Of a stretch of 64,000 nt of DNA, positions 1 through 64,000 are shown one piece after another. Numbering within the stretch: position 1 is the stretch's first letter; every line of letters begins with the position of its first letter. The stretch comes from Candidatus Nitrosotalea sinensis (GTDB taxonomy: Archaea; Thermoproteota; Nitrososphaeria; Nitrososphaerales; Nitrosopumilaceae). The translations under genes and the position numbers were made by a program. The DNA lies in assembly GCF_900143675.1 (NCBI RefSeq), contig NZ_FRFC01000001.1, forward strand, positions 1 through 64,000, in the 5' to 3' direction. The notes beneath the pieces were generated by a model. The model worked only from the letters and a program-made list of their open reading frames with translations. It had not been told where the DNA came from and ran no database searches.

Positions 1-1643
1 GTGTGGACGGAAGCTGTGTTGCATTGGACAGGACCTGCAGTGTCATCTGGGTCTGTTGCAGATGTGGTAAATGTTACTACAGCACCGGATGGACCAGTAG
101 CTGATGTGGTAATTGGTGCTGGGACTGTGACAACAGGTGCTGTTGTGTCCTGCACTGTAACTGTAAATGATGCAGTACCAGTGTTACTGTTAGTATCAGT
201 CGAAGTACATGTTACGGTGGTTGTACCTATTGGGAATGTGGAACCTGAAGCTGTGTTGCATTGGACAGGACCTGCAGTGTCATCTGGGTCTGTTGCAGAT
301 GTGGTAAATGTTACTACAGCACCGGATGGACCAGTAGCTGATGTGGTAATTGGTGCTGGGACTGTGACAACAGGTGCTGTTGTGTCCTGCACTGTAACTG
401 TAAATTGTGTCTGAGTCTGGATTATTGCAACGTTAGTGCCACTAGTTATGTAGATATCAGAGTTTACTGGATCAAATATTGCATAGTAATAGTAAGGAGC
501 ACTTGGAAGTATGACCGGATTTATGAAAGCGTTGGTTGCAGAATCTATTACATTTAGTCTCGTACCTGCAAAGTCTGGCACGTAGACAAATCCGTTAGCT
601 GGATCAAATGCTACACCATTTGGACCACCGCTAGAACCTGTAGAAATACTAGAAACAGTGTTGGTTGAAGTGTCGATTATAGAGACAGTGTTAGAGTTAA
701 AGTTTGCAACATACATGTCACCGTTTGCAGGATCATATGATATGCCTCTTGGTGAGATACCTACTGAGATTGTGGCAACAACAGTGTTGGTCGAAGGATC
801 AATTACAGAGACATTGTTAGATCCTTGGTTTGTCATATAAAGAAGATGACTTGTAGAATCATATGCGAAATCTTGTGGATGAGCACCAGCAGGAATGGTT
901 CCAACGATAGTATTTGTCGAAGGATCGATTACAGAGACCGTGTTGCTCCCTGTGTTGGCAACATAGATCTTGCCGTTTGGAACATATGCTACACCAAATG
1001 GTTGAACACCACCCGCACTAATCGTGGTCACAACGTGATTGGTTGCTGTATCTACTACAGAAATATTATTAAAATTATAATTTGCTGTGTAAAGGTAACC
1101 GTTTACAGAGTCATAAGCAATACCCGTTGGGCCAGGGATTCCAGATATCGTGCTTATTACATGGTTTGTAGTGCTGCTAATTACAGAGATAGTACCTTGA
1201 GCAATATTTGCAACATAGATATTTCCATTTGCAGGATCAAAGACTAGTTCCTGTCCATTACCTGTAGGTATTGTGGCTCCTGTGAGGACATTTGTGCTAT
1301 ACCCAATCAGTCCTTGGTTATCTATTGCCTTGGCAGTAATAGAATGGACTCCATTTGCAAGTCCATTGGCAGTATAAGACCAGATAGTTGTTCCTGTAGC
1401 AGTCACATATGGCGCGCCATCAATTGATACTTGTACACTGGTTACAGTATTTGATGAGGAAGATGCAGTGCCTGTTATTGTTACAGTGCTAGACGCTAAT
1501 GTGGCACCATTGGCAGGCGACGTAACTGATGCAGATGGTGGCGAAGATGCAAAAGCATTTTGAGTATATGACAAACCAGGAATTGTTCCAGTAGACATTA
1601 CAACTACAGAAAAGATCAAAACGAAAGCTAAAACTGATTTCAA
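1..1643 (-). CDS. Large secreted surface protein: Ig-like, YVTN beta-propeller and HYR repeats (partial, 3' end outside window)
   Basis: Open on the minus strand from a TTG at 1643 through the left edge (about 547 codons, no stop seen). The first 33 residues form a signal peptide (KSVLAFVLIFSVVVMST core, then QNAFA). A bacterial Ig-like domain follows (about residues 35-125, with SPANGATL and VSIDGAPY). About residues 130-400 are a YVTN/NHL-type beta-propeller with repeating units of the form VIDPSTNTVV...GVAYDPANG..YVAN. From about residue 410 there are hyalin-type HYR domains (APVVT.P, CNTASGSTFPIGTTTVTCT). The protein is exported and probably extracellular; the architecture suggests adhesion or surface display, but no ligand can be named. 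ATG at 1598 is an alternative start, but it would remove half of the signal peptide. In-frame stop TAG lies upstream at 1710-1712, with no ATG between. Confidence 0.85.
   Translation of the reverse strand, partial: MKSVLAFVLIFSVVVMSTGTIPGLSYTQNAFASSPPSASVTSPANGATLASSTVTITGTASSSSNTVTSVQVSIDGAPYVTATGTTIWSYTANGLANGVHSITAKAIDNQGLIGYSTNVLTGATIPTGNGQELVFDPANGNIYVANIAQGTISVISSTTNHVISTISGIPGPTGIAYDSVNGYLYTANYNFNNISVVDTATNHVVTTISAGGVQPFGVAYVPNGKIYVANTGSNTVSVIDPSTNTIVGTIPAGAHPQDFAYDSTSHLLYMTNQGSNNVSVIDPSTNTVVATISVGISPRGISYDPANGDMYVANFNSNTVSIIDTSTNTVSSISTGSSGGPNGVAFDPANGFVYVPDFAGTRLNVIDSATNAFINPVILPSAPYYYYAIFDPVNSDIYITSGTNVAIIQTQTQFTVTVQDTTAPVVTVPAPITTSATGPSGAVVTFTTSATDPDDTAGPVQCNTASGSTFPIGTTTVTCTSTDTNSNTGTASFTVTVQDTTAPVVTVPAPITTSATGPSGAVVTFTTSATDPDDTAGPVQCNTASVH
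10..405 (-). repeat. Near-identical tandem HYR-domain repeat, 237-bp period
   Basis: Bases 10-168 and 247-405 read as the same sequence, giving a period of 237 bp or 79 codons, the length of one HYR domain. The second copy seen (lower coordinates) runs towards the window edge, so more copies are likely beyond it. Identity at synonymous positions points to recent duplication or conversion. Confidence 0.85.
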
Positions 1644-2077
1644 TTCTTCTAGTCTAAAGATAGCACTATAAGAATGTTCTATGCAATTTTTTATAAAATT
1701 ATGGATCCTCTAAATTTCCCAAAAAATAGAAAGATTGTTTTTTAATTTCTAAAATTAGAAAGTTATCGTTTTTTAGAAGATGGTGTAATTTCATTTAAAA
1801 AAAATTAGATGTTACCGGTGTGTGCAGTATTAAAAAAATAATTCTAGTCCATCAAGTTTTTGATTGCACAAATCCACTGCAGCACGGTATCATTTGAAAA
1901 TGCATCCAGATCAAAGAAAAAATTAACCAAAACAGATAATCAAAACGTATTTTAGGATTTCAGGTCTGAGCATTCAAATCTTACAGGGTTTGAATCCTAA
2001 TAATTAACAAACCACAGTTAGAAAATTATTCAACAGTAGTGAACCTTTAATTAGAAATTTTCACTATCATTCCATAA
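1644..2077. other. Intergenic region, AT-rich, no gene found
   Basis: 434 bp between two divergently transcribed genes. It must hold the promoters of both. Apart from long A/T runs I see one inverted repeat: an 8-bp arm at 1952-1959 (TTAGGATT) and its complement at 1993-2000. No open frame with a coding look and no complete tRNA fold was found. Confidence 0.5.
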
Positions 2078-2605
2078 ATGAGTGCAAAACTTCCACTATA
2101 CCTGAAATTTTATGGCATATCTCCATGGGAGACTGAAGTGTTGTATAGCACTTTACACAAATTGTTCAACGTACAAGAGGATCCAAATGCCGCCCAGGAA
2201 GATGACTTTACAACTCTATTAGATATCACATTTCCATGGTCATTTAATGACGAATTCTTCAAACAGTTTGGAATACAAAGATGGGAGAAGATCAAGGGAA
2301 TAATAAAAGAAATGAAACGTAGAAGAGGTGGAGGAAAGAGTTTATGTGTCTACATTGGCTTTTCTGGAAAACCCAATATTATTTTCACAATAGATCTAGA
2401 TGACAGACATTCATTTGATACGGCAGTAGACAAGATTGACTTTGTTTTAGAATTATTACCATATCACCTAGATCCAAAAAAAATGCCAATTGACATCATC
2501 AAGATATCATACCAATTTGACGACATGACAGGAAGATGGAAGATCATATCAAATTCAGAGGATCAGACATATCATTTTACAGAAAACGAATGGAAGATTA
2601 TTTAA
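2078..2605 (+). CDS. Conserved-looking hypothetical protein, 175 aa
   Basis: Soluble protein with no signal peptide or membrane segment. It mixes aromatic-rich beta stretches with a basic patch at about residues 84-90 (KEMKRRRGGGK) and ends in ENEWKII. I do not recognise the family. It is convergent with the next gene, with an 8-bp overlap of the 3' ends. Start ATG is preceded by an AT-rich stretch. No function assigned. Confidence 0.7.
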   Translation: MSAKLPLYLKFYGISPWETEVLYSTLHKLFNVQEDPNAAQEDDFTTLLDITFPWSFNDEFFKQFGIQRWEKIKGIIKEMKRRRGGGKSLCVYIGFSGKPNIIFTIDLDDRHSFDTAVDKIDFVLELLPYHLDPKKMPIDIIKISYQFDDMTGRWKIISNSEDQTYHFTENEWKII

Positions 2606-3032
2606 TTTCTTTTTCTAAAGGTTCTAGCATAGAATGTAATTCACGATATTTTTTTTCAATAAAATCAAGTGATTCTTCTAGTTTCTTTGATTTTCCATAT
2701 TTGTATCGAATTAATTCCCGATGTCTCCAAAAATTCTTTCCTTCCCCTACCGATAAAGTGCTAAAATAATCAGGACCCTTGAGACTATCTGGAATTTTTA
2801 TTCCATATGGAAAAAGAAATTCGGCCATAAACCATTCATCACCATCAGGATAATCAGATCCTGTATCAATATCAAAGAAAAGGTGTAACAGGTTTGTCTG
2901 CATCAGTCCATCATCTCTTATGGTAGGATGTTTGAAGTTTGATTTTTTGAAATCTAGTTTCACGAGATTTGGTTCAAAATATCCATCGATTATTGATTTT
3001 CGAAATATTTTGTTAACTTCTTCTAGATTCAA
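2598..3032 (-). CDS. Hypothetical protein, 144 aa
   Basis: Soluble protein rich in aromatic and charged residues, with a probable C-terminal helix (about residues 112-144, LEESLDFIEKKYRELHSML). A central acidic stretch DIDTGSDYPDGDEW lies near residues 55-68. The family is not recognised. It converges on and overlaps the 175-aa unknown by 8 bp, so the two are transcribed towards each other. Confidence 0.65.
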   Translation of the reverse strand: MNLEEVNKIFRKSIIDGYFEPNLVKLDFKKSNFKHPTIRDDGLMQTNLLHLFFDIDTGSDYPDGDEWFMAEFLFPYGIKIPDSLKGPDYFSTLSVGEGKNFWRHRELIRYKYGKSKKLEESLDFIEKKYRELHSMLEPLEKEIK

Positions 3033-3106
3033 ACTAGAATTACTCTTCTTCAGAACATGCTAATAACGATTCTGTCAATACTAGAAAGAATCAACATATC
3101 CACTAT

Positions 3107-4072
3107 CTATACTTGCAGAGAATCCAATATCTTTGAAATGTTGGTTATTGATTTGTTTCCAGAAGAGATTTCTTGATTAGAGGGAGGATTTTCCACATAA
3201 TTTGGAATTCTTTCGGACATTCTTTCATCATATGGTGCAATTATCTCATTTTTGTAAAATATTCCAGTAGGAATCTTGGAATCCCATTCATTTGATTTTA
3301 TCAAGGCTTGGGTAAGTTTCTCGTTCTCCTCATCCGGAGAATCAATGTGTACAGATGCATCATAACCAGTATCCTCAAGCTTGTATATTCTGGGCCTGGG
3401 TTTATTCGTAATTTCATCAATATTGTCCATTCCCGAAAACCAATCTCTAGTATTGATGTCATTGTAAGTAGGACATGGTTGTAATACATCGAGAAATGAC
3501 AATCCTCTATGTTTTACTGCTGCAATTATCAAATCCTTAAGTTGTCTTACATCATATGCATATCCGCGTGCAACAAATGTATAACCACTTGCAATTGCCA
3601 ATGCAATAGGATTTACAGATTGATTGACATTTGGTTCTGGCAGAGATTTAGTTTTTAATCCAAGTTTCAGAGTAGGAGATGCCTGACCTTTTGTTAATCC
3701 ATAAACTCCATTATTGAATATGATGTAAGTCATATCCACATTTCTTCTCCCTGCAGCAACAAAATGTCCTGCACCAATTCCTAGTCCATCACCATCTCCC
3801 CCGACTGCAACCACAGTCATCTCAGGATTTGCAAGCTTGGCACCTTGTGAAAAAGTCAACACTCTGCCATGCAAAGTATGAACTCCATAGGTATTGACAT
3901 AATGTGAGGTTTTACCAGAACATCCGACACCTGAGAATATGGCTGCCTTGTGTCTTGGTATGTCCATTTCTGCTAGAGCCATCTGTATCGCACTTACTAT
4001 ACCAAAGTCTCCGCATCCCGGACACCAGTCATTGTGTACCTCAGTTTTGTAATCAGCTACATTAGACACCAT
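3107..4072 (-). CDS. korB: 2-oxoacid:ferredoxin oxidoreductase, beta subunit
   Basis: Beta subunit of a pyruvate/2-oxoglutarate:ferredoxin oxidoreductase, which carries thiamine diphosphate and one [4Fe-4S] cluster and works with the alpha subunit encoded just upstream. Cluster cysteines fit C17 and C20 (WCPGCGD), C51 (GVGCSGKT) and a fourth near residue 199 (LQPCPTYN). The thiamine diphosphate motif is GDGDGLGIG at about residues 92-100, with a downstream NNGVYGLT. Length (321 aa) is normal for the two-subunit archaeal form. The start overlaps the alpha-subunit stop by 11 bp, so the pair is translationally coupled. Substrate (pyruvate or 2-oxoglutarate) cannot be settled from sequence alone. 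In these autotrophs the enzyme would supply reduced ferredoxin or intermediates of central carbon metabolism. Confidence 0.93.
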   Translation of the reverse strand: MVSNVADYKTEVHNDWCPGCGDFGIVSAIQMALAEMDIPRHKAAIFSGVGCSGKTSHYVNTYGVHTLHGRVLTFSQGAKLANPEMTVVAVGGDGDGLGIGAGHFVAAGRRNVDMTYIIFNNGVYGLTKGQASPTLKLGLKTKSLPEPNVNQSVNPIALAIASGYTFVARGYAYDVRQLKDLIIAAVKHRGLSFLDVLQPCPTYNDINTRDWFSGMDNIDEITNKPRPRIYKLEDTGYDASVHIDSPDEENEKLTQALIKSNEWDSKIPTGIFYKNEIIAPYDERMSERIPNYVENPPSNQEISSGNKSITNISKILDSLQV

Positions 4073-5975
4073 ATTTTAGCACCTGTTTTTTCTCTGCTTT
4101 GTTATCAATGATTTTCTTGACAGCATCAAAGACTTCATTACAAGTCATTGGTCTGCCAGTGTATTTTAATATGTAATAGTCAACTTTTCTATCCAAATAT
4201 TCATTGACAAGTGAGCCCATTTGCCCAGAGTGATTTGCTTCTATGTCGATGATTGTCTTTACTCCTCCAAGCAAGGATTGCACATATTGTGCAGGGAACG
4301 GATGTAACATTTTGATCTGGATAAACCCAACCTTATACCCCTCCTTTTGGAGCATTTCCATAGCATCTAGAATAGGCCCCTTTGTAGAACCCCAGCTAAC
4401 AATGCAATAATCCGCTATTCCGTGGTTTACGGCTTGATCTTCTTTTGGTATCTTTTCTAGTGCGACATCCAATTTGCGTGCACGTTTATCCATCTTGTAT
4501 ATGCGATTTTCAGGATCTTCGGATATATGCCCAATCACGTCACTCTCATCACCAGTATTCCAAAAGATTCCATTCTCTAGCCCGAGTCTTGATCTTGGAG
4601 ATATTCCATCAGGAGAAGGTGCAAATCGGACATATCCCTGACTGTCAATTTTTTCTAAAAGTTTTCCTCGCTCTATTGTTATTTTTGTAGGATCAAATCT
4701 TTTAACGGTAGAGACAGTACTTGCAATGAATTTGTCCATCATATGTATTACAGGTATTTGGTATACATCTGCAAAGTTGAAACATTTTGCAGTATCATAG
4801 AATCCTTCTTCAGTATCACCTGATGCATATACAATCCTTGGAAAATCTCCGTGTCCTGCATGAATTGCAAATTGTAAATCATCTTGTCCATGTCTTGTCG
4901 GAAGACCAGTAGATGGACCACTTCTCTGGTATAATGTAACTACAATTGGAACTTCATTTATTCCAGCCCAGCCAAGAGATTCAGCCATCAAAGAAAAGCC
5001 AGGACCAGAAGTACTTGTTGCAGATCGTGTTCCCGTAAGAGCTGCTCCAATTATCATACCAATTGCAGATATTTCATCTTCAGTTTGTACTACTAGTGTA
5101 GATCCAGGCCTACTGTTTTCTACATCAAATATTTCATTTGATTCTAAAAACACACTTTCATCAGATGCTGGAGTAATTGGATAATAGGATTGGAATCTAC
5201 AACCGCATGCTATCTTGCCAAGTCCAGTAGATTGAAATCCCTGGACTAGAATGGTACTGTCTTTTTTTGCAATTTGGGGTAACTGGTACCTAAATTTTGG
5301 ATATTTCACAGTAGCAAGATTATATGCGTAATTTGCAGCAGTCTTATTCATTTCTCCAATCTCTGCTTTTCTAGAAAAGATAGATGATACAGATTTTAAC
5401 AATGTAGCAGGTGGAAGCCCCAATAATCCAAGTGATACAGACACTGCAAGAACATTTTGCATACGAAACATTCCACGAATTTTTGGATTCTTTGTCTCTT
5501 CAGACAAGTTAGCTAAAATTTCTTTAAATGATACAGGATAAAGCATGACGCCTCTTTCTTTTGAATCATCAAGCAATCCCTGTATTGTGAAAGGTTTGTT
5601 TTTAGATTCTAGGTATTTTTTGAGCCTAGACTTGAAGGGTGCATCAAGTGTAGGTATTTCATCTATTTTTATTGCAGACAAATCAGATTCGTATACAATT
5701 GCACCGTCATCGAATACATCATCAGCATGTCGGAATATTGTTTCAGCATCAAACCCTACAAGCATTGTAATGCCACTTACATTAGATCTAATTGTTTTGT
5801 CAGATACACGAACTCCAAAGTAGCTGTGTTCCCCTTTTATGTTGGAATAATATTCTCTTTTTCCAAACACTTGCAATCCGCAACCAGCACAAGCTCCAGC
5901 AAAAATATTTGCCGCAGTCTCAACTCCTCCTCCTTGAGGACCGCCAATAACCCAAGTTAAATCAATAGAGGACAT
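4062..5975 (-). CDS. korA: 2-oxoacid:ferredoxin oxidoreductase, fused gamma-alpha subunit
   Basis: 637 residues: an N-terminal gamma-type domain (about 1-195, GGPQGGGVETA near 11-21) fused to the alpha domain (from about 230, with YYPITPASDE near 262-271). This fused layout, followed by a separate beta gene, is the usual two-subunit archaeal enzyme. It catalyses oxidative decarboxylation of a 2-oxoacid to acyl-CoA with electron transfer to ferredoxin. Translated first in a two-gene operon with the beta gene. The region upstream (about 5976-6030) is short and separates it from the zinc-ribbon microprotein, which is transcribed in the same direction. Confidence 0.93.
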   Translation of the reverse strand: MSSIDLTWVIGGPQGGGVETAANIFAGACAGCGLQVFGKREYYSNIKGEHSYFGVRVSDKTIRSNVSGITMLVGFDAETIFRHADDVFDDGAIVYESDLSAIKIDEIPTLDAPFKSRLKKYLESKNKPFTIQGLLDDSKERGVMLYPVSFKEILANLSEETKNPKIRGMFRMQNVLAVSVSLGLLGLPPATLLKSVSSIFSRKAEIGEMNKTAANYAYNLATVKYPKFRYQLPQIAKKDSTILVQGFQSTGLGKIACGCRFQSYYPITPASDESVFLESNEIFDVENSRPGSTLVVQTEDEISAIGMIIGAALTGTRSATSTSGPGFSLMAESLGWAGINEVPIVVTLYQRSGPSTGLPTRHGQDDLQFAIHAGHGDFPRIVYASGDTEEGFYDTAKCFNFADVYQIPVIHMMDKFIASTVSTVKRFDPTKITIERGKLLEKIDSQGYVRFAPSPDGISPRSRLGLENGIFWNTGDESDVIGHISEDPENRIYKMDKRARKLDVALEKIPKEDQAVNHGIADYCIVSWGSTKGPILDAMEMLQKEGYKVGFIQIKMLHPFPAQYVQSLLGGVKTIIDIEANHSGQMGSLVNEYLDRKVDYYILKYTGRPMTCNEVFDAVKKIIDNKAEKKQVLKYGV

Positions 5976-6030
5976 GTAGAATCTAGACTCTCATCAAATA
6001 TTAATAATGCTATAAATTCCTAGATCAAAT

Positions 6031-6165
6031 TCAACCGCCGGTAGCAGCATCAAATAAAGCACACTCACACTTGTCACGCTCTCCACAGAAAGGACATACG
6101 CAGACACATTTCTCTAGCGGATTCCTACACTGTACACAAATAGCAAACTCCTCTTTGTGTTTCAA
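6031..6165 (-). CDS. Zinc-ribbon microprotein, 44 aa
   Basis: Short ORF starting at TTG (6165) and ending TGA (6031-6033). The product has eight cysteines in pairs: ICVQC, KCVCVC, FCGERDKCEC. This spacing suggests two treble-clef or rubredoxin-like zinc sites in a very small protein. The C-terminus is ALFDAATGG. No ATG in frame fits; an upstream in-frame TGA excludes a longer form. It lies upstream of the oxidoreductase operon in the same direction and could be co-transcribed. Small cysteine-rich proteins of this kind are common in Nitrososphaerota, but their roles are unknown to me. Confidence 0.65.
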   Translation of the reverse strand: MKHKEEFAICVQCRNPLEKCVCVCPFCGERDKCECALFDAATGG

Positions 6166-6266
6166 TCACATATGGTTACCAAGTTTAATTATAAATGAGT
6201 TATTGTAAATCATCAAATTCCAGTTACAGAATACGCTTAAAATCGTCTCCTGATTTACCAGTATGA

Positions 6267-7232
6267 ATGAAGATCTTAATTACACGTAAAATTCACGATT
6301 TTGCTCTAAAAGAACTTGAAAAAAAACACAGTGTAGAAATACATACTGGAAAGATTCCAATGCCAAAGAAACTATTGATGTCAAAGATAGGGGACAAAGA
6401 TGGCCTTCTTTGCTATCCTTATGACATCATAGACTCAGAGGTCATAAATGCCGGAGAGAATCTCAAGGCAATTTCAACATATAGTGTGGGCTATGACCAC
6501 ATAGATGTCAAAACCGCATTGAAGAGAGGCATCACAGTAGGATACACACCAGAAGTATTGACTCGGGCCACTGCAGATCTTACAATGGCTCTAATGCTAT
6601 CTCTGTTTAGAAGAATACCAGAAGGAGATAAACTAATTCGCAACAACAAATGGAAGACAATATTTGGCCCATACGAGTTTCTCGGAACTGACCTGTATCA
6701 AAAAACTCTCGGCATATTCGGAATGGGTAGAATAGGAAAAGCAGTGGTAAAAAGAGCAGCAGGTTTTGAGATGAACATAATATATCATAATAGAACTCGC
6801 TTATCAAAAGAAGAGGAAAAGAAATTAAAAGTAACATACGTATCACTTGACGAACTTTTTAGAACTAGTGATGTAGTCAGCATACATTCTCCTCATACAT
6901 CACAAACAGACAAAGTTGTAAATCTGAAATTACTCAAGAAGATGAAAAATACTTCATTTCTTATCAACACTGCAAGAGGCAAGATAATAGATGAAACAGA
7001 TCTTGTAGCAGCATTGAAAAGAAAAATAATTGCAGGCGCAGCTCTTGATGTATTTCAAAAAGAACCTACGGATTCCAAGAATCCATTAACAAGACTTGAT
7101 AATGTAATACTGATGCCGCATAGTGGAAGTGCAACAGTAGAAACAAGAAAACAGATGGCTGAAATTGCAGTTAAAAATTTAATATATGCACTTTCGGACA
7201 AAAAGCCAATTTATCAAGTAAAAGGAAATTAA
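6267..7232 (+). CDS. D-isomer-specific 2-hydroxyacid dehydrogenase
   Basis: NAD(P)-dependent reductase/dehydrogenase of the glyoxylate/hydroxypyruvate/phosphoglycerate dehydrogenase family, 321 aa (normal length). The Rossmann motif is GMGRIG at 152-157. The catalytic triad is visible: Arg in NTARGKIID (about residue 235), Glu in QKEPTD (about 264) and His in MPHSGSAT (about 282). An N-terminal D-2-hydroxyacid substrate domain includes STYSVGYDHID (70-80). The sequence does not show whether the substrate is glyoxylate, hydroxypyruvate or another 2-oxoacid. It lacks the C-terminal ACT domain of serine-pathway SerA. Divergent from the zinc-ribbon gene, so 6166-6266 holds both promoters. Confidence 0.88.
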   Translation: MKILITRKIHDFALKELEKKHSVEIHTGKIPMPKKLLMSKIGDKDGLLCYPYDIIDSEVINAGENLKAISTYSVGYDHIDVKTALKRGITVGYTPEVLTRATADLTMALMLSLFRRIPEGDKLIRNNKWKTIFGPYEFLGTDLYQKTLGIFGMGRIGKAVVKRAAGFEMNIIYHNRTRLSKEEEKKLKVTYVSLDELFRTSDVVSIHSPHTSQTDKVVNLKLLKKMKNTSFLINTARGKIIDETDLVAALKRKIIAGAALDVFQKEPTDSKNPLTRLDNVILMPHSGSATVETRKQMAEIAVKNLIYALSDKKPIYQVKGN

Positions 7233-7245
7233 CAATACAAAATCA

Positions 7246-7506
7246 TTACAACTGAATTAATTCATCTGGATCTACTTTGATACAACTAGTACCCACAGGT
7301 TTCAATCCAGTAAAGTTGATTGTCCCTTGTGGTACTTTACCATCTTTTTGCAATAATGTTAATTTTTCTGTAAATGCAGCTTTGTGCCTATCACATGTGA
7401 CCCCAACCATATACTCCCCATCATTTGACTTGACAGATATCGCAAATTCAGGCGGCATTGGACAATCTCTTCCCTTTTCCCGTATGGAGCAACGTTCTGG
7501 AAACAT
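7246..7506 (-). CDS. Small conserved-type protein with cysteines, 86 aa
   Basis: Soluble protein with three cysteines in the first half (ERCSIREKGRDC and VTCDRHK) plus one near the C-terminus (GTSCIKVD). The CSIREKGRDC...CDRHK pattern could bind a metal. Convergent with the dehydrogenase gene, 13 bp apart. The family is not recognised; proteins of this size and pattern look typical for Nitrososphaerota. Confidence 0.65.
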   Translation of the reverse strand: MFPERCSIREKGRDCPMPPEFAISVKSNDGEYMVGVTCDRHKAAFTEKLTLLQKDGKVPQGTINFTGLKPVGTSCIKVDPDELIQL

Positions 7507-7599
7507 GAATTATTTTTTGTATTTTGGAATATTAATCTTTGACAATATTTTGTTTGTATTCATATACATTTTTGGAAATCAAGTTGTAGATGCCAAAAA

Positions 7600-8196
7600 T
7601 CAATGAAATACTTGCTTTATTCCATCAATCACAAACTGGACTGCAAATGCAGCTATTATGATTGCAAATATCCTTGTCACAATCATCGAGCCTCTCTTTC
7701 CAAGCAGTCGATATATTGGAGAAACTGATCTGAGAATTGCATAGGTTATGCCTAATACAACGGCAATTGAGATTATAGTAACCCACATACCGTATGTTTC
7801 AAAGGACAATATTACCAGAGTTAGAGCTCCAGGCCCTGCAAGCAGCGGAAAAGCTAGTGGTACAATCCCAGATTCATCTTGCAAGCTTTGACTTCCAAAT
7901 CTCCATTCGCCATGTGTCAACAATTCGATTGAAACAAGAAAGAGTAACACTCCTCCTGCAATCATGAAACTAAATATTGAGATGCCAAAAGTGGAAAGAA
8001 TTGTAGATCCTACAAATGCAAAAACAAAGAGAAGAATTGCTACAGTCACTATAGTAACATTTGAGACAGAGGTCCTCTGTTTCTTTTCCATTTTTCCGGT
8101 AAGCGCAATTATTATAGGCACACTTGCAATTGGATCAATAACTACAAGTAGTGTTACTATTGATTTTACCAAATCTGCTAGAAAATCTTGGACCAT
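7600..8196 (-). CDS. MarC family integral membrane protein
   Basis: 198 aa, close to the usual MarC/UPF0056 length (about 200), with six predicted hydrophobic helices. The family signature near the N-terminus (VIDPIASVPIIIALTGKM, about residues 20-38) and the later PLAFPLLAGPGALT motif (about 112-125) are both present. The role of the family is unresolved; the old link with multiple antibiotic resistance in bacteria has not held up. Located in the cytoplasmic membrane. Monocistronic by spacing. Confidence 0.88.
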   Translation of the reverse strand: MVQDFLADLVKSIVTLLVVIDPIASVPIIIALTGKMEKKQRTSVSNVTIVTVAILLFVFAFVGSTILSTFGISIFSFMIAGGVLLFLVSIELLTHGEWRFGSQSLQDESGIVPLAFPLLAGPGALTLVILSFETYGMWVTIISIAVVLGITYAILRSVSPIYRLLGKRGSMIVTRIFAIIIAAFAVQFVIDGIKQVFH

Positions 8197-8247
8197 GTTT
8201 TTAGTATAACATTCGAATTATTTCAGTCATTGTGTTTCCATCATTCA

Positions 8248-8595
8248 CTACATATCAAGCATAAACCTTTGTAAAACCATAGCATTGTTATGTTGCTCAT
8301 CTTTTGCAGAAAAAAGTAGCGTGATGGTGTGGTGCTTTTTTTCAAGATCTTTGATAGTCTCAATCAGCATTTTGTTTTCTTGTAATTCCTTACGATATTT
8401 TATTTCAAAGGACTTCCATTTGGCAGCATCGTGTGAAAACCATTTCCTCAAGTCATTTGTTGGCGCTATTTCTTTTAGCCATAGATCTACATGTGAATGA
8501 GGCTTGGATATTCCTCTAGGCCATAGCCTATCAACCAATACTCGAAAACCATCATCGGCAGAATATTTTTCATAAATTCTCTTTATTTTGATCAT
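8248..8595 (-). CDS. DUF488 family protein (YeaO-like)
   Basis: 115 aa. Classic DUF488 pattern: RIYEKYSADDGFRVLVDR followed by LWPRGISK (about residues 6-31), then WLKEIAPTNDLRKWFSHD and a C-terminal TLLFSAKDEQHNNA with the conserved His/Asn pair. Family proteins are small and cytosolic with no settled biochemical function. ATG at 8595. Confidence 0.88.
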   Translation of the reverse strand: MIKIKRIYEKYSADDGFRVLVDRLWPRGISKPHSHVDLWLKEIAPTNDLRKWFSHDAAKWKSFEIKYRKELQENKMLIETIKDLEKKHHTITLLFSAKDEQHNNAMVLQRFMLDM

Positions 8596-8681
8596 AGATT
8601 ATTTCTCTAACGTTTAGAATCCACGTTATAGAATTTATGACATATTGTGATTTTCAAGCAAAAAGAATTGGAATTAAGAGG

Positions 8682-8779
8682 CGCCGGGAGAGAGATTTGA
8701 ACTCTCGAACCCTTGCGAGTACGCGCTTTATGGTAATGAATTTCCAGGCGCGCGCCCTACCAGGCTAGGCGACCCCGGC
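8682..8779 (-). tRNA. tRNA-Ser (GGA) with a 14-nt anticodon-loop intron
   Basis: Acceptor stem 8773-8779 pairs with 8683-8689 (one G.U). The T arm is GAGAG-TTCAAAT-CTCTC. A long variable arm (ACTC-GCAA-GGGT, about 8710-8721) marks it as a class II tRNA. The anticodon stem is CGCGC (8748-8752) with GCGCG (8722-8726). These stems enclose 21 nt, so about 14 nt (roughly 8728-8741) must be an intron at the canonical 37/38 site. The anticodon GGA is at 8743-8745, and TGG in the loop can pair with CCA in the intron, as in a bulge-helix-bulge splice site. CCA is not encoded. Mature length about 84 nt. Confidence 0.88.
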
Positions 8780-8860
8780 ATTATTTCGCCAATTCAATTT
8801 CGTTGCAAAACCTACCATATATTACTGTAAGAGAAGGGTAATTTTTTCACCATATCACAA

Positions 8861-9304
8861 CTACTTGAGGATGTTTATTGTAACAGATTCCCTCAACATG
8901 TTGGAATCATTTGTACTTGAAACTATACGATATCTTCCCTGATATGCTTTGCTTCCATCATTTTTAGTCTGATCCCAAACAAAGATCTTTTCCTCCTTTG
9001 GTTCTAGTTTTGATACAACTTGAGCAGAGACTGGAGAATATATCACAGTGCCATCAAGTTGCTCAATTTTGACACCATATGATGAATCAGAAAACAAAAG
9101 AGGCACAGTTCCTGAGTTTATCACTCGGATTTTGACTGGTTCTCCCATGTGATAGTTTATCTTGTCAGGTATTACGGTAAGAGACGGACCACTCACATAC
9201 ACCAACACAGGAATTTGATTTGCAATGTGAGACAAGTAAATTCCTAAAAATCCAGCTGCTATCAAACCAACTATAAAAAATATAGCAGCACCTTTTGGTA
9301 TCAA
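8861..9304 (-). CDS. Membrane-anchored protein with extracellular beta-sandwich domain, 147 aa
   Basis: One N-terminal hydrophobic helix (about residues 7-28, IFFIVGLIAAGFLGIYLS) acts as signal anchor. The rest (about 35-147) is a beta-rich domain with YHMGEPVKIRVINSGTVPL and YQGRYRIVSS. This pattern is like BsuPI/CARDB-type Ig folds, which is a weak resemblance only. It is last in the direction of the long minus-strand run, 26 bp after cbf5, so it may be co-transcribed. Function unknown. Confidence 0.7.
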   Translation of the reverse strand: MIPKGAAIFFIVGLIAAGFLGIYLSHIANQIPVLVYVSGPSLTVIPDKINYHMGEPVKIRVINSGTVPLLFSDSSYGVKIEQLDGTVIYSPVSAQVVSKLEPKEEKIFVWDQTKNDGSKAYQGRYRIVSSTNDSNMLRESVTINILK

Positions 9305-9330
9305 CTTGAAAATTTTAAGTTGATTCCCTT

Positions 9331-10329
9331 TTAACTGTTAACTACAGCCTTTGATCTCCAATTCTTCGGATACGTATTAGGAGCCATGATTATTCTCTTT
9401 ATTTTAAAAGCAAATCCTTTTGTATTTTCAACAATTTCATCTTCATTTAATATTGCCTCTGCCAGTGCAACAACCTCTCCTTTCTGAGTGTATATTGCCA
9501 CCAGATCTCCACGTTTTAGTCCAAAAGATATTTCCAAAATTCCAGGTATTGCAAGTTGCGCACCATGACATAATGCATCTACTGCAGAGTCCCGTATTAC
9601 AACTGACTTTATCTCACTTAATGTAAGTTCTATTGGCATGATTATTCTTCGAAGCTTTGTGTCATCCCCATTTTCTTTCCATAATGCATATGCATCAACA
9701 AGATCATGCATCTTTACAAGATTAGATTCTTCATTGAAATGTCCCACCCTGGTCCTTCTAAGTTCAATCATTGTTGCACCCTCACTGAGAATTTCACCCA
9801 TATCATAGAATATTTTTCTCACATACGTACCTGCTTCACATAAAATTCTAAGAAGCAACAATCTTTCCTTTTGTTCTACTACTTCAATTTCATATACATG
9901 TCGTATTCTAGTTTGCCTTGACACTGCAGAGCGTTGCGGTGGTTTTTGAAATATTTTGCCAGTAAGTTGTTTGAGCACATCAGATAATTTTTCTTGTGGA
10001 GGAAGTACATGCAGTCTTCCAAGTGCATGATATTCTTTAGGTCCCAACAATAACACTATAAGCGCTTTAGTTGCCTCACCAAACCCTATTGGCAAGACTC
10101 CAGACACTTGTGGATCAAGTGTACCGCTATGTCCTGCTTTTGGCACATGTAGAATCTTTTTTACCCATGCCACTGTCTCGTGGCTTGTAGGACCATTTGG
10201 CTTGTCCAGCAAGATAAAACCATACTCCAATAATTGCTCAATTGATCTTTTATCATAATATGTCCCATGAGCATCATTAGTGATGTCTTGGTCTATTACT
10301 CTAAGATTTTGTAATTGTTTGAGAGTCAT
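9331..10329 (-). CDS. cbf5: rRNA pseudouridine synthase Cbf5 (H/ACA RNP catalytic subunit)
   Basis: 332 aa. TruB-type catalytic domain with GHSGTLDPQVSG and catalytic Asp72, plus the RIRHVYEIEV and EAGTYVRKI motifs. A C-terminal PUA domain (about 240-320) includes LCHGAQLAIPGI and RGDLVAIYTQKGEVVALAEA. In archaea Cbf5 works with Nop10, Gar1 and L7Ae on H/ACA guide RNAs to modify rRNA, and also acts on tRNA U55. The start overlaps the cmk 3' end by 29 bp. The order secY-adkA-EMC3-cmk-cbf5 is a known archaeal arrangement next to ribosomal proteins. Confidence 0.95.
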   Translation of the reverse strand: MTLKQLQNLRVIDQDITNDAHGTYYDKRSIEQLLEYGFILLDKPNGPTSHETVAWVKKILHVPKAGHSGTLDPQVSGVLPIGFGEATKALIVLLLGPKEYHALGRLHVLPPQEKLSDVLKQLTGKIFQKPPQRSAVSRQTRIRHVYEIEVVEQKERLLLLRILCEAGTYVRKIFYDMGEILSEGATMIELRRTRVGHFNEESNLVKMHDLVDAYALWKENGDDTKLRRIIMPIELTLSEIKSVVIRDSAVDALCHGAQLAIPGILEISFGLKRGDLVAIYTQKGEVVALAEAILNEDEIVENTKGFAFKIKRIIMAPNTYPKNWRSKAVVNS

Positions 10330-10885
10330 AGTATTTTTTTACCGCACTTTTTGCTTGTTCAAGAACTTGTTTAGGTCCAAGGTCATCAGTATGTATCACT
10401 ATACTAAACACAGACAAGTCCTCGCCAAAATTAAACCCATAGAGTCTGTGATATAGAGTCTTATTTTCATCATATCTTTTTTTAACAATTTCAAGAGCAT
10501 CAGACATGGAGATATCATCTCTCATGGTCATTCTTTTTGCACTGTTTTCATGAGATCCTGCAAGCCAGATTTTTATTCCGTCTTGTACCAACCATGGCAA
10601 AGTATAACTTGTAATTATTACATCTTCAGTAAGAAATATTTTTTTTAATTTTTCATCTACTTGTTTGTCAAATTCAGGATTTCCTTTTCTGATATTAAGA
10701 AAGTTCATTCCTTCTTCTGTATCCCAAAAATCATCCCTATCAGTTTCAAATCCTTGATCTTTTGCCATCTCTTTGAGCACATCTCCTCCACTTAGATATT
10801 TGAGTCCAAATTCTTCTCCCAAACCTTTTGCTATCGTAGTCTTTCCGATGGCTGGAGGACCAGAAATTATTACTGAACGGAGCAA
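10301..10885 (-). CDS. cmk: Cytidylate kinase
   Basis: 194 aa. The P-loop is SGPPAIGKTT near residues 8-17. A nucleoside-monophosphate kinase fold follows with GGDVLKEMA and a Arg-rich lid region (SAKRMTMRDDISMSDA). Phosphorylates CMP/dCMP to the diphosphate. Position between the EMC3-like gene and cbf5 fits the archaeal cytidylate kinase of this cluster. Overlaps cbf5 by 29 bp and is 1 bp from the preceding gene, indicating tight coupling. Confidence 0.9.
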   Translation of the reverse strand: MLRSVIISGPPAIGKTTIAKGLGEEFGLKYLSGGDVLKEMAKDQGFETDRDDFWDTEEGMNFLNIRKGNPEFDKQVDEKLKKIFLTEDVIITSYTLPWLVQDGIKIWLAGSHENSAKRMTMRDDISMSDALEIVKKRYDENKTLYHRLYGFNFGEDLSVFSIVIHTDDLGPKQVLEQAKSAVKKYYDSQTITKS

Positions 10886-10886
10886 T

Positions 10887-11519
10887 TTAGCTTGTATCCA
10901 TTGTAGTTTTTGTAACTCGCATTATGATACCACTAAAGGCAGCAGAAGAAAGGAAATACCAAGCCCAGAAATACAATTCATTTACATGTTGACATACATG
11001 TGGATGACCTGCCAACTGCGATTCAGCTACTTTTGCGGCAGTACAAGTAAGCTCAAAAAATCCTCCCGGAATAAAGTTCAGAGATATTGGAGATATAGCT
11101 ACAGTGTATGAGAACAAAGGCGGAAGAACAAAGTAAAAGATCAAAATCAATGGAAGAAAAGTAATCATCATTGGCCTCATGTTCATCTGCATCACTTCCA
11201 TGTTCATCTTGTTCATGTATGCAGATTTTTTATTAAGCTCATCAGTTTTTGCCTGGTCTTTTGACTTGAATGCAGCCATTCTTTCTTTCTGCCAAGCACG
11301 TGTTTCTTTTAGCAGTCGCTTTAGTTTTTCCTGGTCAACCATCTTTCTTTTGATCACTGCATTTAGCAAGTTCAGACCTATTGAGATAGACATGATTCCA
11401 AGTGCAGAAGGAATCATTCCCTTTACAATTGGATTTGCACTTCCTAGTGGTCCCTTACTTAGACCAGGTATCTGTAGTACGATAGAATTGAGAAAATTAA
11501 GAATTAGACTATGTTCCAT
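10887..11519 (-). CDS. EMC3/TMCO1-family (DUF106) membrane insertase of the Oxa1 superfamily
   Basis: About 210 aa with three hydrophobic segments and a charged cytosolic coiled-coil hairpin between the first and second (about residues 48-90, EKLKRLLKETRAWQKERM). This is the minimal Oxa1/YidC/Get1/EMC3 architecture. Established work places archaeal DUF106 proteins in the Oxa1 superfamily of membrane protein insertases; the neighbour secY agrees. The later loop and helices include MNMRPMMITFLPLILIFYF. A start 6 codons upstream (11537) is possible; the ATG at 11519 gives the usual N-terminus. Either way it overlaps adkA. Confidence 0.85.
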   Translation of the reverse strand: MEHSLILNFLNSIVLQIPGLSKGPLGSANPIVKGMIPSALGIMSISIGLNLLNAVIKRKMVDQEKLKRLLKETRAWQKERMAAFKSKDQAKTDELNKKSAYMNKMNMEVMQMNMRPMMITFLPLILIFYFVLPPLFSYTVAISPISLNFIPGGFFELTCTAAKVAESQLAGHPHVCQHVNELYFWAWYFLSSAAFSGIIMRVTKTTMDTS

Positions 11520-12108
11520 GGTTATACCCCATTGCACTTATGATGCCTCGTGCCGCCTCATCAACTTTACCTTCAGTATTAAGAACCATCTTGATTGGAG
11601 AACCACATAGTATAGAACATGTAGAAAGCATTGCACTTGTTACATCAAGTTCTTTTTTTATTGCATCTATTGATACAATGTCTCTTGTTCTAGTAGTGTC
11701 AGTCATTCTGCGATTGTAAATTTCTTCAGGTCGTGCGGTTATCATGATAAAACTATCAGGATTGAGAATTTCCAATACATTATGTGGAAGCCCAGGGTAA
11801 AATCCCTCATTTGTAGAAATGAATGCATGTGTATCCACAATTACTACATCATCAGTAATTGACGAAATTGCTCGTGCAGCAGTAGATTGTAATTCCTTTT
11901 GTTCTTTTACAGATAGTTTTCTGAGATCGTCTCTATTTTGCACTCCCCTCTTTTTTGCTTCATCAAACATGACGGTGCCAAATATTGAAACACTTACTTT
12001 GATGTTTTTCGTTTTTAGTAACTCCACTACCTTTGATACGACAGTAGTTTTACCTACTCCTGGAATTCCTACAATGATGATTCTCTTACTTTCTGCCAAG
12101 CAATGCAC
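11509..12108 (-). CDS. adkA: Adenylate kinase, archaeal type
   Basis: 199 aa. The P-loop VGIPGVGKTT is at about residues 13-22 and is followed by a compact NMP kinase fold without the large lid, as in Sulfolobus/Methanococcus AdkA. The VIVDTHAFISTNEGFYPGLP stretch (about 89-108) holds the NMP-binding motif. Interconverts ATP+AMP and 2 ADP. Its start overlaps the secY 3' end by 23 bp, and its 3' end overlaps the EMC3-like gene. This secY-adk linkage is widespread. Confidence 0.93.
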   Translation of the reverse strand: MHCLAESKRIIIVGIPGVGKTTVVSKVVELLKTKNIKVSVSIFGTVMFDEAKKRGVQNRDDLRKLSVKEQKELQSTAARAISSITDDVVIVDTHAFISTNEGFYPGLPHNVLEILNPDSFIMITARPEEIYNRRMTDTTRTRDIVSIDAIKKELDVTSAMLSTCSILCGSPIKMVLNTEGKVDEAARGIISAMGYNHGT

Positions 12109-13525
12109 CCAGAGTAGGCATTACTTCTTCGACTCTTTCACGAACAAGTAAATTGTAATAGTTAATCAAGATATCAACTGTCAACAACATTCCTGTTCCA
12201 GATCCGAATGTTCCTAGTACATCTGAGGTACCTGCTAATAGTCCAAGTATGATAGAACCGATAATGGTAACAGATGGAATGTATTTTTGGAGTAGGTTTT
12301 CAACTGGTTGGTTTGAACGTCTAAATCCAGGTATCTGAACCTCTGCATCTAACAAGTTCTTGGCAGCACTTTTTGCTGACAAGCCTCCAAGTTCAATCCA
12401 CAATCTTCCAAATAGAACCACAATTCCAATCATGAATAAAATATAGAGAACAGCTCTGGTTGGATCAAGTGCCACTATATCCAATCCACGTGGTGCAGTA
12501 ACATAGTAAAGAATACCACCTGTAGGAGTGGATGGAGAGGTAGGATCAAACATTCCAAGGAAATTCAGGAAAGGATTTGCGTTTCGCGGGTTAAAGTTAG
12601 CCCACATTATCTGGCCCACAAATACAGCGTTTGCTGTAAGTGCAGATGCCAAGATTACAGGAATGTTGGATACGTACATTAACTTGATTGGATATACTGC
12701 TGAAAATCCTCTATACTTGGTAGATACAATTGGAATCTCTACTTTGATTCCTTGAGTATATACAAGAATTAACAGAACACCTGCAGTTATCAGCAATCCA
12801 AATATTCCAGGCAATTGATTTGCCCTAAAGAACAGATTACTAAAGTCATGATGTATTGCACCGTGTACAATATTTGCAAATACACCTACTGGACCACCGT
12901 CTCCTGCCGGTATAGGACTGAACATGCTCCAGATTACTTGCTGTGCCACACCAGCTGCGATAAACAAACTAATTCCACTACCAAGTCCCCATCCTTTTTG
13001 GACCAGTTCATCTAGTAACATGATTATAACAGATGCACCGATTAATTGCCCTACCAAGATGAAGATAGCTTCATGATTTGGCATTCTTGGGCCATAAACT
13101 GCCATCCCGTACAAAGAAGATTCAGCAATGATTACAATGTAAGTGACAATCTTAGTTGCAGTTTGATACAACTCTCTATCCTCTGGTTTCTTAAAATCAA
13201 GATGAAATATCTCAGAACCCTTGAGGAGTTGCATCAACAATCCAGCGGTAACTATTGGTCCAATGCCAAGTTCTATCAAAGTACCTTGTTGGGATGCAAA
13301 GATTACTCTTGCAAATGCAAGGAAATCAAAGGACGGTGTGGATGCACCATAAAGAGGTGTCTGACCCATTATCATGTAGATAAATAATGCAATTCCACAC
13401 CACATCAAACGAACTTGTAATGATACTTTCTTTTTCGGCTTGGGTACTTGTGGGATATAGGTTTCAGCTTTTGAGATAATTGTTCTTAAAAAACCTGCAG
13501 AGGTTGTTCCTTCTTCAGATGTCAC
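12086..13525 (-). CDS. secY: Preprotein translocase subunit SecY
   Basis: 479 aa with about ten membrane helices. The central pore protein of the Sec translocon; its partner SecE is at 25633. Conserved features include GMAVYGPRMP/LIGASVIIMLLDELVQKGWGLGSGISLF (about 125-190) and QGIKVEIPIVSTKYRGF (about 263-279), the cytosolic ribosome-contact loop. The start overlaps the uL15 3' end by 4 bp, the standard coupling in the spc operon. Confidence 0.97.
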   Translation of the reverse strand: MTSEEGTTSAGFLRTIISKAETYIPQVPKPKKKVSLQVRLMWCGIALFIYMIMGQTPLYGASTPSFDFLAFARVIFASQQGTLIELGIGPIVTAGLLMQLLKGSEIFHLDFKKPEDRELYQTATKIVTYIVIIAESSLYGMAVYGPRMPNHEAIFILVGQLIGASVIIMLLDELVQKGWGLGSGISLFIAAGVAQQVIWSMFSPIPAGDGGPVGVFANIVHGAIHHDFSNLFFRANQLPGIFGLLITAGVLLILVYTQGIKVEIPIVSTKYRGFSAVYPIKLMYVSNIPVILASALTANAVFVGQIMWANFNPRNANPFLNFLGMFDPTSPSTPTGGILYYVTAPRGLDIVALDPTRAVLYILFMIGIVVLFGRLWIELGGLSAKSAAKNLLDAEVQIPGFRRSNQPVENLLQKYIPSVTIIGSIILGLLAGTSDVLGTFGSGTGMLLTVDILINYYNLLVRERVEEVMPTLGALLGRK

Positions 13526-13944
13526 GCTACTGCTTGCACCTCTCCACCAGATCTTTTTACTTTTTCTTCGGCGGAAGCAGAGAATTTTTCCACCTTAACA
13601 ACATAAGCATTTTCAGTCTGTCCTCCTCCCAACAGCTTGTCATAGCCTAGTTCAGTAAGGTCTATCAATTTCTTGCCACCTTCCTGTTTTCCAAATTTAG
13701 CATAGATATCATCCAAATCTCTTACACTAGCCCATTTTCGAACTAGATTTGGATGTGGTGGGTGAGTAGAATCATGACCAAAGTGTCTTGGATCTGTCAT
13801 GAGCATTCGTATGAAATGATGTTTGTGCAAACCAGATTGGCCAAGTCCTCCTTTGTGACCACTTGCTCTATGTTGACCTATCTGTCCCCATCCGCAGTGT
13901 CTGCTTCCTCTATATTTTCTTGTTTTTCTTGCTCGTGTTGGCAT
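13522..13944 (-). CDS. rpl15: Large ribosomal subunit protein uL15
   Basis: 140 aa. N-terminal basic glycine-rich tail typical of uL15 (KYRGSRHCGWGQIGQHRASG, HKGGLGQSG), followed by the globular domain (LTELGYDKLLGGGQ). Binds 23S rRNA near the peptidyl-transferase region. Lies between uL30 and secY, as in archaeal spc operons, with 1-bp spacing to uL30 and a 4-bp overlap with secY. Confidence 0.96.
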   Translation of the reverse strand: MPTRARKTRKYRGSRHCGWGQIGQHRASGHKGGLGQSGLHKHHFIRMLMTDPRHFGHDSTHPPHPNLVRKWASVRDLDDIYAKFGKQEGGKKLIDLTELGYDKLLGGGQTENAYVVKVEKFSASAEEKVKRSGGEVQAVA

Positions 13945-13945
13945 G

Positions 13946-14425
13946 TTACATCATTAACCTCACTTGTGCTAAGAGTTCTTTATGACTACCAAGAATTCCG
14001 CCTTCTCCATACATCTTCTTGGTATTTCTTTTGAAGCCATGTTTTGGTGGAGATAATGCAAACCATGGTTTTAGCGGTTTTAATTTAGATAATGCGACAG
14101 ATCCATCTGCAAGTGATTTTGCAAGATCATCAGTGCTTTTGAATCCTAGTTTAGTCATATCTTCAGCAGTAATTTTTTGATATCCACCTTTTCGTGCTTT
14201 TTTCTCTAATAGTTCTTTTGCAGTTGATACATCAATTTCCTGCCATGATACATAGTGCTTTATTTTATTGAGCATTCCTTTTGTATTGTCTTTTTCTGGA
14301 ATTATGGTAGCTCTGAATCTTTTATCCAAGTGTAAAAGATCCATCGTAGTGTTAGCCCAGTATGGAACGTTAACGGTTCCCTTCATTCTAACTATTAAGA
14401 AAGCTTTACCCATCTTCTCATTCAA
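13946..14425 (-). CDS. rpl30: Large ribosomal subunit protein uL30
   Basis: 159 aa, the long archaeal/eukaryotic form. The core ILVRMKGTVN-like segment appears as FLIVRMKGTVNVPYW (about 9-23), then LDKRFRATIIPEKDNTKGML. The C-terminal extension ends in a basic KHGFKRNTKKMYGEGG segment. The start overlaps the uS5 stop by 4 bp. An internal Met at residue 5 is an alternative start. Confidence 0.95.
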   Translation of the reverse strand: MNEKMGKAFLIVRMKGTVNVPYWANTTMDLLHLDKRFRATIIPEKDNTKGMLNKIKHYVSWQEIDVSTAKELLEKKARKGGYQKITAEDMTKLGFKSTDDLAKSLADGSVALSKLKPLKPWFALSPPKHGFKRNTKKMYGEGGILGSHKELLAQVRLMM

Positions 14426-15057
14426 CCCTGACTAAATGTTTGTCTCAAACAGTCCAAAACAGCTCGTGAAGTAGATGTCATAGTGTTTGTAGATCCAGTA
14501 CTTTTTGTCCATGCATCTTTCAAACCAGCCAATTTTAGAAGATTTCTAATATTTCCACCAGCTACAAGGCCAAGACCTCTTGGTCCAGGAATAACTTCAA
14601 CAGTCACACTTCCACCTCTTCCTCTTACTTTGAATGGCACAGAATGATGTTGATCACATCTACATTCCCAACTTCCACAGCCAAGTTTTACTGGACTTAC
14701 ATTAAGATAAGCTTGATTTGTTGCCTTTTCAATTGCAATTCTCATTTGTTTTGATTTTCCTTGTCCTATTCCCAACCAACCATTTTCATCTCCTGCTGCA
14801 ACAAGTGCTTTGAATCTAGTATATTCACCGTTAGTTGTCTGTTTTTGAACTATACCAACATCAATTACTTCAGTCTTTATTCCAGGCAATAATTTCTTGA
14901 TAATTCCTGCTTCTTGAATACGATAACCATTTTCATAAATTTCTTTCATAGTTGTGATCTTTTCAGTTGCAACTAGATTTCCCAGCTTGGTTCGTGGAGT
15001 CCATACTTGTTCTGGTTCTTTTCGTGGTGGTCTTGATCTTTGTTCTGATTTGCTCAT
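14422..15057 (-). CDS. rps5: Small ribosomal subunit protein uS5
   Basis: 211 aa. N-terminal double-stranded RNA-binding-like S5 domain (FKALVAAGDENGWLGIGQGK) and the C-terminal S5 domain (GPRGLGLVAGGNIRNLLKLAG). The S5 extension carries CGSWECRC, typical of archaeal uS5. Involved in translational accuracy and mRNA entry. The start overlaps uL18 by 4 bp, continuing the tight spc-operon spacing. Confidence 0.96.
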   Translation of the reverse strand: MSKSEQRSRPPRKEPEQVWTPRTKLGNLVATEKITTMKEIYENGYRIQEAGIIKKLLPGIKTEVIDVGIVQKQTTNGEYTRFKALVAAGDENGWLGIGQGKSKQMRIAIEKATNQAYLNVSPVKLGCGSWECRCDQHHSVPFKVRGRGGSVTVEVIPGPRGLGLVAGGNIRNLLKLAGLKDAWTKSTGSTNTMTSTSRAVLDCLRQTFSQG

Positions 15058-15542
15058 TTGGATTTAACCTCACTATCTATTGCAGATTTCACTTTAGTGA
15101 TCTCATTTGCAATTTTGAGATGCTTTCCACTAATCCTCTCGTCAGATGGAAAAGTTTCGGCGTCTGCAGGCACTTCAAGGCCAGCATCTATTATTCCTTT
15201 CAATGCGGCTGCGATTCTTTGAGTATATTTTCTAGTACCAGTATATAGTACAGCACTCTTAGTCCCATTGGCGAGTGCCTTTTTGCCTGCAAGATAACCA
15301 GTTAGGTATGCTGCAGGGATACTTTTTCGTGATCCCTTCCATCCTTTGTTTAGAAGCGATCTAGAATGAGCAGATGAAAGCACCTTATCTCCTTCCATTT
15401 CTGGTTTATGGATTTGCACAAGAGTATTTTCATTAGATATCTGAACTGTGATAAAGTCTCTTCTACCCATAAGAAGATGTCTTCTCTTCCTATAGTTGGT
15501 CTTCTCTTCCCGAGATCTGCGTAATATTTGTGAATATGCCAT
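15054..15542 (-). CDS. rpl18: Large ribosomal subunit protein uL18
   Basis: 162 aa; binds 5S rRNA. The N-terminus YRKRRHLLMGRRDFITVQIS and the GSRKSIPAAYLTGYLAGKKAL segment are typical of archaeal uL18 (eL5-like). It is the first ribosomal gene here. In many archaea eL32 and eL19 precede it, but in this window they are 7 kb away on the other strand. A 48-bp gap to argF suggests a promoter there or simply read-through. Confidence 0.95.
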   Translation of the reverse strand: MAYSQILRRSREEKTNYRKRRHLLMGRRDFITVQISNENTLVQIHKPEMEGDKVLSSAHSRSLLNKGWKGSRKSIPAAYLTGYLAGKKALANGTKSAVLYTGTRKYTQRIAAALKGIIDAGLEVPADAETFPSDERISGKHLKIANEITKVKSAIDSEVKSK

Positions 15543-15590
15543 ATGTACTAATCCTATTTACAAAAAATTTTGGTGAAGCTCTTATAAACG

Positions 15591-16517
15591 TTAGACTCGA
15601 ACTAGTGAGGCCATGAGCGCTTTTTGTGCATGTAGTCTATTTTCTGCCTCATCCCATATCACAGATTGTGGGCCGTCTATGACTTCACTTGTAACTTCTT
15701 GACCCCTTTTTGCAGGAAGACAGTGAAGAAAAATTGCGTTATGATTTGCTTTTTTCATTAGATCAGAGTTTACTTGAAAGCGAGGCAGGAAAGCTTTTGT
15801 TCTATCAGTTGCTTGGTGATGGATCGATACAAACGTGTCAGTCACTATTACATCAGCATTTTTTACTGCCAATACTGGGTCAGTTACCAATTGAACGTCT
15901 GTGAGTTTTTTTGATTCTTTAACTACATCAGGACTTGGTTCGTATCCTTTAGGAGTTGCAATATGAATATCAATAGATGTCTTTGCACATCCGTAAATCA
16001 TAGAATTACATACATTGTTTCCGTCTCCTATCCAGGCAATTTTCAGTCCTTTGAGTTTCTTCTTTTTTTCTTGTATGGTCATGAGATCTGCCAATATCTG
16101 ACACGGATGAAATGAATCAGAGAGACCATTAATTACAGGGACTGTCGAATTTTTTGCCAACATTTCGACTTCGTCATGTGAATACACTCGAGCCATAATC
16201 AGATCGACATATCGTGAGAGTGTTTTTGCAGTATCTTCAATTGTTTCACCCCTTTTTAGTTGTAAATCATCAGCAGACAAATTAAGAGCATGTCCACCAA
16301 GTTGGAACATTCCAGTTTCAAAACTAACCCTTGTACGTGTTGAGGGTTTTTGGAAAATCATAGCAAGTGTCTTATTTTTAAGAACAGGCTTTGAGATTCC
16401 TTTTTTTAGATCTTTTTTTAATTTTATAGCATTTTCAATTATGCCAAGTAATTCATTTTTACTTAATTCATTTAGTGTAAGAAGATCTTTTGTTTGAATT
16501 TTCATTTCTTTAGCCAT
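15591..16517 (-). CDS. argF: Ornithine carbamoyltransferase
   Basis: 308 aa. The carbamoyl-phosphate motif STRTR is at residues 59-63, and the ornithine/catalytic loop HCLPAKRG lies near residue 265. The HPCQILADL motif (about 136-144) is intact. Converts ornithine and carbamoyl phosphate to citrulline in arginine synthesis; cytosolic trimer. The SMG-loop position reads NSDLMKKANH. Its start overlaps the ftsY stop by 16 bp, an odd partner for a metabolic gene within a translation/secretion run. Confidence 0.94.
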   Translation of the reverse strand: MAKEMKIQTKDLLTLNELSKNELLGIIENAIKLKKDLKKGISKPVLKNKTLAMIFQKPSTRTRVSFETGMFQLGGHALNLSADDLQLKRGETIEDTAKTLSRYVDLIMARVYSHDEVEMLAKNSTVPVINGLSDSFHPCQILADLMTIQEKKKKLKGLKIAWIGDGNNVCNSMIYGCAKTSIDIHIATPKGYEPSPDVVKESKKLTDVQLVTDPVLAVKNADVIVTDTFVSIHHQATDRTKAFLPRFQVNSDLMKKANHNAIFLHCLPAKRGQEVTSEVIDGPQSVIWDEAENRLHAQKALMASLVRV

Positions 16518-17845
16518 CCAAATAATGAGCGCTTCTTTATAGGCTTCTCATCTTTTTCAGAGTCTACTTCGTCTTCTTCCTCTGATTCATCTTTGGTTTT
16601 CATCTCTGGTTCTGGTTTAGATTTTGGTTCATCCTTTGGTTTTGATTTTGGACGTCCTGCAGAAATCCATTTTCTAATGTCAGCAGCAAGTTTTCGTGCC
16701 TGATCATCACTTTCAGGAGGCGATACATCAAAGATATCAGAATATTTCTCAATGTCCTGTGTTGAAATTCCAACAAATGGGTCATCATTAGATATTTCTT
16801 GTGTGGACCTTTCTGGTTTTAGTTCAACTTTAGATTCTGGTTTTAGTTCAACTTTAGATTCTGGTTTTAGTTCAACTTTAGGTTCTGGTTTTAGTTCAAC
16901 TTTAGGTTCTGGTTTTTTCTTTATTTCCTCAACAGATTCTTCTGGACCAAAGATAGTTTCTAAAAATACCTCCTTGTTGAAAGATTTCAAATCAGAGTAT
17001 TCTTGTCCTACTCCCAAATAGAGAATAGGACTGGAAGTAACCTTAACAATAGAAATCGCAGAACCTCCACGTGCATCAGCATCACTTTTTGTCAGTATGG
17101 CACCATCAAATTTTGTGTAATTGTGAAACTCCCTTGCTTGACTGACAGTATCATTTCCTGCAAGAGAATCCCCTACAAACAGTTTTAGATCAGGATTTAC
17201 TACCTTGTTGATTTTAGATATCTGGTCCATCAAATTTTTGCTAGTTTGCATTCGTCCTGCAGTATCAATGAGAATGCAATCTATCTTGTGAGACTTGGCA
17301 TACAAGACCGCATCTCTTGCCACTGCAGCAGGATCAGAACCATAGTTTTGTGCAATAACTTTGACGTTGAGCCGTTTCCCGTGCTCACTTATTTGTTCGA
17401 TTGCACCTGCCCTATAGGTATCAGCAGCAGCAATTACTACAGAATACTTGTTTTCACGCAAAAGATTTGCAAATTTAGCAATGGTGGTGGTTTTACCAGT
17501 TCCATTTATCCCCATAAAAGATATGATATACGGTTCTCCCTTTTCCTTTTTTTTCTGAATATTTGATAAAATGTCAACAGTTCCAGCATCATTGAACATA
17601 TTTGAGATACTTTTTCGTAGTTCTTGTTTTACTGTCTCTGCAATCTTGTCTTTATTGACAGTTGAACCAATCAGTTGTTTTTTCAAATCATCTTTTATCG
17701 AATCGATAACTTCAGTCGCAACATCTGATTCAAGCAATGCAATTTCAAGCTCAAACAAAACTTCATCGATGTCTTTCTCTTTGAGTTCTTTTTCCCCAAA
17801 ACTTTTAGCAGCTAATGAAAATGCATTACGTAGTTTCTCAAACAT
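16502..17845 (-). CDS. ftsY: Signal recognition particle receptor FtsY with C-terminal acidic/repeat tail
   Basis: 447 aa. NG GTPase domain in residues 1-300: N-domain helices, P-loop GINGTGKT (112-119), DTAGR (194-198), TKSD (252-255) and GVGQEYSDL (278-286). Docks SRP-ribosome complexes at the membrane. The usual acidic A domain at the N-terminus is absent. Instead there is a 147-residue tail after the NG domain. It has an eight-residue repeat (PEPKVELK or PESKVELK, four copies plus a part, about 312-345), a small acidic segment, a strongly acidic stretch (DESEEEDEVDSEKDE) and a basic-aromatic end KKRSLFGWLKK. The latter could be an amphipathic membrane contact (inference). Overlaps argF by 16 bp. 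Confidence 0.93.
   Translation of the reverse strand: MFEKLRNAFSLAAKSFGEKELKEKDIDEVLFELEIALLESDVATEVIDSIKDDLKKQLIGSTVNKDKIAETVKQELRKSISNMFNDAGTVDILSNIQKKKEKGEPYIISFMGINGTGKTTTIAKFANLLRENKYSVVIAAADTYRAGAIEQISEHGKRLNVKVIAQNYGSDPAAVARDAVLYAKSHKIDCILIDTAGRMQTSKNLMDQISKINKVVNPDLKLFVGDSLAGNDTVSQAREFHNYTKFDGAILTKSDADARGGSAISIVKVTSSPILYLGVGQEYSDLKSFNKEVFLETIFGPEESVEEIKKKPEPKVELKPEPKVELKPESKVELKPESKVELKPERSTQEISNDDPFVGISTQDIEKYSDIFDVSPPESDDQARKLAADIRKWISAGRPKSKPKDEPKSKPEPEMKTKDESEEEDEVDSEKDEKPIKKRSLFGWLKK
16811..16920 (-). repeat. 24-bp tandem repeat inside ftsY
   Basis: Four copies of a 24-bp unit start at 16811, 16835, 16859 and 16883, followed by a partial copy from 16907. They encode the Pro-Glu-(Pro/Ser)-Lys-Val-Glu-Leu-Lys repeat of the FtsY tail. 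Copies differ by one or two bases, so the array is young and may vary in copy number among strains. Confidence 0.9.
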
Positions 17846-17856
17846 GTTTTATTGCC

Positions 17857-18285
17857 TTACTGTGGGGAACTGCGACCGGATTGTATAAGTTTGTTCATTT
17901 CATGTTGTCCCCGTTCTAGTTGCATAGAGACCTCATTTCTTTGTCCAGCCAATTGCTGTAACACTAATTCAAGTTCCTTTATCCTAGACTCTAAATAATT
18001 AATTGCTGAATTCTTGTCTTGCTCAATTGCTGCACCTGCACCAATATTTACAATCATTTTTTGTTCCGGATTTATTTTCGCCTTGACATATACTCCAAGA
18101 CCTACAGGTACCAAAGTTTCAACATCAACATTTCCACTCATTCCCTTTACAGAATCCACTGCACTTACTGCTTCTTGTACAAGTCTCATTACAGTGGTTT
18201 CTCGCTGCACTAGATCATTTAGATATGTTTCAAGTGACTGCATTTGCTGCAACAATGCTTGGGCCTGTTCTTCACTCATTTGCAA
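17857..18285 (-). CDS. pfdA: Prefoldin alpha subunit
   Basis: 142 aa. Two long coiled coils (about 3-50 and 98-140) flank a central beta hairpin region (VDVETLVPVGLGVYVKAKI, MIVNIGAGAAIE), the alpha-class prefoldin layout. Forms the alpha2beta4 jellyfish chaperone that passes unfolded proteins to the thermosome. Lies 11 bp upstream of ftsY and appears to head the long minus-strand run; the promoter should be in 18286-18347. Confidence 0.93.
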   Translation of the reverse strand: MQMSEEQAQALLQQMQSLETYLNDLVQRETTVMRLVQEAVSAVDSVKGMSGNVDVETLVPVGLGVYVKAKINPEQKMIVNIGAGAAIEQDKNSAINYLESRIKELELVLQQLAGQRNEVSMQLERGQHEMNKLIQSGRSSPQ

Positions 18286-18347
18286 AAAATTCTCTTGTTG
18301 ACTATAAATTCATTCTGAAAAAGAGCAAAACAAAAAGAAGAAAGGAA

Positions 18348-18971
18348 TTATGCCTTTACTTTGGAGAGTCGTGAATCGACTTCATCCCAGTTTATTACAT
18401 TCCACCAAGCGTTCACATAGTCTGCTCGTCTATTTTGGTACTTGAGGTAATAGGCGTGCTCCCAAACATCTAGACCCAACAAGGGTATTAGACCTTTGGT
18501 ACGTGGACTTGTTTGGTTTGGCATTGTAGTAAACTCAACTTTCCTAGTCTGTGGATTGTAAGTTAACCAACCCCAGCCGCTTCCTTGTATAGCAATGGTA
18601 TCTTTAACAAATTTCTCTTTGAAGCTGTCAAAGTTTCCAAACACAGAATCAATAGCTGTTTGCAAGCTACCGCCCGGTTTTCCACCACCACTTGGCTTCA
18701 TACTATTCCAGAATAGAGCATGGTTTTCATAACCACCTCCATGGAAATTTACGGCACCTCTAACAGTTTCTGGAACCTGATTCAAGTCTGACAACAACTT
18801 GGTTAGTTCCATGTTTTGAATTTCAGCACCTACATTTGCAAGCGCATTGTTCAAACCATCAGTATATGCCTGATGATGCTTTGTGTGATGAATTTCCATT
18901 GTCTTTGCATCAATGTGCGGTTCCAAGGAATCATACGAGTATGGTACTTTTGGAAGTTCATATTTTGCCAT
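18348..18971 (-). CDS. sod: Superoxide dismutase, Fe/Mn family
   Basis: 207 aa from the ATG at 18971; an upstream in-frame ATG at 18995 would add eight residues but the chosen start gives the usual AKYELPKVPYSYDSLEPHI N-terminus. Metal ligands are visible: His28 (EIHHTKHHQAYTDGLN), a second His in ENHALFWNSM, and Asp/His in LDVWEHAYYLKYQNRR. Detoxifies superoxide in the cytosol, important to aerobic ammonia oxidisers. Divergent from the subtilase gene, so 18972-19047 carries both promoters. Choice of Fe or Mn cannot be read from sequence. Confidence 0.95.
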   Translation of the reverse strand: MAKYELPKVPYSYDSLEPHIDAKTMEIHHTKHHQAYTDGLNNALANVGAEIQNMELTKLLSDLNQVPETVRGAVNFHGGGYENHALFWNSMKPSGGGKPGGSLQTAIDSVFGNFDSFKEKFVKDTIAIQGSGWGWLTYNPQTRKVEFTTMPNQTSPRTKGLIPLLGLDVWEHAYYLKYQNRRADYVNAWWNVINWDEVDSRLSKVKA

Positions 18972-19047
18972 AAAAAACTCAACTATTTCTTGCAATTTAT
19001 GGTTTTTGTTGCAAATGCATTTTATCTAGTCTCAATCCACATACAAT

Positions 19048-21072
19048 GTGACATACAAATCACTAGCTTGTTCTCTAATTCTGGTTTTGTCCATCACATA
19101 TTTTATCACAGATTCCCATGAACAAAATTTTTCACAGAGTCTAAAGCTTGTTGGGATCCAGTCACCAAATCAACATGGTTTGAATGGTCAAGGAATCAAA
19201 GTAGGAGTAATAGACACAGGAATTGATTTCCACCATCCAGATTTACTAGGATATGGACCAACAGGCAGAATTGCCGGCGGATATGATTTTGTCAATTCAG
19301 ATCAAAAACCATTAGACGTAAACGGTCACGGTACTGAAGTTTCAGGAATAATTGGTGCCAATGGAAGTTTTGTCGGAGTTGCTCCAAGATCACAGTTATT
19401 TTCATACAAAGTCTCCTCTACAGGTGAGGCAGTCTCATCAGAATATATCGTTGAAGCAATATCATCTGCAATAAAAGACAAGATGAATGTAATCAACATA
19501 AGTTTAGGAGTAAACAAAACCAATGACGAATTAGAGAATATGGTTGACGAGGCAGTACAAAATGGAGTTGTCGTAGTTACAGCTTCTGGAAATAACGGAC
19601 CAGACAATGAGACAATTGGAAGTCCTGGAAGAGATTTCAATGCAATAACAGTAGGTGCAACCTACAACAACATAGCATCAAGCATCGTATCAACTCTAAA
19701 GATTGGCAACAAATCATACAGCGTAATGCCAATGTTAGGTGACAGCATTTTAGAAAATACAATACAAGGCAAAATTGTTTATGGAGGATATGGTAGAGTA
19801 TCAGATCTAAAAGACCTTGATGTGGAAAATTCCATATTACTTGAAAAACGAGGCAGTGACATCAAGGGAGAAAAAGTATTTTTCTCAGAGAAAGAAAAAA
19901 ATGCGGCAGACAGGGGCGCAAAAGGCCTAATCATATTTAACAATCAAAGCGGAATTTTCTACGGAGAAATAGCAGGACCAAATGCAACTAAAAACTATAG
20001 TCCAAGAATTCCAGTCATTTCAATGTCAGGCTATGACGGATCAAGGTTGCAAGAATCCATAAAAAGTAATACAATAGCCAGCCTTGACATATTTTATCAT
20101 CCAGATTTTGTTGCACCATTTAGCTCACGCGGACCAGTTTCTCCATTTTACATAAAACCAGATCTTGTAGCGCCAGGAGTTTATGTTAACACAACAACAA
20201 TTGGAGGAAAGTACAACTTGACTAGCGGAACAAGCATAGCAACACCTCATGTCACAGGAGCAGTCGCCATATTACTGCAAGAACATCCATATTTGGACCC
20301 CACAGAGATAGCATCCCTGATAACCACAACAACTGATCCTGTCACAGACGCATATGGGAATACATTTCCAATCGAGGTTGCAGGTAGCGGTAGACTAAAC
20401 ATTACAAGAGCAACTTATGCAAATTTGATAATCACCCCTCACCAACTAGTCTACGACCTGTCATATGATATGCCAAATCAAACCAAGACATTACACTTGA
20501 AGACAATCAATAATGACACCATCCCGCAATTGAAGATTCAATTTTTGTCAAGTAATCCAGATTTAATCTTCAAACATTCTGTTAACAATGATACCATAAA
20601 TGTAGAAATTACAGACAAGTCAAAAATGCAAGGAGATTATGAAGGATTCATACTAGTTGATGATTCAAAAATATCATACCGTATACCCGTTCTGGTCCAT
20701 GTAACAAAAGGCACCCTAGTAGCTAACCAAAATGACACATCAATGAGATTTGCAATCAATTATCCAGAAAAATGGTCATATGCAAAGATATCAGTTACAA
20801 AGACCGGTTCACATGACACAAAAACAATTGGAATTACACCACAGAGTTACAAGACTGTTTTCATTGATGATATAGGAGAATATTGGATTCAAGCAGACAT
20901 CAAAGTAGGAAATCAAACAGACTATGCATATCAAACATTGACTGTAAACCACATCACAAGAAATTATTTTGACATTGAAAACATTTTGCAAATCCCACTA
21001 AAACAAATAGAGATCATTTCAAGTATAATGATCATTACAGTTGTAGTTGGACTTGTTTTAAGACGCAGATAA
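19048..21072 (+). CDS. Membrane-anchored subtilisin-like serine protease (S8 family) with PA insert
   Basis: 674 aa. N-terminal signal peptide (about 6-21, LACSLILVLSITYFI). Catalytic triad Asp56 (GVIDTGID), His94 (NGHGTEVSG) and Ser396 (GTSIATPH) is complete. A PA (protease-associated) domain lies between His and Ser (about 225-345). Beta-rich C-terminal region (about 450-645), then a single membrane helix close to the C-terminus (about 650-670) ended by RRR. The topology places the protease outside the cell and anchored in the membrane. Likely roles are turnover or processing of surface proteins, which are plentiful in this window; this is inference. No long propeptide is apparent before the catalytic domain. 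Converges with pckA, 2 bp between stops. Confidence 0.92.
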   Translation: MTYKSLACSLILVLSITYFITDSHEQNFSQSLKLVGIQSPNQHGLNGQGIKVGVIDTGIDFHHPDLLGYGPTGRIAGGYDFVNSDQKPLDVNGHGTEVSGIIGANGSFVGVAPRSQLFSYKVSSTGEAVSSEYIVEAISSAIKDKMNVINISLGVNKTNDELENMVDEAVQNGVVVVTASGNNGPDNETIGSPGRDFNAITVGATYNNIASSIVSTLKIGNKSYSVMPMLGDSILENTIQGKIVYGGYGRVSDLKDLDVENSILLEKRGSDIKGEKVFFSEKEKNAADRGAKGLIIFNNQSGIFYGEIAGPNATKNYSPRIPVISMSGYDGSRLQESIKSNTIASLDIFYHPDFVAPFSSRGPVSPFYIKPDLVAPGVYVNTTTIGGKYNLTSGTSIATPHVTGAVAILLQEHPYLDPTEIASLITTTTDPVTDAYGNTFPIEVAGSGRLNITRATYANLIITPHQLVYDLSYDMPNQTKTLHLKTINNDTIPQLKIQFLSSNPDLIFKHSVNNDTINVEITDKSKMQGDYEGFILVDDSKISYRIPVLVHVTKGTLVANQNDTSMRFAINYPEKWSYAKISVTKTGSHDTKTIGITPQSYKTVFIDDIGEYWIQADIKVGNQTDYAYQTLTVNHITRNYFDIENILQIPLKQIEIISSIMIITVVVGLVLRRR

Positions 21073-21074
21073 AA

Positions 21075-22727
21075 TCAGGTGTACGGTCCAGCATTTGCTA
21101 TCTCTTGTGCCACGTTGCCAAATTTCTTAAAGTTATCAACAAACATCTGAGCCAACTTTTTGGCAGACGAGTCATATGCATCCTTGTCAGACCAAGTGTT
21201 TCTCGGATTTAGTACATCAGATGGAACATTTGGACATGTTACAGGAATATCAAGATTAAACACATCATCATGCCTATACTGAACCTTGTCCAGCTCGCCT
21301 GACAATGCTGCTGTAACCATGCTTCTAGTATAATGAATATTCATTCTCTTTCCAATTCCATATGGTCCGCCTGACCAGCCAGTGTTTATCAAATATACTA
21401 TAGTATTGTGCTTGGTTATTTTTTCTCCCAAGAGTTTTGCATAAACTGATGCATGTCGTGACATGAAAGGAGCACCAAAACATTCTGAGAAAGTAGCTTT
21501 TGGTTCAGTGATTCCTCTCTCAGTTCCTGCAAGCTTGCTAGTATATCCAGACATAAAGTGATACATTGCACCTTCCTTTGTCAGACGAGCTATCGGAGGT
21601 AACACGCCAAATGCATCAGCAGTCAAAAATATTATCACCTTGGGATTTCCTCCCAAGCTAGGTATCACAGCACCAGGAATGTAATCAAGAGGATAAGCGG
21701 CTCTGGTATTTTCTGTGAGGCTGCCATCATTAAAGTCAGGCATCATTGTAGATTTGTCAATCACTACATTCTCAAGCACAGCACCTGATCTTATTGCGTC
21801 CCAAATTTGAGGTTCGGCTTCCTTGTTTAGATTGATGCATTTTGCATAGCATCCACCTTCAAAATTAAAGACGCCAGTATCAGACCATCCATGTTCATCA
21901 TCACCAATCAACCTACGATTAGAATCAGCAGACAACGTAGTCTTTCCTGTACCGGAAAGCCCAAAGAACAAAGCTGTGTCTCCTCCTTTTCCAATATTAG
22001 CAGAACAGTGCATAGGAAAAACACCACGTGATGGCAAGATGTAGTTCATGACAGAGAACATGCATTTTTTTATCTCTCCAGCATAGGATGTAGAACCAAT
22101 CAGTACGACTTTCTTTGAGTAATTTAGAATGATAAAGGCATCAGTCCTTGTGCCATCTGTTTCAGGAGTTGCCTTGAAATCATTTAATGCAATAACAGTA
22201 TATTCAGGATTGTGGGATTCCAATTCCGATGGAGTTGGTCGTATGAATAATTGCCTTACAAACAGGCTTTGCCAAGGATGATCAGTTATGATTCGAATTG
22301 GTAGTCTGTGTTTTGTATCAGCACCTACAAATCCATCAAAGATAAAGATCTCCTTTCCTTGAATGTATTGCTTCATTTTTTGGTATAATTTATCAAATTT
22401 ATCATCTGGGAATGGGTGATTGATTTTTCCCCAGTCAACAGTATCATGAGTTTGAGAGTCATCCACTATGAAACGGTCATCAGGTGATCTTCCAGTATAT
22501 TTTCCAGTCTTTACTGCTATTGCCCCATTTGCAGTCAGAATTCCTTCATTTTTTTCTTCAATTAAATCAATGAGTGCATCCACCTGCAAATTTCTCTGGA
22601 TCTTTGCGGGTTTAATGCCCATTTGCTCCAATTGCGATACAACGTGACGAGTGATCGTAGGCTCCAAATCCTCTATCATCTGGTAAGTCGACTTCCTATG
22701 AAAATCCTTATTATCTCTTCGGATCAT
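21075..22727 (-). CDS. pckA: Phosphoenolpyruvate carboxykinase (ATP)
   Basis: 550 aa, typical of the ATP-dependent class. Kinase 1a P-loop GLSGTGKTT near residues 256-264, followed by the metal-binding kinase-2 region RLIGDDEHGW and the substrate motif TGRSPDDRF (about 74-82). Interconverts oxaloacetate and PEP with ATP/ADP; in an autotroph this feeds gluconeogenesis. The gene has its own 50-bp divergent promoter region shared with eL32. Confidence 0.95.
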   Translation of the reverse strand: MIRRDNKDFHRKSTYQMIEDLEPTITRHVVSQLEQMGIKPAKIQRNLQVDALIDLIEEKNEGILTANGAIAVKTGKYTGRSPDDRFIVDDSQTHDTVDWGKINHPFPDDKFDKLYQKMKQYIQGKEIFIFDGFVGADTKHRLPIRIITDHPWQSLFVRQLFIRPTPSELESHNPEYTVIALNDFKATPETDGTRTDAFIILNYSKKVVLIGSTSYAGEIKKCMFSVMNYILPSRGVFPMHCSANIGKGGDTALFFGLSGTGKTTLSADSNRRLIGDDEHGWSDTGVFNFEGGCYAKCINLNKEAEPQIWDAIRSGAVLENVVIDKSTMMPDFNDGSLTENTRAAYPLDYIPGAVIPSLGGNPKVIIFLTADAFGVLPPIARLTKEGAMYHFMSGYTSKLAGTERGITEPKATFSECFGAPFMSRHASVYAKLLGEKITKHNTIVYLINTGWSGGPYGIGKRMNIHYTRSMVTAALSGELDKVQYRHDDVFNLDIPVTCPNVPSDVLNPRNTWSDKDAYDSSAKKLAQMFVDNFKKFGNVAQEIANAGPYT

Positions 22728-22780
22728 GCAAACCCAAACAAGAAACGTATTTATTGTAAAATTTAATCATAGTCGTGTAC

Positions 22781-23182
22781 ATGCCGATCAATAAAGAAGC
22801 TCTTGAACTTAGAAAGAAGGTGTCTGAGCACAGACCAGAATTTGTAAGACAAGAGAGTTGGAGATATTCAAAATTAGCAAAGTCTTGGAGAAAACCAAAA
22901 GGTATGGACAACCACCAGAGAAAACAAAAGAAAGGATGGCCAGCTCTTGTTCGAGTTGGATATGGTGGACCAAAGATCGCAAGAGGATTACATCCATCAG
23001 GATTTACAGATAATCTAGTTTACAATTTGAGGGACTTGGAGAAACTTGATCCAAAAAAAGACGGAATCAGATTTGGTCATGGAGTAGGAACAAAGAAGAG
23101 AACCGAAATAATCACCAAGGCAATAGAGAAGAACTTTAAAGTATTCAACGCGAGAGTGTCAGCAAGTGGTAGTAAATCTTAA
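22781..23182 (+). CDS. rpl32e: Large ribosomal subunit protein eL32
   Basis: 133 aa from ATG 22781 (a GTG at 22775 could add two residues). Diagnostic segments are RQESWRYSKLAKSWRKPKG, RVGYGGPKIARGLHPSG and IRFGHGVGTKKRTEI. Contacts 23S rRNA. Paired with eL19, whose GTG start lies within its last codons (17-bp overlap). In many archaea this pair lies inside the spc operon ahead of uL18; here the pair stands alone. Confidence 0.95.
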   Translation: MPINKEALELRKKVSEHRPEFVRQESWRYSKLAKSWRKPKGMDNHQRKQKKGWPALVRVGYGGPKIARGLHPSGFTDNLVYNLRDLEKLDPKKDGIRFGHGVGTKKRTEIITKAIEKNFKVFNARVSASGSKS

Positions 23183-23615
23183 GTCAAAAAGACAGCTGGT
23201 CTCCAGAATTCTTGGAGTCGGAGTAGGTAGAGTAAGATTTGATCCAGAGTATCTAGATGATATCACTGATGCAATCACCCGTGACAACATTAGAAGTTTG
23301 ATTACTGCAGGAACAATACAAGTAAAACCAGTTGTTGGAACTTCAAAAGGAAGATCACACTTTAAAAAATCACAGAGACGCAAGCGTGGAACTAAACAAG
23401 GTTCCAAGAAGGGACGAAAAGGATCCAGAGTAGGAAAGAAGGAAGTATACGTAAAGAGAATAAGAGCAATGAGACACCAGCTAAAGGTTTCAAAATCAAG
23501 AAAAGAAATAGCAAATGAAAACTATTGGAAACTATACAAGCAAGTAAGCGGAAATCAAGTTAGAAACTTGGCCCACCTTAGAAGCCTCATAGAAGAAGTT
23601 AGAATCAAAAAGTAA
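23166..23615 (+). CDS. rpl19e: Large ribosomal subunit protein eL19
   Basis: 149 aa from a GTG start that overlaps eL32 by 17 bp. Diagnostic segments: LKSKRQLVSRILGVGVGRV, DAITRDNIRSLITAGTIQVK, then the very basic central part (KKSQRRKRGTKQGSKKGRKG) and a C-terminal helix. Part of the tunnel-exit side of the large subunit. Convergent with the methyltransferase gene, 2 bp between stops. Confidence 0.95.
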   Translation: MVVNLKSKRQLVSRILGVGVGRVRFDPEYLDDITDAITRDNIRSLITAGTIQVKPVVGTSKGRSHFKKSQRRKRGTKQGSKKGRKGSRVGKKEVYVKRIRAMRHQLKVSKSRKEIANENYWKLYKQVSGNQVRNLAHLRSLIEEVRIKK

Positions 23616-23617
23616 AT

Positions 23618-23914
23618 TCAAAATCTAAAGATTACATCAGCATTCTGAATTCTACCTTTCTTGATTTCAATTCCTTCTCTTGACAACATGTTTGTTTTTA
23701 CTTTCTCCCCCCACGCATATCCTCCTACCTTTCCATCAGACATTATCACGCGATGACATGGTACAATAACAGGAAAAGGATTCTTGTTCATCATTCTCCC
23801 AATGGCTCGTTGACCATTTTTCAAACCAACTGCCTTGGCAAGTTCCCCATATGTTGTCACTTTACCTTTTGGAACCTGTAAGAGTTTTTCATACACTTTA
23901 TGTTCTAGTTTCAA
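23618..23914 (-). CDS. ogt: Methylated-DNA-protein cysteine methyltransferase, catalytic domain only
   Basis: 98 aa, only the C-terminal catalytic domain of the O6-alkylguanine transferase family. The active-site motif IVPCHRVI has Cys53. The helix-turn-helix region (KVTTYGELAKAVGLKNGQRAIGRMM) and the GGYAWG loop are intact. The small size also fits alkyltransferase-like (ATL) proteins, but those have Trp or Ala at the active position; the Cys here favours a true methyltransferase. Repairs O6-alkylguanine by suicide transfer. Overlaps the deacylase gene by 4 bp (ATGA). Confidence 0.88.
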   Translation of the reverse strand: MKLEHKVYEKLLQVPKGKVTTYGELAKAVGLKNGQRAIGRMMNKNPFPVIVPCHRVIMSDGKVGGYAWGEKVKTNMLSREGIEIKKGRIQNADVIFRF

Positions 23915-24687
23915 ATTTTTATCATCTCAAGCCTAGAAGAATTTATCATATCTACTATTTTTTGTTTATTGCTACCTAGTCCGTTCCAGTCAACTAGAGC
24001 AAGTTTTGCTTCACTGTTACGTTTTAAGATGTGATCAAACAATTCCGAATCTACATTATCAAGACCATGTTTTGGAATTATGGTTCCCAGAGCCAATTTA
24101 CCTTCTATTAGTTCTTTATTGAATTTACTAGGATAGTGAGTACCTCCAAAGCATATTGCAACATCATTTTTTTGTGGTTTTTCAGACATTGTATTTACTA
24201 CTACCTCAGATACATCTTCGCACAACTGTTTGTCATTCCATTCCTTTTCAGTGGTGCCTATCTCAATGAACAAACTTGGTTTGCCAAGTGCTGTTGGTCC
24301 ATGATGAGTTGCCTCAATTATGATATCAAACTTTGAAAAGAGGTTTTTTCTCTCCCATAATTTCTTCATATATGACTTTTGTATGTGAGGATGAGGTATT
24401 GCTACTTGTCTTGGAAATCCACCAAACATGGCATCTCCAAAGTTTCCCGTACTATGACATGTCAATGCAAGAGTGCCACTCTCAGCAGCATGTTTTGACA
24501 AGAATACATAGCCATCATAATGATACTTGTCTTCAATCCAATCCGCAGATATTGCAGGGGTTGGTATCACCACAAGATCAAAATATTTTCCACGGTAGAT
24601 TTCACCATCTTTTTTCATTTGTTTTGAAATAAAATATGCCATGTTATATCCAGCAGGATCAGATTCGTATGCGATTAGTAATTCCAC
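23911..24687 (-). CDS. dtdA: D-aminoacyl-tRNA deacylase, archaeal type (DTD2/GEK1 family)
   Basis: 258 aa. The archaeal/plant deacylase signature appears in LALTCHSTGNFGDA (about 75-88), IIIEATHHGPTALGKPSLFIEIGTT (about 121-145) and FGGTHYP (about 181-187). Removes D-amino acids from mischarged tRNAs and so protects translation. First gene of a two-gene unit with ogt (4-bp overlap); both are quality-control or damage-repair functions, which may be why they are paired (inference). Confidence 0.9.
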   Translation of the reverse strand: MELLIAYESDPAGYNMAYFISKQMKKDGEIYRGKYFDLVVIPTPAISADWIEDKYHYDGYVFLSKHAAESGTLALTCHSTGNFGDAMFGGFPRQVAIPHPHIQKSYMKKLWERKNLFSKFDIIIEATHHGPTALGKPSLFIEIGTTEKEWNDKQLCEDVSEVVVNTMSEKPQKNDVAICFGGTHYPSKFNKELIEGKLALGTIIPKHGLDNVDSELFDHILKRNSEAKLALVDWNGLGSNKQKIVDMINSSRLEMIKI

Positions 24688-24749
24688 AATTAATGATCAA
24701 AATCTCGCTTTATTATATCAAAGGATGTATACTGACACATACTTCAAAA

Positions 24750-24779
24750 TTTAAATAATACTAGTAGTATGATAGTATA
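24750..24779 (+). promoter_or_regulatory. TATA box plus palindromic operator of the RHH gene
   Basis: TATA-like TTTAAATAA lies at about 24750-24758. It abuts a perfect palindrome ATACTA-G-TAGTAT at 24758-24770, and a second TAGTAT half-site follows at 24773-24778, directly against the ATG at 24780. Spacing from TATA to ATG (about 26 bp) predicts a leaderless transcript. A protein bound to these sites would cover the start of transcription, so autorepression by the encoded ribbon-helix-helix protein is the likely use (inference). Confidence 0.6.
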
Positions 24780-24974
24780 ATGAGAGTAAAATTAGATCCA
24801 AATGTGAAAAGAGATACAACATCAATCAAGATAGATCCGTTTGTCTGGAAAGAAGCAAAGAAAGATGCAATTGACAGGGAACTTGATTTATCACAACTAG
24901 TTGAAATTGCGTTAAAGACTTGGTTAGAAGATGAAGATCCAAAAAAAGTCAAGAACGATCTAAAAGAGAGATAG
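24780..24974 (+). CDS. Ribbon-helix-helix (CopG/Arc-type) DNA-binding protein, 64 aa
   Basis: Residues 13-55 fit a ribbon-helix-helix fold: a basic beta strand TTSIKIDPFVWKEAKKDA, helix 1, then LDLSQLVEIALKTWLE as helix 2. Such small proteins are dimeric repressors and often control their own operon. A palindrome sits at its promoter. The next ORF starts 2 bp after the stop, so it heads a small operon. Target genes beyond the operon are unknown. Confidence 0.75.
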   Translation: MRVKLDPNVKRDTTSIKIDPFVWKEAKKDAIDRELDLSQLVEIALKTWLEDEDPKKVKNDLKER

Positions 24975-24976
24975 GA

Positions 24977-25165
24977 ATGTCTCGTTCTGTAGAATTAGAA
25001 AAAGATTTGACACGAGTTTCTGACATACTAGATAGAAACAGCAACTGTTTAGAAGAATGGCCAATGTTACAAATGAGGAAGAAGAGATGTGGATGGTATT
25101 CAGTACAATATCCACACTTAGTCATTTTCTCAGTGTATCATACAAAGTATCTCTTAATACATTAA
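24977..25165 (+). CDS. Short ORF after the RHH gene, possibly the 5' part of a frameshifted gene
   Basis: 62 codons, start 2 bp after the RHH stop. The first 27 codons (SRSVELEKDLTRVSDILD and following) look like genuine protein, helical and charged. After about 25057 the frame yields a Cys/Trp/Tyr/His-rich string that looks non-coding, while the overlapping frame from 25057 becomes protein-like. Either a short gene, or the N-terminus of the 25057-25353 gene separated by a one-base shift. A fused product would be about 125 aa. Confidence 0.35.
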   Translation: MSRSVELEKDLTRVSDILDRNSNCLEEWPMLQMRKKRCGWYSVQYPHLVIFSVYHTKYLLIH

Positions 25166-25353
25166 ATGAAATCAACGTCTTGTACAGTATAATAGATAGA
25201 CTACCAAGAAAATCAGAGTTTGATGAAATTAGAACTATGGTTGAAAAACAAAAAGAAAACATCATCACTACTCTGGTTCCCATAAAAGAAGCATTTGAGA
25301 AATCAGCAGAGTATGAAAATTTTGGAAGAAAAATGAATGATAAAAAGGATTGA
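25057..25353 (+). CDS. Hypothetical helical protein, 98 aa
   Basis: The frame is open from 25036 to 25353. The product starts ANVTNEEEEMWMVFSTIS, then a mostly helical chain with a heptad-like segment (EIRTMVEKQKENIITTLVPI). No family recognised. It overlaps the preceding short ORF by 109 bp in another frame and the following gene by 17 bp. Second or third cistron of the RHH-led operon. Confidence 0.6.
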   Translation: MANVTNEEEEMWMVFSTISTLSHFLSVSYKVSLNTLNEINVLYSIIDRLPRKSEFDEIRTMVEKQKENIITTLVPIKEAFEKSAEYENFGRKMNDKKD

Positions 25354-25585
25354 ACGCAAAGTGCAAGACAGACATCACATAGACAAAAATGAGAAATTCA
25401 CAGAATCATTAAACATCCTAGAAAACAGAAGCAGGGAGGATCTCATAGAAAAGTGGTTGGCATTGAATCCAAAGGATATTACAGATTTTAATAAGACAGG
25501 CATTAAGAAAATAACTACAAAGGTTACAATAACATTTGATTTTGGCAAGGAAGAACGCCTGTTAACATTTCAGCCATTAAAGTAA
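25337..25585 (+). CDS. Hypothetical protein, 82 aa
   Basis: ATG at 25337 lies within the last codons of the 98-aa gene (17-bp overlap), the spacing of a coupled operon. Highly charged; N-terminal half helical (KRIERKVQDRHHIDKNEKF), C-terminal half beta-like (KKITTKVTITFDFGKEERLL). No family recognised. Ends 48 bp before secE, which has its own TATA-like element. Confidence 0.55.
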   Translation: MIKRIERKVQDRHHIDKNEKFTESLNILENRSREDLIEKWLALNPKDITDFNKTGIKKITTKVTITFDFGKEERLLTFQPLK

Positions 25586-25590
25586 CCCAC

Positions 25591-25600
25591 TTTAAAATAA
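25591..25600 (+). promoter_or_regulatory. TATA-like element upstream of secE
   Basis: TTTAAAATAA at 25591-25600, about 33-42 bp ahead of the secE ATG (25633). Archaeal initiation about 25 bp downstream of the box would leave a leader of roughly 12 nt. It lies just after the stop of the RHH operon, which suggests that the translation cluster is a separate transcript. Confidence 0.4.
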
Positions 25601-25632
25601 GAATTATAAGGACACTTTGGCAAAGTCCTGCA

Positions 25633-25818
25633 ATGGTAAAGGTAAACCCAAAGCAGATGCTCAAGGACATGGTCAACACTATGAAACTTGCCAAGAAATC
25701 AGACAAGGAAGACTATGCAGAGCATCTACGATTGGTTGTACTTGGTATGGCTACACTTGGTGCCATCGGATTCATAATTCAATTCACCTTTGCTGTTATT
25801 AATTTAGGACATAGATAA
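25633..25818 (+). CDS. secE: Preprotein translocase subunit SecE (Sss1 type)
   Basis: 61 aa with one C-terminal membrane helix (about residues 35-57, LGMATLGAIGFIIQFTFAVI) and an N-terminal amphipathic helix, the archaeal SecE/Sss1 pattern. Clamps the two halves of SecY. Located 1 bp before spt5, the classic secE-nusG/spt5-rpl11 order. Confidence 0.9.
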   Translation: MVKVNPKQMLKDMVNTMKLAKKSDKEDYAEHLRLVVLGMATLGAIGFIIQFTFAVINLGHR

Positions 25819-25819
25819 A

Positions 25820-26275
25820 ATGGCTCAAGAAACAAAATCACACTTTTTTGCAGTTAGGACCACTGGAGGTCAAGAGAAAGTAGTCATGGGCCTACTGGAA
25901 AACAGAATCAAACTAAAGAAACTCAACATACAGTCAGTATTGCTACTTGACAGTCTCAAAGGGTATGTAGTTGTAGAAGCAATAGATGCCAATGCTGCAT
26001 TTGATGCATTACAAGGAATTAGACATATCAGAGGACAGCTACGCGGGGAATTAGCATTCAAGGATATTGAAGGATATTTGGTAAAGAAATCTACTGTTTC
26101 AGAACTTGTAGTTGACCAAGTAGTTGAGATCATCGGTGGTCCATTCAAGGGCATGAAAGCTACTGTTACAAGAGTGGATCATGACAAAGAAGAAGCTACT
26201 GTCATCTTACTTGACGCTCCATACCAATTACCAGTAACTGTTGATGCAAACTACCTTAAACCATCAACTCAGTAG
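25820..26275 (+). CDS. spt5: Transcription elongation factor Spt5 (NusG family)
   Basis: 151 aa: N-terminal NGN domain (about 7-90, FFAVRTTGGQEKVVMGLLENR) and a C-terminal KOW domain (about 97-145, VVEIIGGPFKGMKATVTRVD). Binds the RNA polymerase clamp with Spt4 and promotes processivity; the KOW domain can contact the ribosome. Lies between secE and uL11. Confidence 0.95.
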   Translation: MAQETKSHFFAVRTTGGQEKVVMGLLENRIKLKKLNIQSVLLLDSLKGYVVVEAIDANAAFDALQGIRHIRGQLRGELAFKDIEGYLVKKSTVSELVVDQVVEIIGGPFKGMKATVTRVDHDKEEATVILLDAPYQLPVTVDANYLKPSTQ

Positions 26276-26311
26276 CAAGGATTAAATTCGCAGTTATAAG
26301 GAAAATAAAAC

Positions 26312-26794
26312 ATGGCAGATATGCAAACTGTTTCTGCACTTGTAACAGGAGGTCAAGCTAGTGCTGGCCCACCATTGGGACCTACATTGGGACCTTTAGG
26401 TGTGAACATATTACAAATAGTCACTGCCATAAATGACAAGACAAAAGATTTTGAAGGAATGAAAGTTCCTGTCACAGTAAATGTAGACAAGGCAACAAAA
26501 AAATGGACAGTCGAAGTAGGAATTCCTTCTGCTGCAGCTTTAATTCTAAAAGAGGCAGGAATTCAGAAAGGTTCTGGAACTTCAGGTGCAACATGGGTAG
26601 GAGACATTACAACTGATTCAGTTGTCAAGGTTGCCAAATTAAAAATAGATTCATCTTATGCATTAAGCATCAAGACTGCTTCAAAAGAGATAATCGGAAC
26701 TTGTCTTGCATTAGGAATCAAGATAAACGGAAAGAATCCAAAAGAAGCAACTGCCGAGCTAGAAGCAGGCAATTGGGACGATAAATTCAAGTAA
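26312..26794 (+). CDS. rpl11: Large ribosomal subunit protein uL11
   Basis: 160 aa. N-terminal SAGPPLGPTLGPLGVNILQ (about 16-34) and the C-terminal RNA-binding domain (about 68-150) are typical of archaeal uL11, part of the GTPase-associated centre. It is 36 bp from spt5 and converges with the Lrp gene (1-bp gap between stops). Confidence 0.96.
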   Translation: MADMQTVSALVTGGQASAGPPLGPTLGPLGVNILQIVTAINDKTKDFEGMKVPVTVNVDKATKKWTVEVGIPSAAALILKEAGIQKGSGTSGATWVGDITTDSVVKVAKLKIDSSYALSIKTASKEIIGTCLALGIKINGKNPKEATAELEAGNWDDKFK

Positions 26795-26795
26795 A

Positions 26796-27254
26796 TTATT
26801 CTGTAACAGTATAAACTGCATCTTTGTCAGTCTTTTGCAATTCTACAAAAGTTTCAGTGTTTTGTATTCCCTCTATCTTTCCTATCTTTTCTATAGCCAC
26901 AGTGTGCAGTTCTTCAAGATTTCGTGCACGCAAAGTAAGCAGTATGTCGAACCTTCCTGTAACTTCAGATATTGAAACAATTTCAGGAGTTTTCAGCAAT
27001 GCTTTGTGTATCTGATCCTTTAATTTTGGATCTCTGTTAATTCCCATTGTTGCCCTTACCCCAATTCCAATCAATGATTCATCAACAACAATTGTGAATT
27101 TTTTTATGAGTTTCTTCTTGACAAGCCTTTTTACCCTACTATAGAGAACAGATGTATTCACACCTAGTTTCTTTGAGAGATGTGGAACCGAAGTATTACC
27201 ATCACGGCTCAGCTCGGTAATTATTTTCATGTCTAATTCATCAAATTTGTGCAA
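26796..27254 (-). CDS. Lrp/AsnC family transcriptional regulator
   Basis: 152 aa. N-terminal winged helix-turn-helix (about 1-55, DELDMKIITELSRDGNTSVP, then GVNTSVLYSRVKRL) and a C-terminal RAM/AsnC effector domain (about 70-145, VRATMGINRD, LLKTPEIVSISEVTGRFDIL). Usually an octamer that senses amino acids. It splits the uL11 and uL1 genes, and 27255-27418 carries divergent promoters, so it might regulate uL1-uL10 or itself. No specific target can be named. Confidence 0.9.
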   Translation of the reverse strand: MHKFDELDMKIITELSRDGNTSVPHLSKKLGVNTSVLYSRVKRLVKKKLIKKFTIVVDESLIGIGVRATMGINRDPKLKDQIHKALLKTPEIVSISEVTGRFDILLTLRARNLEELHTVAIEKIGKIEGIQNTETFVELQKTDKDAVYTVTE

Positions 27255-27387
27255 CTTTGCGACTTGTTTTTATTACTATTTAATAAATGTAAGTTACTTT
27301 TCCAAAAGTATTCTTGTTTCAAGGCCAATTATAATACATAAAATTTTTACAAATATGCAATTCTCGAAGGATTTTATCTCTAAAGGA

Positions 27388-27396
27388 TTTTAAATA
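27388..27396 (+). promoter_or_regulatory. TATA box of the uL1-uL10 unit
   Basis: TTTTAAATA at 27388-27396, centred about 27 bp before the uL1 ATG (27419), predicting a leaderless mRNA. An AAGGATTTT motif occurs twice just upstream and into the box (about 27367 and 27383), which might be a regulatory direct repeat. Confidence 0.6.
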
Positions 27397-27418
27397 GGCA
27401 ATTTAGAAAACATTCGTA

Positions 27419-28075
27419 ATGATTACCGAGTCCCAGATAGCTCAGATGATAACTGATGCTAAAAAGAGTACAAAACAAAGAAAATTCAAGCAGGCAGTAG
27501 AGCTAATCATGGTATTCAAGGACATAGATGTAAAGAAAGGATTTGCAATTAATGAGATAGTTCAGCTTCCAAAGAAAATGAACAAGTCTTCTGCAATATG
27601 CGTAATTGCATCAGGTGATTTGGGAGTAAAGGCAAAAAGTGCCAATGCAGACCTAGTCGTAGACAGTGCACAAGTAACACAGATGGGCTCAAACAAAAGA
27701 GAGTCTCGTAAATTAATCAACGGTTATGACTTTTTCCTTGCAGACACTACAGTGATGGCAAATGTAGGTAAAACATTGGGTCAATTCATGGGTCCGAGAG
27801 GAAAGATGCCAACACCAGTTCCATTTAATGCTCCAATTGATTCCATATTGGAAAGATTTAGATCCTCAATAAGAGTAAGACTGAAAAATTCTCTATCACT
27901 AGCATGCAAGATTGGTGATGAAACAATGTCTGATGAAGATTTGCTAGCAAATGCAAATGCAGTAATTGGAACAGTAGAGAAAAAATTGCCAGGTGGAGAC
28001 AAGAATATTAAAAAAATAATGATCAAGACAAGCATGGGTAAGATCTCAAAACCAACACAACAAGGAACGAAGTAA
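27419..28075 (+). CDS. rpl1: Large ribosomal subunit protein uL1
   Basis: 218 aa. Two-domain L1 fold; the signature GPRGKMPTPVPFNAPID is at about residues 122-138. Forms the L1 stalk at the E site. In several archaea L1 represses its own operon by binding mRNA; with a leaderless transcript here that site would have to be in the coding region (inference). One base before uL10. Confidence 0.96.
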   Translation: MITESQIAQMITDAKKSTKQRKFKQAVELIMVFKDIDVKKGFAINEIVQLPKKMNKSSAICVIASGDLGVKAKSANADLVVDSAQVTQMGSNKRESRKLINGYDFFLADTTVMANVGKTLGQFMGPRGKMPTPVPFNAPIDSILERFRSSIRVRLKNSLSLACKIGDETMSDEDLLANANAVIGTVEKKLPGGDKNIKKIMIKTSMGKISKPTQQGTK

Positions 28076-28076
28076 A

Positions 28077-28943
28077 ATGCACGAGAACAGAAAAACATAT
28101 CCTCAAAAGAAAGCCCAAATGTACCAGCAATTACAAGAGTTGCCAAACAAGTACAAAGTTGTGGCCCTTGTAAGAATGGAAAAAGTAAGATCATCCCAAT
28201 TATTGCCATTGAGAAAAAAATTCAAAGGCGAAGTAGAGATTGTAAGTGTAAAAGATAAAGTTGCCCAGAAAGCACTTTCTACATTAAAGATTCCAGGTAT
28301 TGAAAAACTTGCAGCAAACCTAGTTGGTCAATGTGTACTAATGTTTACCAACATGAGCCCCATCAAATTGAACATTTTACTTGGTAAGAACAAAGTAATG
28401 ATGGCTGCAAGAGGCGGAGATAAGGCAAGTATAGATGTAGTAATCAAGGCAGGAAACACAGGAATTACACCAGGTCCAATTCTCACAGATTTCAAGGAAG
28501 CAGGAGTATCCACCAAGATTGATCAAGGAACAGTTTGGATTACAAAGGATTCAACAGCTGCAAAGAAGGGAGACATCATATCAGGAAAGTTAGCCACCCT
28601 TTTGAGCAAACTTGATGTCAAAGCAGTAGAGGCAGGCATTGTCCTAAATTCAGCTCTAGAGGACAAGGTAGTATACAATCAGGATGAGCTTACAGTAGAT
28701 GTTGAGCAATACAGAACAGCATTTGCACAAGCACACCAGGAAGCAATGTCACTAGCAATAGAGATAGGCTACATAACCAAAGAAAACATCAACATCATAC
28801 TAGCAAGAGCTTCACAGCAGGCAAGATCACTTGCAATAGAATCAGGCTTCCTCACAGAAGATACCAAAGAAGCAACAATCCAGAGAGCACATGGCCAGGC
28901 AAAAGCAGTGGCAACAAAAGCAAAAGGTTACACTCCTCAATAA
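28077..28943 (+). CDS. rpl10: Large ribosomal subunit protein uL10 (P0), lacking the acidic C-terminal tail
   Basis: 288 aa. N-terminal rRNA-binding domain (VRSSQLLPLRKKFKGEVEIV), the insert domain of archaeal/eukaryotic P0, then a C-terminal helical spine (about 205-285) with three similar helices (FAQAHQEAMSLAIEIGYIT and the like) that should bind L12 dimers. It ends in KAKGYTPQ. The charged hinge and (D/E)xGLxALFG-type tail usual in archaeal P0 are missing, whereas L12 at 29646 has them. L12 does not follow this gene. Confidence 0.94.
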   Translation: MHENRKTYPQKKAQMYQQLQELPNKYKVVALVRMEKVRSSQLLPLRKKFKGEVEIVSVKDKVAQKALSTLKIPGIEKLAANLVGQCVLMFTNMSPIKLNILLGKNKVMMAARGGDKASIDVVIKAGNTGITPGPILTDFKEAGVSTKIDQGTVWITKDSTAAKKGDIISGKLATLLSKLDVKAVEAGIVLNSALEDKVVYNQDELTVDVEQYRTAFAQAHQEAMSLAIEIGYITKENINIILARASQQARSLAIESGFLTEDTKEATIQRAHGQAKAVATKAKGYTPQ

Positions 28944-28950
28944 GTAACCA

Positions 28951-29580
28951 TTACCTGATTGCTTTTGGCAAGTTCCAGTTGTATTTCATAGCAACCAATC
29001 TCAACACCGTTGTCATCAAGATGGAACAGATTGTAGCTAGTTCTAACATAGATGTAAAGGCCAACAAGACATAAAAAACAACAACTCCCAGAAAACTAGC
29101 CGAAGCATATAATTCCTTTACAAAAACCAACGGAATCTCATTTACAAACATGTCTCGCAATATTCCTCCCCCCACAGCTGTTACCATTCCCGCCATAACT
29201 ATTGCAAGAAAATTCATTCCAAACAATTGATAAGCAATAGTAGCACCAATTGCAGTAAATACACCCAGACCAATAGCATCAAATTTTAAAAACAAATTCC
29301 AATGTTTTTGCATTTTCGGATACAAAAAGAAGATGACAACACCAGTGAGGGTTGTTATGATTACATATGTTGGATCAGATATAGAATGAGGAGGAAAATG
29401 CCCAAGTGCAATGTCACGTATAGTTCCACCTGCAACACCAGTTATGGTTGCAAGAATAATAATTCCTACAATGTCTGCCTTGTGTTCAATTGCCTTAAAT
29501 GCACCAGTAACTGCAAATGCCATCGTTCCAAACATGTCCAGAACAAGTACGATATCCTGGACTGAAAATAATGTCGTCAA
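28951..29580 (-). CDS. TRIC-type (YicG/UPF0126) membrane channel protein
   Basis: 209 aa with about seven hydrophobic helices in two repeated halves. Each half has a GG-containing motif: TGVAGGTIRDIALG (about 47-60) and TAVGGGILRDMFVN (about 133-146). This is the signature of the UPF0126 family, relatives of trimeric intracellular cation channels. Probable K+-permeable pore in the cytoplasmic membrane. It sits between uL10 and L12 and converges with uL10 (7 bp between stops). Confidence 0.88.
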   Translation of the reverse strand: MTTLFSVQDIVLVLDMFGTMAFAVTGAFKAIEHKADIVGIIILATITGVAGGTIRDIALGHFPPHSISDPTYVIITTLTGVVIFFLYPKMQKHWNLFLKFDAIGLGVFTAIGATIAYQLFGMNFLAIVMAGMVTAVGGGILRDMFVNEIPLVFVKELYASASFLGVVVFYVLLAFTSMLELATICSILMTTVLRLVAMKYNWNLPKAIR

Positions 29581-29645
29581 ATTAACAGGTTAAACTAGAC
29601 CAAAGTAAATAATGTTTGAGATTACAAAAAAGGTAGATTACAGGT

Positions 29646-29948
29646 TTAACCGAATAGTGCGGAAAGACCTTCCATGGCTTGTTCTTCAGTCTTGGCAGAT
29701 GGCAACTCGGCTTCTTTCTTTGCCTCTGATGCACCTCCACCTGCTGGAGCTGCTGCTGGTGCAGCAACTGCTACTGGAGCAGCCTTGATTGCTTCTTCAA
29801 TGTTAACATCAGCTAGTGCAGCAACGAGTGCTTTTACTTGAGCCTCATTTACCTCAGCACCGGAAGCCTTGATAACATTAGCAATATTTGCTTCGTTGAT
29901 TTCCTTCTTTTGTTTGTGCAAAAGCAACGCAGCGTATACGTATTCCAT
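29646..29948 (-). CDS. rpl12: Ribosomal stalk protein L12 (P1)
   Basis: 100 aa from ATG 29948 (an upstream ATG at 29966 would add six residues; the chosen start gives the canonical [17 protein letters not shown]). N-terminal dimerisation helices, an Ala/Pro-rich hinge (about 63-80) and the acidic tail ending GLSALFG, which recruits translation factors. Usually next to uL10 in the same operon; here on the opposite strand and separated by a channel gene. Confidence 0.95.
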
Positions 29949-30012
29949 TGTAAACAATTTTTGCAAGAGGCATAATATAAAACTATGGAGCCTAAAAGAA
30001 AAAATTAGTTTT

Positions 30013-30534
30013 TTAATTCAATATCTTCAGACCACGACAGATCGAATACATGTATTTCTTTAGATCCTTATCATAAAGTGTATCCATTCTTTGTTTTAAG
30101 AGTCGCTTTGCTTGTTCTCTTTCTTGACCTTCAGGCAATGAAAGTACATTGTTGATCAATTCAGGAATTGACTCTCTAACCCAACCAGAAATAATGTTAT
30201 GTATATTTTTGTGAACTTTTTCAACAGAGTCAGTGTTAACGTCAAAGACTCCAGTAAAATTATTGTATTCTACTCTATATATCAAAGCAAAGATGCATTC
30301 TTTCGGATTTGGATTTTTTAAAATTTCAAGCGATTGAGGGCCAGCCTTTCCTTGTGCTACTTTATTTTTCAAGCCTACAGGATTTATTATAATTCCATTA
30401 ACTCCAATATTGGAATTTTCTACTCCCGTTACAATACCTACAACAATATCTTTGTATTCCCCATTAGGCTTTGATGCAAAGACATGGTCTCCCTCCTTCC
30501 AGCCCTTTCTTACAAACATAAGAAATTTCTCCAA
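30013..30534 (-). CDS. Hypothetical protein, 173 aa
   Basis: Soluble. N-terminal half is beta-rich ([40 protein letters not shown]), the C-terminal half helical ([22 protein letters not shown]). I do not recognise the family. The gene is divergent from alaS (62 bp between starts). Met at residue 7 is an alternative start. Confidence 0.65.
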
Positions 30535-30596
30535 TAAATCATATTTAATGTGTTGGTTCAGAATGCTTAATATCAGTCAGAAGAAAAAATTGTGAA

Positions 30597-33305
30597 ATGG
30601 ACAAGGACCAGATCCTCGCAAAATTTTCTACCGAGCCTGACAGATATTACAAGGTAGAATTATTTGAAAAGGAAGGTTTTCGAAGAAAATCCTGCGTCAA
30701 ATGTAAGAGGTTTTTCTGGACTTTGGACGATGGAATAATCTTGTGCCCTGATCACATAGAAAATAGCTATTCATTCATAGGCGAACCGCCCACAAATAAG
30801 AGATTTGATTACACCCAAGCATGGAAAGAAGTAGAATCATTTTTTGTTCAAAATAATCACAAGTCAGTTGGAAGATATCCAGTAGTTTGCAGATGGCGTG
30901 ATGACCTTTATTTCACAATTGCATCAATTGTAGATTTTCAAAGAGTCATGGGATCAAAGGTAGTCTTTGAATTTCCAGCCAACCCATTGATTGTCCCACA
31001 AACATGTCTTAGATTCAAAGATATTGAAAATGTAGGAGTCACAGGTAGACATTTCTCGAGTTTTTGCATGATTGGGCAGCATAGCATACCAAATGCTCAA
31101 GGATATTGGAAGGATAAATGTGTGGAGCTTGACTTCAAACTTTTAACAGAAAGATTCGGGATTAATAAAAAAGAGATAGTATTTGTAGAAGATGTGTGGG
31201 CAGGTGGAGGATCTTTTGGATCATCACTTGAATATTTTGTCAGAGGATTAGAGCTTGGTAATGCAGTATTTACAGAATTCCAAGGAGATCTTACCAATTA
31301 CTCCATACTAGATCAAAAAATTATAGACATGGGAGCAGGTCTTGAGAGATTTGCATGGGTAACAATGGGAACTCCTACCGCGTATGATTGTTGTTTTGGA
31401 CCAATTACAAATTACATGACAAGCAAGATAGGTATCGACATTGATTCCAGCATAATTTCAAAATATTTCATGGCAGTAGCAAAATCCCTTTCAGAATCAG
31501 ATGACATGGGACTAGTACGAAAGAATGCGGCAAAGATTACAGGTCTAGACGATTCAAAACTTGATAAGATGATTTCTCCACTTGAGGGAGTTTATACTGT
31601 AGCAGATCACTTGAGAACTTTGATATTTGCAATCTCGGACGGAGCACTACCTAGCAATGTTGGAGGAGGATACAATCTAAGAATGATCTTAAGAAGGACG
31701 CTCGCTACAATTGACAGATTTGGCTGGAATTTTGATCTAAATGATCTAATTGACCTTCACATAGACTATCTCAAGTCCACATATCCTGAACTTGAACACA
31801 CACGAAATGATGTCAAAACAATAATCGAGATAGAAAAAAATCGCTACATTGAATCTAAAGTTAGAATGAAGAACATGGCTTCCACATTAAAGACACAAAA
31901 CAAGAAATTATCAGTAGATGACTTAATTCGTCTATACGAATCAGATGGTATAACTCCAGATTTTCTCAAAGAATCTCAAATAATACCAGAGATACCATCT
32001 ACATTTTACGAGAGACTTGCAGACTTGCACCAATCTGAGAAGACAGAAAAGAAAGAAGAATTCAATTTAGACGGCATACCTGATACGGATTTATTATATT
32101 ACAAAAATGACCCACATGAATTTGAAGCCAAAGTACTCAAGATAATAAACAACAAATTCGTGGTATTAGACAAGACATCATTTTATGCACGAGGAGGAGG
32201 ACAGGAACCAGATCATGGAAAGATTGCTCAATTTGATGTCATAGACGTAAGCAAACATGGAAACATAGTACTGCATGAAACCAGTGGAGGAGTTCCAAAA
32301 GAAGGCGCAGTGATTAAATGCAATATTGATTCTATGCGCAGATACGGAATAACACGAAACCACACCAGTACACATGTACTAAATGCCTCTGCAAGAAACA
32401 CATTAGGTTTATGGGTATGGCAGCATTCTGCCTTTAAAGATGAAGACTATGCAAGACTGGACATTACACACCACTCAAACCTCACAGATGAAGACATAAC
32501 AAAGATAGAAGATCTTGCTAATACAACAATACGAAAAGACATTCCAGTTTTAATCAACCAGTTTGAAAGAGGACAGGCAGAACAAGAATATGGATTTAGA
32601 ATTTACCAAGGAGGAGTAGTACCGGTAAAGCTAGTGCGAATTGTAAACATCGAAGGTTTTGACGTAGAAGCTTGCGGTGGAACACATGTACAAAAAACAG
32701 GAGAGCTTGGACTGATAAAAATTACAAAAGCAGAGAGAATCCAGGACGGTGTAGTCAGATTAGAATTCGTTTCAGGCCAATCTGCACTCAAGTACACCCA
32801 GTCCCAAGACAGAAAAATAACACATCTAGTAAAGTCTCTTGGCTCCAGCAAAGAAAAATTGTTGGAATCTTTTGATCGTGCCATGAAAGACTCGGAAGAT
32901 GCCAAGAAAAAATCAAGACAATTAATTAAAAGAACGTCAGAAACGTCCGCAAAACAAGCAATCTCTCAAGCAAAAAACATTGGCAAAATCAAACTATACA
33001 CAATAGCAGACGAGGAACTTGATGAAGAATTCCACATACCGGTTGGAGAACTTGCAACAAAGATGGACCAGTCATTAATCTATTGTGCACTTGTCATAAA
33101 AAATGAAACAATCAAGATAATAGCATTTTGCGGCACGGATGCGATATCAACTAGCAAGGCAGGAGATTTGGTAAAACAAGTCTCCAAGGTACTAGGAGGA
33201 TCAGGAGGTGGAAAAGACACATTTGGTCAAGGAGGAGGAAAAGATCTCTCAAAGATAAAAGATGCCTTGTCAACCATTGAGAATCTAGTCACCGGAGAGA
33301 AATAA
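30597..33305 (+). CDS. alaS: Alanyl-tRNA synthetase, archaeal type
   Basis: 902 aa, the usual archaeal length. An N-terminal extension has a Cys/His set (CVKCKRFFWTLDDG, ILCPDH) ahead of the class II catalytic core (about 60-330, with GMGLERF-like MGAGLERFAWV). The editing domain has HTSTH near 587-591 and the zinc-binding CGGTH at 693-697. A DHHA1-like C-terminal domain (about 840-900) ends with the Gly-rich SGGGKDTFGQGGG. Charges tRNA-Ala and clears Ser/Gly misacylation. leuS starts 3 bp after the stop, so the two are co-transcribed. Confidence 0.96.
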   Translation: MDKDQILAKFSTEPDRYYKVELFEKEGFRRKSCVKCKRFFWTLDDGIILCPDHIENSYSFIGEPPTNKRFDYTQAWKEVESFFVQNNHKSVGRYPVVCRWRDDLYFTIASIVDFQRVMGSKVVFEFPANPLIVPQTCLRFKDIENVGVTGRHFSSFCMIGQHSIPNAQGYWKDKCVELDFKLLTERFGINKKEIVFVEDVWAGGGSFGSSLEYFVRGLELGNAVFTEFQGDLTNYSILDQKIIDMGAGLERFAWVTMGTPTAYDCCFGPITNYMTSKIGIDIDSSIISKYFMAVAKSLSESDDMGLVRKNAAKITGLDDSKLDKMISPLEGVYTVADHLRTLIFAISDGALPSNVGGGYNLRMILRRTLATIDRFGWNFDLNDLIDLHIDYLKSTYPELEHTRNDVKTIIEIEKNRYIESKVRMKNMASTLKTQNKKLSVDDLIRLYESDGITPDFLKESQIIPEIPSTFYERLADLHQSEKTEKKEEFNLDGIPDTDLLYYKNDPHEFEAKVLKIINNKFVVLDKTSFYARGGGQEPDHGKIAQFDVIDVSKHGNIVLHETSGGVPKEGAVIKCNIDSMRRYGITRNHTSTHVLNASARNTLGLWVWQHSAFKDEDYARLDITHHSNLTDEDITKIEDLANTTIRKDIPVLINQFERGQAEQEYGFRIYQGGVVPVKLVRIVNIEGFDVEACGGTHVQKTGELGLIKITKAERIQDGVVRLEFVSGQSALKYTQSQDRKITHLVKSLGSSKEKLLESFDRAMKDSEDAKKKSRQLIKRTSETSAKQAISQAKNIGKIKLYTIADEELDEEFHIPVGELATKMDQSLIYCALVIKNETIKIIAFCGTDAISTSKAGDLVKQVSKVLGGSGGGKDTFGQGGGKDLSKIKDALSTIENLVTGEK

Positions 33306-33308
33306 CAC

Positions 33309-36179
33309 ATGGATTGGATATCACTTGAAGAAAAGTGGAGACACAAGTGGGAGCAAGGAAAGTATTTTGAGACTGACCCAAATAATGATAAAAAATTCTT
33401 TGTAACAGTGGCATACCCGTATCCAAATTCACCTCAACATGTAGGACATGGAAGAACATACACGCTGGCAGACGTACATGCAAGATTCATGCGTATGTTA
33501 GGGTACAACGTGTTATTTCCGATGGGATTTCACTATACAGGTACACCAATTCTCGGCATGGCAAGAAGAGTTCAAGACAACGATAAGAAATTGCTTGAAA
33601 CATTTCGCACTTTGTACAAGGTTCCAGACGAGAAGATAGAAGAGTTTGTCGAACCAGTAAAGATTGCAGATTATTTCCACCAGGAGATTAAAGCAGGAAT
33701 GATTGAGATGGGATACTCGATAGACTGGAGAAGAGAATTTACAACAATAGATCCTGTTTACAGCAAGTTTATCGAGTGGCAATTTGGAAGACTGAGAGAA
33801 AAAAATCTCATAATCCAAGGCACCCACCCTGTAGGATGGTGTCCAAAAGATCAAAACCCAGTATCACAACATGACACACAAGGAGATGTAGAACCAAGTT
33901 TCACAGAGTATACAATAATCAAATTCAAGTATGACAAGTACATCATTCCCACTGCAACACTTAGACCAGAAACAATTTTTGGAGTGACAAACATCTGGAT
34001 AAACCCAGATTTCATTTACGAAATAATTCAAGTCGATAATGAGACATGGATAGTAAGCAGCGAATGTGCAAGAAAGCTAGAATTTCAAAACAAGACAATA
34101 ACCAGGTTAGACAAGATACCAGGAAAACAACTAGTAGGTAAAAAAGTTCAGGTCCCAGAAAGAAATGATCAAATTCTGTTGCTGCCCGCAACTTTTGTCA
34201 AAAGTGAAAATGGTACAGGCATTGTAATGTCTGTTCCCGCACACGCACCTTTTGATTACCAAGCCCTAGAAGATCTCAAAAAAGAGATTACAAAACATCC
34301 AGAACTCTCAGAAGTCGAACACATTAAAGCAATATCAATAATCGAAACTGATGGGTATAGTGAAGTTCCGGCATTAGATGCCATAAAAAAATTCCAGATA
34401 GATAACCAGAACAGTCCAAAACTAGATGAGGCCACCAAAGAGATATACTCAAAGGAGTTTTACGGTGGAAAGCTGAAACAAAACACAGGTAAATTTGCAA
34501 ATAAAATAGTTGCAGACGCAAAAGAAGAGGTAAAAAAATGGATGCTGCAAGAAAAAAATGCAGACATTCTATACGAGCTGAATGAGATTCCAATACGATG
34601 TAGATGTGGTGCAGAATGTGTGGTAAAGATTCTCAATAACCAATGGTTTCTCAATTACTCTGATCCACAATGGAAAGAACAGGTGCATTCATGGATAAAC
34701 GAAATGAAGATTCTTCCAGAGGACATCAGAAATGAATTCAATAATGTGGTTGATTGGCTCAGAGAGAGAGCATGTGCAAGACAGCACGGACTTGGAACAA
34801 AATTGCCATGGGACAAGAACTGGATAATAGAAAGTCTTGCAGATTCTGTCATCTACATGGCATACTATACAATATCAAAATATGTAAACAATAAAGAAAT
34901 TACACCAGAAAATACACCTAGTGTATTTTTCGATTACGTATTTTTAGACAAGGGAGATGCAAACAATGTATCAACCCAATGTAACATATCGCTTGATCTT
35001 TTAGAGAAGATAAAAAAAGAATTCCAGTATTTTTACCCAGTAAACGCAAGACATTCTGGAAGAGATCTAGTTCCAAATCATTTGACATTTTTCATTTTTA
35101 ACCACATTGCAATATTTCCAAAAAAATACTGGCCAGAGGAAATTGTAGTCAATGGTTCAGTACTTATGGACGGAAAAAAGATGTCAAAATCAGAAGGAAA
35201 CATAATTCCACTAAGAGATGCCATAAGAACACATGGTGCAGATACCATAAGACTGACAATTTTGATTTCTGCAGAATTACTTCAGGATGCTGATTTTAAT
35301 CAGGAAGCTGCAAAGGGAATTAAAAGCAAATTAGAAAACATGCTAGAAGAGTGTTCTAAATATACAGTTTCTCAATATACTGGTCTAGAACAAGAAGATC
35401 GGTGGATAAAAAGTAGAGCTGAGCAATTGGTTCTCAAAACTACTGCATCAATAAAGAAGATGAGATTAAGAGAAGCACTACATCTTATTCTCTACGAGTT
35501 TGATTCTGATCTTCAATGGTATATGAAGAGAGCTCTTGCCAAGAAGCGTGAAAACTTTGCAGGAATCTTACATAACATACTGTCTACACGAGTAGCAATG
35601 ATGTCACCATTTGCACCATATGCATCAGAAGAGATGTGGTCAAGGCTTGGAAACTCTGGAATGGTATCAAAATCAAATTGGCCTGAATATCATGACAATA
35701 TGATAGACTATGAATCTCTCCAGTCAGAAAACTTGCTCAAAAACACAATAGAAGATATCAAAAATATAATCAAGGTTACAAAGATAACTCCAAAAAAGAT
35801 AACCATCTACACACCATCCCAATGGAAAGTAAAAGCATATCAAAAAATTCTATCAAAGATTGTTGCAGGTGAAATGAACATAGGAGCTCTGATAAAACAT
35901 CTTATCGCAGATAAGGAAACAGAAGATGTAAAAAAGGATCCTGATTTTGTGAAAAAAACAGTAAATGACATACTAGCAGAATCACAAGAAGAACGAGAGG
36001 CAAAAAACAAGACAGGTCTCATTGATGAAAAGAAGATTTTTGCAGAGATGAATTCGTTGATACAAGCAGAATTTGGAATTACATCTCAAGTGTTTGCAGA
36101 ATCAGACCAAGAAAAATATGATCCAAAAAACAAAGCAAGAACATCAAGACCATACAAACCTGCCATTTTGATTGAATAG
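33309..36179 (+). CDS. leuS: Leucyl-tRNA synthetase, archaeal/eukaryotic type
   Basis: 956 aa. HIGH motif as HVGHG at about 44-48, KMSKS at about 624-628. CP1 editing domain between about 170 and 350 (TLRPETIFGVTNIWINP, GTGIVMSVPAHAPFDY). A C-terminal anticodon domain and Leu-specific tail complete it. Charges tRNA-Leu. Forms a two-gene operon with alaS. Followed 45 bp later by a flavoprotein gene on the same strand with its own spacing. Confidence 0.96.
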   Translation: MDWISLEEKWRHKWEQGKYFETDPNNDKKFFVTVAYPYPNSPQHVGHGRTYTLADVHARFMRMLGYNVLFPMGFHYTGTPILGMARRVQDNDKKLLETFRTLYKVPDEKIEEFVEPVKIADYFHQEIKAGMIEMGYSIDWRREFTTIDPVYSKFIEWQFGRLREKNLIIQGTHPVGWCPKDQNPVSQHDTQGDVEPSFTEYTIIKFKYDKYIIPTATLRPETIFGVTNIWINPDFIYEIIQVDNETWIVSSECARKLEFQNKTITRLDKIPGKQLVGKKVQVPERNDQILLLPATFVKSENGTGIVMSVPAHAPFDYQALEDLKKEITKHPELSEVEHIKAISIIETDGYSEVPALDAIKKFQIDNQNSPKLDEATKEIYSKEFYGGKLKQNTGKFANKIVADAKEEVKKWMLQEKNADILYELNEIPIRCRCGAECVVKILNNQWFLNYSDPQWKEQVHSWINEMKILPEDIRNEFNNVVDWLRERACARQHGLGTKLPWDKNWIIESLADSVIYMAYYTISKYVNNKEITPENTPSVFFDYVFLDKGDANNVSTQCNISLDLLEKIKKEFQYFYPVNARHSGRDLVPNHLTFFIFNHIAIFPKKYWPEEIVVNGSVLMDGKKMSKSEGNIIPLRDAIRTHGADTIRLTILISAELLQDADFNQEAAKGIKSKLENMLEECSKYTVSQYTGLEQEDRWIKSRAEQLVLKTTASIKKMRLREALHLILYEFDSDLQWYMKRALAKKRENFAGILHNILSTRVAMMSPFAPYASEEMWSRLGNSGMVSKSNWPEYHDNMIDYESLQSENLLKNTIEDIKNIIKVTKITPKKITIYTPSQWKVKAYQKILSKIVAGEMNIGALIKHLIADKETEDVKKDPDFVKKTVNDILAESQEEREAKNKTGLIDEKKIFAEMNSLIQAEFGITSQVFAESDQEKYDPKNKARTSRPYKPAILIE

Positions 36180-36224
36180 CAATTGCCACATGTTTTTATT
36201 AGGTTATTTCAGGTATAAGGTAGT

Positions 36225-37232
36225 TTGAAGATAGCTGTAGTTGGCATAGGGGTTGCCGGAGCATATCTACTTGCAAGATTAAAGAATCAACACGAAGTGG
36301 TAGGTTTTGAGAGATCCACTATTGAAAATCATGATTCTATATGCGCTTGGGGTACATCAAAGGCTCCAATGGAAGAATTTGCAAACAAGGTAGGTCTAGA
36401 TTTTGATGATTATGTAATACATGACGGAAAGCAGATGTACATTGACATGAATTCTGAAAGATTTCAGATCAAACTCAAGGGATTGTGTACTTACAATAAA
36501 ATTGGTTTGATAAAAGACATGGCAAAAGGCTGTAAGATACACTATGGTGCTGCTCCAAAACTTCAAGATTTAGAATCAGAATTTGACATCATAGTAGACT
36601 CTACAGGTTTTCACAGATCATATCTACCAAGACTTGAAAAAGACTTTCACTTGCCAACATATCAGTATAAGGTAGAATATGAAAATGGTGTACCATTTGA
36701 TGACTTTTATCTAAAACCATTCTCTTCCATTAGTGGGTATTTCTGGTATTTCCCTCTAGGGGACAACATTGCACATATTGGAGCAGGCGATAAAAACAGA
36801 AACCACATAGTAGAGACAAATGCATTTTTGAAAAAATACGGAGGCAAGATCTTAAAGACAGTAGGAAGACCAATACGTCTTGCAACTCCAGACATGTGTG
36901 AGCCATTCTATCACGGAAAGGTCATAGGGGTCGGAGAATCAATAGGAACCGTATACCCATTGCTGGGTGAAGGAATAATTCCAAGTATGACATGTGGAGA
37001 TATCTTTGTGGATACACTTGGAGACAATGAAAGATACAGACAGACGGTTCTTGAAAAATTTGCAATATATTCAAAGGTGTTATCATTTGTAAGAAATAAA
37101 ATGGATAGCAAATTTGGCATGATGAAGAATTTTTTTGATATGCTAGCAATTTACAGATACATGAAGAAAAATGAGAGAAGATTTGGAATGGAAATCAAAA
37201 TGACTGACATGATGAAAGTTGCAAAAGCCTAA
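36225..37232 (+). CDS. FAD-dependent geranylgeranyl-reductase-like protein
   Basis: 335 aa, start TTG at 36225 preceded by an AT-rich element. Dinucleotide-binding motif GIGVAGAYLLARL near residues 7-19. Later segments match the geranylgeranyl reductase/PHBH-like flavoprotein family: IVDSTGFHRSYLPRL (about 124-138) and GVGESIGTVYPLLGEGIIPS (about 231-250). Such enzymes saturate isoprenoid chains of archaeal membrane lipids. It is shorter than typical digeranylgeranylglycerophospholipid reductase (about 390-400 aa), so another isoprenoid or oxidative role is possible. Convergent with the cysteine-cluster gene. Confidence 0.8.
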   Translation: MKIAVVGIGVAGAYLLARLKNQHEVVGFERSTIENHDSICAWGTSKAPMEEFANKVGLDFDDYVIHDGKQMYIDMNSERFQIKLKGLCTYNKIGLIKDMAKGCKIHYGAAPKLQDLESEFDIIVDSTGFHRSYLPRLEKDFHLPTYQYKVEYENGVPFDDFYLKPFSSISGYFWYFPLGDNIAHIGAGDKNRNHIVETNAFLKKYGGKILKTVGRPIRLATPDMCEPFYHGKVIGVGESIGTVYPLLGEGIIPSMTCGDIFVDTLGDNERYRQTVLEKFAIYSKVLSFVRNKMDSKFGMMKNFFDMLAIYRYMKKNERRFGMEIKMTDMMKVAKA

Positions 37233-37242
37233 CCAACAATAA

Positions 37243-37944
37243 TTACATACTTACATAACCAAAGTTTTCTCTAGTAGTTCTGCTGGAATTCATAGTATAG
37301 TCATATATCATTTTTGAATACTCTATTAGAATATTTTTCATTTCATCAACAGATTTTGCAAAGTAAAATCCCGGACAATCACCTGTGAATTGAAATGTTG
37401 CATGAACCCTAACTTGTCCTTTCTCATTTTCAAGCCAGGATGAAAAAGGATACATGTAACATACTCCTGGTCTTGACGGATGTAATCCACAATAACCCTT
37501 CTCATCAAGGAACCTACACCGGATATAGGTGCCATCATTTGCTTCAGTCTCATCTTCCTTGCGTTTTAGATTTATCATAGTCATTACAACAGGATTTCCA
37601 GAAGGTCCTCTTTCTTCCCAAGTTGCTATGTTAGTCTCTTTTTTTACAAAATCTGATGCCTTTTCGTACTTCAGATGTTTGCTGATTGTTATCAAATCAT
37701 TGCTTGTAAGAGGTAGTCGTCCTTGTCTATTACAGCAATTATGACAATCAGGCCAATAACATTTCCATAGAACATATCCATCGTCACCACCGATATATGG
37801 AATATGAAACACTACATCATTTACTTTTATTGCAAAATCTGATACGTTTGTTTTTTTACCCAAAATGAAATCTCGAATTATTGGTTCAATCATCCAACTT
37901 TGAGATAATGTGTCCAGTGCTTCTTCAATATTTGATTTCATCAA
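37243..37944 (-). CDS. YkgJ-type cysteine-cluster protein, 233 aa
   Basis: Contains the YkgJ/UPF0153 cysteine cluster: CYWPDCHNCCNRQG (about residues 63-76) and a second set CRFLDEKGYCGLHPSRPGVC (about 143-162). Members bind a metal (zinc or iron-sulfur); function unsettled. Soluble, with mostly helical ends. Convergent with the flavoprotein (10 bp between stops) and divergent from the small gene at 37982. Confidence 0.82.
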   Translation of the reverse strand: MMKSNIEEALDTLSQSWMIEPIIRDFILGKKTNVSDFAIKVNDVVFHIPYIGGDDGYVLWKCYWPDCHNCCNRQGRLPLTSNDLITISKHLKYEKASDFVKKETNIATWEERGPSGNPVVMTMINLKRKEDETEANDGTYIRCRFLDEKGYCGLHPSRPGVCYMYPFSSWLENEKGQVRVHATFQFTGDCPGFYFAKSVDEMKNILIEYSKMIYDYTMNSSRTTRENFGYVSM

Positions 37945-37981
37945 CTATTAAATTGAGATTGGAACTTTTTGAACGTTGTCA

Positions 37982-38302
37982 ATGTTGGAAGAGAAGGGAA
38001 AATACGCATCTGCTACCCAAAATAGAAGATTTGTTTGGGAGAAAGTTATGTGGCCGTTAATTTTGCAATTAAACACAACTACTTTTACCACAGGACAATA
38101 CAAAGAAAGACGTGATCAAGTTTGCAAAGAACTTGACATACCATCATCTAAAATTGCAGGAGGCTTTGTGTCACTATTGTTAAAGGGAATTTTGTATAAA
38201 GAAAATGATCTTTACTCAATTCATTACAGATTGATTCCATATATGAGACTTGGAGCAAATTGTGATTATGCCACTGCAGTAAGAGAGGCCAGTACAAAAT
38301 AA
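37982..38302 (+). CDS. Hypothetical, possibly winged-helix protein, 106 aa
   Basis: Start ATG at 37982 (TTG at 37976 would add two residues). Helical chain with a basic middle (GQYKERRDQVCKELDIPSSK) and a hydrophobic GGFVSLLLKGILYKEN followed by a YSIHYRLI strand, reminiscent of a winged helix. The promoter must lie in the 37-bp divergent gap before it. No family recognised. Confidence 0.6.
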   Translation: MLEEKGKYASATQNRRFVWEKVMWPLILQLNTTTFTTGQYKERRDQVCKELDIPSSKIAGGFVSLLLKGILYKENDLYSIHYRLIPYMRLGANCDYATAVREASTK

Positions 38303-38333
38303 TATATTCTCAAGAAATACAAGTCGTCTCGGT

Positions 38334-38436
38334 AGCCCGATAGTCTAGTGGCCAAACAATTTTGGGTTAGGGATCTCAGGCTCTGGATCTTACGAGAGGA
38401 CACCTGGGGACGGCAGTTCGAATCTGCCTCGGGCTA
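38334..38436 (+). tRNA. tRNA-Gln (CTG) with an anticodon-loop intron and a probable second intron in the D-loop
   Basis: Acceptor stem 38334-38340 pairs with 38429-38435, discriminator A at 38436, T arm GGCAG-TTCGAAT-CTGCC. Anticodon stem TCAGG (38376-38380) with CCTGG (38403-38407). The enclosed 22 nt include anticodon CTG (38383-38385) and a 15-nt intron (about 38387-38401) whose AGAG pairs with CTCT of the loop. The D stem GTCT/GGAT encloses 24 nt, some 15 more than normal, with an inverted repeat CCAAA/TTTGG (38352-38365). Removing both insertions from 103 nt leaves about 73, a normal tRNA. CCA is not encoded. Confidence 0.85.
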
Positions 38437-38461
38437 TCTAATTTTTAAAAAGTCAAAAGGC

Positions 38462-39061
38462 TTATCGTGAAGCCATTGCAATTCTTTCTAATTCATTTTT
38501 CTTCTTGACAGAAGGAGCATTCATGTCATTTGCAGACGCAAGTATGAGATGCTCTGCAAGATTTTCTTCAACTGCTTTTGGATTAGAAAATGATGCATCC
38601 CTTACACCTTCAGCAATGAATCGTAATGCCAAGTCAACTCGCCTAAGAGGTGCAACATCTACTGAAACGTGATAGACAGTTCCACCATAAACTATTCTTG
38701 TTGTGTCTTCATTTGGAGCAGAATTTTCTACTGCTCGTATCAAGACCTCAACTGGATTTTTACCAGTTTTCAAATAAATGATATCAAAAGCAGCCTTGAC
38801 CGTATTTATTGCACGAATTTTCTTGCCTCCCATTCTTCCTGTGTTCTTGGCATATTTTTTTCCAAAGTGAGATAATTTGTTAACTAGTCTTTCTGCAATG
38901 TTTATCTCTGCTTTATTGAATCTTTTAAGAGCAGATCTGCCAAATGACATGGGCATTATTTCTTGTTTAAGTGAGATTACGTTTTTCAGGCCTGGGTCTT
39001 TGATATCAATATTTGAGATATCCCATTTTCTAAATAATAATAGATTTTGTGTCTCAGTCAT
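38462..39061 (-). CDS. rps7: Small ribosomal subunit protein uS7
   Basis: 199 aa. Signatures: GKKYAKNTGRMGGKKIRAI, NPVEVLIRAVENSAPNEDT and the VAPLRRVDLALRFIAEG helix. Nucleates the 30S head. Last gene of the minus-strand rpo-str run, 5 bp after uS12. Does not continue into EF-2 or EF-1A here; the tRNA-Gln gene follows on the other strand. Confidence 0.96.
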   Translation of the reverse strand: MTETQNLLLFRKWDISNIDIKDPGLKNVISLKQEIMPMSFGRSALKRFNKAEINIAERLVNKLSHFGKKYAKNTGRMGGKKIRAINTVKAAFDIIYLKTGKNPVEVLIRAVENSAPNEDTTRIVYGGTVYHVSVDVAPLRRVDLALRFIAEGVRDASFSNPKAVEENLAEHLILASANDMNAPSVKKKNELERIAMASR

Positions 39062-39066
39062 TTTGA

Positions 39067-39504
39067 TTATCTCCTTGGTTTTTCTTTCTTACCGTAAACA
39101 AGTTCTTTGAGTGATGTTCCATTTACTTTAAAGACTTTCCACCTGACACCAGGAATATCTCCAAGTGCTCCTCCCATAGATGCACCCATACCTTCCACAT
39201 GAACTTCATCATGCTCATCAACAAAGTTAAGGGCACCGTCACGAGGAAGAAATGCAGTAACTGTTTTACCATTCTTTATGAGTTGAACACGAACACATTT
39301 TCTGACTGCAGAGTTGGGCTGTTTTGCCTCTATTCCGACTTTTTCCAATACAATGCCTCGAGCTTGAGGAGCACCTCCAAGAGGACTTGCTTTTCTGTCA
39401 AGACCTAACTCTCTTCTCTTGTATGTGCCTATAGACCATTTTTGCCTTTTTCTCTTATCCTTGAGAACTCTTCCTGCAAATAGACCTAGTGGTGATTTTG
39501 CCAT
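39067..39504 (-). CDS. rps12: Small ribosomal subunit protein uS12
   Basis: 145 aa. Signatures: [20 protein letters not shown] and [14 protein letters not shown], with the decoding-site loop [15 protein letters not shown]. Located between NusA-like and uS7, as in archaeal rpo clusters. Confidence 0.96.
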
Positions 39505-39509
39505 AACAT

Positions 39510-40001
39510 CTACTCCATTATTTTCTCCGGACTTTGTATAAGAACACTGGAAATTTGAAAGTATCTTTTTGCCAACAATCGTGCCTTTTCTGCATTACGG
39601 CCCTCTCTACCCACTACAATTCCTTTCTTTTTTGCATCAACTAGAATTATTGCCTGTAATGAACCATCCAATCTCTTGTTTATCTTTACTTCAGAGACTA
39701 GTTTTGGATTGAGCATATTTCTTAGAAACTCTGCTGGATCTTCAGAATATTCTACAAGTTCAACATTTCTTTTAACTACGTTTTGTAGATTTTTAATTGT
39801 AGAACCACCTTTTCCGATTGCTAATCCCATCTTACCTTGATTTACAACAAAAATCACTCTATCTTGTTTTTCATCCTCAATACAGTCTCGTGCTGTAGCT
39901 CCTGTTACATTTTGAAAAAGCGACATTAGTTTTATCTGATCTGTTGTCAGTTTGATTGTTTCCGTCATATCTTTTTTAAACTCGATCTCTTGGTGGGACA
40001 T
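39510..40001 (-). CDS. nusA: NusA-like KH-domain protein
   Basis: 163 aa: two KH domains only (about 25-85, with [20 protein letters not shown]; about 95-155, with [16 protein letters not shown]). The bacterial NusA N-terminal RNA-polymerase domain is absent, as usual in archaea. Probably binds nascent RNA during transcription or rRNA synthesis. Position between eL30 and uS12 is the standard one. Confidence 0.92.
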
Positions 40002-40042
40002 TTAAATCTTGATAGAAAATATGTGAGTAAAAGTACATTTGA

Positions 40043-40360
40043 TTAATTCGTCTCTGTTTCAAGTTCTTTTGTTATTGCTTTAAGATTAGTATCGCTTAGA
40101 GCCTTGAGCGATATTGCCGAAATTCGGAATTGCGTTCCACATAATCTTCCAAGTTCTACAGAAGATCCATTGTAATTAATGGTCGGAACTTTGGAGCTTT
40201 TTGCAGCTTCTTGTATTTTTTCAAGTGTTTGTTGTTTTATAGAGGTAGACAAGACAATTGCTTTGGAACTTTTGATGGTACTTATTGCCTCCTTTGTACC
40301 AAAGGCATACTTGCCATCATCTATTGCATCTTTTATTATTTTTTCTAATAGTTTAGCCAT
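40043..40360 (-). CDS. rpl30e: Large ribosomal subunit protein eL30
   Basis: 105 aa, L7Ae/L30e fold: KLLEKIIKDAIDDGKYAFGT, IKSSKAIVLSTSIKQQTLEK, PTINYNGSSVELGRLCG. Overlaps the rpoA 3' end by 8 bp, so it is translated from the same mRNA. Confidence 0.93.
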   Translation of the reverse strand: MAKLLEKIIKDAIDDGKYAFGTKEAISTIKSSKAIVLSTSIKQQTLEKIQEAAKSSKVPTINYNGSSVELGRLCGTQFRISAISLKALSDTNLKAITKELETETN

Positions 40361-43300
40361 CTTGAACCACTTTCATGTATAGATCAACAGTTCCTGTACC
40401 AATTGGAATATTTGCACCCACTATAACATTTTCTGTTACTCCTTTGAGTTCTTCAACTTCTCCTGCTAGTGCAGCCTCTGCGATTGTAGGAACTGTAATT
40501 TCAAATGCTGCTCTTGCGAGAACACTTGTCTTTGTTCCAGCAATTCCATGTCTTCCAATTTGTTGCAAGTATCCTCTAGAACACATCAAATCTGATACCA
40601 ACATAATATATCTAATATCAACTTCTAGACCTTGGTCTTCAAGAGTAGAGCTTAATTCATTTATCAGTGAATTTCGTGCTGCCTCTATACCCAAAGTACT
40701 TGCTATCTCAAAGATATTGTTAGTTCGTATGTTCTTTTTATCAATTCCATCAATTTCCCACACTTTTGCAATGTTCGAACCAGAAGTTTGAATGACCCAT
40801 TCTTCTCCTTGCTGCACAATTGTAACTCGTTCCACATCAGTTACACCCTTTACAGTAGTTGAAAGGACTTTGTTTCTCATTGCAAGAACAGTCTGAGTAT
40901 CAGATTCTTCTGGTAATGTAAGTGTGATTGAATTTCCACTTGGTTCTATTTCGAATTTCTTTTTAGAAGATTGTAGTGCATCAACCACATCTTCAATGGT
41001 GCATGCTCTTTCTCGTAATTTATCCTGGTTAAGATTTAGTTTGATCTTTGTAGAGTAATCAGTTTCAGTACTAGATATCAATGCGCTGATCTTGGTATGC
41101 AGGATCTCTCTTGCTACTTTGATTGCTTTTTCCTTTGATTTCTTGTGGTTTTCTTCCAAGTAGATATCCATTGTAGGAGTTACAGGCTTCTTTCGTGCAT
41201 CAACAAGTTCAATTAATCGTGGAAGACCCAAAGTTACGTTTCGTTCTCGGATACCTGCAAAGTGGAATGTTCTCAAAGTCATCTGAGTACCGGGCTCTCC
41301 AATAGATTGTGCAGTTACTACACCAACCGCTTGACCAGGTTCTACTTTGGCATTATCGTATAGTTCTAGTGCTTTTTTACAGACCTTGTCTACACCTTCC
41401 TTGCTTAATTTTGATTCAATTAGTGCATCATGTACTGTCTGTGCCAGACGTGGATTGAAAGTCTTGGTGTATTTTTTCACTAATTCTGTTATCTCTTCTT
41501 TAGTTGCTTTCTTTCCTGAATCTATGATGCTCTCAGATTCAATCAATCTTGTAATTCTAAACGCTTCACCATGATCACTTTTTGCAACATCAATACCATC
41601 TTCTCCATAAAGGAATTGGATTATGTGTCCGTGAGGATCTCTTACAGTTCCATCATATTCCAGTTTTAGATGTTCTAGTGCATTGATGAGTCTTCTCTGC
41701 ATGTAACCACTTTGTTGTGTTCTTACTGCAGTATCTACAAGACCTTCTCTTCCTCCCATAGCATGGAAGAAAAATTCCAAGGTGGACAATCCTTCTCTGT
41801 AGTTAGACTTTACAAATCCTTTACCATCTGGATTTGCATCATTTTCTTTAAAGTGTGGTAATGCTCTATTACTATATCCTTTGAGAATTCTTCTACCTCT
41901 AATAGACTGTTGACCTAATGCACCTGCCATCTGACCAATATTCAATGAAGAACCTCTAGCACCAGTAGTTGCCATTATTCTTCCTGCATTGGTTTCATCA
42001 AAAGACTTGTCTGCAGAGTTGCCAGCCTTGTCTCTTGCTTTTGAGAGTTCATTTACAATATAAGCCTCTAATGCTTCTTCAGCTGATAGACCTCTACTTA
42101 GCTGCAGGGTACCTTTCTTTGCTTGTGCAATGAAGTCATATACTTTATCATATGACTCTTGAATATTTTCAAGGATTCCTTCTTTTGTCTTTGTTGCAAG
42201 CTCAAGATCAGCATAACCATAGCTAAATCCATAACCAGTGATGAATTGTTTTAGCATTATTAATATAGAATTGAGGAAATTCTTTGCCTCTTCATATCCA
42301 TAATCTTTAGTAATTCTATGCAATACACTGTCCGGTTCTTCTGCACCTATTGATGCCTTGTCAATTACTCCACTTACTAGTTGACCATTCTTGATCACGA
42401 CATCCTTGACAGGACCCTTGGTACCCTTGGACCACTTTGATGTGATAACATAGTTAAAGTCTTTAGGCAGGAAGAGTGAGAATAATTGTTTACCACTATA
42501 AAGTGAGCCAGTCTTTGTTTTTACTGCAGGTTCTGGAAATGTTCCATTGTAACCAGCCAACATTGCAAGGTTCGCAAATTCTTGTGGTGTTAGAGTGGTA
42601 TCATCTTTTGTAAGCAAATATGCACCAGTGATGAAATCACGCAATGCACCTATGATTGGTCCTCCATATCTTGGAGAGATAAGTTGATCCTGTACACGCA
42701 TCAATAGTATAGCTTCTGCTCGTGCTTCTTCACTTTGTGGCACGTGGAGATTCATCTCATCACCATCAAAGTCAGCGTTGTATGGAGGACATACAGAAGG
42801 ATGTAATCGGAATGTTTTGCCAGGCAAGACTCGTACATAATGTCCCATGATAGACATTTGGTGCAATGATGGTTGTCTGTTAAACATTACAATATCACCA
42901 TCAGAGAGATGTCTTTCTACGAGATAACCAATTTCAATATTGTTTGCAATTGTTTCTCTATCTTCTACAAAGTCAAGTCTTATTTTTACTCCATCTGGTC
43001 TTACGATATAATTAGCACCTGGGAATTTACTTGGTCCATTTATGACAAGTTTCTTCAGTCTGTCAATATTCCATTCTGTTACTACTTCAGGAATTGTCAA
43101 TTTTGTTGCAACTGCTTCTGGAACACCTACTTCAGAAATCTGTAAGCTTGGATCAGGTGAAATAACAGTTCTACTTGAAAAGTCAACTCTCTTACCAGAC
43201 AATGAACCTCTAAATCTTCCCTCTTTTCCTTTCAGTCTCTGAGTTAGAGTTTTGAGAGGTCTTCCTGATCTGTGATGAGCTTGTGGAATTCCAGAAACTT

Positions 43301-44147
43301 CATTATCAAAATAGGTCGTAACATGATACTGCAAGAGATCAACCAAATCTTGTACGATAAGAGGTGGAGTTCCAGCCTCTTTGCTTTCTTTGAGTCTTTG
43401 GTTTACACGAATGATATCTACAAGTTTGTGAGTCAAGTCATCTTCAGATCTAATTCCTGTCTCAAGAATAATTGAAGGTCTTACTGTGACTGGAGGTACC
43501 GGAAGAACTTGTAAGATAAACCATTCTGGTCTTGCAGTTGTTGGATCGTATCCCAGTAATTTCAGATCTTCATCTATCATGTGGGAGAATCTTTCTCGTA
43601 TTGTGATTGGCAACAATCTGTTTTCACCAAGCTCAGTTCTTTCTATGAAAATTGTTGGTTTTGTGAATATTAGTTCGTATTGTGATTTTCCACAGTGAGG
43701 GCATGTCTTTTCCTTCTTTGCTCTTTCGATTATTTCAGTAGGAATATGTTTAATTGAAATTACAGTGTATGCAGCCTCTTTTTTCATAATGCGATGGTAT
43801 TCTTCTAATTCTTCTTGAGGAATCTTTAGTCTTGCACATGATCTGCAAGTAGTTAACAACAACTTGTAGATATTATCAATAAATGCAATGTGTAATACAG
43901 GTTCTGCTAATTCAATATGTCCAAAGTGACCCGGACATCTTGCAGCAGTATTTCCACAAGTAAGACATTTTTGTCCTGGCTCCAAAGTACCCAGTCGTCC
44001 ATCCATCAATCCACCTTGAACAGACATTCCATCTTCATCATATGTTTCAGGAGCAGTGATCTCAGCAACAGAGTATTTTCTTATTTCAGTTGGAGACCAT
44101 ACTGAAAACTTAATCCCATCAATTACTTTTATTGTTTCGAGTGCCAT
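40353..44147 (-). CDS. rpoA: DNA-directed RNA polymerase subunit A, unsplit (A' plus A'')
   Basis: 1264 aa. The catalytic metal-binding motif NADFDGDEMN is at about residue 457. N-terminal zinc sites CLTCG...CPGHFGH (about 60-75) and CPHCG (about 149). The bridge/trigger region includes AVGVVTAQSIGEPGTQMTLRTFHFAG split across about 955-980. In most archaea this subunit is encoded by two genes; a single fused gene is a known feature of Nitrososphaerota. rpoB stop and rpoA start share one base (TAATG). Confidence 0.97.
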   Translation of the reverse strand: MALETIKVIDGIKFSVWSPTEIRKYSVAEITAPETYDEDGMSVQGGLMDGRLGTLEPGQKCLTCGNTAARCPGHFGHIELAEPVLHIAFIDNIYKLLLTTCRSCARLKIPQEELEEYHRIMKKEAAYTVISIKHIPTEIIERAKKEKTCPHCGKSQYELIFTKPTIFIERTELGENRLLPITIRERFSHMIDEDLKLLGYDPTTARPEWFILQVLPVPPVTVRPSIILETGIRSEDDLTHKLVDIIRVNQRLKESKEAGTPPLIVQDLVDLLQYHVTTYFDNEVSGIPQAHHRSGRPLKTLTQRLKGKEGRFRGSLSGKRVDFSSRTVISPDPSLQISEVGVPEAVATKLTIPEVVTEWNIDRLKKLVINGPSKFPGANYIVRPDGVKIRLDFVEDRETIANNIEIGYLVERHLSDGDIVMFNRQPSLHQMSIMGHYVRVLPGKTFRLHPSVCPPYNADFDGDEMNLHVPQSEEARAEAILLMRVQDQLISPRYGGPIIGALRDFITGAYLLTKDDTTLTPQEFANLAMLAGYNGTFPEPAVKTKTGSLYSGKQLFSLFLPKDFNYVITSKWSKGTKGPVKDVVIKNGQLVSGVIDKASIGAEEPDSVLHRITKDYGYEEAKNFLNSILIMLKQFITGYGFSYGYADLELATKTKEGILENIQESYDKVYDFIAQAKKGTLQLSRGLSAEEALEAYIVNELSKARDKAGNSADKSFDETNAGRIMATTGARGSSLNIGQMAGALGQQSIRGRRILKGYSNRALPHFKENDANPDGKGFVKSNYREGLSTLEFFFHAMGGREGLVDTAVRTQQSGYMQRRLINALEHLKLEYDGTVRDPHGHIIQFLYGEDGIDVAKSDHGEAFRITRLIESESIIDSGKKATKEEITELVKKYTKTFNPRLAQTVHDALIESKLSKEGVDKVCKKALELYDNAKVEPGQAVGVVTAQSIGEPGTQMTLRTFHFAGIRERNVTLGLPRLIELVDARKKPVTPTMDIYLEENHKKSKEKAIKVAREILHTKISALISSTETDYSTKIKLNLNQDKLRERACTIEDVVDALQSSKKKFEIEPSGNSITLTLPEESDTQTVLAMRNKVLSTTVKGVTDVERVTIVQQGEEWVIQTSGSNIAKVWEIDGIDKKNIRTNNIFEIASTLGIEAARNSLINELSSTLEDQGLEVDIRYIMLVSDLMCSRGYLQQIGRHGIAGTKTSVLARAAFEITVPTIAEAALAGEVEELKGVTENVIVGANIPIGTGTVDLYMKVVQDG

Positions 44148-47100
44148 TATACTCTCTCCTTTATCAATAATCTTGGTGCAACATCAAGACTCATCATTTC
44201 CTGTAAGAGCAATTTGAATGCATATGCTACAGATATTGATGTGACTTTTGCCTTATCACCACAAACTCTACACACGAATTTTCGTTGTTTTATATCATAA
44301 TATGAAACTAGTCCACATCTTTCACAGATGTAGATATCAGCCTTATCAGATTCATCAAGCAATCTGTCCTTCAACATCATTGATGCACCATATGCAATAA
44401 GACAATCTCGTTCCATTTCACCAAATCTCAATCCTCCACCTCTTGCACGACCTTCTGTTGGCTGTTTGGTGAGCATTTGTACCTGACCTCTTGCTCTTGC
44501 ATGAATCTTATCTGCAACCATATGGTGAAGTTTTTGATAATAGACAACACCGATGAAAACATCTACAGCAAATGGTTTTCCTGTTCTTCCGTCATACATT
44601 ACTTCTTTTCCAGAATACTTGAAACCATTTTGTTCTAATACACCCTTTACATCCTCAAGTTTTTCACCTACAAATGCAGAACCATCCATCTTGCTTCCAC
44701 GCAGTGCTGCTGCTTTTCCAGTTACAGATTCAAGGAACATTCCTACCGTCATTCTAGATGGGAAAGCATGTGGGTTAATCATTACATCCGGTACAACTCC
44801 ATCTGCAGTATACGGAAGATCTTCTTGATTTACAAGTAATCCTACTACTCCTTTTTGTCCGTGTCTTGATGCAAACTTGTCACCAATTTCAGGAATTCTA
44901 AGATCTCTTACTCTAATTTTATACATTCGTCCTCCGTCATGTGATTGTGTCATTACAACAGTGTCTACAACTCCATTTTCAGATGGTCTTACTCCTATTG
45001 ATGTATCACGTCTGTACGGTCCTTTTACTTCAAATTCACGATATTCTTCCATAAATCTAGGTGGACTTGTTTTTCCAATCAATATGTCACCACCCTGTGC
45101 AGTGGCTTCAGTTGCAATTACTCCGTCTTCTTCTAACAATCTATACGCCTTGTCTCCTCTAAATCCACGAACATTTCCTTCAGCAGTTGGAATCTCAAAG
45201 TTATCTCTCATGCCTCCAGGATACTGTTTTGCCTCTGCTTCATAGATTCTGTAGAAGAATGTTCTTCCAAGTCCTCTATCAATAGATGATTTACTTAGAA
45301 CGATTGCATCTTCAATGTTATAGCCGTCAAATGGTAAAACTGCTACAATGCAGTTCTGACCTGCTGGCCTGTCCTCCAATCCTAATAGATTCATAGCTTT
45401 TGTATTTACAATTGGAGTTTGCGGATAAAGCATCAAGTGTTGTCTAACATATGTACTAGCATTCATCAACGGAGTTGAAAAGCCCAAACTTTGCTTTGCC
45501 ATCGCAGACTCGTATGTATTTCTTGGAGACTGGTTGTGTTCAGGGTATGGAATTATTGATGCACCTGCGCCAAGGATAGCAGATGGAAAGACCTCCATGT
45601 GAGTATGTTTCTTAATATCAGTCTCATCGATTGCAATGTAAGAGTTTTCTTCTTCATTAGCATCAACTAATTCAATTATTCCCATGTGTAACAAATCAGT
45701 CCAAGAGAGGAATTTTTTGCTCACCTTATCAATGAGTTCTTGTGTCAAGAGGACTTTATTTTCTTTAATTACGATAAGAGGACGCAAAACTCTTCCTGCA
45801 TTACAATTGACATAGAGTCTTTTAGTAGAGCCTTCAAAGCTAGATTGATACAAAAAGATTCCCACATGAGGATGAATCTTGAAGTTTCTCCTAAGATCCC
45901 TTAGAGAATCAACGAGTTTTTGTCCATCCTTAAAGTACCCAATCAGTCTTCCGTCAACAAAAACTCTAGTACCTTCTTTTTTCAATTCATCTTTTGCATC
46001 TGACACATAAGTTACACCAAGGTCATAGAGTTTTTCAATAATATCCTCGGACGGTACATTAACAGAAATTATTGCAGACAAGGCAAGATTCTTGACAAGA
46101 CCACAATTAGAGCCCTCTGGTGTCTCACTTGGACAGATTCTACCAAAGTGTGTAGCATGAAGATCTCTTGCTTCAAAGTTGGGTTGGCTTCGACTCAAAG
46201 GAGATTGAATTCTTCTGAGATGGCTTATTGTTGAAAGATAGTTAGTCCTATCAAGAAGTTGAGTTACTCCAACTCTACCTCTTCCCCAGTTTCCAGTTGC
46301 AATAGCATTATTCATCTTGTCAGTAACAATTCCAGGTCTCACTGCAGCTGCTACAGCATTAATACCTCGCTTTTGGCCTGATCGTTCTAATTGATATTTC
46401 ATGTCCCGTACAAGATTTCTAAATGCGGTCCTGAAAAGATCAGCTAGCATTTGACCTGCAAACTTTATCACTTTGTTTCCATAGTGATCTTTATCATCAG
46501 TTGCAATCCATCCTAGTTTTAGTTCAATTAATTTGCATGTAGCTTCACCCAAGAACAATGCTTTTTCTTTTCTATTGTCAGGATGTTTGCCCAAGTGTGG
46601 TAAAAGACCCCAGTCAAGCAATGTTTCTGCTCTTTTTATCTGGAATTCTTCAAGCATACCAGGTGCAATTCTTTTACTAATGTAGACTATGGCATCTTTT
46701 GCAGTTGGTACATCACCAGATTTTTCAAAGGATCCCTCAAGTTCATCTTGGATATCATCTACAAGAGACACTGAAGCTGCAATATCTCTGTCAGATTCAA
46801 GACCTAGTGAACGCATCAATGTAACTACAGGAATATCAACAGGAGAACCAGGAATTTTTGCAACTATAAGGCCATCATTTTTCATTATCAATTCAAGTTT
46901 TGCCCTATAGCCAACTATTGACGAATAGACTTTTGCTTTGAATACAGTGTTTCCACCAACAGTCTCTCTGTCTACAATAATCTTATTGTAAGATAAATCC
47001 TCAAGCCCAACTATGACACGTTCAGATCCATTGATGATGAAATAACCACCAGGATCGTTTGGATCTTCACCATGTTCTACAAGTTTTTGTTCAGAAAGAT

Positions 47101-47494
47101 TATGCAAAATACAAGCGTTTGAGCGAACCATGACGGGCATGTCTCCAATGTGAATGTATCTTGATTCTAGAATTTTTCCATCTTCAACTACACTTGCTTC
47201 AAGCATTATTGGAGATGCATATGTTACATTCCTAAGTCGTGCTTCCATAGGTGCGATGTGAGTTATGGAACCATCCAGTTCCATCATACGTGGTTGTTGA
47301 AGCTTTACTTTTCCAAGTTGAATTTTATATGGATATTCAGCACTTTCAATCTCAATTTGACCAACTTCATCTATGATACTTTGCAATCCCCTCTCAAGAA
47401 ATTCATCGTATGAATTGAGATGTTGTCTTGCTATTCCTTCCCTCTTTAGAATATCTTGAATTATTGGCCAGCGTTTGTTTGAAATGTTTGCCAT
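44147..47494 (-). CDS. rpoB: DNA-directed RNA polymerase subunit B, unsplit
   Basis: 1115 aa, one gene rather than split B'/B''. Signatures: GYNIEDAIVLSKSSIDRGLGR and GDKFASRHGQKGVVG (hybrid-binding region), and a C-terminal zinc ribbon CERCG...CRVCG (about 1070-1095). Start abuts rpoH (overlap of one base). Confidence 0.97.
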   Translation of the reverse strand: MANISNKRWPIIQDILKREGIARQHLNSYDEFLERGLQSIIDEVGQIEIESAEYPYKIQLGKVKLQQPRMMELDGSITHIAPMEARLRNVTYASPIMLEASVVEDGKILESRYIHIGDMPVMVRSNACILHNLSEQKLVEHGEDPNDPGGYFIINGSERVIVGLEDLSYNKIIVDRETVGGNTVFKAKVYSSIVGYRAKLELIMKNDGLIVAKIPGSPVDIPVVTLMRSLGLESDRDIAASVSLVDDIQDELEGSFEKSGDVPTAKDAIVYISKRIAPGMLEEFQIKRAETLLDWGLLPHLGKHPDNRKEKALFLGEATCKLIELKLGWIATDDKDHYGNKVIKFAGQMLADLFRTAFRNLVRDMKYQLERSGQKRGINAVAAAVRPGIVTDKMNNAIATGNWGRGRVGVTQLLDRTNYLSTISHLRRIQSPLSRSQPNFEARDLHATHFGRICPSETPEGSNCGLVKNLALSAIISVNVPSEDIIEKLYDLGVTYVSDAKDELKKEGTRVFVDGRLIGYFKDGQKLVDSLRDLRRNFKIHPHVGIFLYQSSFEGSTKRLYVNCNAGRVLRPLIVIKENKVLLTQELIDKVSKKFLSWTDLLHMGIIELVDANEEENSYIAIDETDIKKHTHMEVFPSAILGAGASIIPYPEHNQSPRNTYESAMAKQSLGFSTPLMNASTYVRQHLMLYPQTPIVNTKAMNLLGLEDRPAGQNCIVAVLPFDGYNIEDAIVLSKSSIDRGLGRTFFYRIYEAEAKQYPGGMRDNFEIPTAEGNVRGFRGDKAYRLLEEDGVIATEATAQGGDILIGKTSPPRFMEEYREFEVKGPYRRDTSIGVRPSENGVVDTVVMTQSHDGGRMYKIRVRDLRIPEIGDKFASRHGQKGVVGLLVNQEDLPYTADGVVPDVMINPHAFPSRMTVGMFLESVTGKAAALRGSKMDGSAFVGEKLEDVKGVLEQNGFKYSGKEVMYDGRTGKPFAVDVFIGVVYYQKLHHMVADKIHARARGQVQMLTKQPTEGRARGGGLRFGEMERDCLIAYGASMMLKDRLLDESDKADIYICERCGLVSYYDIKQRKFVCRVCGDKAKVTSISVAYAFKLLLQEMMSLDVAPRLLIKERV

Positions 47495-47745
47495 TATTCT
47501 TCCACCACGTATCGATAGTACAAGCTCTCGCCTGCAGTTGGACTCTTTCTTGTAATTTTTATCATATCACCAGGTTTTACACCTAGTCCTCTAATAGCAG
47601 GATCACTGACGTAGATCAGTGGCATTTCGGTAGGTTTGGTATGATATTTTTCAAGCACTTTTTCAGCTTCATCTTTAGTCATTATTTCATGTTTTGGAAC
47701 ATAGATGTGATCTGGAATGAGTATTTTTTCTTTTTTACTTATCAT
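47494..47745 (-). CDS. rpoH: DNA-directed RNA polymerase subunit H (Rpb5 C-terminal homologue)
   Basis: 83 aa. HEIMTKDEAEKVLEKYHTKP and LPLIYVSDP-like MPLIYVSDPAIRGLGVKPGD, then IKITRKSPTAGESLYYRYVV are typical. First gene of rpoH-rpoB-rpoA-eL30-nusA-uS12-uS7. A leader of roughly 55 nt separates it from a candidate TATA at 47819. Confidence 0.95.
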   Translation of the reverse strand: MISKKEKILIPDHIYVPKHEIMTKDEAEKVLEKYHTKPTEMPLIYVSDPAIRGLGVKPGDMIKITRKSPTAGESLYYRYVVEE

Positions 47746-47818
47746 TTTTAAAATCTCCTTTGAACATTAGCTGTAAACGTATGATTAATCTGCAAACTAA
47801 GATGCATCCACCGAGAGG

Positions 47819-47833
47819 TTAATATATATCTAA
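47819..47833 (-). promoter_or_regulatory. Candidate TATA element of the rpo operon
   Basis: On the minus strand the stretch reads TTAGATATATATTAA. It is the strongest TATA-like element upstream of rpoH. Initiation about 25 bp downstream would leave a leader of about 55 nt, longer than the leaderless start predicted for most neighbours. Confidence 0.4.
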
Positions 47834-47883
47834 TCGGGGGCGTGTCAAAAATAGTATCATTTGTCAATAATTTTTTCCGCAAC

Positions 47884-47891
47884 TTTAAATA
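47884..47891 (+). promoter_or_regulatory. TATA box of the first PEFG-CTERM gene
   Basis: TTTAAATA centred about 29 bp before the ATG at 47917, so the transcript has almost no leader. It differs in context from the promoters of the second and third genes of the cluster. Confidence 0.55.
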
Positions 47892-47916
47892 GTAAAAAAA
47901 ATCACCTCCAACCAGG

Positions 47917-48819
47917 ATGAGTACTCGCTTTAAAGGATTTGCGTTACTTGCAATTCTTGTTTGCACTATGGGAGTAATGCCGGTTTTTGCTGCATCACCA
48001 TATGCTCTACAGGGTTCAACAGGTGCAAATTCTACAAATGCTACATCTGGAAATACAGGAATGATCTCAAGTTCGTCCACAGGTGCAGTCACTGTAACAA
48101 CAGACAAGACTACATACAATGACGGAGATAAGATCACAATATCAGGAAGTACACAAGATTACATCTCTGATACACCAATAACTGTGAGAATCATCAGCCC
48201 AATAGGAAATCTTGTCAAAGTTGATCAGGTAACAGTAGGATCAGACAGAACCTTCTCAACAACCATCACCGCAACAGGTACACTCTGGCAAGCAGCAGGA
48301 GCATACACTGTAAAGGTACAATATGGTGGACCTGAGAGGACAGCACAAACAACATTCCAATTTGCAGGATCATCTGGAGGACAAGGCGGAAACGCAGTCA
48401 GTGTTGTAATAGATGGCAATACATACCCAGTAAAGTACAGCATTACAAATGGCAAAGTCTTGGGCATAAAGGCAGATACACAGTCCAAGTCCCTTATTGT
48501 GTCAATACAAACCACTGGAGATGGAGTGCTAACAGTAACTCTACCTAGAGGATTGATTGATGCAAAAGTAAACGGCCAAGATGACCCATACTATGTATTA
48601 AACGATGGTCAAGAAGCTGATTTCCAGGAGACAAGCACAACAACAACCGATAGAACTCTATCAATTCCATTTACAGATGGAACTGAGGAAATAGAGATAA
48701 TCGGTACATGGATAATTCCAGAGTTTGGCCCAATCGCAGCTCTAGTACTTGCAATTGCAATAATATCAATAATTGCAGTTTCAGCAAAGACTGGACTAAG
48801 ATTTATGCCAAAATACTAG
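47917..48819 (+). CDS. PEFG-CTERM surface protein 1, 300 aa
   Basis: Signal peptide (about 1-25, hydrophobic GFALLAILVCTMGVMPVFA). Ser/Thr/Asn-rich linker (about 30-60). First beta-sandwich domain (about 62-150) with TDKTTYNDGDKITISGS and AAGAYTVKVQYGG, similar in pattern to macroglobulin MG2-type Ig folds. Second beta domain (about 165-265) with DGVLTVTLPRGLIDAKVNG. The C-terminus has the thaumarchaeal sorting signal: PEFGPIAALVLAI, a membrane helix and a basic end (GLRFMPKY). PEFG-CTERM proteins are thought to be processed by an archaeosortase and anchored to the cell surface. First of five paralogues in a row. Confidence 0.92.
   Translation: MSTRFKGFALLAILVCTMGVMPVFAASPYALQGSTGANSTNATSGNTGMISSSSTGAVTVTTDKTTYNDGDKITISGSTQDYISDTPITVRIISPIGNLVKVDQVTVGSDRTFSTTITATGTLWQAAGAYTVKVQYGGPERTAQTTFQFAGSSGGQGGNAVSVVIDGNTYPVKYSITNGKVLGIKADTQSKSLIVSIQTTGDGVLTVTLPRGLIDAKVNGQDDPYYVLNDGQEADFQETSTTTTDRTLSIPFTDGTEEIEIIGTWIIPEFGPIAALVLAIAIISIIAVSAKTGLRFMPKY
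48718..48819 (+). repeat. Identical 102-bp 3' end shared by five PEFG-CTERM genes
   Basis: The last 102 bp including the stop (from CCAGAGTTTGGCCC) are the same at nucleotide level in all five genes: 48718-48819, 49336-49437, 50372-50473, 51291-51392 and 52343-52444. The rest of each gene is far more diverged. Copies 1-3 also share most of the T-rich downstream flank (ACTTTTTCATTTTTT). Copies 3 and 4 also agree upstream for about 25 bp. Confidence 0.93.
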
Positions 48820-48842
48820 AACTCTCTACTTTTTCATTTTTT
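48820..48842 (+). terminator. T-rich terminators after PEFG-CTERM genes 1-3
   Basis: A stretch with CTACTTTTTCATTTTTT follows the stop of gene 1 here and recurs at about 49438-49460 and 50474-50496. Oligo-T runs terminate archaeal transcription, so each gene probably has its own transcript. No hairpin is seen. Confidence 0.5.
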
Positions 48843-48870
48843 AAATATACATAAATATCCATTATGGTTT

Positions 48871-48959
48871 ATCGCAACTAAGATGAGTACTCATAAAGAA
48901 TATGCGTTGATCGCAATTCTTGCTACGGCAGCTGTAGTAGGCATCATGCCGGCATTTGC
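48871..48959 (+). repeat. Duplicated leader and signal-peptide segment of PEFG genes 2 and 3
   Basis: 48871-48959 and 49577-49665 agree at every base except one (CCG/CCT Pro codon third base). The segment covers 12 bp of leader and the whole signal peptide. Both are preceded by the same TATA-containing block TTAAATATACATAAATA (about 48841-48857 and 49549-49565), with a short diverged spacer between. Confidence 0.88.
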
Positions 48960-49437
48960 CGCAAACAATCCGTACAGTGCATGTCCAGACTGTCCTGATA
49001 ACAATAGTACAGGTCAACAGACACCTCCAATATCATTGACAGTGGCAACTGACAAACCAGTTTATGATCACAATTCACAAATTATGATCACAGGGCATGT
49101 TGCAAATCCATACCCAGGACAAAATGTAGCTGTAAAAATAACAAGCCCATCAGGCAATGTTGTATCAGTAGCTCAAGTAACCCTTGACAATAACGGAAAT
49201 TTTGTCACAAAAGCCAGCACAGTTGGTAACATGTGGTTTGAGAATGGACAATATACCATTACAGCACAATACGGAGATGAGCAAGCAAGAGTAAATTCAG
49301 CCGTATTCCAGCTAGCAGGTGAAGCACCAGCAATTCCAGAGTTTGGCCCAATCGCAGCTCTAGTACTTGCAATTGCAATAATATCAATAATTGCAGTTTC
49401 AGCAAAGACTGGACTAAGATTTATGCCAAAATACTAG
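48883..49437 (+). CDS. PEFG-CTERM surface protein 2, short form, 184 aa
   Basis: Signal peptide (about 1-27). A short Cys-containing linker (YSACPDCPDN). One beta-sandwich domain (about 48-140; TDKPVYDHNSQIMITGHV, ENGQYTITAQYGDEQ), then directly the PEFG sorting signal. Unlike the other four it lacks the second beta domain, so it looks like a deletion product or a minimal version. The Cys pair CPDC is unique in the cluster. Leader and signal sequence match gene 3. Confidence 0.92.
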   Translation: MSTHKEYALIAILATAAVVGIMPAFAANNPYSACPDCPDNNSTGQQTPPISLTVATDKPVYDHNSQIMITGHVANPYPGQNVAVKITSPSGNVVSVAQVTLDNNGNFVTKASTVGNMWFENGQYTITAQYGDEQARVNSAVFQLAGEAPAIPEFGPIAALVLAIAIISIIAVSAKTGLRFMPKY

Positions 49438-49543
49438 AACTCTCTACTTTTTCATTTTTTATGATTTTAAACAATGAGATTAGGCACTTGTAAAAAATAT
49501 CAAATGTTAGAAATTTCAGAAAGTTGGACTAAATTTCCTAGTC

Positions 49544-49588
49544 TTTTTAAATATACATAAATAGTCTTACTTCTTAATCGCAACTAAG
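49544..49588 (+). promoter_or_regulatory. Promoter of PEFG-CTERM gene 3
   Basis: TATA block TTTTTAAATATA (49544-49555) with transcription expected some 12 nt before the ATG at 49589. Immediately upstream lies an inverted repeat GACTA-7 nt-TAGTC (49527-49543), at the position where TFB or a regulator would bind. The same TATA block precedes gene 2. Confidence 0.5.
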
Positions 49589-50473
49589 ATGAGTACTCAT
49601 AAAGAATATGCGTTGATCGCAATTCTTGCTACGGCAGCTGTAGTAGGCATCATGCCTGCATTTGCAGTATCACAGGCAAATACAACATATTCAAGCCAAA
49701 TCAGCCCAAGTACTATATCTCAACAGATGCTGCCAATTACAGTGTCTACTGACAAAAATGCATACGATAGACAATCGACAATAATTGTTACAGGTCATGT
49801 CCAGAATTCAATAGCAGGACAAGCAGTAACAATGAAAGTTTCTGATCCTAATGGGAATATCGTAGAAGTAGACCAGTTAACATTGGATAGCAGTGGCAAC
49901 TTCCAAGACAAGATCAATACTTCAAGTCCACTATGGTCAGCAGGCGGAACTTACACAATATACGCTCAAGCAGGATCACAACAAGGACTATCAGCAAAAA
50001 CACAATTCACTCTTCCAGGTGGCGGACAAAACAGTTGCGCACCACAGCAGCTTGCAGCTACAGTTGGTAGTGAATTGTACTGTATTGATTATACAATTCA
50101 AGGAGGAACAGCTTCAGGAGCAACACTTGATATGGCATCAAAGACATTAAGTGTCAAAATACAAGCACCAAATGATGGTCAAATTTCACTGAACATACCA
50201 CGATCAGTGCTTGATGCCAAGAAAGGTGCAAGCGATAGCAGCTTTGCAGTCTTGATTGATGGTGAACAAGCTGAACAATTTACAGATTCACCTGCAACAG
50301 ATGCTAGAAATGTCACAATTCCATTCCAAGCAGAATCTGAAAAGATTGAGATAATCGGTACACAGATAGTTCCAGAGTTTGGCCCAATCGCAGCTCTAGT
50401 ACTTGCAATTGCAATAATATCAATAATTGCAGTTTCAGCAAAGACTGGACTAAGATTTATGCCAAAATACTAG
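49589..50473 (+). CDS. PEFG-CTERM surface protein 3, 294 aa
   Basis: Signal peptide nearly the same as in protein 2. First beta domain about 48-140 (TDKNAYDRQSTIIVTGHV, SAGGTYTIYAQAG), then a linker with a Cys (NSCAPQQ) and a second beta domain (about 155-255; YCIDYTIQGGTASGATLDMA, GQISLNIPRSVLDAKKG). Ends in IEIIGTQIVPEFG and the membrane helix. Two Cys (SCAP and LYCID) could form a disulfide outside the cell. Full two-domain architecture. Confidence 0.92.
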   Translation: MSTHKEYALIAILATAAVVGIMPAFAVSQANTTYSSQISPSTISQQMLPITVSTDKNAYDRQSTIIVTGHVQNSIAGQAVTMKVSDPNGNIVEVDQLTLDSSGNFQDKINTSSPLWSAGGTYTIYAQAGSQQGLSAKTQFTLPGGGQNSCAPQQLAATVGSELYCIDYTIQGGTASGATLDMASKTLSVKIQAPNDGQISLNIPRSVLDAKKGASDSSFAVLIDGEQAEQFTDSPATDARNVTIPFQAESEKIEIIGTQIVPEFGPIAALVLAIAIISIIAVSAKTGLRFMPKY

Positions 50474-50540
50474 AACGTTCTACTTTTTCATTTTTTATAT
50501 ACATAGTAAAGGAAATATACAACTGAAAGACAAAAACGCT

Positions 50541-51392
50541 ATGCGATATTCATCCATTTCCATAATGGTTTTATTATTTTCATCCATGTCTGTTCCTATT
50601 TTTGCAGATACAACAACTGCGACACCAACGCTATCCCCTCCCACAGCAGCCTTGATTACTGTAAACATAGACAAATCAGCATACGCGTTAGGAGATACAA
50701 TAGTAATCTCAGGTCAAGTGCAAGCAGTAGTGGTTGGTACGCCACTTACCATACAAATTCTAGATCCTACAAACAATCTTGTTCAAGTTGCACAAATCGA
50801 CGTCTCACAAGACGGCAAATATACAGATACTATGAAAGCTACAGGCGCATTATGGAAATCAAATGGAAAATACACTGTAAAAGTCCAATACGGACCTCCA
50901 AATGTGACCGCACAGGCTACATTCGATTTTCAGAGCACACCAGTCTTTACAAACAATGTATTTCAGCTCAAGGATCCTGGTAGCCAGCAAACATTCAATG
51001 TAAACTACACCATAAGTGGCGGTAGTGTTAAAACAATGACTATAGATGCTCAGAGTCTATCAGTTATTGTATCGGTGAACTCTACAAATGATGGAACCAT
51101 ATCATTACAATTACCGAGAGCACTCATAGATGCAAAGACAAGTTCTGGTCAGGATGATGCATTCATCATACTTATAGACGGTGCAGAAGTTAAACCGCAA
51201 AGCGAATCTGCAAACAACGACTATCGAAACATAACAGTTCAATTCTTACAAGGAGATCAAGATATAGAAATAATCGGTACACAGATAGTTCCAGAGTTTG
51301 GCCCAATCGCAGCTCTAGTACTTGCAATTGCAATAATATCAATAATTGCAGTTTCAGCAAAGACTGGACTAAGATTTATGCCAAAATACTAG
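50541..51392 (+). CDS. PEFG-CTERM surface protein 4, 283 aa
   Basis: A different signal peptide (ISIMVLLFSSMSVPIFA). First beta domain about 40-135 (IDKSAYALGDTIVISGQV, KSNGKYTVKVQYGPP), second about 145-250 (FNVNYTISGGSVKTMTIDA, GTISLQLPRALIDAKTS). The sorting signal is the shared block. No Cys. Promoter TATA-like TTTTTTATATACATA at about 50491-50505. Confidence 0.92.
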   Translation: MRYSSISIMVLLFSSMSVPIFADTTTATPTLSPPTAALITVNIDKSAYALGDTIVISGQVQAVVVGTPLTIQILDPTNNLVQVAQIDVSQDGKYTDTMKATGALWKSNGKYTVKVQYGPPNVTAQATFDFQSTPVFTNNVFQLKDPGSQQTFNVNYTISGGSVKTMTIDAQSLSVIVSVNSTNDGTISLQLPRALIDAKTSSGQDDAFIILIDGAEVKPQSESANNDYRNITVQFLQGDQDIEIIGTQIVPEFGPIAALVLAIAIISIIAVSAKTGLRFMPKY

Positions 51393-51460
51393 AACTAGAA
51401 GTCAAATTTTCTTTTATCAATACATAAATACTCAAGATCCATGAGTATTTGCTAGCAAGT

Positions 51461-52444
51461 ATGAAAAGATCAAGTGTCTTTTATTCAACATTATTAATGA
51501 TCATGGTAATGGCAGCACCAATCGCTTTACCAGTTTTCGGGCAAACACCAGTAACAAATCCGAAAGGCAATCAAACAACAGCATATGATCTTTTACAACA
51601 AGAAGCCAATCAAACAGGTGGCATAAGTAAGGCAACATTAGCACCACTGGTTGTTAACACAGATTTGCCAACATACAATCAAGGTGACACAATAGTTATC
51701 ACAGGACATGTAAGAGATACACAAAATGCCACAGCTGTAACTCTTCGAGTTTTCAACTCCTTAAAGAATATGATTTCAGTAGCACAATTACTTCCATCAG
51801 CTGATGGAAGTTTTACCAAGACATTCCTAGCCACAGGTCCGCTTTGGAAGGCAGCTGGTAATTATACAATAGTAGCACAATATGGTTTATACACAAATAC
51901 AAACTCAACATTCCACTACAATGGTGGAGATGGTAGCTCTACAATTACAAAAGCTATCAATTCAACATATGCATTACAATCAGGAGGGCAGACATATAAT
52001 ATCCCATACATAATAAAAGGAGGTACAGTAAGTAGCATGAGCATACTTGCACCACAGTACACCTTAGAAATTGCACTAAACACTAATGCTGATGGTTCTA
52101 TCACCCTCACATTACCAAGAAACATGATCGATGCAAAAGTACCTCCGCCTCCAAACCCTGATGCAAATTTGACAGGAGCTAAAGTAGACACTTCACAATT
52201 AGAGGATAACACATTCATTGTATCAGTCAATGGAAAGCAAGTAACACAATTTACTGAAACAAAGAACCAATACGTAAGAATACTTAGCATTCCGTTCCAC
52301 AATGGAGATTCCAAGATAGACATTGTCGGTACAGTCATAGTTCCAGAGTTTGGCCCAATCGCAGCTCTAGTACTTGCAATTGCAATAATATCAATAATTG
52401 CAGTTTCAGCAAAGACTGGACTAAGATTTATGCCAAAATACTAA
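51461..52444 (+). CDS. PEFG-CTERM surface protein 5, 327 aa
   Basis: Start at ATG 51461; an in-frame TTG at 51449 would add four residues and sits nearer the TATA-like ATACATAAATA (51420-51430). Signal peptide VFYSTLLMIMVMAAPIALP. First beta domain (about 65-150; TDLPTYNQGDTIVITGHV, KAAGNYTIVAQYG), second (about 175-285; YNIPYIIKGGTVSSMSILA, SITLTLPRNMIDAKV, with a Pro-rich PPPPNPD insertion). Ends in the shared PEFG block. No T-run like that of genes 1-3 follows. Confidence 0.92.
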   Translation: MKRSSVFYSTLLMIMVMAAPIALPVFGQTPVTNPKGNQTTAYDLLQQEANQTGGISKATLAPLVVNTDLPTYNQGDTIVITGHVRDTQNATAVTLRVFNSLKNMISVAQLLPSADGSFTKTFLATGPLWKAAGNYTIVAQYGLYTNTNSTFHYNGGDGSSTITKAINSTYALQSGGQTYNIPYIIKGGTVSSMSILAPQYTLEIALNTNADGSITLTLPRNMIDAKVPPPPNPDANLTGAKVDTSQLEDNTFIVSVNGKQVTQFTETKNQYVRILSIPFHNGDSKIDIVGTVIVPEFGPIAALVLAIAIISIIAVSAKTGLRFMPKY

Positions 52445-52549
52445 ATTTTTAGCACATACCGCCACCCCAATACATTTACAGCCAAGTTTTATTGATTACA
52501 CACTATTCAAACAAATTAGATTATTATACAAGACTTGAAAACAAAATTC

Positions 52550-52888
52550 ATGGATTTTGAATTTGAAGAGTTTGAATCTCCAGAAGATATATTCACAGTA
52601 ATGGCGACAATGGCACCCCCAATGAAAAGCATTTTGCCAATAAATTCGTACAAAGGATATATTTTTTCAATGATACCTTTGACACCGGCTTCAGGAAATT
52701 CATACTTGATGATATATACAAAAGGAAAACTCGATGGCAAATTATTAGAATTTGACATGAATTTGAAAAAATTCAAGATGGTAGATACAGCAGAAAGATC
52801 AGACAAGATCTATTTTGTAGTACTAACTCCTAAATCAAATACAATTGCAGATGGAGCAATTAAGACTTTAGAAAAAATAACTACCTAG
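52550..52888 (+). CDS. Hypothetical protein, 112 aa
   Basis: ATG at 52550 fits a TATA-like element TTATTATAC at about 52521-52529 (leaderless spacing); TTG at 52535 is an alternative. Acidic N-terminus (DFEFEEFESPEDIF), then beta-rich chain. A PINSYKGYIFSMIPL segment is mildly hydrophobic, but no clear membrane helix. The family is not recognised. Convergent with the radical SAM gene, 8-bp overlap. Confidence 0.6.
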   Translation: MDFEFEEFESPEDIFTVMATMAPPMKSILPINSYKGYIFSMIPLTPASGNSYLMIYTKGKLDGKLLEFDMNLKKFKMVDTAERSDKIYFVVLTPKSNTIADGAIKTLEKITT

Positions 52889-54446
52889 TATAGGTAGGTG
52901 CATTAACAGATCTACTTCTAGTATACTTCTCCATGATATCTTCTGGAAGTTTACCATTGAACAAATCTTTAGACAGACCTCTCAAGTATCTCATGATTGC
53001 CCAAGTTCCAGCTTTTATCATACCGTACATGACTAGTTTCATAGGAGGACCGAAAGTCTTGTTTCTTATAATTATAGGAATTATATCATTAATAACTCTC
53101 AGATTGTGCTCCCATGACTTCCAGAATAGAGTAAATTGAGCCTCGTTAAGATTACCAAAATGCATAGAGTTCTTTTCATTAAAGTCTTGATATAACAGAG
53201 GCGCCACAAGACCACGCATTCTAGTTTTCTTGAAATCTTCAATCAGGTCTATAGTATATTGAGTCTCATCAGGTGTCTCATCAGGCCAGCCGATTATTAT
53301 TGTTGCAGCAGGGAACCAATGATTTTCATTCATCACTCTAGCACCCTCACGTACAACCCAACCCCATTCATCTGTTGAAAATGGTTTTGTTTTTACACCA
53401 AGATGTTTTTTTACCATCCTAGGTGCAACAGTTTCAATTCCCAGATTTGTGGCAAGCCATTTCTCATTGCTCATACCATTTACTTCAGACATGTCATGTA
53501 GAAGTTTTGGATCAGCACATACTGCTGAAAATGTCATGTGAGTAGTTCCCACAAACCTTGCACCTAACGATTTGAGACCTTTCCACAATTCAATTATAGC
53601 ATCATAGTTTGGTTGGAAGTTTCTGTTATCACATCCATAAAGCAACATTTCGTCAGAGTGTAACCAAATAGAATCAAATCCATAATTCAGATTCATTTTG
53701 GCTTCTTGTTGTAATCGTTCTAGAGGAAGATCTTTTTTGGATCTTTTGTTAACATCACAAAAGTCACAACCGCGTCCACATCCTCGCATTGCTTCAATCA
53801 AGGAATTGACGGTAGGTCCTTGGATCATTGGTATATTTTGGATATTTTTAACAAAACAATGCATCAATTCAGGTGCATCACCTTGTTCAAGATCATGGAA
53901 AAGATCTAAAGCTAATTCATCTGCTTCTCCTACAACAACAGTATCTATACCATGAATTTTCATTCTATCAGTCTTAGCAAGTTCCCATGCACCGTTACCA
54001 CCAACAACGACATGAAAATTATATTGCTTTTTTAATTGAATTATTTTAGCACACATTCTCTTGAACTTCATTGCAACATACGAAAGTTTTTCTGGTGACA
54101 TGGTGGTAGTTACAGGAGCCATACCGAGTGGATCCATCACATTTATTCCAACAACCTTTGTATCAGGACCAATGCATTTTTCTAGATGATCAGGATTTGC
54201 AATAAAGACATCTTCTCGTTTATAACCTTGCAATAGAGCAGATTCCACTCGGCGTAACCCTACTTGCGCAACCTTTGCTTCACCAGTTATTTGATCAGTT
54301 TCAACTGGAGGACAAAATACCTTATCGAAAACCCATTCAGGGACTACCTCATACGGACCGCATGCAATGAAACCATAGAGAAAATTACCTCTATAATTTG
54401 TCATAAGACTACGATCTGCAGTTAGAACAATTCTCCTTCCTGCCAT
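52881..54446 (-). CDS. B12-binding radical SAM protein, possible GDGT ring synthase (Grs) relative
   Basis: 521 aa from ATG 54446. The start is set by a TATA box at 54474-54480; an upstream ATG at 54545 would place the promoter inside the gene. N-terminal Rossmann-type B12 domain (about 30-190; VVGINVMDPLGMAPVT, VVVGGNGAWEL). The radical SAM cluster is C223-x3-C227-x2-C230 (GCGRGCDFCDV). A C-terminal region of about 100 residues with hydrophobic helices (PMKLVMYGMIKAGTWAIM) follows. N-terminus RRIVLTADRSLMTNYRGNF resembles, as far as I can recall, archaeal GrsA/GrsB, which make cyclopentane rings in tetraether lipids. That assignment is tentative. Confidence 0.8.
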   Translation of the reverse strand: MAGRRIVLTADRSLMTNYRGNFLYGFIACGPYEVVPEWVFDKVFCPPVETDQITGEAKVAQVGLRRVESALLQGYKREDVFIANPDHLEKCIGPDTKVVGINVMDPLGMAPVTTTMSPEKLSYVAMKFKRMCAKIIQLKKQYNFHVVVGGNGAWELAKTDRMKIHGIDTVVVGEADELALDLFHDLEQGDAPELMHCFVKNIQNIPMIQGPTVNSLIEAMRGCGRGCDFCDVNKRSKKDLPLERLQQEAKMNLNYGFDSIWLHSDEMLLYGCDNRNFQPNYDAIIELWKGLKSLGARFVGTTHMTFSAVCADPKLLHDMSEVNGMSNEKWLATNLGIETVAPRMVKKHLGVKTKPFSTDEWGWVVREGARVMNENHWFPAATIIIGWPDETPDETQYTIDLIEDFKKTRMRGLVAPLLYQDFNEKNSMHFGNLNEAQFTLFWKSWEHNLRVINDIIPIIIRNKTFGPPMKLVMYGMIKAGTWAIMRYLRGLSKDLFNGKLPEDIMEKYTRSRSVNAPTYTR

Positions 54447-54473
54447 TCCTTTCTTCGAGTTCTTTCTACTATG

Positions 54474-54480
54474 ATATAAA
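54474..54480 (-). promoter_or_regulatory. TATA box of the radical SAM gene
   Basis: TTTATAT on the minus strand, about 31 bp before the ATG at 54446, giving a leader of a few nucleotides. It decides the start of the radical SAM gene. Confidence 0.55.
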
Positions 54481-54554
54481 TCGTTTACCTTGTTACGTTT
54501 TTTTGAAAGTTTTTTACTTTGAACATATAAACAGGCATCTTTCAACTACAAGCA

Positions 54555-55271
54555 ATGAGTGTTGAGCCAAGACATATAGAGGCACACCAGAAGGAGAGTA
54601 GCTCAATAAGAGATTTCGTGTTTGGATTTGGAGATGGCATAAACACCTCACTAGGGTTAGTAGCAGGGGTTGGAGGAGCCGAAGTATCATCCAACATAAT
54701 CATACTTGCAGCTATTGTAGCCATGTTTACAGGTGCAAAAGCAATGGCAGTCCAAAACTATCTTGCAGTAAAATCGCAGAGACAAATATTAGATTCAGAG
54801 ATTGAGCGTGAGAAATGGGAGATGGATAATGTTCCGGAAGCAGAACGGAAAGAGATCGAAGATGTGTACAGAGCAAAAGGATTTTCAGGTCAAGAATTAG
54901 AAAACATAGTCAATAAGATAACATCTGACAAAAAAGTGTGGTTAGATACAATGCTTACAGAAGAGCTAAAATTGAATTTGGATATTGTAGGAAGTCCATT
55001 GAAGAGTGCATTTCGCATGTTTGGGGCTTTTTTGCTAGGAGGAATATTACCAATAATACCATACTTTTTTCTAAGCGGATATGTCCCATTGATTGTAGCA
55101 ATAGGAGTGAGTCTTTCTGCGTCATTCATAATTGGTGCGATAAAATCAAAAATTGCAAACATCAGCATATTACGTGGAGGATTAGAGATGGCAGGGCTAG
55201 GTACAGGTATAGCTCTCATAGGATATGGGATAGGTTCTGAGCTTGGAAGTTTAGGCATCATCAAGGCATAG
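54555..55271 (+). CDS. VIT/CCC1-family iron or manganese transporter
   Basis: 238 aa. N-terminal signature DFVFGFGDGINTSLGLVAGVGG (about 21-42 broken as DFVFGFGDGINTSLGLVAG) and a second helix, then a cytosolic helical hairpin rich in Glu (about 75-135; EIEREKWEMDNVPEAERKEI) that in relatives holds bound metal, and three C-terminal helices. Moves Fe2+/Mn2+ across the membrane by H+ exchange. TATA-like ATATAA at 54525-54530 predicts a leaderless start. Overlaps larB 3' ends by 11 bp (convergent). Confidence 0.88.
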   Translation: MSVEPRHIEAHQKESSSIRDFVFGFGDGINTSLGLVAGVGGAEVSSNIIILAAIVAMFTGAKAMAVQNYLAVKSQRQILDSEIEREKWEMDNVPEAERKEIEDVYRAKGFSGQELENIVNKITSDKKVWLDTMLTEELKLNLDIVGSPLKSAFRMFGAFLLGGILPIIPYFFLSGYVPLIVAIGVSLSASFIIGAIKSKIANISILRGGLEMAGLGTGIALIGYGIGSELGSLGIIKA

Positions 55272-56040
55272 TTTTCTTTCTAATACTTCTATTAGCAACA
55301 TTAGCTGCAAATGCACCTGCACCTATACCATTATCGATATTAACGACTGTCAATCCCAAGGTGCAGCTTTGTAACATGGACGCTAATGCAGCAATCCCTT
55401 TTTCCCCATAACCATAACCAACCGAAGATGGGACTCCAACTACTGGAATGTCTACAAGTGATGAAACTACAGATGCCAATGCACCTTCCATTCCAGCAAC
55501 TACAATGATTGCATCTACTTCTTCACTGATTAATTTCTTTATTACAGGAAAAACTCTGTGAATCCCTGCAATTCCAATGTCATAACTACAGATGCATTTA
55601 CATCCCATGGCCTCACATACCAATCTTGCTTCTTCTGCAATGCCTACATCAGATGTTCCTGCAGTAAGTATTCCCACTTTTCCACCAGTAGAGTGTAACT
55701 TTTTAGAAAAGAGTAAAGTTGTAGTATTTTTTCCTGTGTGTATTTTCAATTTATTTTTTTTAGAAAAAGACAGTATTTTCTTATAGTCATCTTTGTTTAT
55801 CCTAGAAACAAGAACCGAATCAGACTTGATGGTTGTTGCAAGTATTATCTTTTTGAGATCATCAAGTTCTTTTTTCTCAGCAAATATGACTTCTGGAATA
55901 CCACGACGAAGTTTTCTACTCGTATCTATTTTAGCAAAATCTTCAATTTTTTCCACAGCGTAGAGAGAAAGCATTTTTTTAGCTTTAGTTATACTTATTT
56001 TTCCAAGATCAAGAGATTCTAATATTTCTGTAAGATCCAA
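55261..56040 (-). CDS. larB: Nickel-pincer cofactor biosynthesis protein LarB
   Basis: 259 aa. PurE-like C-terminal domain (about 120-250): GGKVGILTAGTSDVGIAEEA, SYDIGIAGIHR, VVAGMEGALASVVSSLVD and GVPSSVGYGYGEKG are LarB motifs. LarB carboxylates nicotinic acid adenine dinucleotide and hydrolyses the anhydride, the first step to the nickel-pincer nucleotide of lactate racemase. Transcribed after mdh (42 bp apart) on the minus strand, while larC and larE lie divergently upstream of mdh. Confidence 0.93.
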   Translation of the reverse strand: MDLTEILESLDLGKISITKAKKMLSLYAVEKIEDFAKIDTSRKLRRGIPEVIFAEKKELDDLKKIILATTIKSDSVLVSRINKDDYKKILSFSKKNKLKIHTGKNTTTLLFSKKLHSTGGKVGILTAGTSDVGIAEEARLVCEAMGCKCICSYDIGIAGIHRVFPVIKKLISEEVDAIIVVAGMEGALASVVSSLVDIPVVGVPSSVGYGYGEKGIAALASMLQSCTLGLTVVNIDNGIGAGAFAANVANRSIRKKTMP

Positions 56041-56082
56041 TTAATAATCATAATAAGCATGTAGTTAAAAATTTAATCAGTA

Positions 56083-56991
56083 TCACAGATTAGATATGGC
56101 ATTTTTTACGCTTTCTACTCCTTTTTTGAACCATTCTTTTTCGTTGGAATCCAAATCCAATTCCACTATTTTTTCAACACCATTTTTACCTATTACTGCA
56201 GGAACACCGATTGTAACATCAGAGTAACCATATTCTCCATCCAAATAGGTTGCAACGGGAATTACCTGCTTAGTATCATTTAGAACTGCTTCAATTATGG
56301 TAGATATTGCATTACCAGGTGCATGAACTGTTGCGCCCTTCAATTCTATTACTTTTGCAGCAACTTGTCTTGTCCCTTGCACAATTTCTTCAATTTTATC
56401 TTTAGGTAATAGAGAATTTAGTGGAACCCCCGATACGGTAGAAAATCTCGGTAGTGGCAACATGTTTTCCCCGTGTTCACCTATTACAAGACCACGTATT
56501 GAGTTTCTAGAATAACCAGTAGACTCATGAATAAATTGTACAAATCGTGACAAGTCAAGCATGCCACCCATTCCAAATACACGATTTTTTTGGAATCCTG
56601 AAACCTTGTAGGTTAGATATGCCATAGGATCCAACGGATTAGTAACGGGAATTATCATTGAATCTTTTGCATATGTTTTGATATTTTCCACTACACCCTT
56701 GACTATGGATGCATTTATTTTCAAAAGATCCATCCTGGTCATTCCAGGTTTTCTTCCTGATCCAGCAACAACTACTACGATATCAGAGCCTTTCATTTCA
56801 GAATAATCATTTGAACCTCTAACGTTTACATCAATTCCTTTTTCTGCTAACATGTGATTGATATCCATGGCCTCTCCTTGAGGAAGACCTTGTACTACAT
56901 CTAACAAGAGTATTTCATCAGTAACTTTTCTCAGAGCGGTAAATAATGCAGCAGCACCGCCCACTTTACCGGAACCGATAATTGTAATCAT
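56083..56991 (-). CDS. mdh: Malate dehydrogenase (LDH-like family)
   Basis: 302 aa. NAD-binding motif GSGKVG at residues 6-11, Asp36 (LLLDVVQG) for NAD preference. Substrate motifs: catalytic Arg in [14 protein letters not shown] (about 77-90), [10 protein letters not shown]-like [10 protein letters not shown], and catalytic His in VIGEHGENM (about 166-174). Oxaloacetate/malate interconversion, cytosolic tetramer. Some relatives act on lactate; the Arg positions fit malate. Divergent from larC and in one direction with larB. Confidence 0.93.
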
Positions 56992-57083
56992 AAAAGGCCC
57001 TCCATGTGATCTATAATTAAACTTGACTGTTTCTTGTTAGATCTACATTATGTAGATTTCAAGCACAACAAACTAAATTATAA

Positions 57084-57090
57084 TTTATAT
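57084..57090 (+). promoter_or_regulatory. TATA box of the larC-larE-nifS operon
   Basis: TTTATAT centred about 26 bp before ATG 57113, so the transcript is leaderless or nearly so. An in-frame ATG at 57089 lies inside this box and is thus unlikely to be the start. Confidence 0.6.
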
Positions 57091-57112
57091 GCATTTCAAG
57101 AGTTTAGAAATC

Positions 57113-58345
57113 ATGGTATTAGTTATTGACTCACAAATAGCTGGGATTTCAGGCGACATGTTACTTTCTTCATTGGTTAACATGGGTGCAAATAAATCTA
57201 AAATAATTGACAGAGTATATACTGCAGAGGAATATCTCAATGGCTCAAAAATTCTAAAATTAGATTTTGAGAAAATTATCAAACATGGAACATCTGCCAC
57301 ACACCTTGTTTTAGAAACAGATGAGAAATACCATGAAAGAAAAGGGATTGAAATTCAAGAGTGTATATTATCAATGTCAGATAAAATTGGATTATCAGAG
57401 AAAGCTAAAGTTTTTGCCCATGAGAGTGTGAAATCATTACTACATGCAGAGGCAAAAATACATGGTGAGCCTCTCGGATCAGTGCATTTTCATGAAGCAT
57501 CAAGTATTGATACAGTCATAGACATAGTAGGCACTGCCATTGCATTAGATGATTTAAATTTATTTGCAGAAAAAATTATTGCAACACCAGTAGCAGTCGG
57601 AGGAGGAAATTTAGAATTTTCTCATGGAATTACATCAAATCCTGCAAGTGCCATTTTAGAAATATTTCGAGATTCAAACATAGCAATAGTTGGCGGACAG
57701 GCAAGAGAAGAAATGACTACACCAACTGGTGCTAGTCTACTTGTAAATTTGGCAGATGAGTGTGTAGAATTTTACCCCGGGATGAAGATAGAAGCAATAG
57801 GATACGGAGCAGGAAATAAAGACTTTGATAGGTTTCCTAACATTTTGAAGATTGTAAAAGGTCACAGCATTGATGAATTCCAATCAGATACCATTCAAGT
57901 TCTTGAAACAAATCTTGATGATGTATCAGGAGAGGTAATAGGGTACATGATTGACAAATTAATGATAAATGGTGCGAAAGATGTTACAGTTACAAACGGC
58001 ATTACAAAAAAAGGAAGGCCAACCAATCTTGTTTCCATAATATGTGATTCATCAACCATTGATAATTTGATCAACATATTGGTTTTAGAGACAGGAACTC
58101 TTGGAGTAAGAGTGAGATCATCTAATCGCTACATTGTTCCAAGAACAATCGTTACAATTCCAATTGCAATACATGGAAAGAATTTTTCTATAAGATGCAA
58201 GATTGCAAAGAATAATGATAGCATAAGACATTTCAAAGTAGAGTCAGATGATATAAAATTGGTTGCAGACTCATTATTACTTCCATTTAGACAAGTACAA
58301 GATTTGATAAATGAGGAAGTAAAACATAGGTTAAACACAAAATGA
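57113..58345 (+). CDS. larC: Nickel-pincer cofactor biosynthesis protein LarC (nickel insertase)
   Basis: 410 aa from ATG 57113. N-terminal DSQIAGISGDMLLSSLVNMG is the LarC signature; VHFHEASSIDTVIDIVG (about 122-138) and ETNLDDVSGEVIGYMIDKL (about 264-282) follow. LarC inserts Ni into the thiolated nucleotide with CTP. In some bacteria larC is split by a frameshift into larC1/larC2; here it is one open frame. larE overlaps by 4 bp (ATGA). Confidence 0.93.
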   Translation: MVLVIDSQIAGISGDMLLSSLVNMGANKSKIIDRVYTAEEYLNGSKILKLDFEKIIKHGTSATHLVLETDEKYHERKGIEIQECILSMSDKIGLSEKAKVFAHESVKSLLHAEAKIHGEPLGSVHFHEASSIDTVIDIVGTAIALDDLNLFAEKIIATPVAVGGGNLEFSHGITSNPASAILEIFRDSNIAIVGGQAREEMTTPTGASLLVNLADECVEFYPGMKIEAIGYGAGNKDFDRFPNILKIVKGHSIDEFQSDTIQVLETNLDDVSGEVIGYMIDKLMINGAKDVTVTNGITKKGRPTNLVSIICDSSTIDNLINILVLETGTLGVRVRSSNRYIVPRTIVTIPIAIHGKNFSIRCKIAKNNDSIRHFKVESDDIKLVADSLLLPFRQVQDLINEEVKHRLNTK

Positions 58346-59142
58346 AAAAAATAGATGATTTGATTGAGTGGTTTGTAGGAAAACAAAATGTACTAGTAGC
58401 CCTCTCAGGTGGAGTTGATAGTGCTTTAGTAGCTTACGCAGCTTACAAGGCATTAGGCACACATGCAGTGGCGGTAACTGCAGACTACAAGACACTGTCT
58501 CAGGAAGAATTAGAGATTGCAAAAAAAGTTTGTCAAGAGATAGGAATTAGACATATAATCATAGAGTATAACGAACTTGAAAATCCAGAGTTTGTGAAAA
58601 ATGATAAAAACAGATGTTTTCATTGCAGAACAGAGCTTGCGGATCATCTTCTTGAAATATCAGAAAAAGAAAATATCAAGATAATTGTAGACGGTACCAA
58701 TCTCGATGATCTTACAGAATATAGACCAGGAATAGTTGCATTGAAAAAAAATGGAGTCCAAAGTCCATTGGTGGAAAGTAAATTTACAAAATCAGATATT
58801 AGACATGTTGCAAGAGAAGTAGGATTATCAATACATGACAAACCGTCAAATTCTTGTTTGGCATCACGCATTCCATGGGGTACCACTGTGACTGCTGAAA
58901 AACTTGCAAGAATAGAAAAAAGCGAAATTATGATAAAGCAACTTTTTGGGATAAGACAGGTAAGAGTTAGAGATTTGAATAACAATGCAAGCATAGAAGT
59001 AGATAAGAATGAAATTACTTTACTGCAAGATAAAGAAAAAATGGGAATACTTGATGAATATTTGAATAGGCTTGGATTTCTTAGTACAGCAATAGATCCT
59101 AACGGCTATAGACCTGGTAAATTAAACGTGATAACAGATTGA
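58342..59142 (+). CDS. larE: ATP-dependent sulfur transferase LarE
   Basis: 266 aa. PP-loop SGGVDSAL at 22-29. LarE adenylates and thiolates the cofactor precursor. Cysteines: C92 and C95 (RCFHC) and C172 (SNSCLASRIPWG). C172 matches the position of the sacrificial Cys of the Lactobacillus enzyme. The extra CxxC pair suggests the three-cysteine type that carries a [4Fe-4S] cluster and takes sulfur from it rather than from its own Cys (inference from reported LarE subtypes). Overlaps larC by 4 bp and nifS by 4 bp. Confidence 0.92.
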   Translation: MKKIDDLIEWFVGKQNVLVALSGGVDSALVAYAAYKALGTHAVAVTADYKTLSQEELEIAKKVCQEIGIRHIIIEYNELENPEFVKNDKNRCFHCRTELADHLLEISEKENIKIIVDGTNLDDLTEYRPGIVALKKNGVQSPLVESKFTKSDIRHVAREVGLSIHDKPSNSCLASRIPWGTTVTAEKLARIEKSEIMIKQLFGIRQVRVRDLNNNASIEVDKNEITLLQDKEKMGILDEYLNRLGFLSTAIDPNGYRPGKLNVITD

Positions 59143-60296
59143 TTTATCTAGATAACGCTGCATCGACCCAGGTTCATGAGAAAGTAATAGAAAAAATGAT
59201 ACCATTTTTTAGAGAGCAGTATGGAAATCCATCTTCCATTCATAGTCATGGTAGACTTGCAAGTACATCAATCCAAAATGCTAGAAAACAAATTGCATCA
59301 CTCATCAATGCAGACAGTAAGGAAATACTCTTAACATCAGGCGGAACAGAATCAAACAATACCGCAATTTATGGCGCAGTATCACAAAATAAAGGTAAAC
59401 ACATCATAACATCATCCATCGAACATGATGCAATACTTGAACCATGCAAACGACTTGAAAGAGAGGGGTACAGAGTATCTTATCTCCCAGTGGATAAATA
59501 CGGTTTGATAGATCCGGATGATCTTAGGAAAGAGATCTCCGAGGATACTTGTTTGATTACAATAATGTATGCAAATAATGAAGTAGGAACCATACAACCA
59601 ATCAAAGAAATATCGCACATAGCAAGAGAAAATAATGTTATTTTTCATACGGATGCAGTTCAGGCAGTAGGAAAGATACCCATAGACGTGAAAGAGTCAG
59701 GAATTGATCTGCTTTCAATATCATCACATAAGATCCACGGTCCAAAAGGTGTTGGAGCGTTATACATCAAAAAGGGTACAAAAATATCACCTTTGATACT
59801 AGGAGGAGGACAGGAAAATGGTCTTAGATCCGGTACTGAGAATGTTGCAAGCATTGTAGGATTTGGTGCTGCATGTGCACTTGCAAAAGATCACATGGAT
59901 GAGAATATGGTATACCTCAAACAATTAAGTGATAGATTAATCTCAAGGGTTGTCCAAGAGATATCACATACGACACTCAATGGGCATCCAGATAAGAGAA
60001 TTCCTAATAACACACATTTTACTTTTCTAGGTGTCAATGGAGAAGATCTAATAATAAAATTAGATGAAAATAAAATATCAGCATCTACAGGTTCTGCATG
60101 TTCTGTCAAGATACAAAAGGCATCACATGTTTTAAAAGCAATGGGTTTTTCACATGAACAGGTAACAGGATCATTACGACTTACAGTAGGGATAACAAAT
60201 ACAGAACAAGAAATAGACAATGCAGTAGATATTTTAAAGAAAGTAGTAAGAGAACTCCGTGCAGTGTCACCCTACAAAAATAAATATAATTTTTAA
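59139..60296 (+). CDS. nifS: Cysteine desulfurase (NifS/IscS family)
   Basis: 385 aa, TTG start inside the larE stop (TTGA). PLP-binding Lys198 (ISSHKIHGPKG), catalytic Cys321 (STGSACSVKIQ), N-terminal IYLDNAASTQVH. Frees sulfur from cysteine for Fe-S clusters or thiolation. Its coupling to larE suggests that it supplies the sulfur for the nickel-pincer nucleotide, directly or through an Fe-S cluster (inference). Short active-site loop before Cys matches the NifS/IscS (group I) type. Confidence 0.93.
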   Translation: MIYLDNAASTQVHEKVIEKMIPFFREQYGNPSSIHSHGRLASTSIQNARKQIASLINADSKEILLTSGGTESNNTAIYGAVSQNKGKHIITSSIEHDAILEPCKRLEREGYRVSYLPVDKYGLIDPDDLRKEISEDTCLITIMYANNEVGTIQPIKEISHIARENNVIFHTDAVQAVGKIPIDVKESGIDLLSISSHKIHGPKGVGALYIKKGTKISPLILGGGQENGLRSGTENVASIVGFGAACALAKDHMDENMVYLKQLSDRLISRVVQEISHTTLNGHPDKRIPNNTHFTFLGVNGEDLIIKLDENKISASTGSACSVKIQKASHVLKAMGFSHEQVTGSLRLTVGITNTEQEIDNAVDILKKVVRELRAVSPYKNKYNF

Positions 60297-60308
60297 TTAG
60301 AGATTATA

Positions 60309-63300
60309 TTACTGTACAACTTTGATTGCGTATTGGTTTTGATCCACAAGAGGAACTAGAGAGTCCATCCCATTCCATACATAAATTTCAGCAGTATAAG
60401 TTCCAGATGAGGTAGGAATCCATTGGATTGATTCACTAGTGGAATAATTTACCAAATAATCATCCACCCATTTGAGAAAGACGATCTTGTTATTGCTATC
60501 TTTTATCTGTACAATGTATGATATTTTTTGAGAATTTTGATAATTTGTGTTTGAAAACATACTGTTGAAGACAATAGTTTGCCCAACATGCGGACTTTCC
60601 AAAAGTGGTCTTCCAGACTGATCATTAATTTGAGTATATTTTGTAATCTTTGGAGGCATAGCAGATGGTATGTATGGAGATGGGGATGTTGTAGATGTTT
60701 TAGTTGTAGGTGATACTATGGATCCAATAACTACAGATCTTCCATATTGATCCCTGAAATCATGATACCAAGCCTGAACAGTGCCCCCTACAGGAGACAT
60801 CAAACCCGTGCCATCTTGATTACATATCCACGAAGGCATTTTGAAAACCCCTTTGAATATTCCTGTTCCAGGTCCAGTTTCAGTCAGAGTAAAACCTGTA
60901 GATGCAAGCCCTCCTGTTGTTGCCCCATTTATTGTACATTGATGAAAACGAAATCCCTTAATCCACACTTCTAAGAGTATGTTTCCACTATTATCACCTA
61001 CAGTATCTAATGCGGGGGAGTTTGGATCATTTACACTTGTGTAAGTCACGATAGAATTAGAATCAGTGGCAAGATCAGGATCATTTATGGTGATTGTTAC
61101 ATCAGAACCAATTCTATAATTGTTAGAATCAAGAGTAACCACACCTGTATGTGTAGGAAGATTATTTTGTGAAGTTACTGTGACAGGTGCACTACTTTGA
61201 GTTCCTAAAACTGAAAAATGTATTGCGTTAGAGTCTGTGAGTTCGGTGTTTACAAGAAATTTGATGTTATCACCAAAAGTACTGAGACTTTTTATCAGAT
61301 TTGGATCAAATTGATTTAATTGATTTATCACAGCATATTCAATCGTTCCAGAAAATACTCCAGAGTTGGGAGATGTTTCTTGTAACTCTGCTCGGTAGAT
61401 AGCATTGTTGATTTGTTTATTATTACTAGCCCCAAAAGAAAACAGATCAAATACAATGGGTTGAGTATCCGTAGGATTTGAGAATGTACCAGAAGTATTA
61501 AAATTAATTTCTAAAAACACAGGTAAACCAGATGGCATAGACTCTATCGAAGTAATAGCAGAATCACTTATCTGAACTAGGCCATTTCCAGTTACAATCA
61601 TTCCCGGTGTTACAATTGTGACGGGAGATGAACCAATCGACCCGAAATATAATGTCATAGTAGTGCTGGAAAAAGATGATATTCCAAGTTGTTTTTGGAA
61701 TGACCTCAAGTCATAATTTACCCAGTTAGTTCCTTTTGAATTGGACTGACTAGGATCAACAAGAAGATCTTTAAGCGATTGTGTTGAGATACCTAGATTT
61801 AATGTAATTTTCTGAAAATCAGTCATAGATTGTGTTCTAGTATCGATTATGAGTCTCAATGAATTGGAATCAAAAACAGAAGATGGCACGGTAAGAGAAC
61901 CCGCATTTCCATAAAATTGCACATTTGATGCACTGCTTAGTGTTATGGGATTTCCAATTTTCAAAGTAGGTATCTTTGCAGATGATCTGAAAACATCAAG
62001 CTGATCAATCATATTAGAATTGATGTTTTGATTATTATCAGTCAAAGTAATGGTTTCTCGTTGACCAGGACCGAATTGATTTTGATTATTACCTACAGTC
62101 AAACTTGTAGTAGAAGTACCAGACACTATGGAAGAACTCTGGAGGTTATATGTAATTGATCCAGAATGAGAACGAGGAGCATTTGGGAGTATGCCTATTG
62201 TGGATACGCTGCCGTATGAGCTTTGGAAAATTCCAGTATGTGGACCAGTTTCTATAAAGGTCACCAACTTATTGTATACACCGTTAAGTGAGGAACTGGT
62301 TTGAACAGAATTGGTTTTCAAATTAACAACATCTGAAGTATCCATGCTTAGTTTACCATTGTCTTTGAAGCCAAGAGTGCTAAGATATGGTAGAAGATTC
62401 ACCAAGCCAGAACCACTTGCACTCTTACCAGATACTGAAAAAGCTTGATAGAATGTAGCAGAATTAGGACCTACATTAAACGTCCAAGAGTTTTGTGACG
62501 TAGGATCTATACTCAATTCAGCATCATGTATGGTTGCAAAAACATCAGCGCCTGCAGGATATCCCGTACGATCAAGACTTAAGGAAACGTTTGGAATATC
62601 AGAATAATTAAGATCCACACTTTGTGAACCTGTTGACCGATCGTATTCTACACGTACATTATCGCTGAATGTAAAAAGTTGGATAACAGGCCATACGTTT
62701 TGATTTATGCCTGTTTGGCCTACTGGAACTTTGGAATTAGTATTAAGAGACGGAATATTTCTAACAACATTATTTTGATTTGAAGGAGCAGTTGGAATAC
62801 CACTACAAGAGTTAAAACCTGCAGTTCCTTGAGTTGTACCAGATAAACCAGCAGAATCCGGAATTGCTACACCGTCAGTTCGGGAAACATCCATTCCCAA
62901 AACAGTAGATGGTGTAGAACCAGAACAAAATACTCCAAAATCAACACTTTGTCCAGGAAGACCAGATAATGCGGCTTGATCAGCCTGTTTTGCTTTGTCA
63001 GTATTAGCAAAAAAAGCATACCAATTACCATCAGAACCTTGAACCATCTGAAGATTTTTACCGTCCACTGTGACAGCAGGTTGACCCAATGCTTGATCTA
63101 ATTGAGTATTGTCTTCACGTACGATAACTTCTACAACCATGGGCCCATAGAAATGATTATCAAATAAACTATTTTCTGCAGAAACGAAAAGATTAGGATG
63201 ATCAGAATACGCTTTTACATTTGGCAAATACATTGGTTGTATAAGTAGTGAGGAGGATAACACAAGAATTAGCCAGATTTTTTGCAATAATACGACGTAA

Positions 63301-63344
63301 GATGATGTAGAAGATAATGTTGTCGAATAATTCGTCGATATCAT
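60309..63344 (-). CDS. Large exported protein, S-layer-like, 1011 aa
   Basis: Signal peptide in residues 18-46 (hydrophobic IWLILVLSSSLLIQPMYL, then VKAYS) after a long polar N-terminus. The first domain (about 47-130) has HFYGPMVVEVIVREDN and DGNWYAFFANTDKAKQAD, like the N-terminus of S-layer proteins from ammonia-oxidising archaea as I recall them. It is followed by several Ig-like units, each with a D-x-A-x(L/I) calcium-style turn and an ETGP..GIF.G strand (ETGPHTGIFQSSYG, ETSPNSGVFSGTIE, ETGPGTGIFKGVF). Ser/Thr/Asn-rich, few Cys. No C-terminal membrane helix. Probably a cell-envelope protein: main S-layer or paralogue cannot be decided. Confidence 0.82.
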   Translation of the reverse strand: MISTNYSTTLSSTSSYVVLLQKIWLILVLSSSLLIQPMYLPNVKAYSDHPNLFVSAENSLFDNHFYGPMVVEVIVREDNTQLDQALGQPAVTVDGKNLQMVQGSDGNWYAFFANTDKAKQADQAALSGLPGQSVDFGVFCSGSTPSTVLGMDVSRTDGVAIPDSAGLSGTTQGTAGFNSCSGIPTAPSNQNNVVRNIPSLNTNSKVPVGQTGINQNVWPVIQLFTFSDNVRVEYDRSTGSQSVDLNYSDIPNVSLSLDRTGYPAGADVFATIHDAELSIDPTSQNSWTFNVGPNSATFYQAFSVSGKSASGSGLVNLLPYLSTLGFKDNGKLSMDTSDVVNLKTNSVQTSSSLNGVYNKLVTFIETGPHTGIFQSSYGSVSTIGILPNAPRSHSGSITYNLQSSSIVSGTSTTSLTVGNNQNQFGPGQRETITLTDNNQNINSNMIDQLDVFRSSAKIPTLKIGNPITLSSASNVQFYGNAGSLTVPSSVFDSNSLRLIIDTRTQSMTDFQKITLNLGISTQSLKDLLVDPSQSNSKGTNWVNYDLRSFQKQLGISSFSSTTMTLYFGSIGSSPVTIVTPGMIVTGNGLVQISDSAITSIESMPSGLPVFLEINFNTSGTFSNPTDTQPIVFDLFSFGASNNKQINNAIYRAELQETSPNSGVFSGTIEYAVINQLNQFDPNLIKSLSTFGDNIKFLVNTELTDSNAIHFSVLGTQSSAPVTVTSQNNLPTHTGVVTLDSNNYRIGSDVTITINDPDLATDSNSIVTYTSVNDPNSPALDTVGDNSGNILLEVWIKGFRFHQCTINGATTGGLASTGFTLTETGPGTGIFKGVFKMPSWICNQDGTGLMSPVGGTVQAWYHDFRDQYGRSVVIGSIVSPTTKTSTTSPSPYIPSAMPPKITKYTQINDQSGRPLLESPHVGQTIVFNSMFSNTNYQNSQKISYIVQIKDSNNKIVFLKWVDDYLVNYSTSESIQWIPTSSGTYTAEIYVWNGMDSLVPLVDQNQYAIKVVQ

Positions 63345-63399
63345 TAATGAATGTTAATCGTATGCCAAGTTTTAACTAGGGTTCTAGGAAAGTCACAAT

Positions 63400-63900
63400 A
63401 TGATGATCAAACCAAAGGTGATCATAATAGTAAGTGGGATATTGGTATTGATAGGTATTGCAATAACGGCATATCAATCTCAGATCACTTCAGAGAATCT
63501 TACAAATGAACAAAATATGCTTTCTACAGGATCACAGATGAAGGTTACAAAAAATATGGATAAAAATAACAATCAGATGGGAGTATATTCCATACAAATA
63601 ACTGATTTGAAGAGCGATGATAAAATAAAAGCTACACTAATAGATCCTAGTGGTTCTGCCACAACAGAGTCAATAACAAAAAGTCCTATTCAGAAGATGT
63701 TTGATATCACCTCTACTGGAAATTATACATTACAGATTGAGAATCAAGGTCAACAACAAGTGCAAGTACTTGGAATAATAGGATATTATCCAAAAGGAAT
63801 AGAAATTTTAGATATATCAGGATTCATAGTACTCATGATAGGCCTAAGTGGGCTTGCAGTAGGCATGATGTATCTCATAAAAAACCGTGTCAGAACTTAA
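63400..63900 (+). CDS. Membrane protein with extracellular domain, 166 aa
   Basis: Two hydrophobic helices, near the N-terminus (about 7-26, VIIIVSGILVLIGIAITAY) and C-terminus (about 138-161), enclosing a beta-rich domain with KATLIDPSGSATTES and TGNYTLQIENQGQQQVQV. The layout suggests an outside domain held by two anchors. No family recognised. Divergent from the S-layer-like gene, so it may be an envelope component. Confidence 0.7.
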   Translation: MMIKPKVIIIVSGILVLIGIAITAYQSQITSENLTNEQNMLSTGSQMKVTKNMDKNNNQMGVYSIQITDLKSDDKIKATLIDPSGSATTESITKSPIQKMFDITSTGNYTLQIENQGQQQVQVLGIIGYYPKGIEILDISGFIVLMIGLSGLAVGMMYLIKNRVRT

Positions 63901-64000
63901 TTTAGAAACTGATCGAGCTCAGTTAACCCATCTATCACACTTGTAAAGTTGTCATCGTTTTCCATAATTTTATTCAGTTTATTTAGATCAGCCTGTAGGA
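63897..64000 (-). CDS. 3' end of an unknown gene (partial)
   Basis: Minus-strand frame open from the right edge to TAA at 63897-63899. The 33 residues seen end in IDGLTELDQFLN and are helical and acidic. Overlaps the stop of the 166-aa membrane protein (convergent). Too short to identify. Confidence 0.6.
   Translation of the reverse strand, partial: LQADLNKLNKIMENDDNFTSVIDGLTELDQFLN

Follow-up and report, generated by a model that had tools for sequence, protein, structure and literature searches.

Positions 38334-38436 on the forward strand of the window (the whole 64,000-nt stretch of the Candidatus Nitrosotalea sinensis genome that was analysed) hold the gene for tRNA-Gln(CUG), the isoacceptor for CAG codons, which is interrupted by two inserts of 15 nt each, one in the anticodon loop and one in the D-loop. 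We are highly confident that this is a functional gene whose inserts are two protein-spliced archaeal introns, and comparison of the sequences makes it very probable that the D-loop insert is spliced out as an intron. The Rfam tRNA model (RF00005) matches exactly 38334-38436 (+) with 38.2 bits, compared with a gathering score of 29, and a search of the organism's own genome (1.6 Mb, 99.9% complete) returns 43 tRNA matches at E <= 1, including this gene. The gene is not listed by a whole-window Rfam scan with fast filters, and ARAGORN detects it neither in the window nor on the unspliced gene alone. When only the anticodon-loop intron is removed, ARAGORN miscalls the gene as Pro(agg). Upon removal of both inserts, the remaining 73 nt are called as Gln(ctg), which recovers the normal tRNA claimed in the initial annotation, and the insert-less orthologues described below share its sequence form. 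Direct reading reveals that the cloverleaf is complete apart from the two inserts, and the features are as follows.

38298-38308, forward strand: TATA-like box AATAATATATT, approximately 26-36 nt upstream of the gene (by-eye reading of related loci).
38334-38355, forward strand: exon 1, with the acceptor 5' strand, the D-stem 5' strand and the D-loop AGTGGCCAA (direct reading, Rfam).
38350-38353, forward strand: exon strand GGCC of the central splicing helix (positions 18, 19, 20 and 20a), pairing with 38365-38368.
38356-38370, forward strand: non-canonical D-loop intron ACAATTTTGGGTTAG at position 21/22; 11 of 77 syntenic orthologues lack exactly this stretch.
38365-38368, forward strand: intron strand GGTT of the central splicing helix (pairing analysis).
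38371-38386, forward strand: exon 2, with the D-stem 3' strand GGAT, position 26, the anticodon stem 5' strand and the loop with CTG (direct reading, Rfam).
38387-38401, forward strand: canonical anticodon-loop intron ATCTTACGAGAGGAC at position 37/38 (direct reading, orthologues, ARAGORN).
38402-38436, forward strand: exon 3, with A38, the anticodon stem 3' strand, the variable loop, the T-arm, the acceptor 3' strand and the discriminator A (direct reading, Rfam).
Acceptor stem, forward strand: AGCCCGA/TCGGGCT (direct reading).
D-stem, forward strand: GTCT 38343-38346 with GGAT 38371-38374 (direct reading).
Stretch between the D-arms, forward strand: 24 nt, 38347-38370 (direct reading).
Anticodon stem, forward strand: TCAGG/CCTGG, with the anticodon CTG (glutamine) at 38383-38385 (direct reading).
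T-arm, forward strand: GGCAG-TTCGAAT-CTGCC (direct reading).

The excess of about 15 nt in the D-loop that was noted in the initial annotation is apparent from these 24 nt. The upstream element AATAATATATT is one that we take to be of the TATA-like box type, and a AATNATTATATTCT / AATAATATATTCTC-like sequence is seen by eye at the same distance in nearly all distinct related upstream stretches, AATTTTATATCC being one of the variants. The tail-to-tail neighbour of the tRNA gene is uS7 (38462-39061, reverse strand), and a search of genome contigs with this uS7 gives Candidatus Nitrosotalea and Thaumarchaeota MAGs as the nearest relatives. The second glutamine tRNA of the genome (UUG, L013) is intronless.

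The 38387-38401 intron is located one base 3' of the anticodon, the canonical place, unlike the D-loop intron at 38356-38370. The junction of this 37/38 intron can slide by one A with an unchanged product, and three of its four central-helix pairs form, with one C-A mismatch (read by hand). A brute-force search for introns with perfect four-pair helices missed the two-intron solution of the window due to this mismatch.

The position of the D-loop intron is revealed by the relatives. Among 80 named uS7 loci, 79 yielded a tRNA by a loose script and 77 match the form of the tRNA-Gln(CUG) gene; the others are L173 (a different, intronless CTG gene), L183 (no tRNA) and L189 (D-loop insert, anticodon arm missing). 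The comparison with the tRNA-Gln of relatives, suggested in the initial annotation, shows a D-loop insert of 15-22 nt in 66 of the 77 syntenic orthologues beside uS7, and the other 11 lack exactly that insert. All 11 read AGYGGTCAA-GGAT, a form also read in the intronless Gln gene L104, and all 11 keep the intron in the anticodon loop. This exact absence places the intron of the window at 38356-38370, between A21 and G22. Given the 21/22 junction, CCAA remains in the mature D-loop AGTGGCCAA; the junction slides within TCAA in lineages with ...GATCAAGG, and no sliding is possible in the window. ARAGORN provides no test of the junction, as it calls Gln for a 15-nt removal at every offset tried, from 38343 to 38368.

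Within the Nitrosotalea genus, a 131-base query finds the gene in 34 of 36 other genomes, with one copy truncated where its contig stops. All 34 show the D-loop insert (35 of 35 when the genome of the window is included), which indicates that it is no chance feature of one assembly, and the inserts of the genus loci L060-L062 are 15 nt long. In the remaining two genomes, G005 (84% complete) and G016 (70%), the query matched the UUG gene only.

The pairing was evaluated for each distinct intron, with exon bases G18-G19-Y20-C20a set against intron bases -3 to -6 and the inner hairpin read from +2. In the loci-derived set, all four central pairs form in 32 of 32 distinct introns, compared with 1.2% of shuffled introns, and at least two inner pairs form in 30 of 32 (a 2-nt loop being allowed); the corresponding value for shuffled introns is 0.23%. 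This set leaves out 33 of the 151 loci from L044 on, which do not match the pattern (other genes, forms of other families, TTG genes, L072, L173, L183 and L189). For the window's own intron, the central helix appears in 1.5% of shuffles, or in 0.4% when two inner pairs are also required; two of its four central pairs are G-U, and a third inner pair would require a 2-nt loop.

A wider set of 64 distinct introns (13-25 nt) combines the loci-derived set with rows from the family and order pattern searches. Four central pairs, with AA/N and AN/G bulges, are present in 63 of the 64, the exception being G255. The individual central pairs are found in 64/64, 63/64, 63/64 and 64/64 introns, and the inner pairs in 63/64, 56/58 and 35/46. 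In total, 408 of 424 cells are paired, whereas 2000 dealings average 350 and do not exceed 366; this comparison ignores relatedness and is to be read as support, not as a probability. Compensatory changes are observed between Y20 and -5 (C-G, U-A or U-G, with one C-A) and between +2 and -7 (C-G or U-A, with one G-A and one U-G), and the inner stem reaches seven pairs in two GC-rich introns. All 32 introns of the loci-derived set have A at base -2 and place no constraint on base -1, a pattern that a bulge would be expected to show. No outer helix of the kind that completes a bulge-helix-bulge (BHB) is evident in these introns, and the motif is therefore termed a relaxed BHB, following the terminology of PMC6379350. 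Separately, a D-loop insert of 11 nt from a genome of 0.8 Mb (G085:C48:15542-15580), excluded from the 64-intron set, lacks inner pairs, forms three of the four central ones and is possibly a minimal or decaying intron.

The gene, the junctions placed by comparison, the conserved pairing and the presence of the enzymes are all read from sequence, and from them we infer cleavage, ligation and the order of events. In the precursor, the 3' part of the intron, GGUU (38365-38368), would pair with G18-G19-C20-C20a (38350-38353), and the cleavage bulges AA/A (38354-38356) and AG/G (38369-38371), cut at the stroke, would lie around a small inner hairpin, forming a relaxed BHB of the HBh' type. A heteromeric splicing endonuclease would cut both bulges and RtcB would ligate A21 to G22; removal of the 37/38 intron by the same enzymes would yield the 73-nt tRNA.

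The genome encodes two PF01974 splicing-endonuclease genes. The nearest solved archaeal EndA chains of the 177-aa subunit are 2cv8 (2.8e-44) and 3p1z_B (A. pernix EndA, 2.1e-43), and this subunit has Y116, H124 and K155, presumably the catalytic triad. The second subunit (189 aa) also matches EndA chains, and its active-site stretch RVYERGQFGEKGTRY is without histidine, which suggests that it is probably a structural subunit. K35 and K37 of the 177-aa subunit align with A. pernix K44 and R46, and PMC6379350 and PMC12397907 tie the loop lysine K44, in a crenarchaea-specific loop, to relaxed-motif cleavage. Additionally, alpha2beta2 splicing enzymes are assigned to Thaumarchaeota in PMC4090602. 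The gene content also includes RtcB ligase (589 bits), in addition to an endonuclease predicted to take relaxed motifs.

In the initial annotation, CCAAA/TTTGG was proposed to pair in the D-loop. These bases can pair, and the minimum-energy fold of the window's precursor contains their hairpin rather than the splicing helix, which would suit an insert that persists after maturation and enlarges the D-loop by a small hairpin of its own. However, CCAAA/TTTGG is not the conserved helix: its five pairs are complete in 11 of 64 introns (216 of 320 cells), whereas 63 of 64 form the full splicing helix, and the conserved pairing is that of the exon GGYC with intron bases -6 to -3. Retention is also opposed by the orthologues without precisely the insert and by the occupation, in the conserved pairing, of G18 and G19, which are needed for the D-loop/T-loop contact; we consider it very unlikely. 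The same hairpin could suggest a D-loop intron with other borders, for example CCAAACAATTTTGGG, the removal of which likewise leaves 73 nt that ARAGORN calls as Gln. Such borders would leave AGTGGTTAG, in conflict with the form read in the 11 insert-less orthologues and L104, and are highly improbable.

A decaying pseudogene that carries the inserts as relics is extremely unlikely. One relative, L072, which probably stems from the same genome as L189, has lost the anticodon arm, and the UUG tRNA may read CAG by wobble; however, all stems pair, many genera preserve the exons and the upstream TATA-like box, the intron pairing covaries, and the intron-bearing gene occurs in 19 of the 22 genera sampled. 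A tRNA-Gln gene with two introns, one of them in the D-loop, as first proposed in the initial annotation, is the best reading in light of the exact absence of the insert in 11 of 77 orthologues and the 63 of 64 splicing helices. As for L072 (G015:C61) and L189 (JAJPEA010000019.1), a 14-nt deletion flanked by two GGATCT repeats removes the anticodon from the Gln(CUG) gene, and an RF00005 search of G015 finds one gene of 89 nt at the L072 place; the deletion represents either an assembly collapse or a dead gene.

The distribution was examined with family and order patterns that required GGATNC and missed the window type GGATCT, so that the counts understate the Nitrosotalea genus: in the family sample, the intron form (exact pattern) is present in 72 of 121 genomes and 19 of 22 genera, and the form without the D-loop intron (one mismatch allowed) in 14 genomes, all from genus g31. 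Three further g31 genomes with the intron (G258, G275 and G284) appear in the order sample. In a uS12/uS7 DNA tree of 77 rows (77 of 80 loci kept; L173, L183 and L189 skipped), the 11 intron-less rows belong to a single supported group (99/96) that comprises 12 rows and whose named members are Nitrosopumilus and Marine Group I. At least two changes in intron presence are needed on the tree, and 0 of 500 label shuffles are as low. Either a single loss with a single regain or repeated losses would account for the pattern. The intron-bearing row inside the otherwise intron-less group is L176 (Nitrosopumilus sp. HKST02), for which a MAG error or recombination is possible.

Beyond the family, 21/22 introns of 13-24 nt are found in f4, f7, f8, f12, f13, f14 and f15, which makes eight families with f1. 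In f2 and f3, the Gln(CUG) intron lies instead at 24/25 and forms a CAAG/CTTG helix; TTG genes of several families also have a 24/25 intron (14 loci listed). The strict order-wide pattern matches in 56 of 201 genomes, six of which are the 24/25 form read across. In other families, the glutamine tRNA genes L096, L099, L107 and L110 appear to carry, in addition to the 24/25 intron, another insert close to where the D-stem begins, and some of them seemingly have three introns.

These sequences indicate that the D-loop intron is old in the group and was cleanly lost in some marine members. The presence of the 37/38 intron in all 11 intron-less orthologues argues against a loss via fully spliced tRNA, if it occurred in a single step. 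In intron-bearing relatives from g31 and its neighbours, the junctions carry a TCAA direct repeat through which DNA slippage could remove the intron exactly, a hypothesis that concerns few events. A joint reading, which we regard as rather unlikely, is that the D-loop intron is kept as a folding checkpoint and is lost by one-step slippage at TCAA. Pairing of the intron with G18 and G19 would block the D-loop/T-loop contact until excision, so that only spliced precursors would mature, and a chance exon change that made the central helix GGUC/GAUC would also have created the TCAA repeat. Slippage at this repeat would explain why the observed losses fall in the GGUC/GAUC background and why the 37/38 intron is spared.

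Other tRNA genes of the genome also appear to be interrupted. The window contains a tRNA-Ser(GGA) with an anticodon-loop intron at 8682-8779 on the reverse strand (Rfam 39.9 bits, ARAGORN intron 14 nt). A tRNA-Glu(UUC) at L043 (C3:321650-321830, reverse strand) has a 17-nt T-loop insert, recovered by the brute-force perfect-helix search, that fits a 59/60 BHB intron, with four central and two inner pairs and an ARAGORN Glu(ttc) call after removal. Two low-scoring loci look like tRNA-Arg(CCU) (L040, C3:118600-118760, reverse strand) and tRNA-Asp(GUC) (L042, C3:300100-300280, forward strand), each with a D-arm insert; the brute-force perfect-helix search fixed no junctions for either, and no other Asp gene is found among the assigned tRNA matches of the genome. 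Additionally, L041 (C3:395400-395580, reverse strand) is a weak tRNA match (21.4 bits) in which the anticodon loop is TGG-like and an acceptor stem is not clearly seen, and is either a further disrupted tRNA or a relic.

Introns outside 37/38 were described in the initial annotation as known from such archaea, in agreement with what the literature reports for Thaumarchaeota (PMC8450103) and Crenarchaeota. The tRNAscan-SE 2.0 paper gives 107 non-canonical introns in its thaumarchaeal genomes and a phylum-specific intron model (PMC8450103), and PMC3218864 also mentions Thaumarchaeota in connection with such introns. The thaumarchaeal introns come from the same phylum and are very probably the same kind of object as the D-loop intron, although the main text of PMC8450103, as far as it was available, names neither a tRNA-Gln nor a D-loop case. 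Among the paper listings searched, none names a D-loop intron in a thaumarchaeal tRNA-Gln. The corresponding gene of Ca. Nitrosotalea devanaterra (L120), whose D-loop intron is identical to the one in the window, may have been annotated before. In the Thermoproteales and other Crenarchaeota, the reviews PMC4090602, PMC6379350 and PMC4033280 likewise describe introns outside 37/38, including the D-loop and several per gene, with relaxed BHB motifs cut by an alpha-beta heterotetramer; the positions given in PMC4090602 include 20/21, 22/23 and 25/26, followed by 'etc.'. In contrast to these cases, the intron described here sits at 21/22 and belongs to a mesophilic ammonia oxidiser, and it is a trait of a single isoacceptor that is stable across the order. 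The second intron of the tRNA-Gln(CUG) gene is a canonical 37/38 archaeal tRNA intron, whereas the central helix of the D-loop intron uses bases of the D-loop rather than the anticodon loop.

Non-canonical thaumarchaeal tRNA introns are thus already published, and the tRNA-Gln(CUG) case is perhaps already annotated; less expected are the 21/22 introns in eight families, the 24/25 introns in others and the loss in the Nitrosopumilus clade. The comparison rescues a tRNA gene that is missed by bacterial-mode finders. Because the D-loop intron occupies bases of a tertiary contact, its removal may gate folding. Furthermore, one isoacceptor in one order presents a natural series, with an intron at 21/22, an intron at 24/25 or no D-arm intron, which offers a way to study the gain, movement and loss of tRNA introns.
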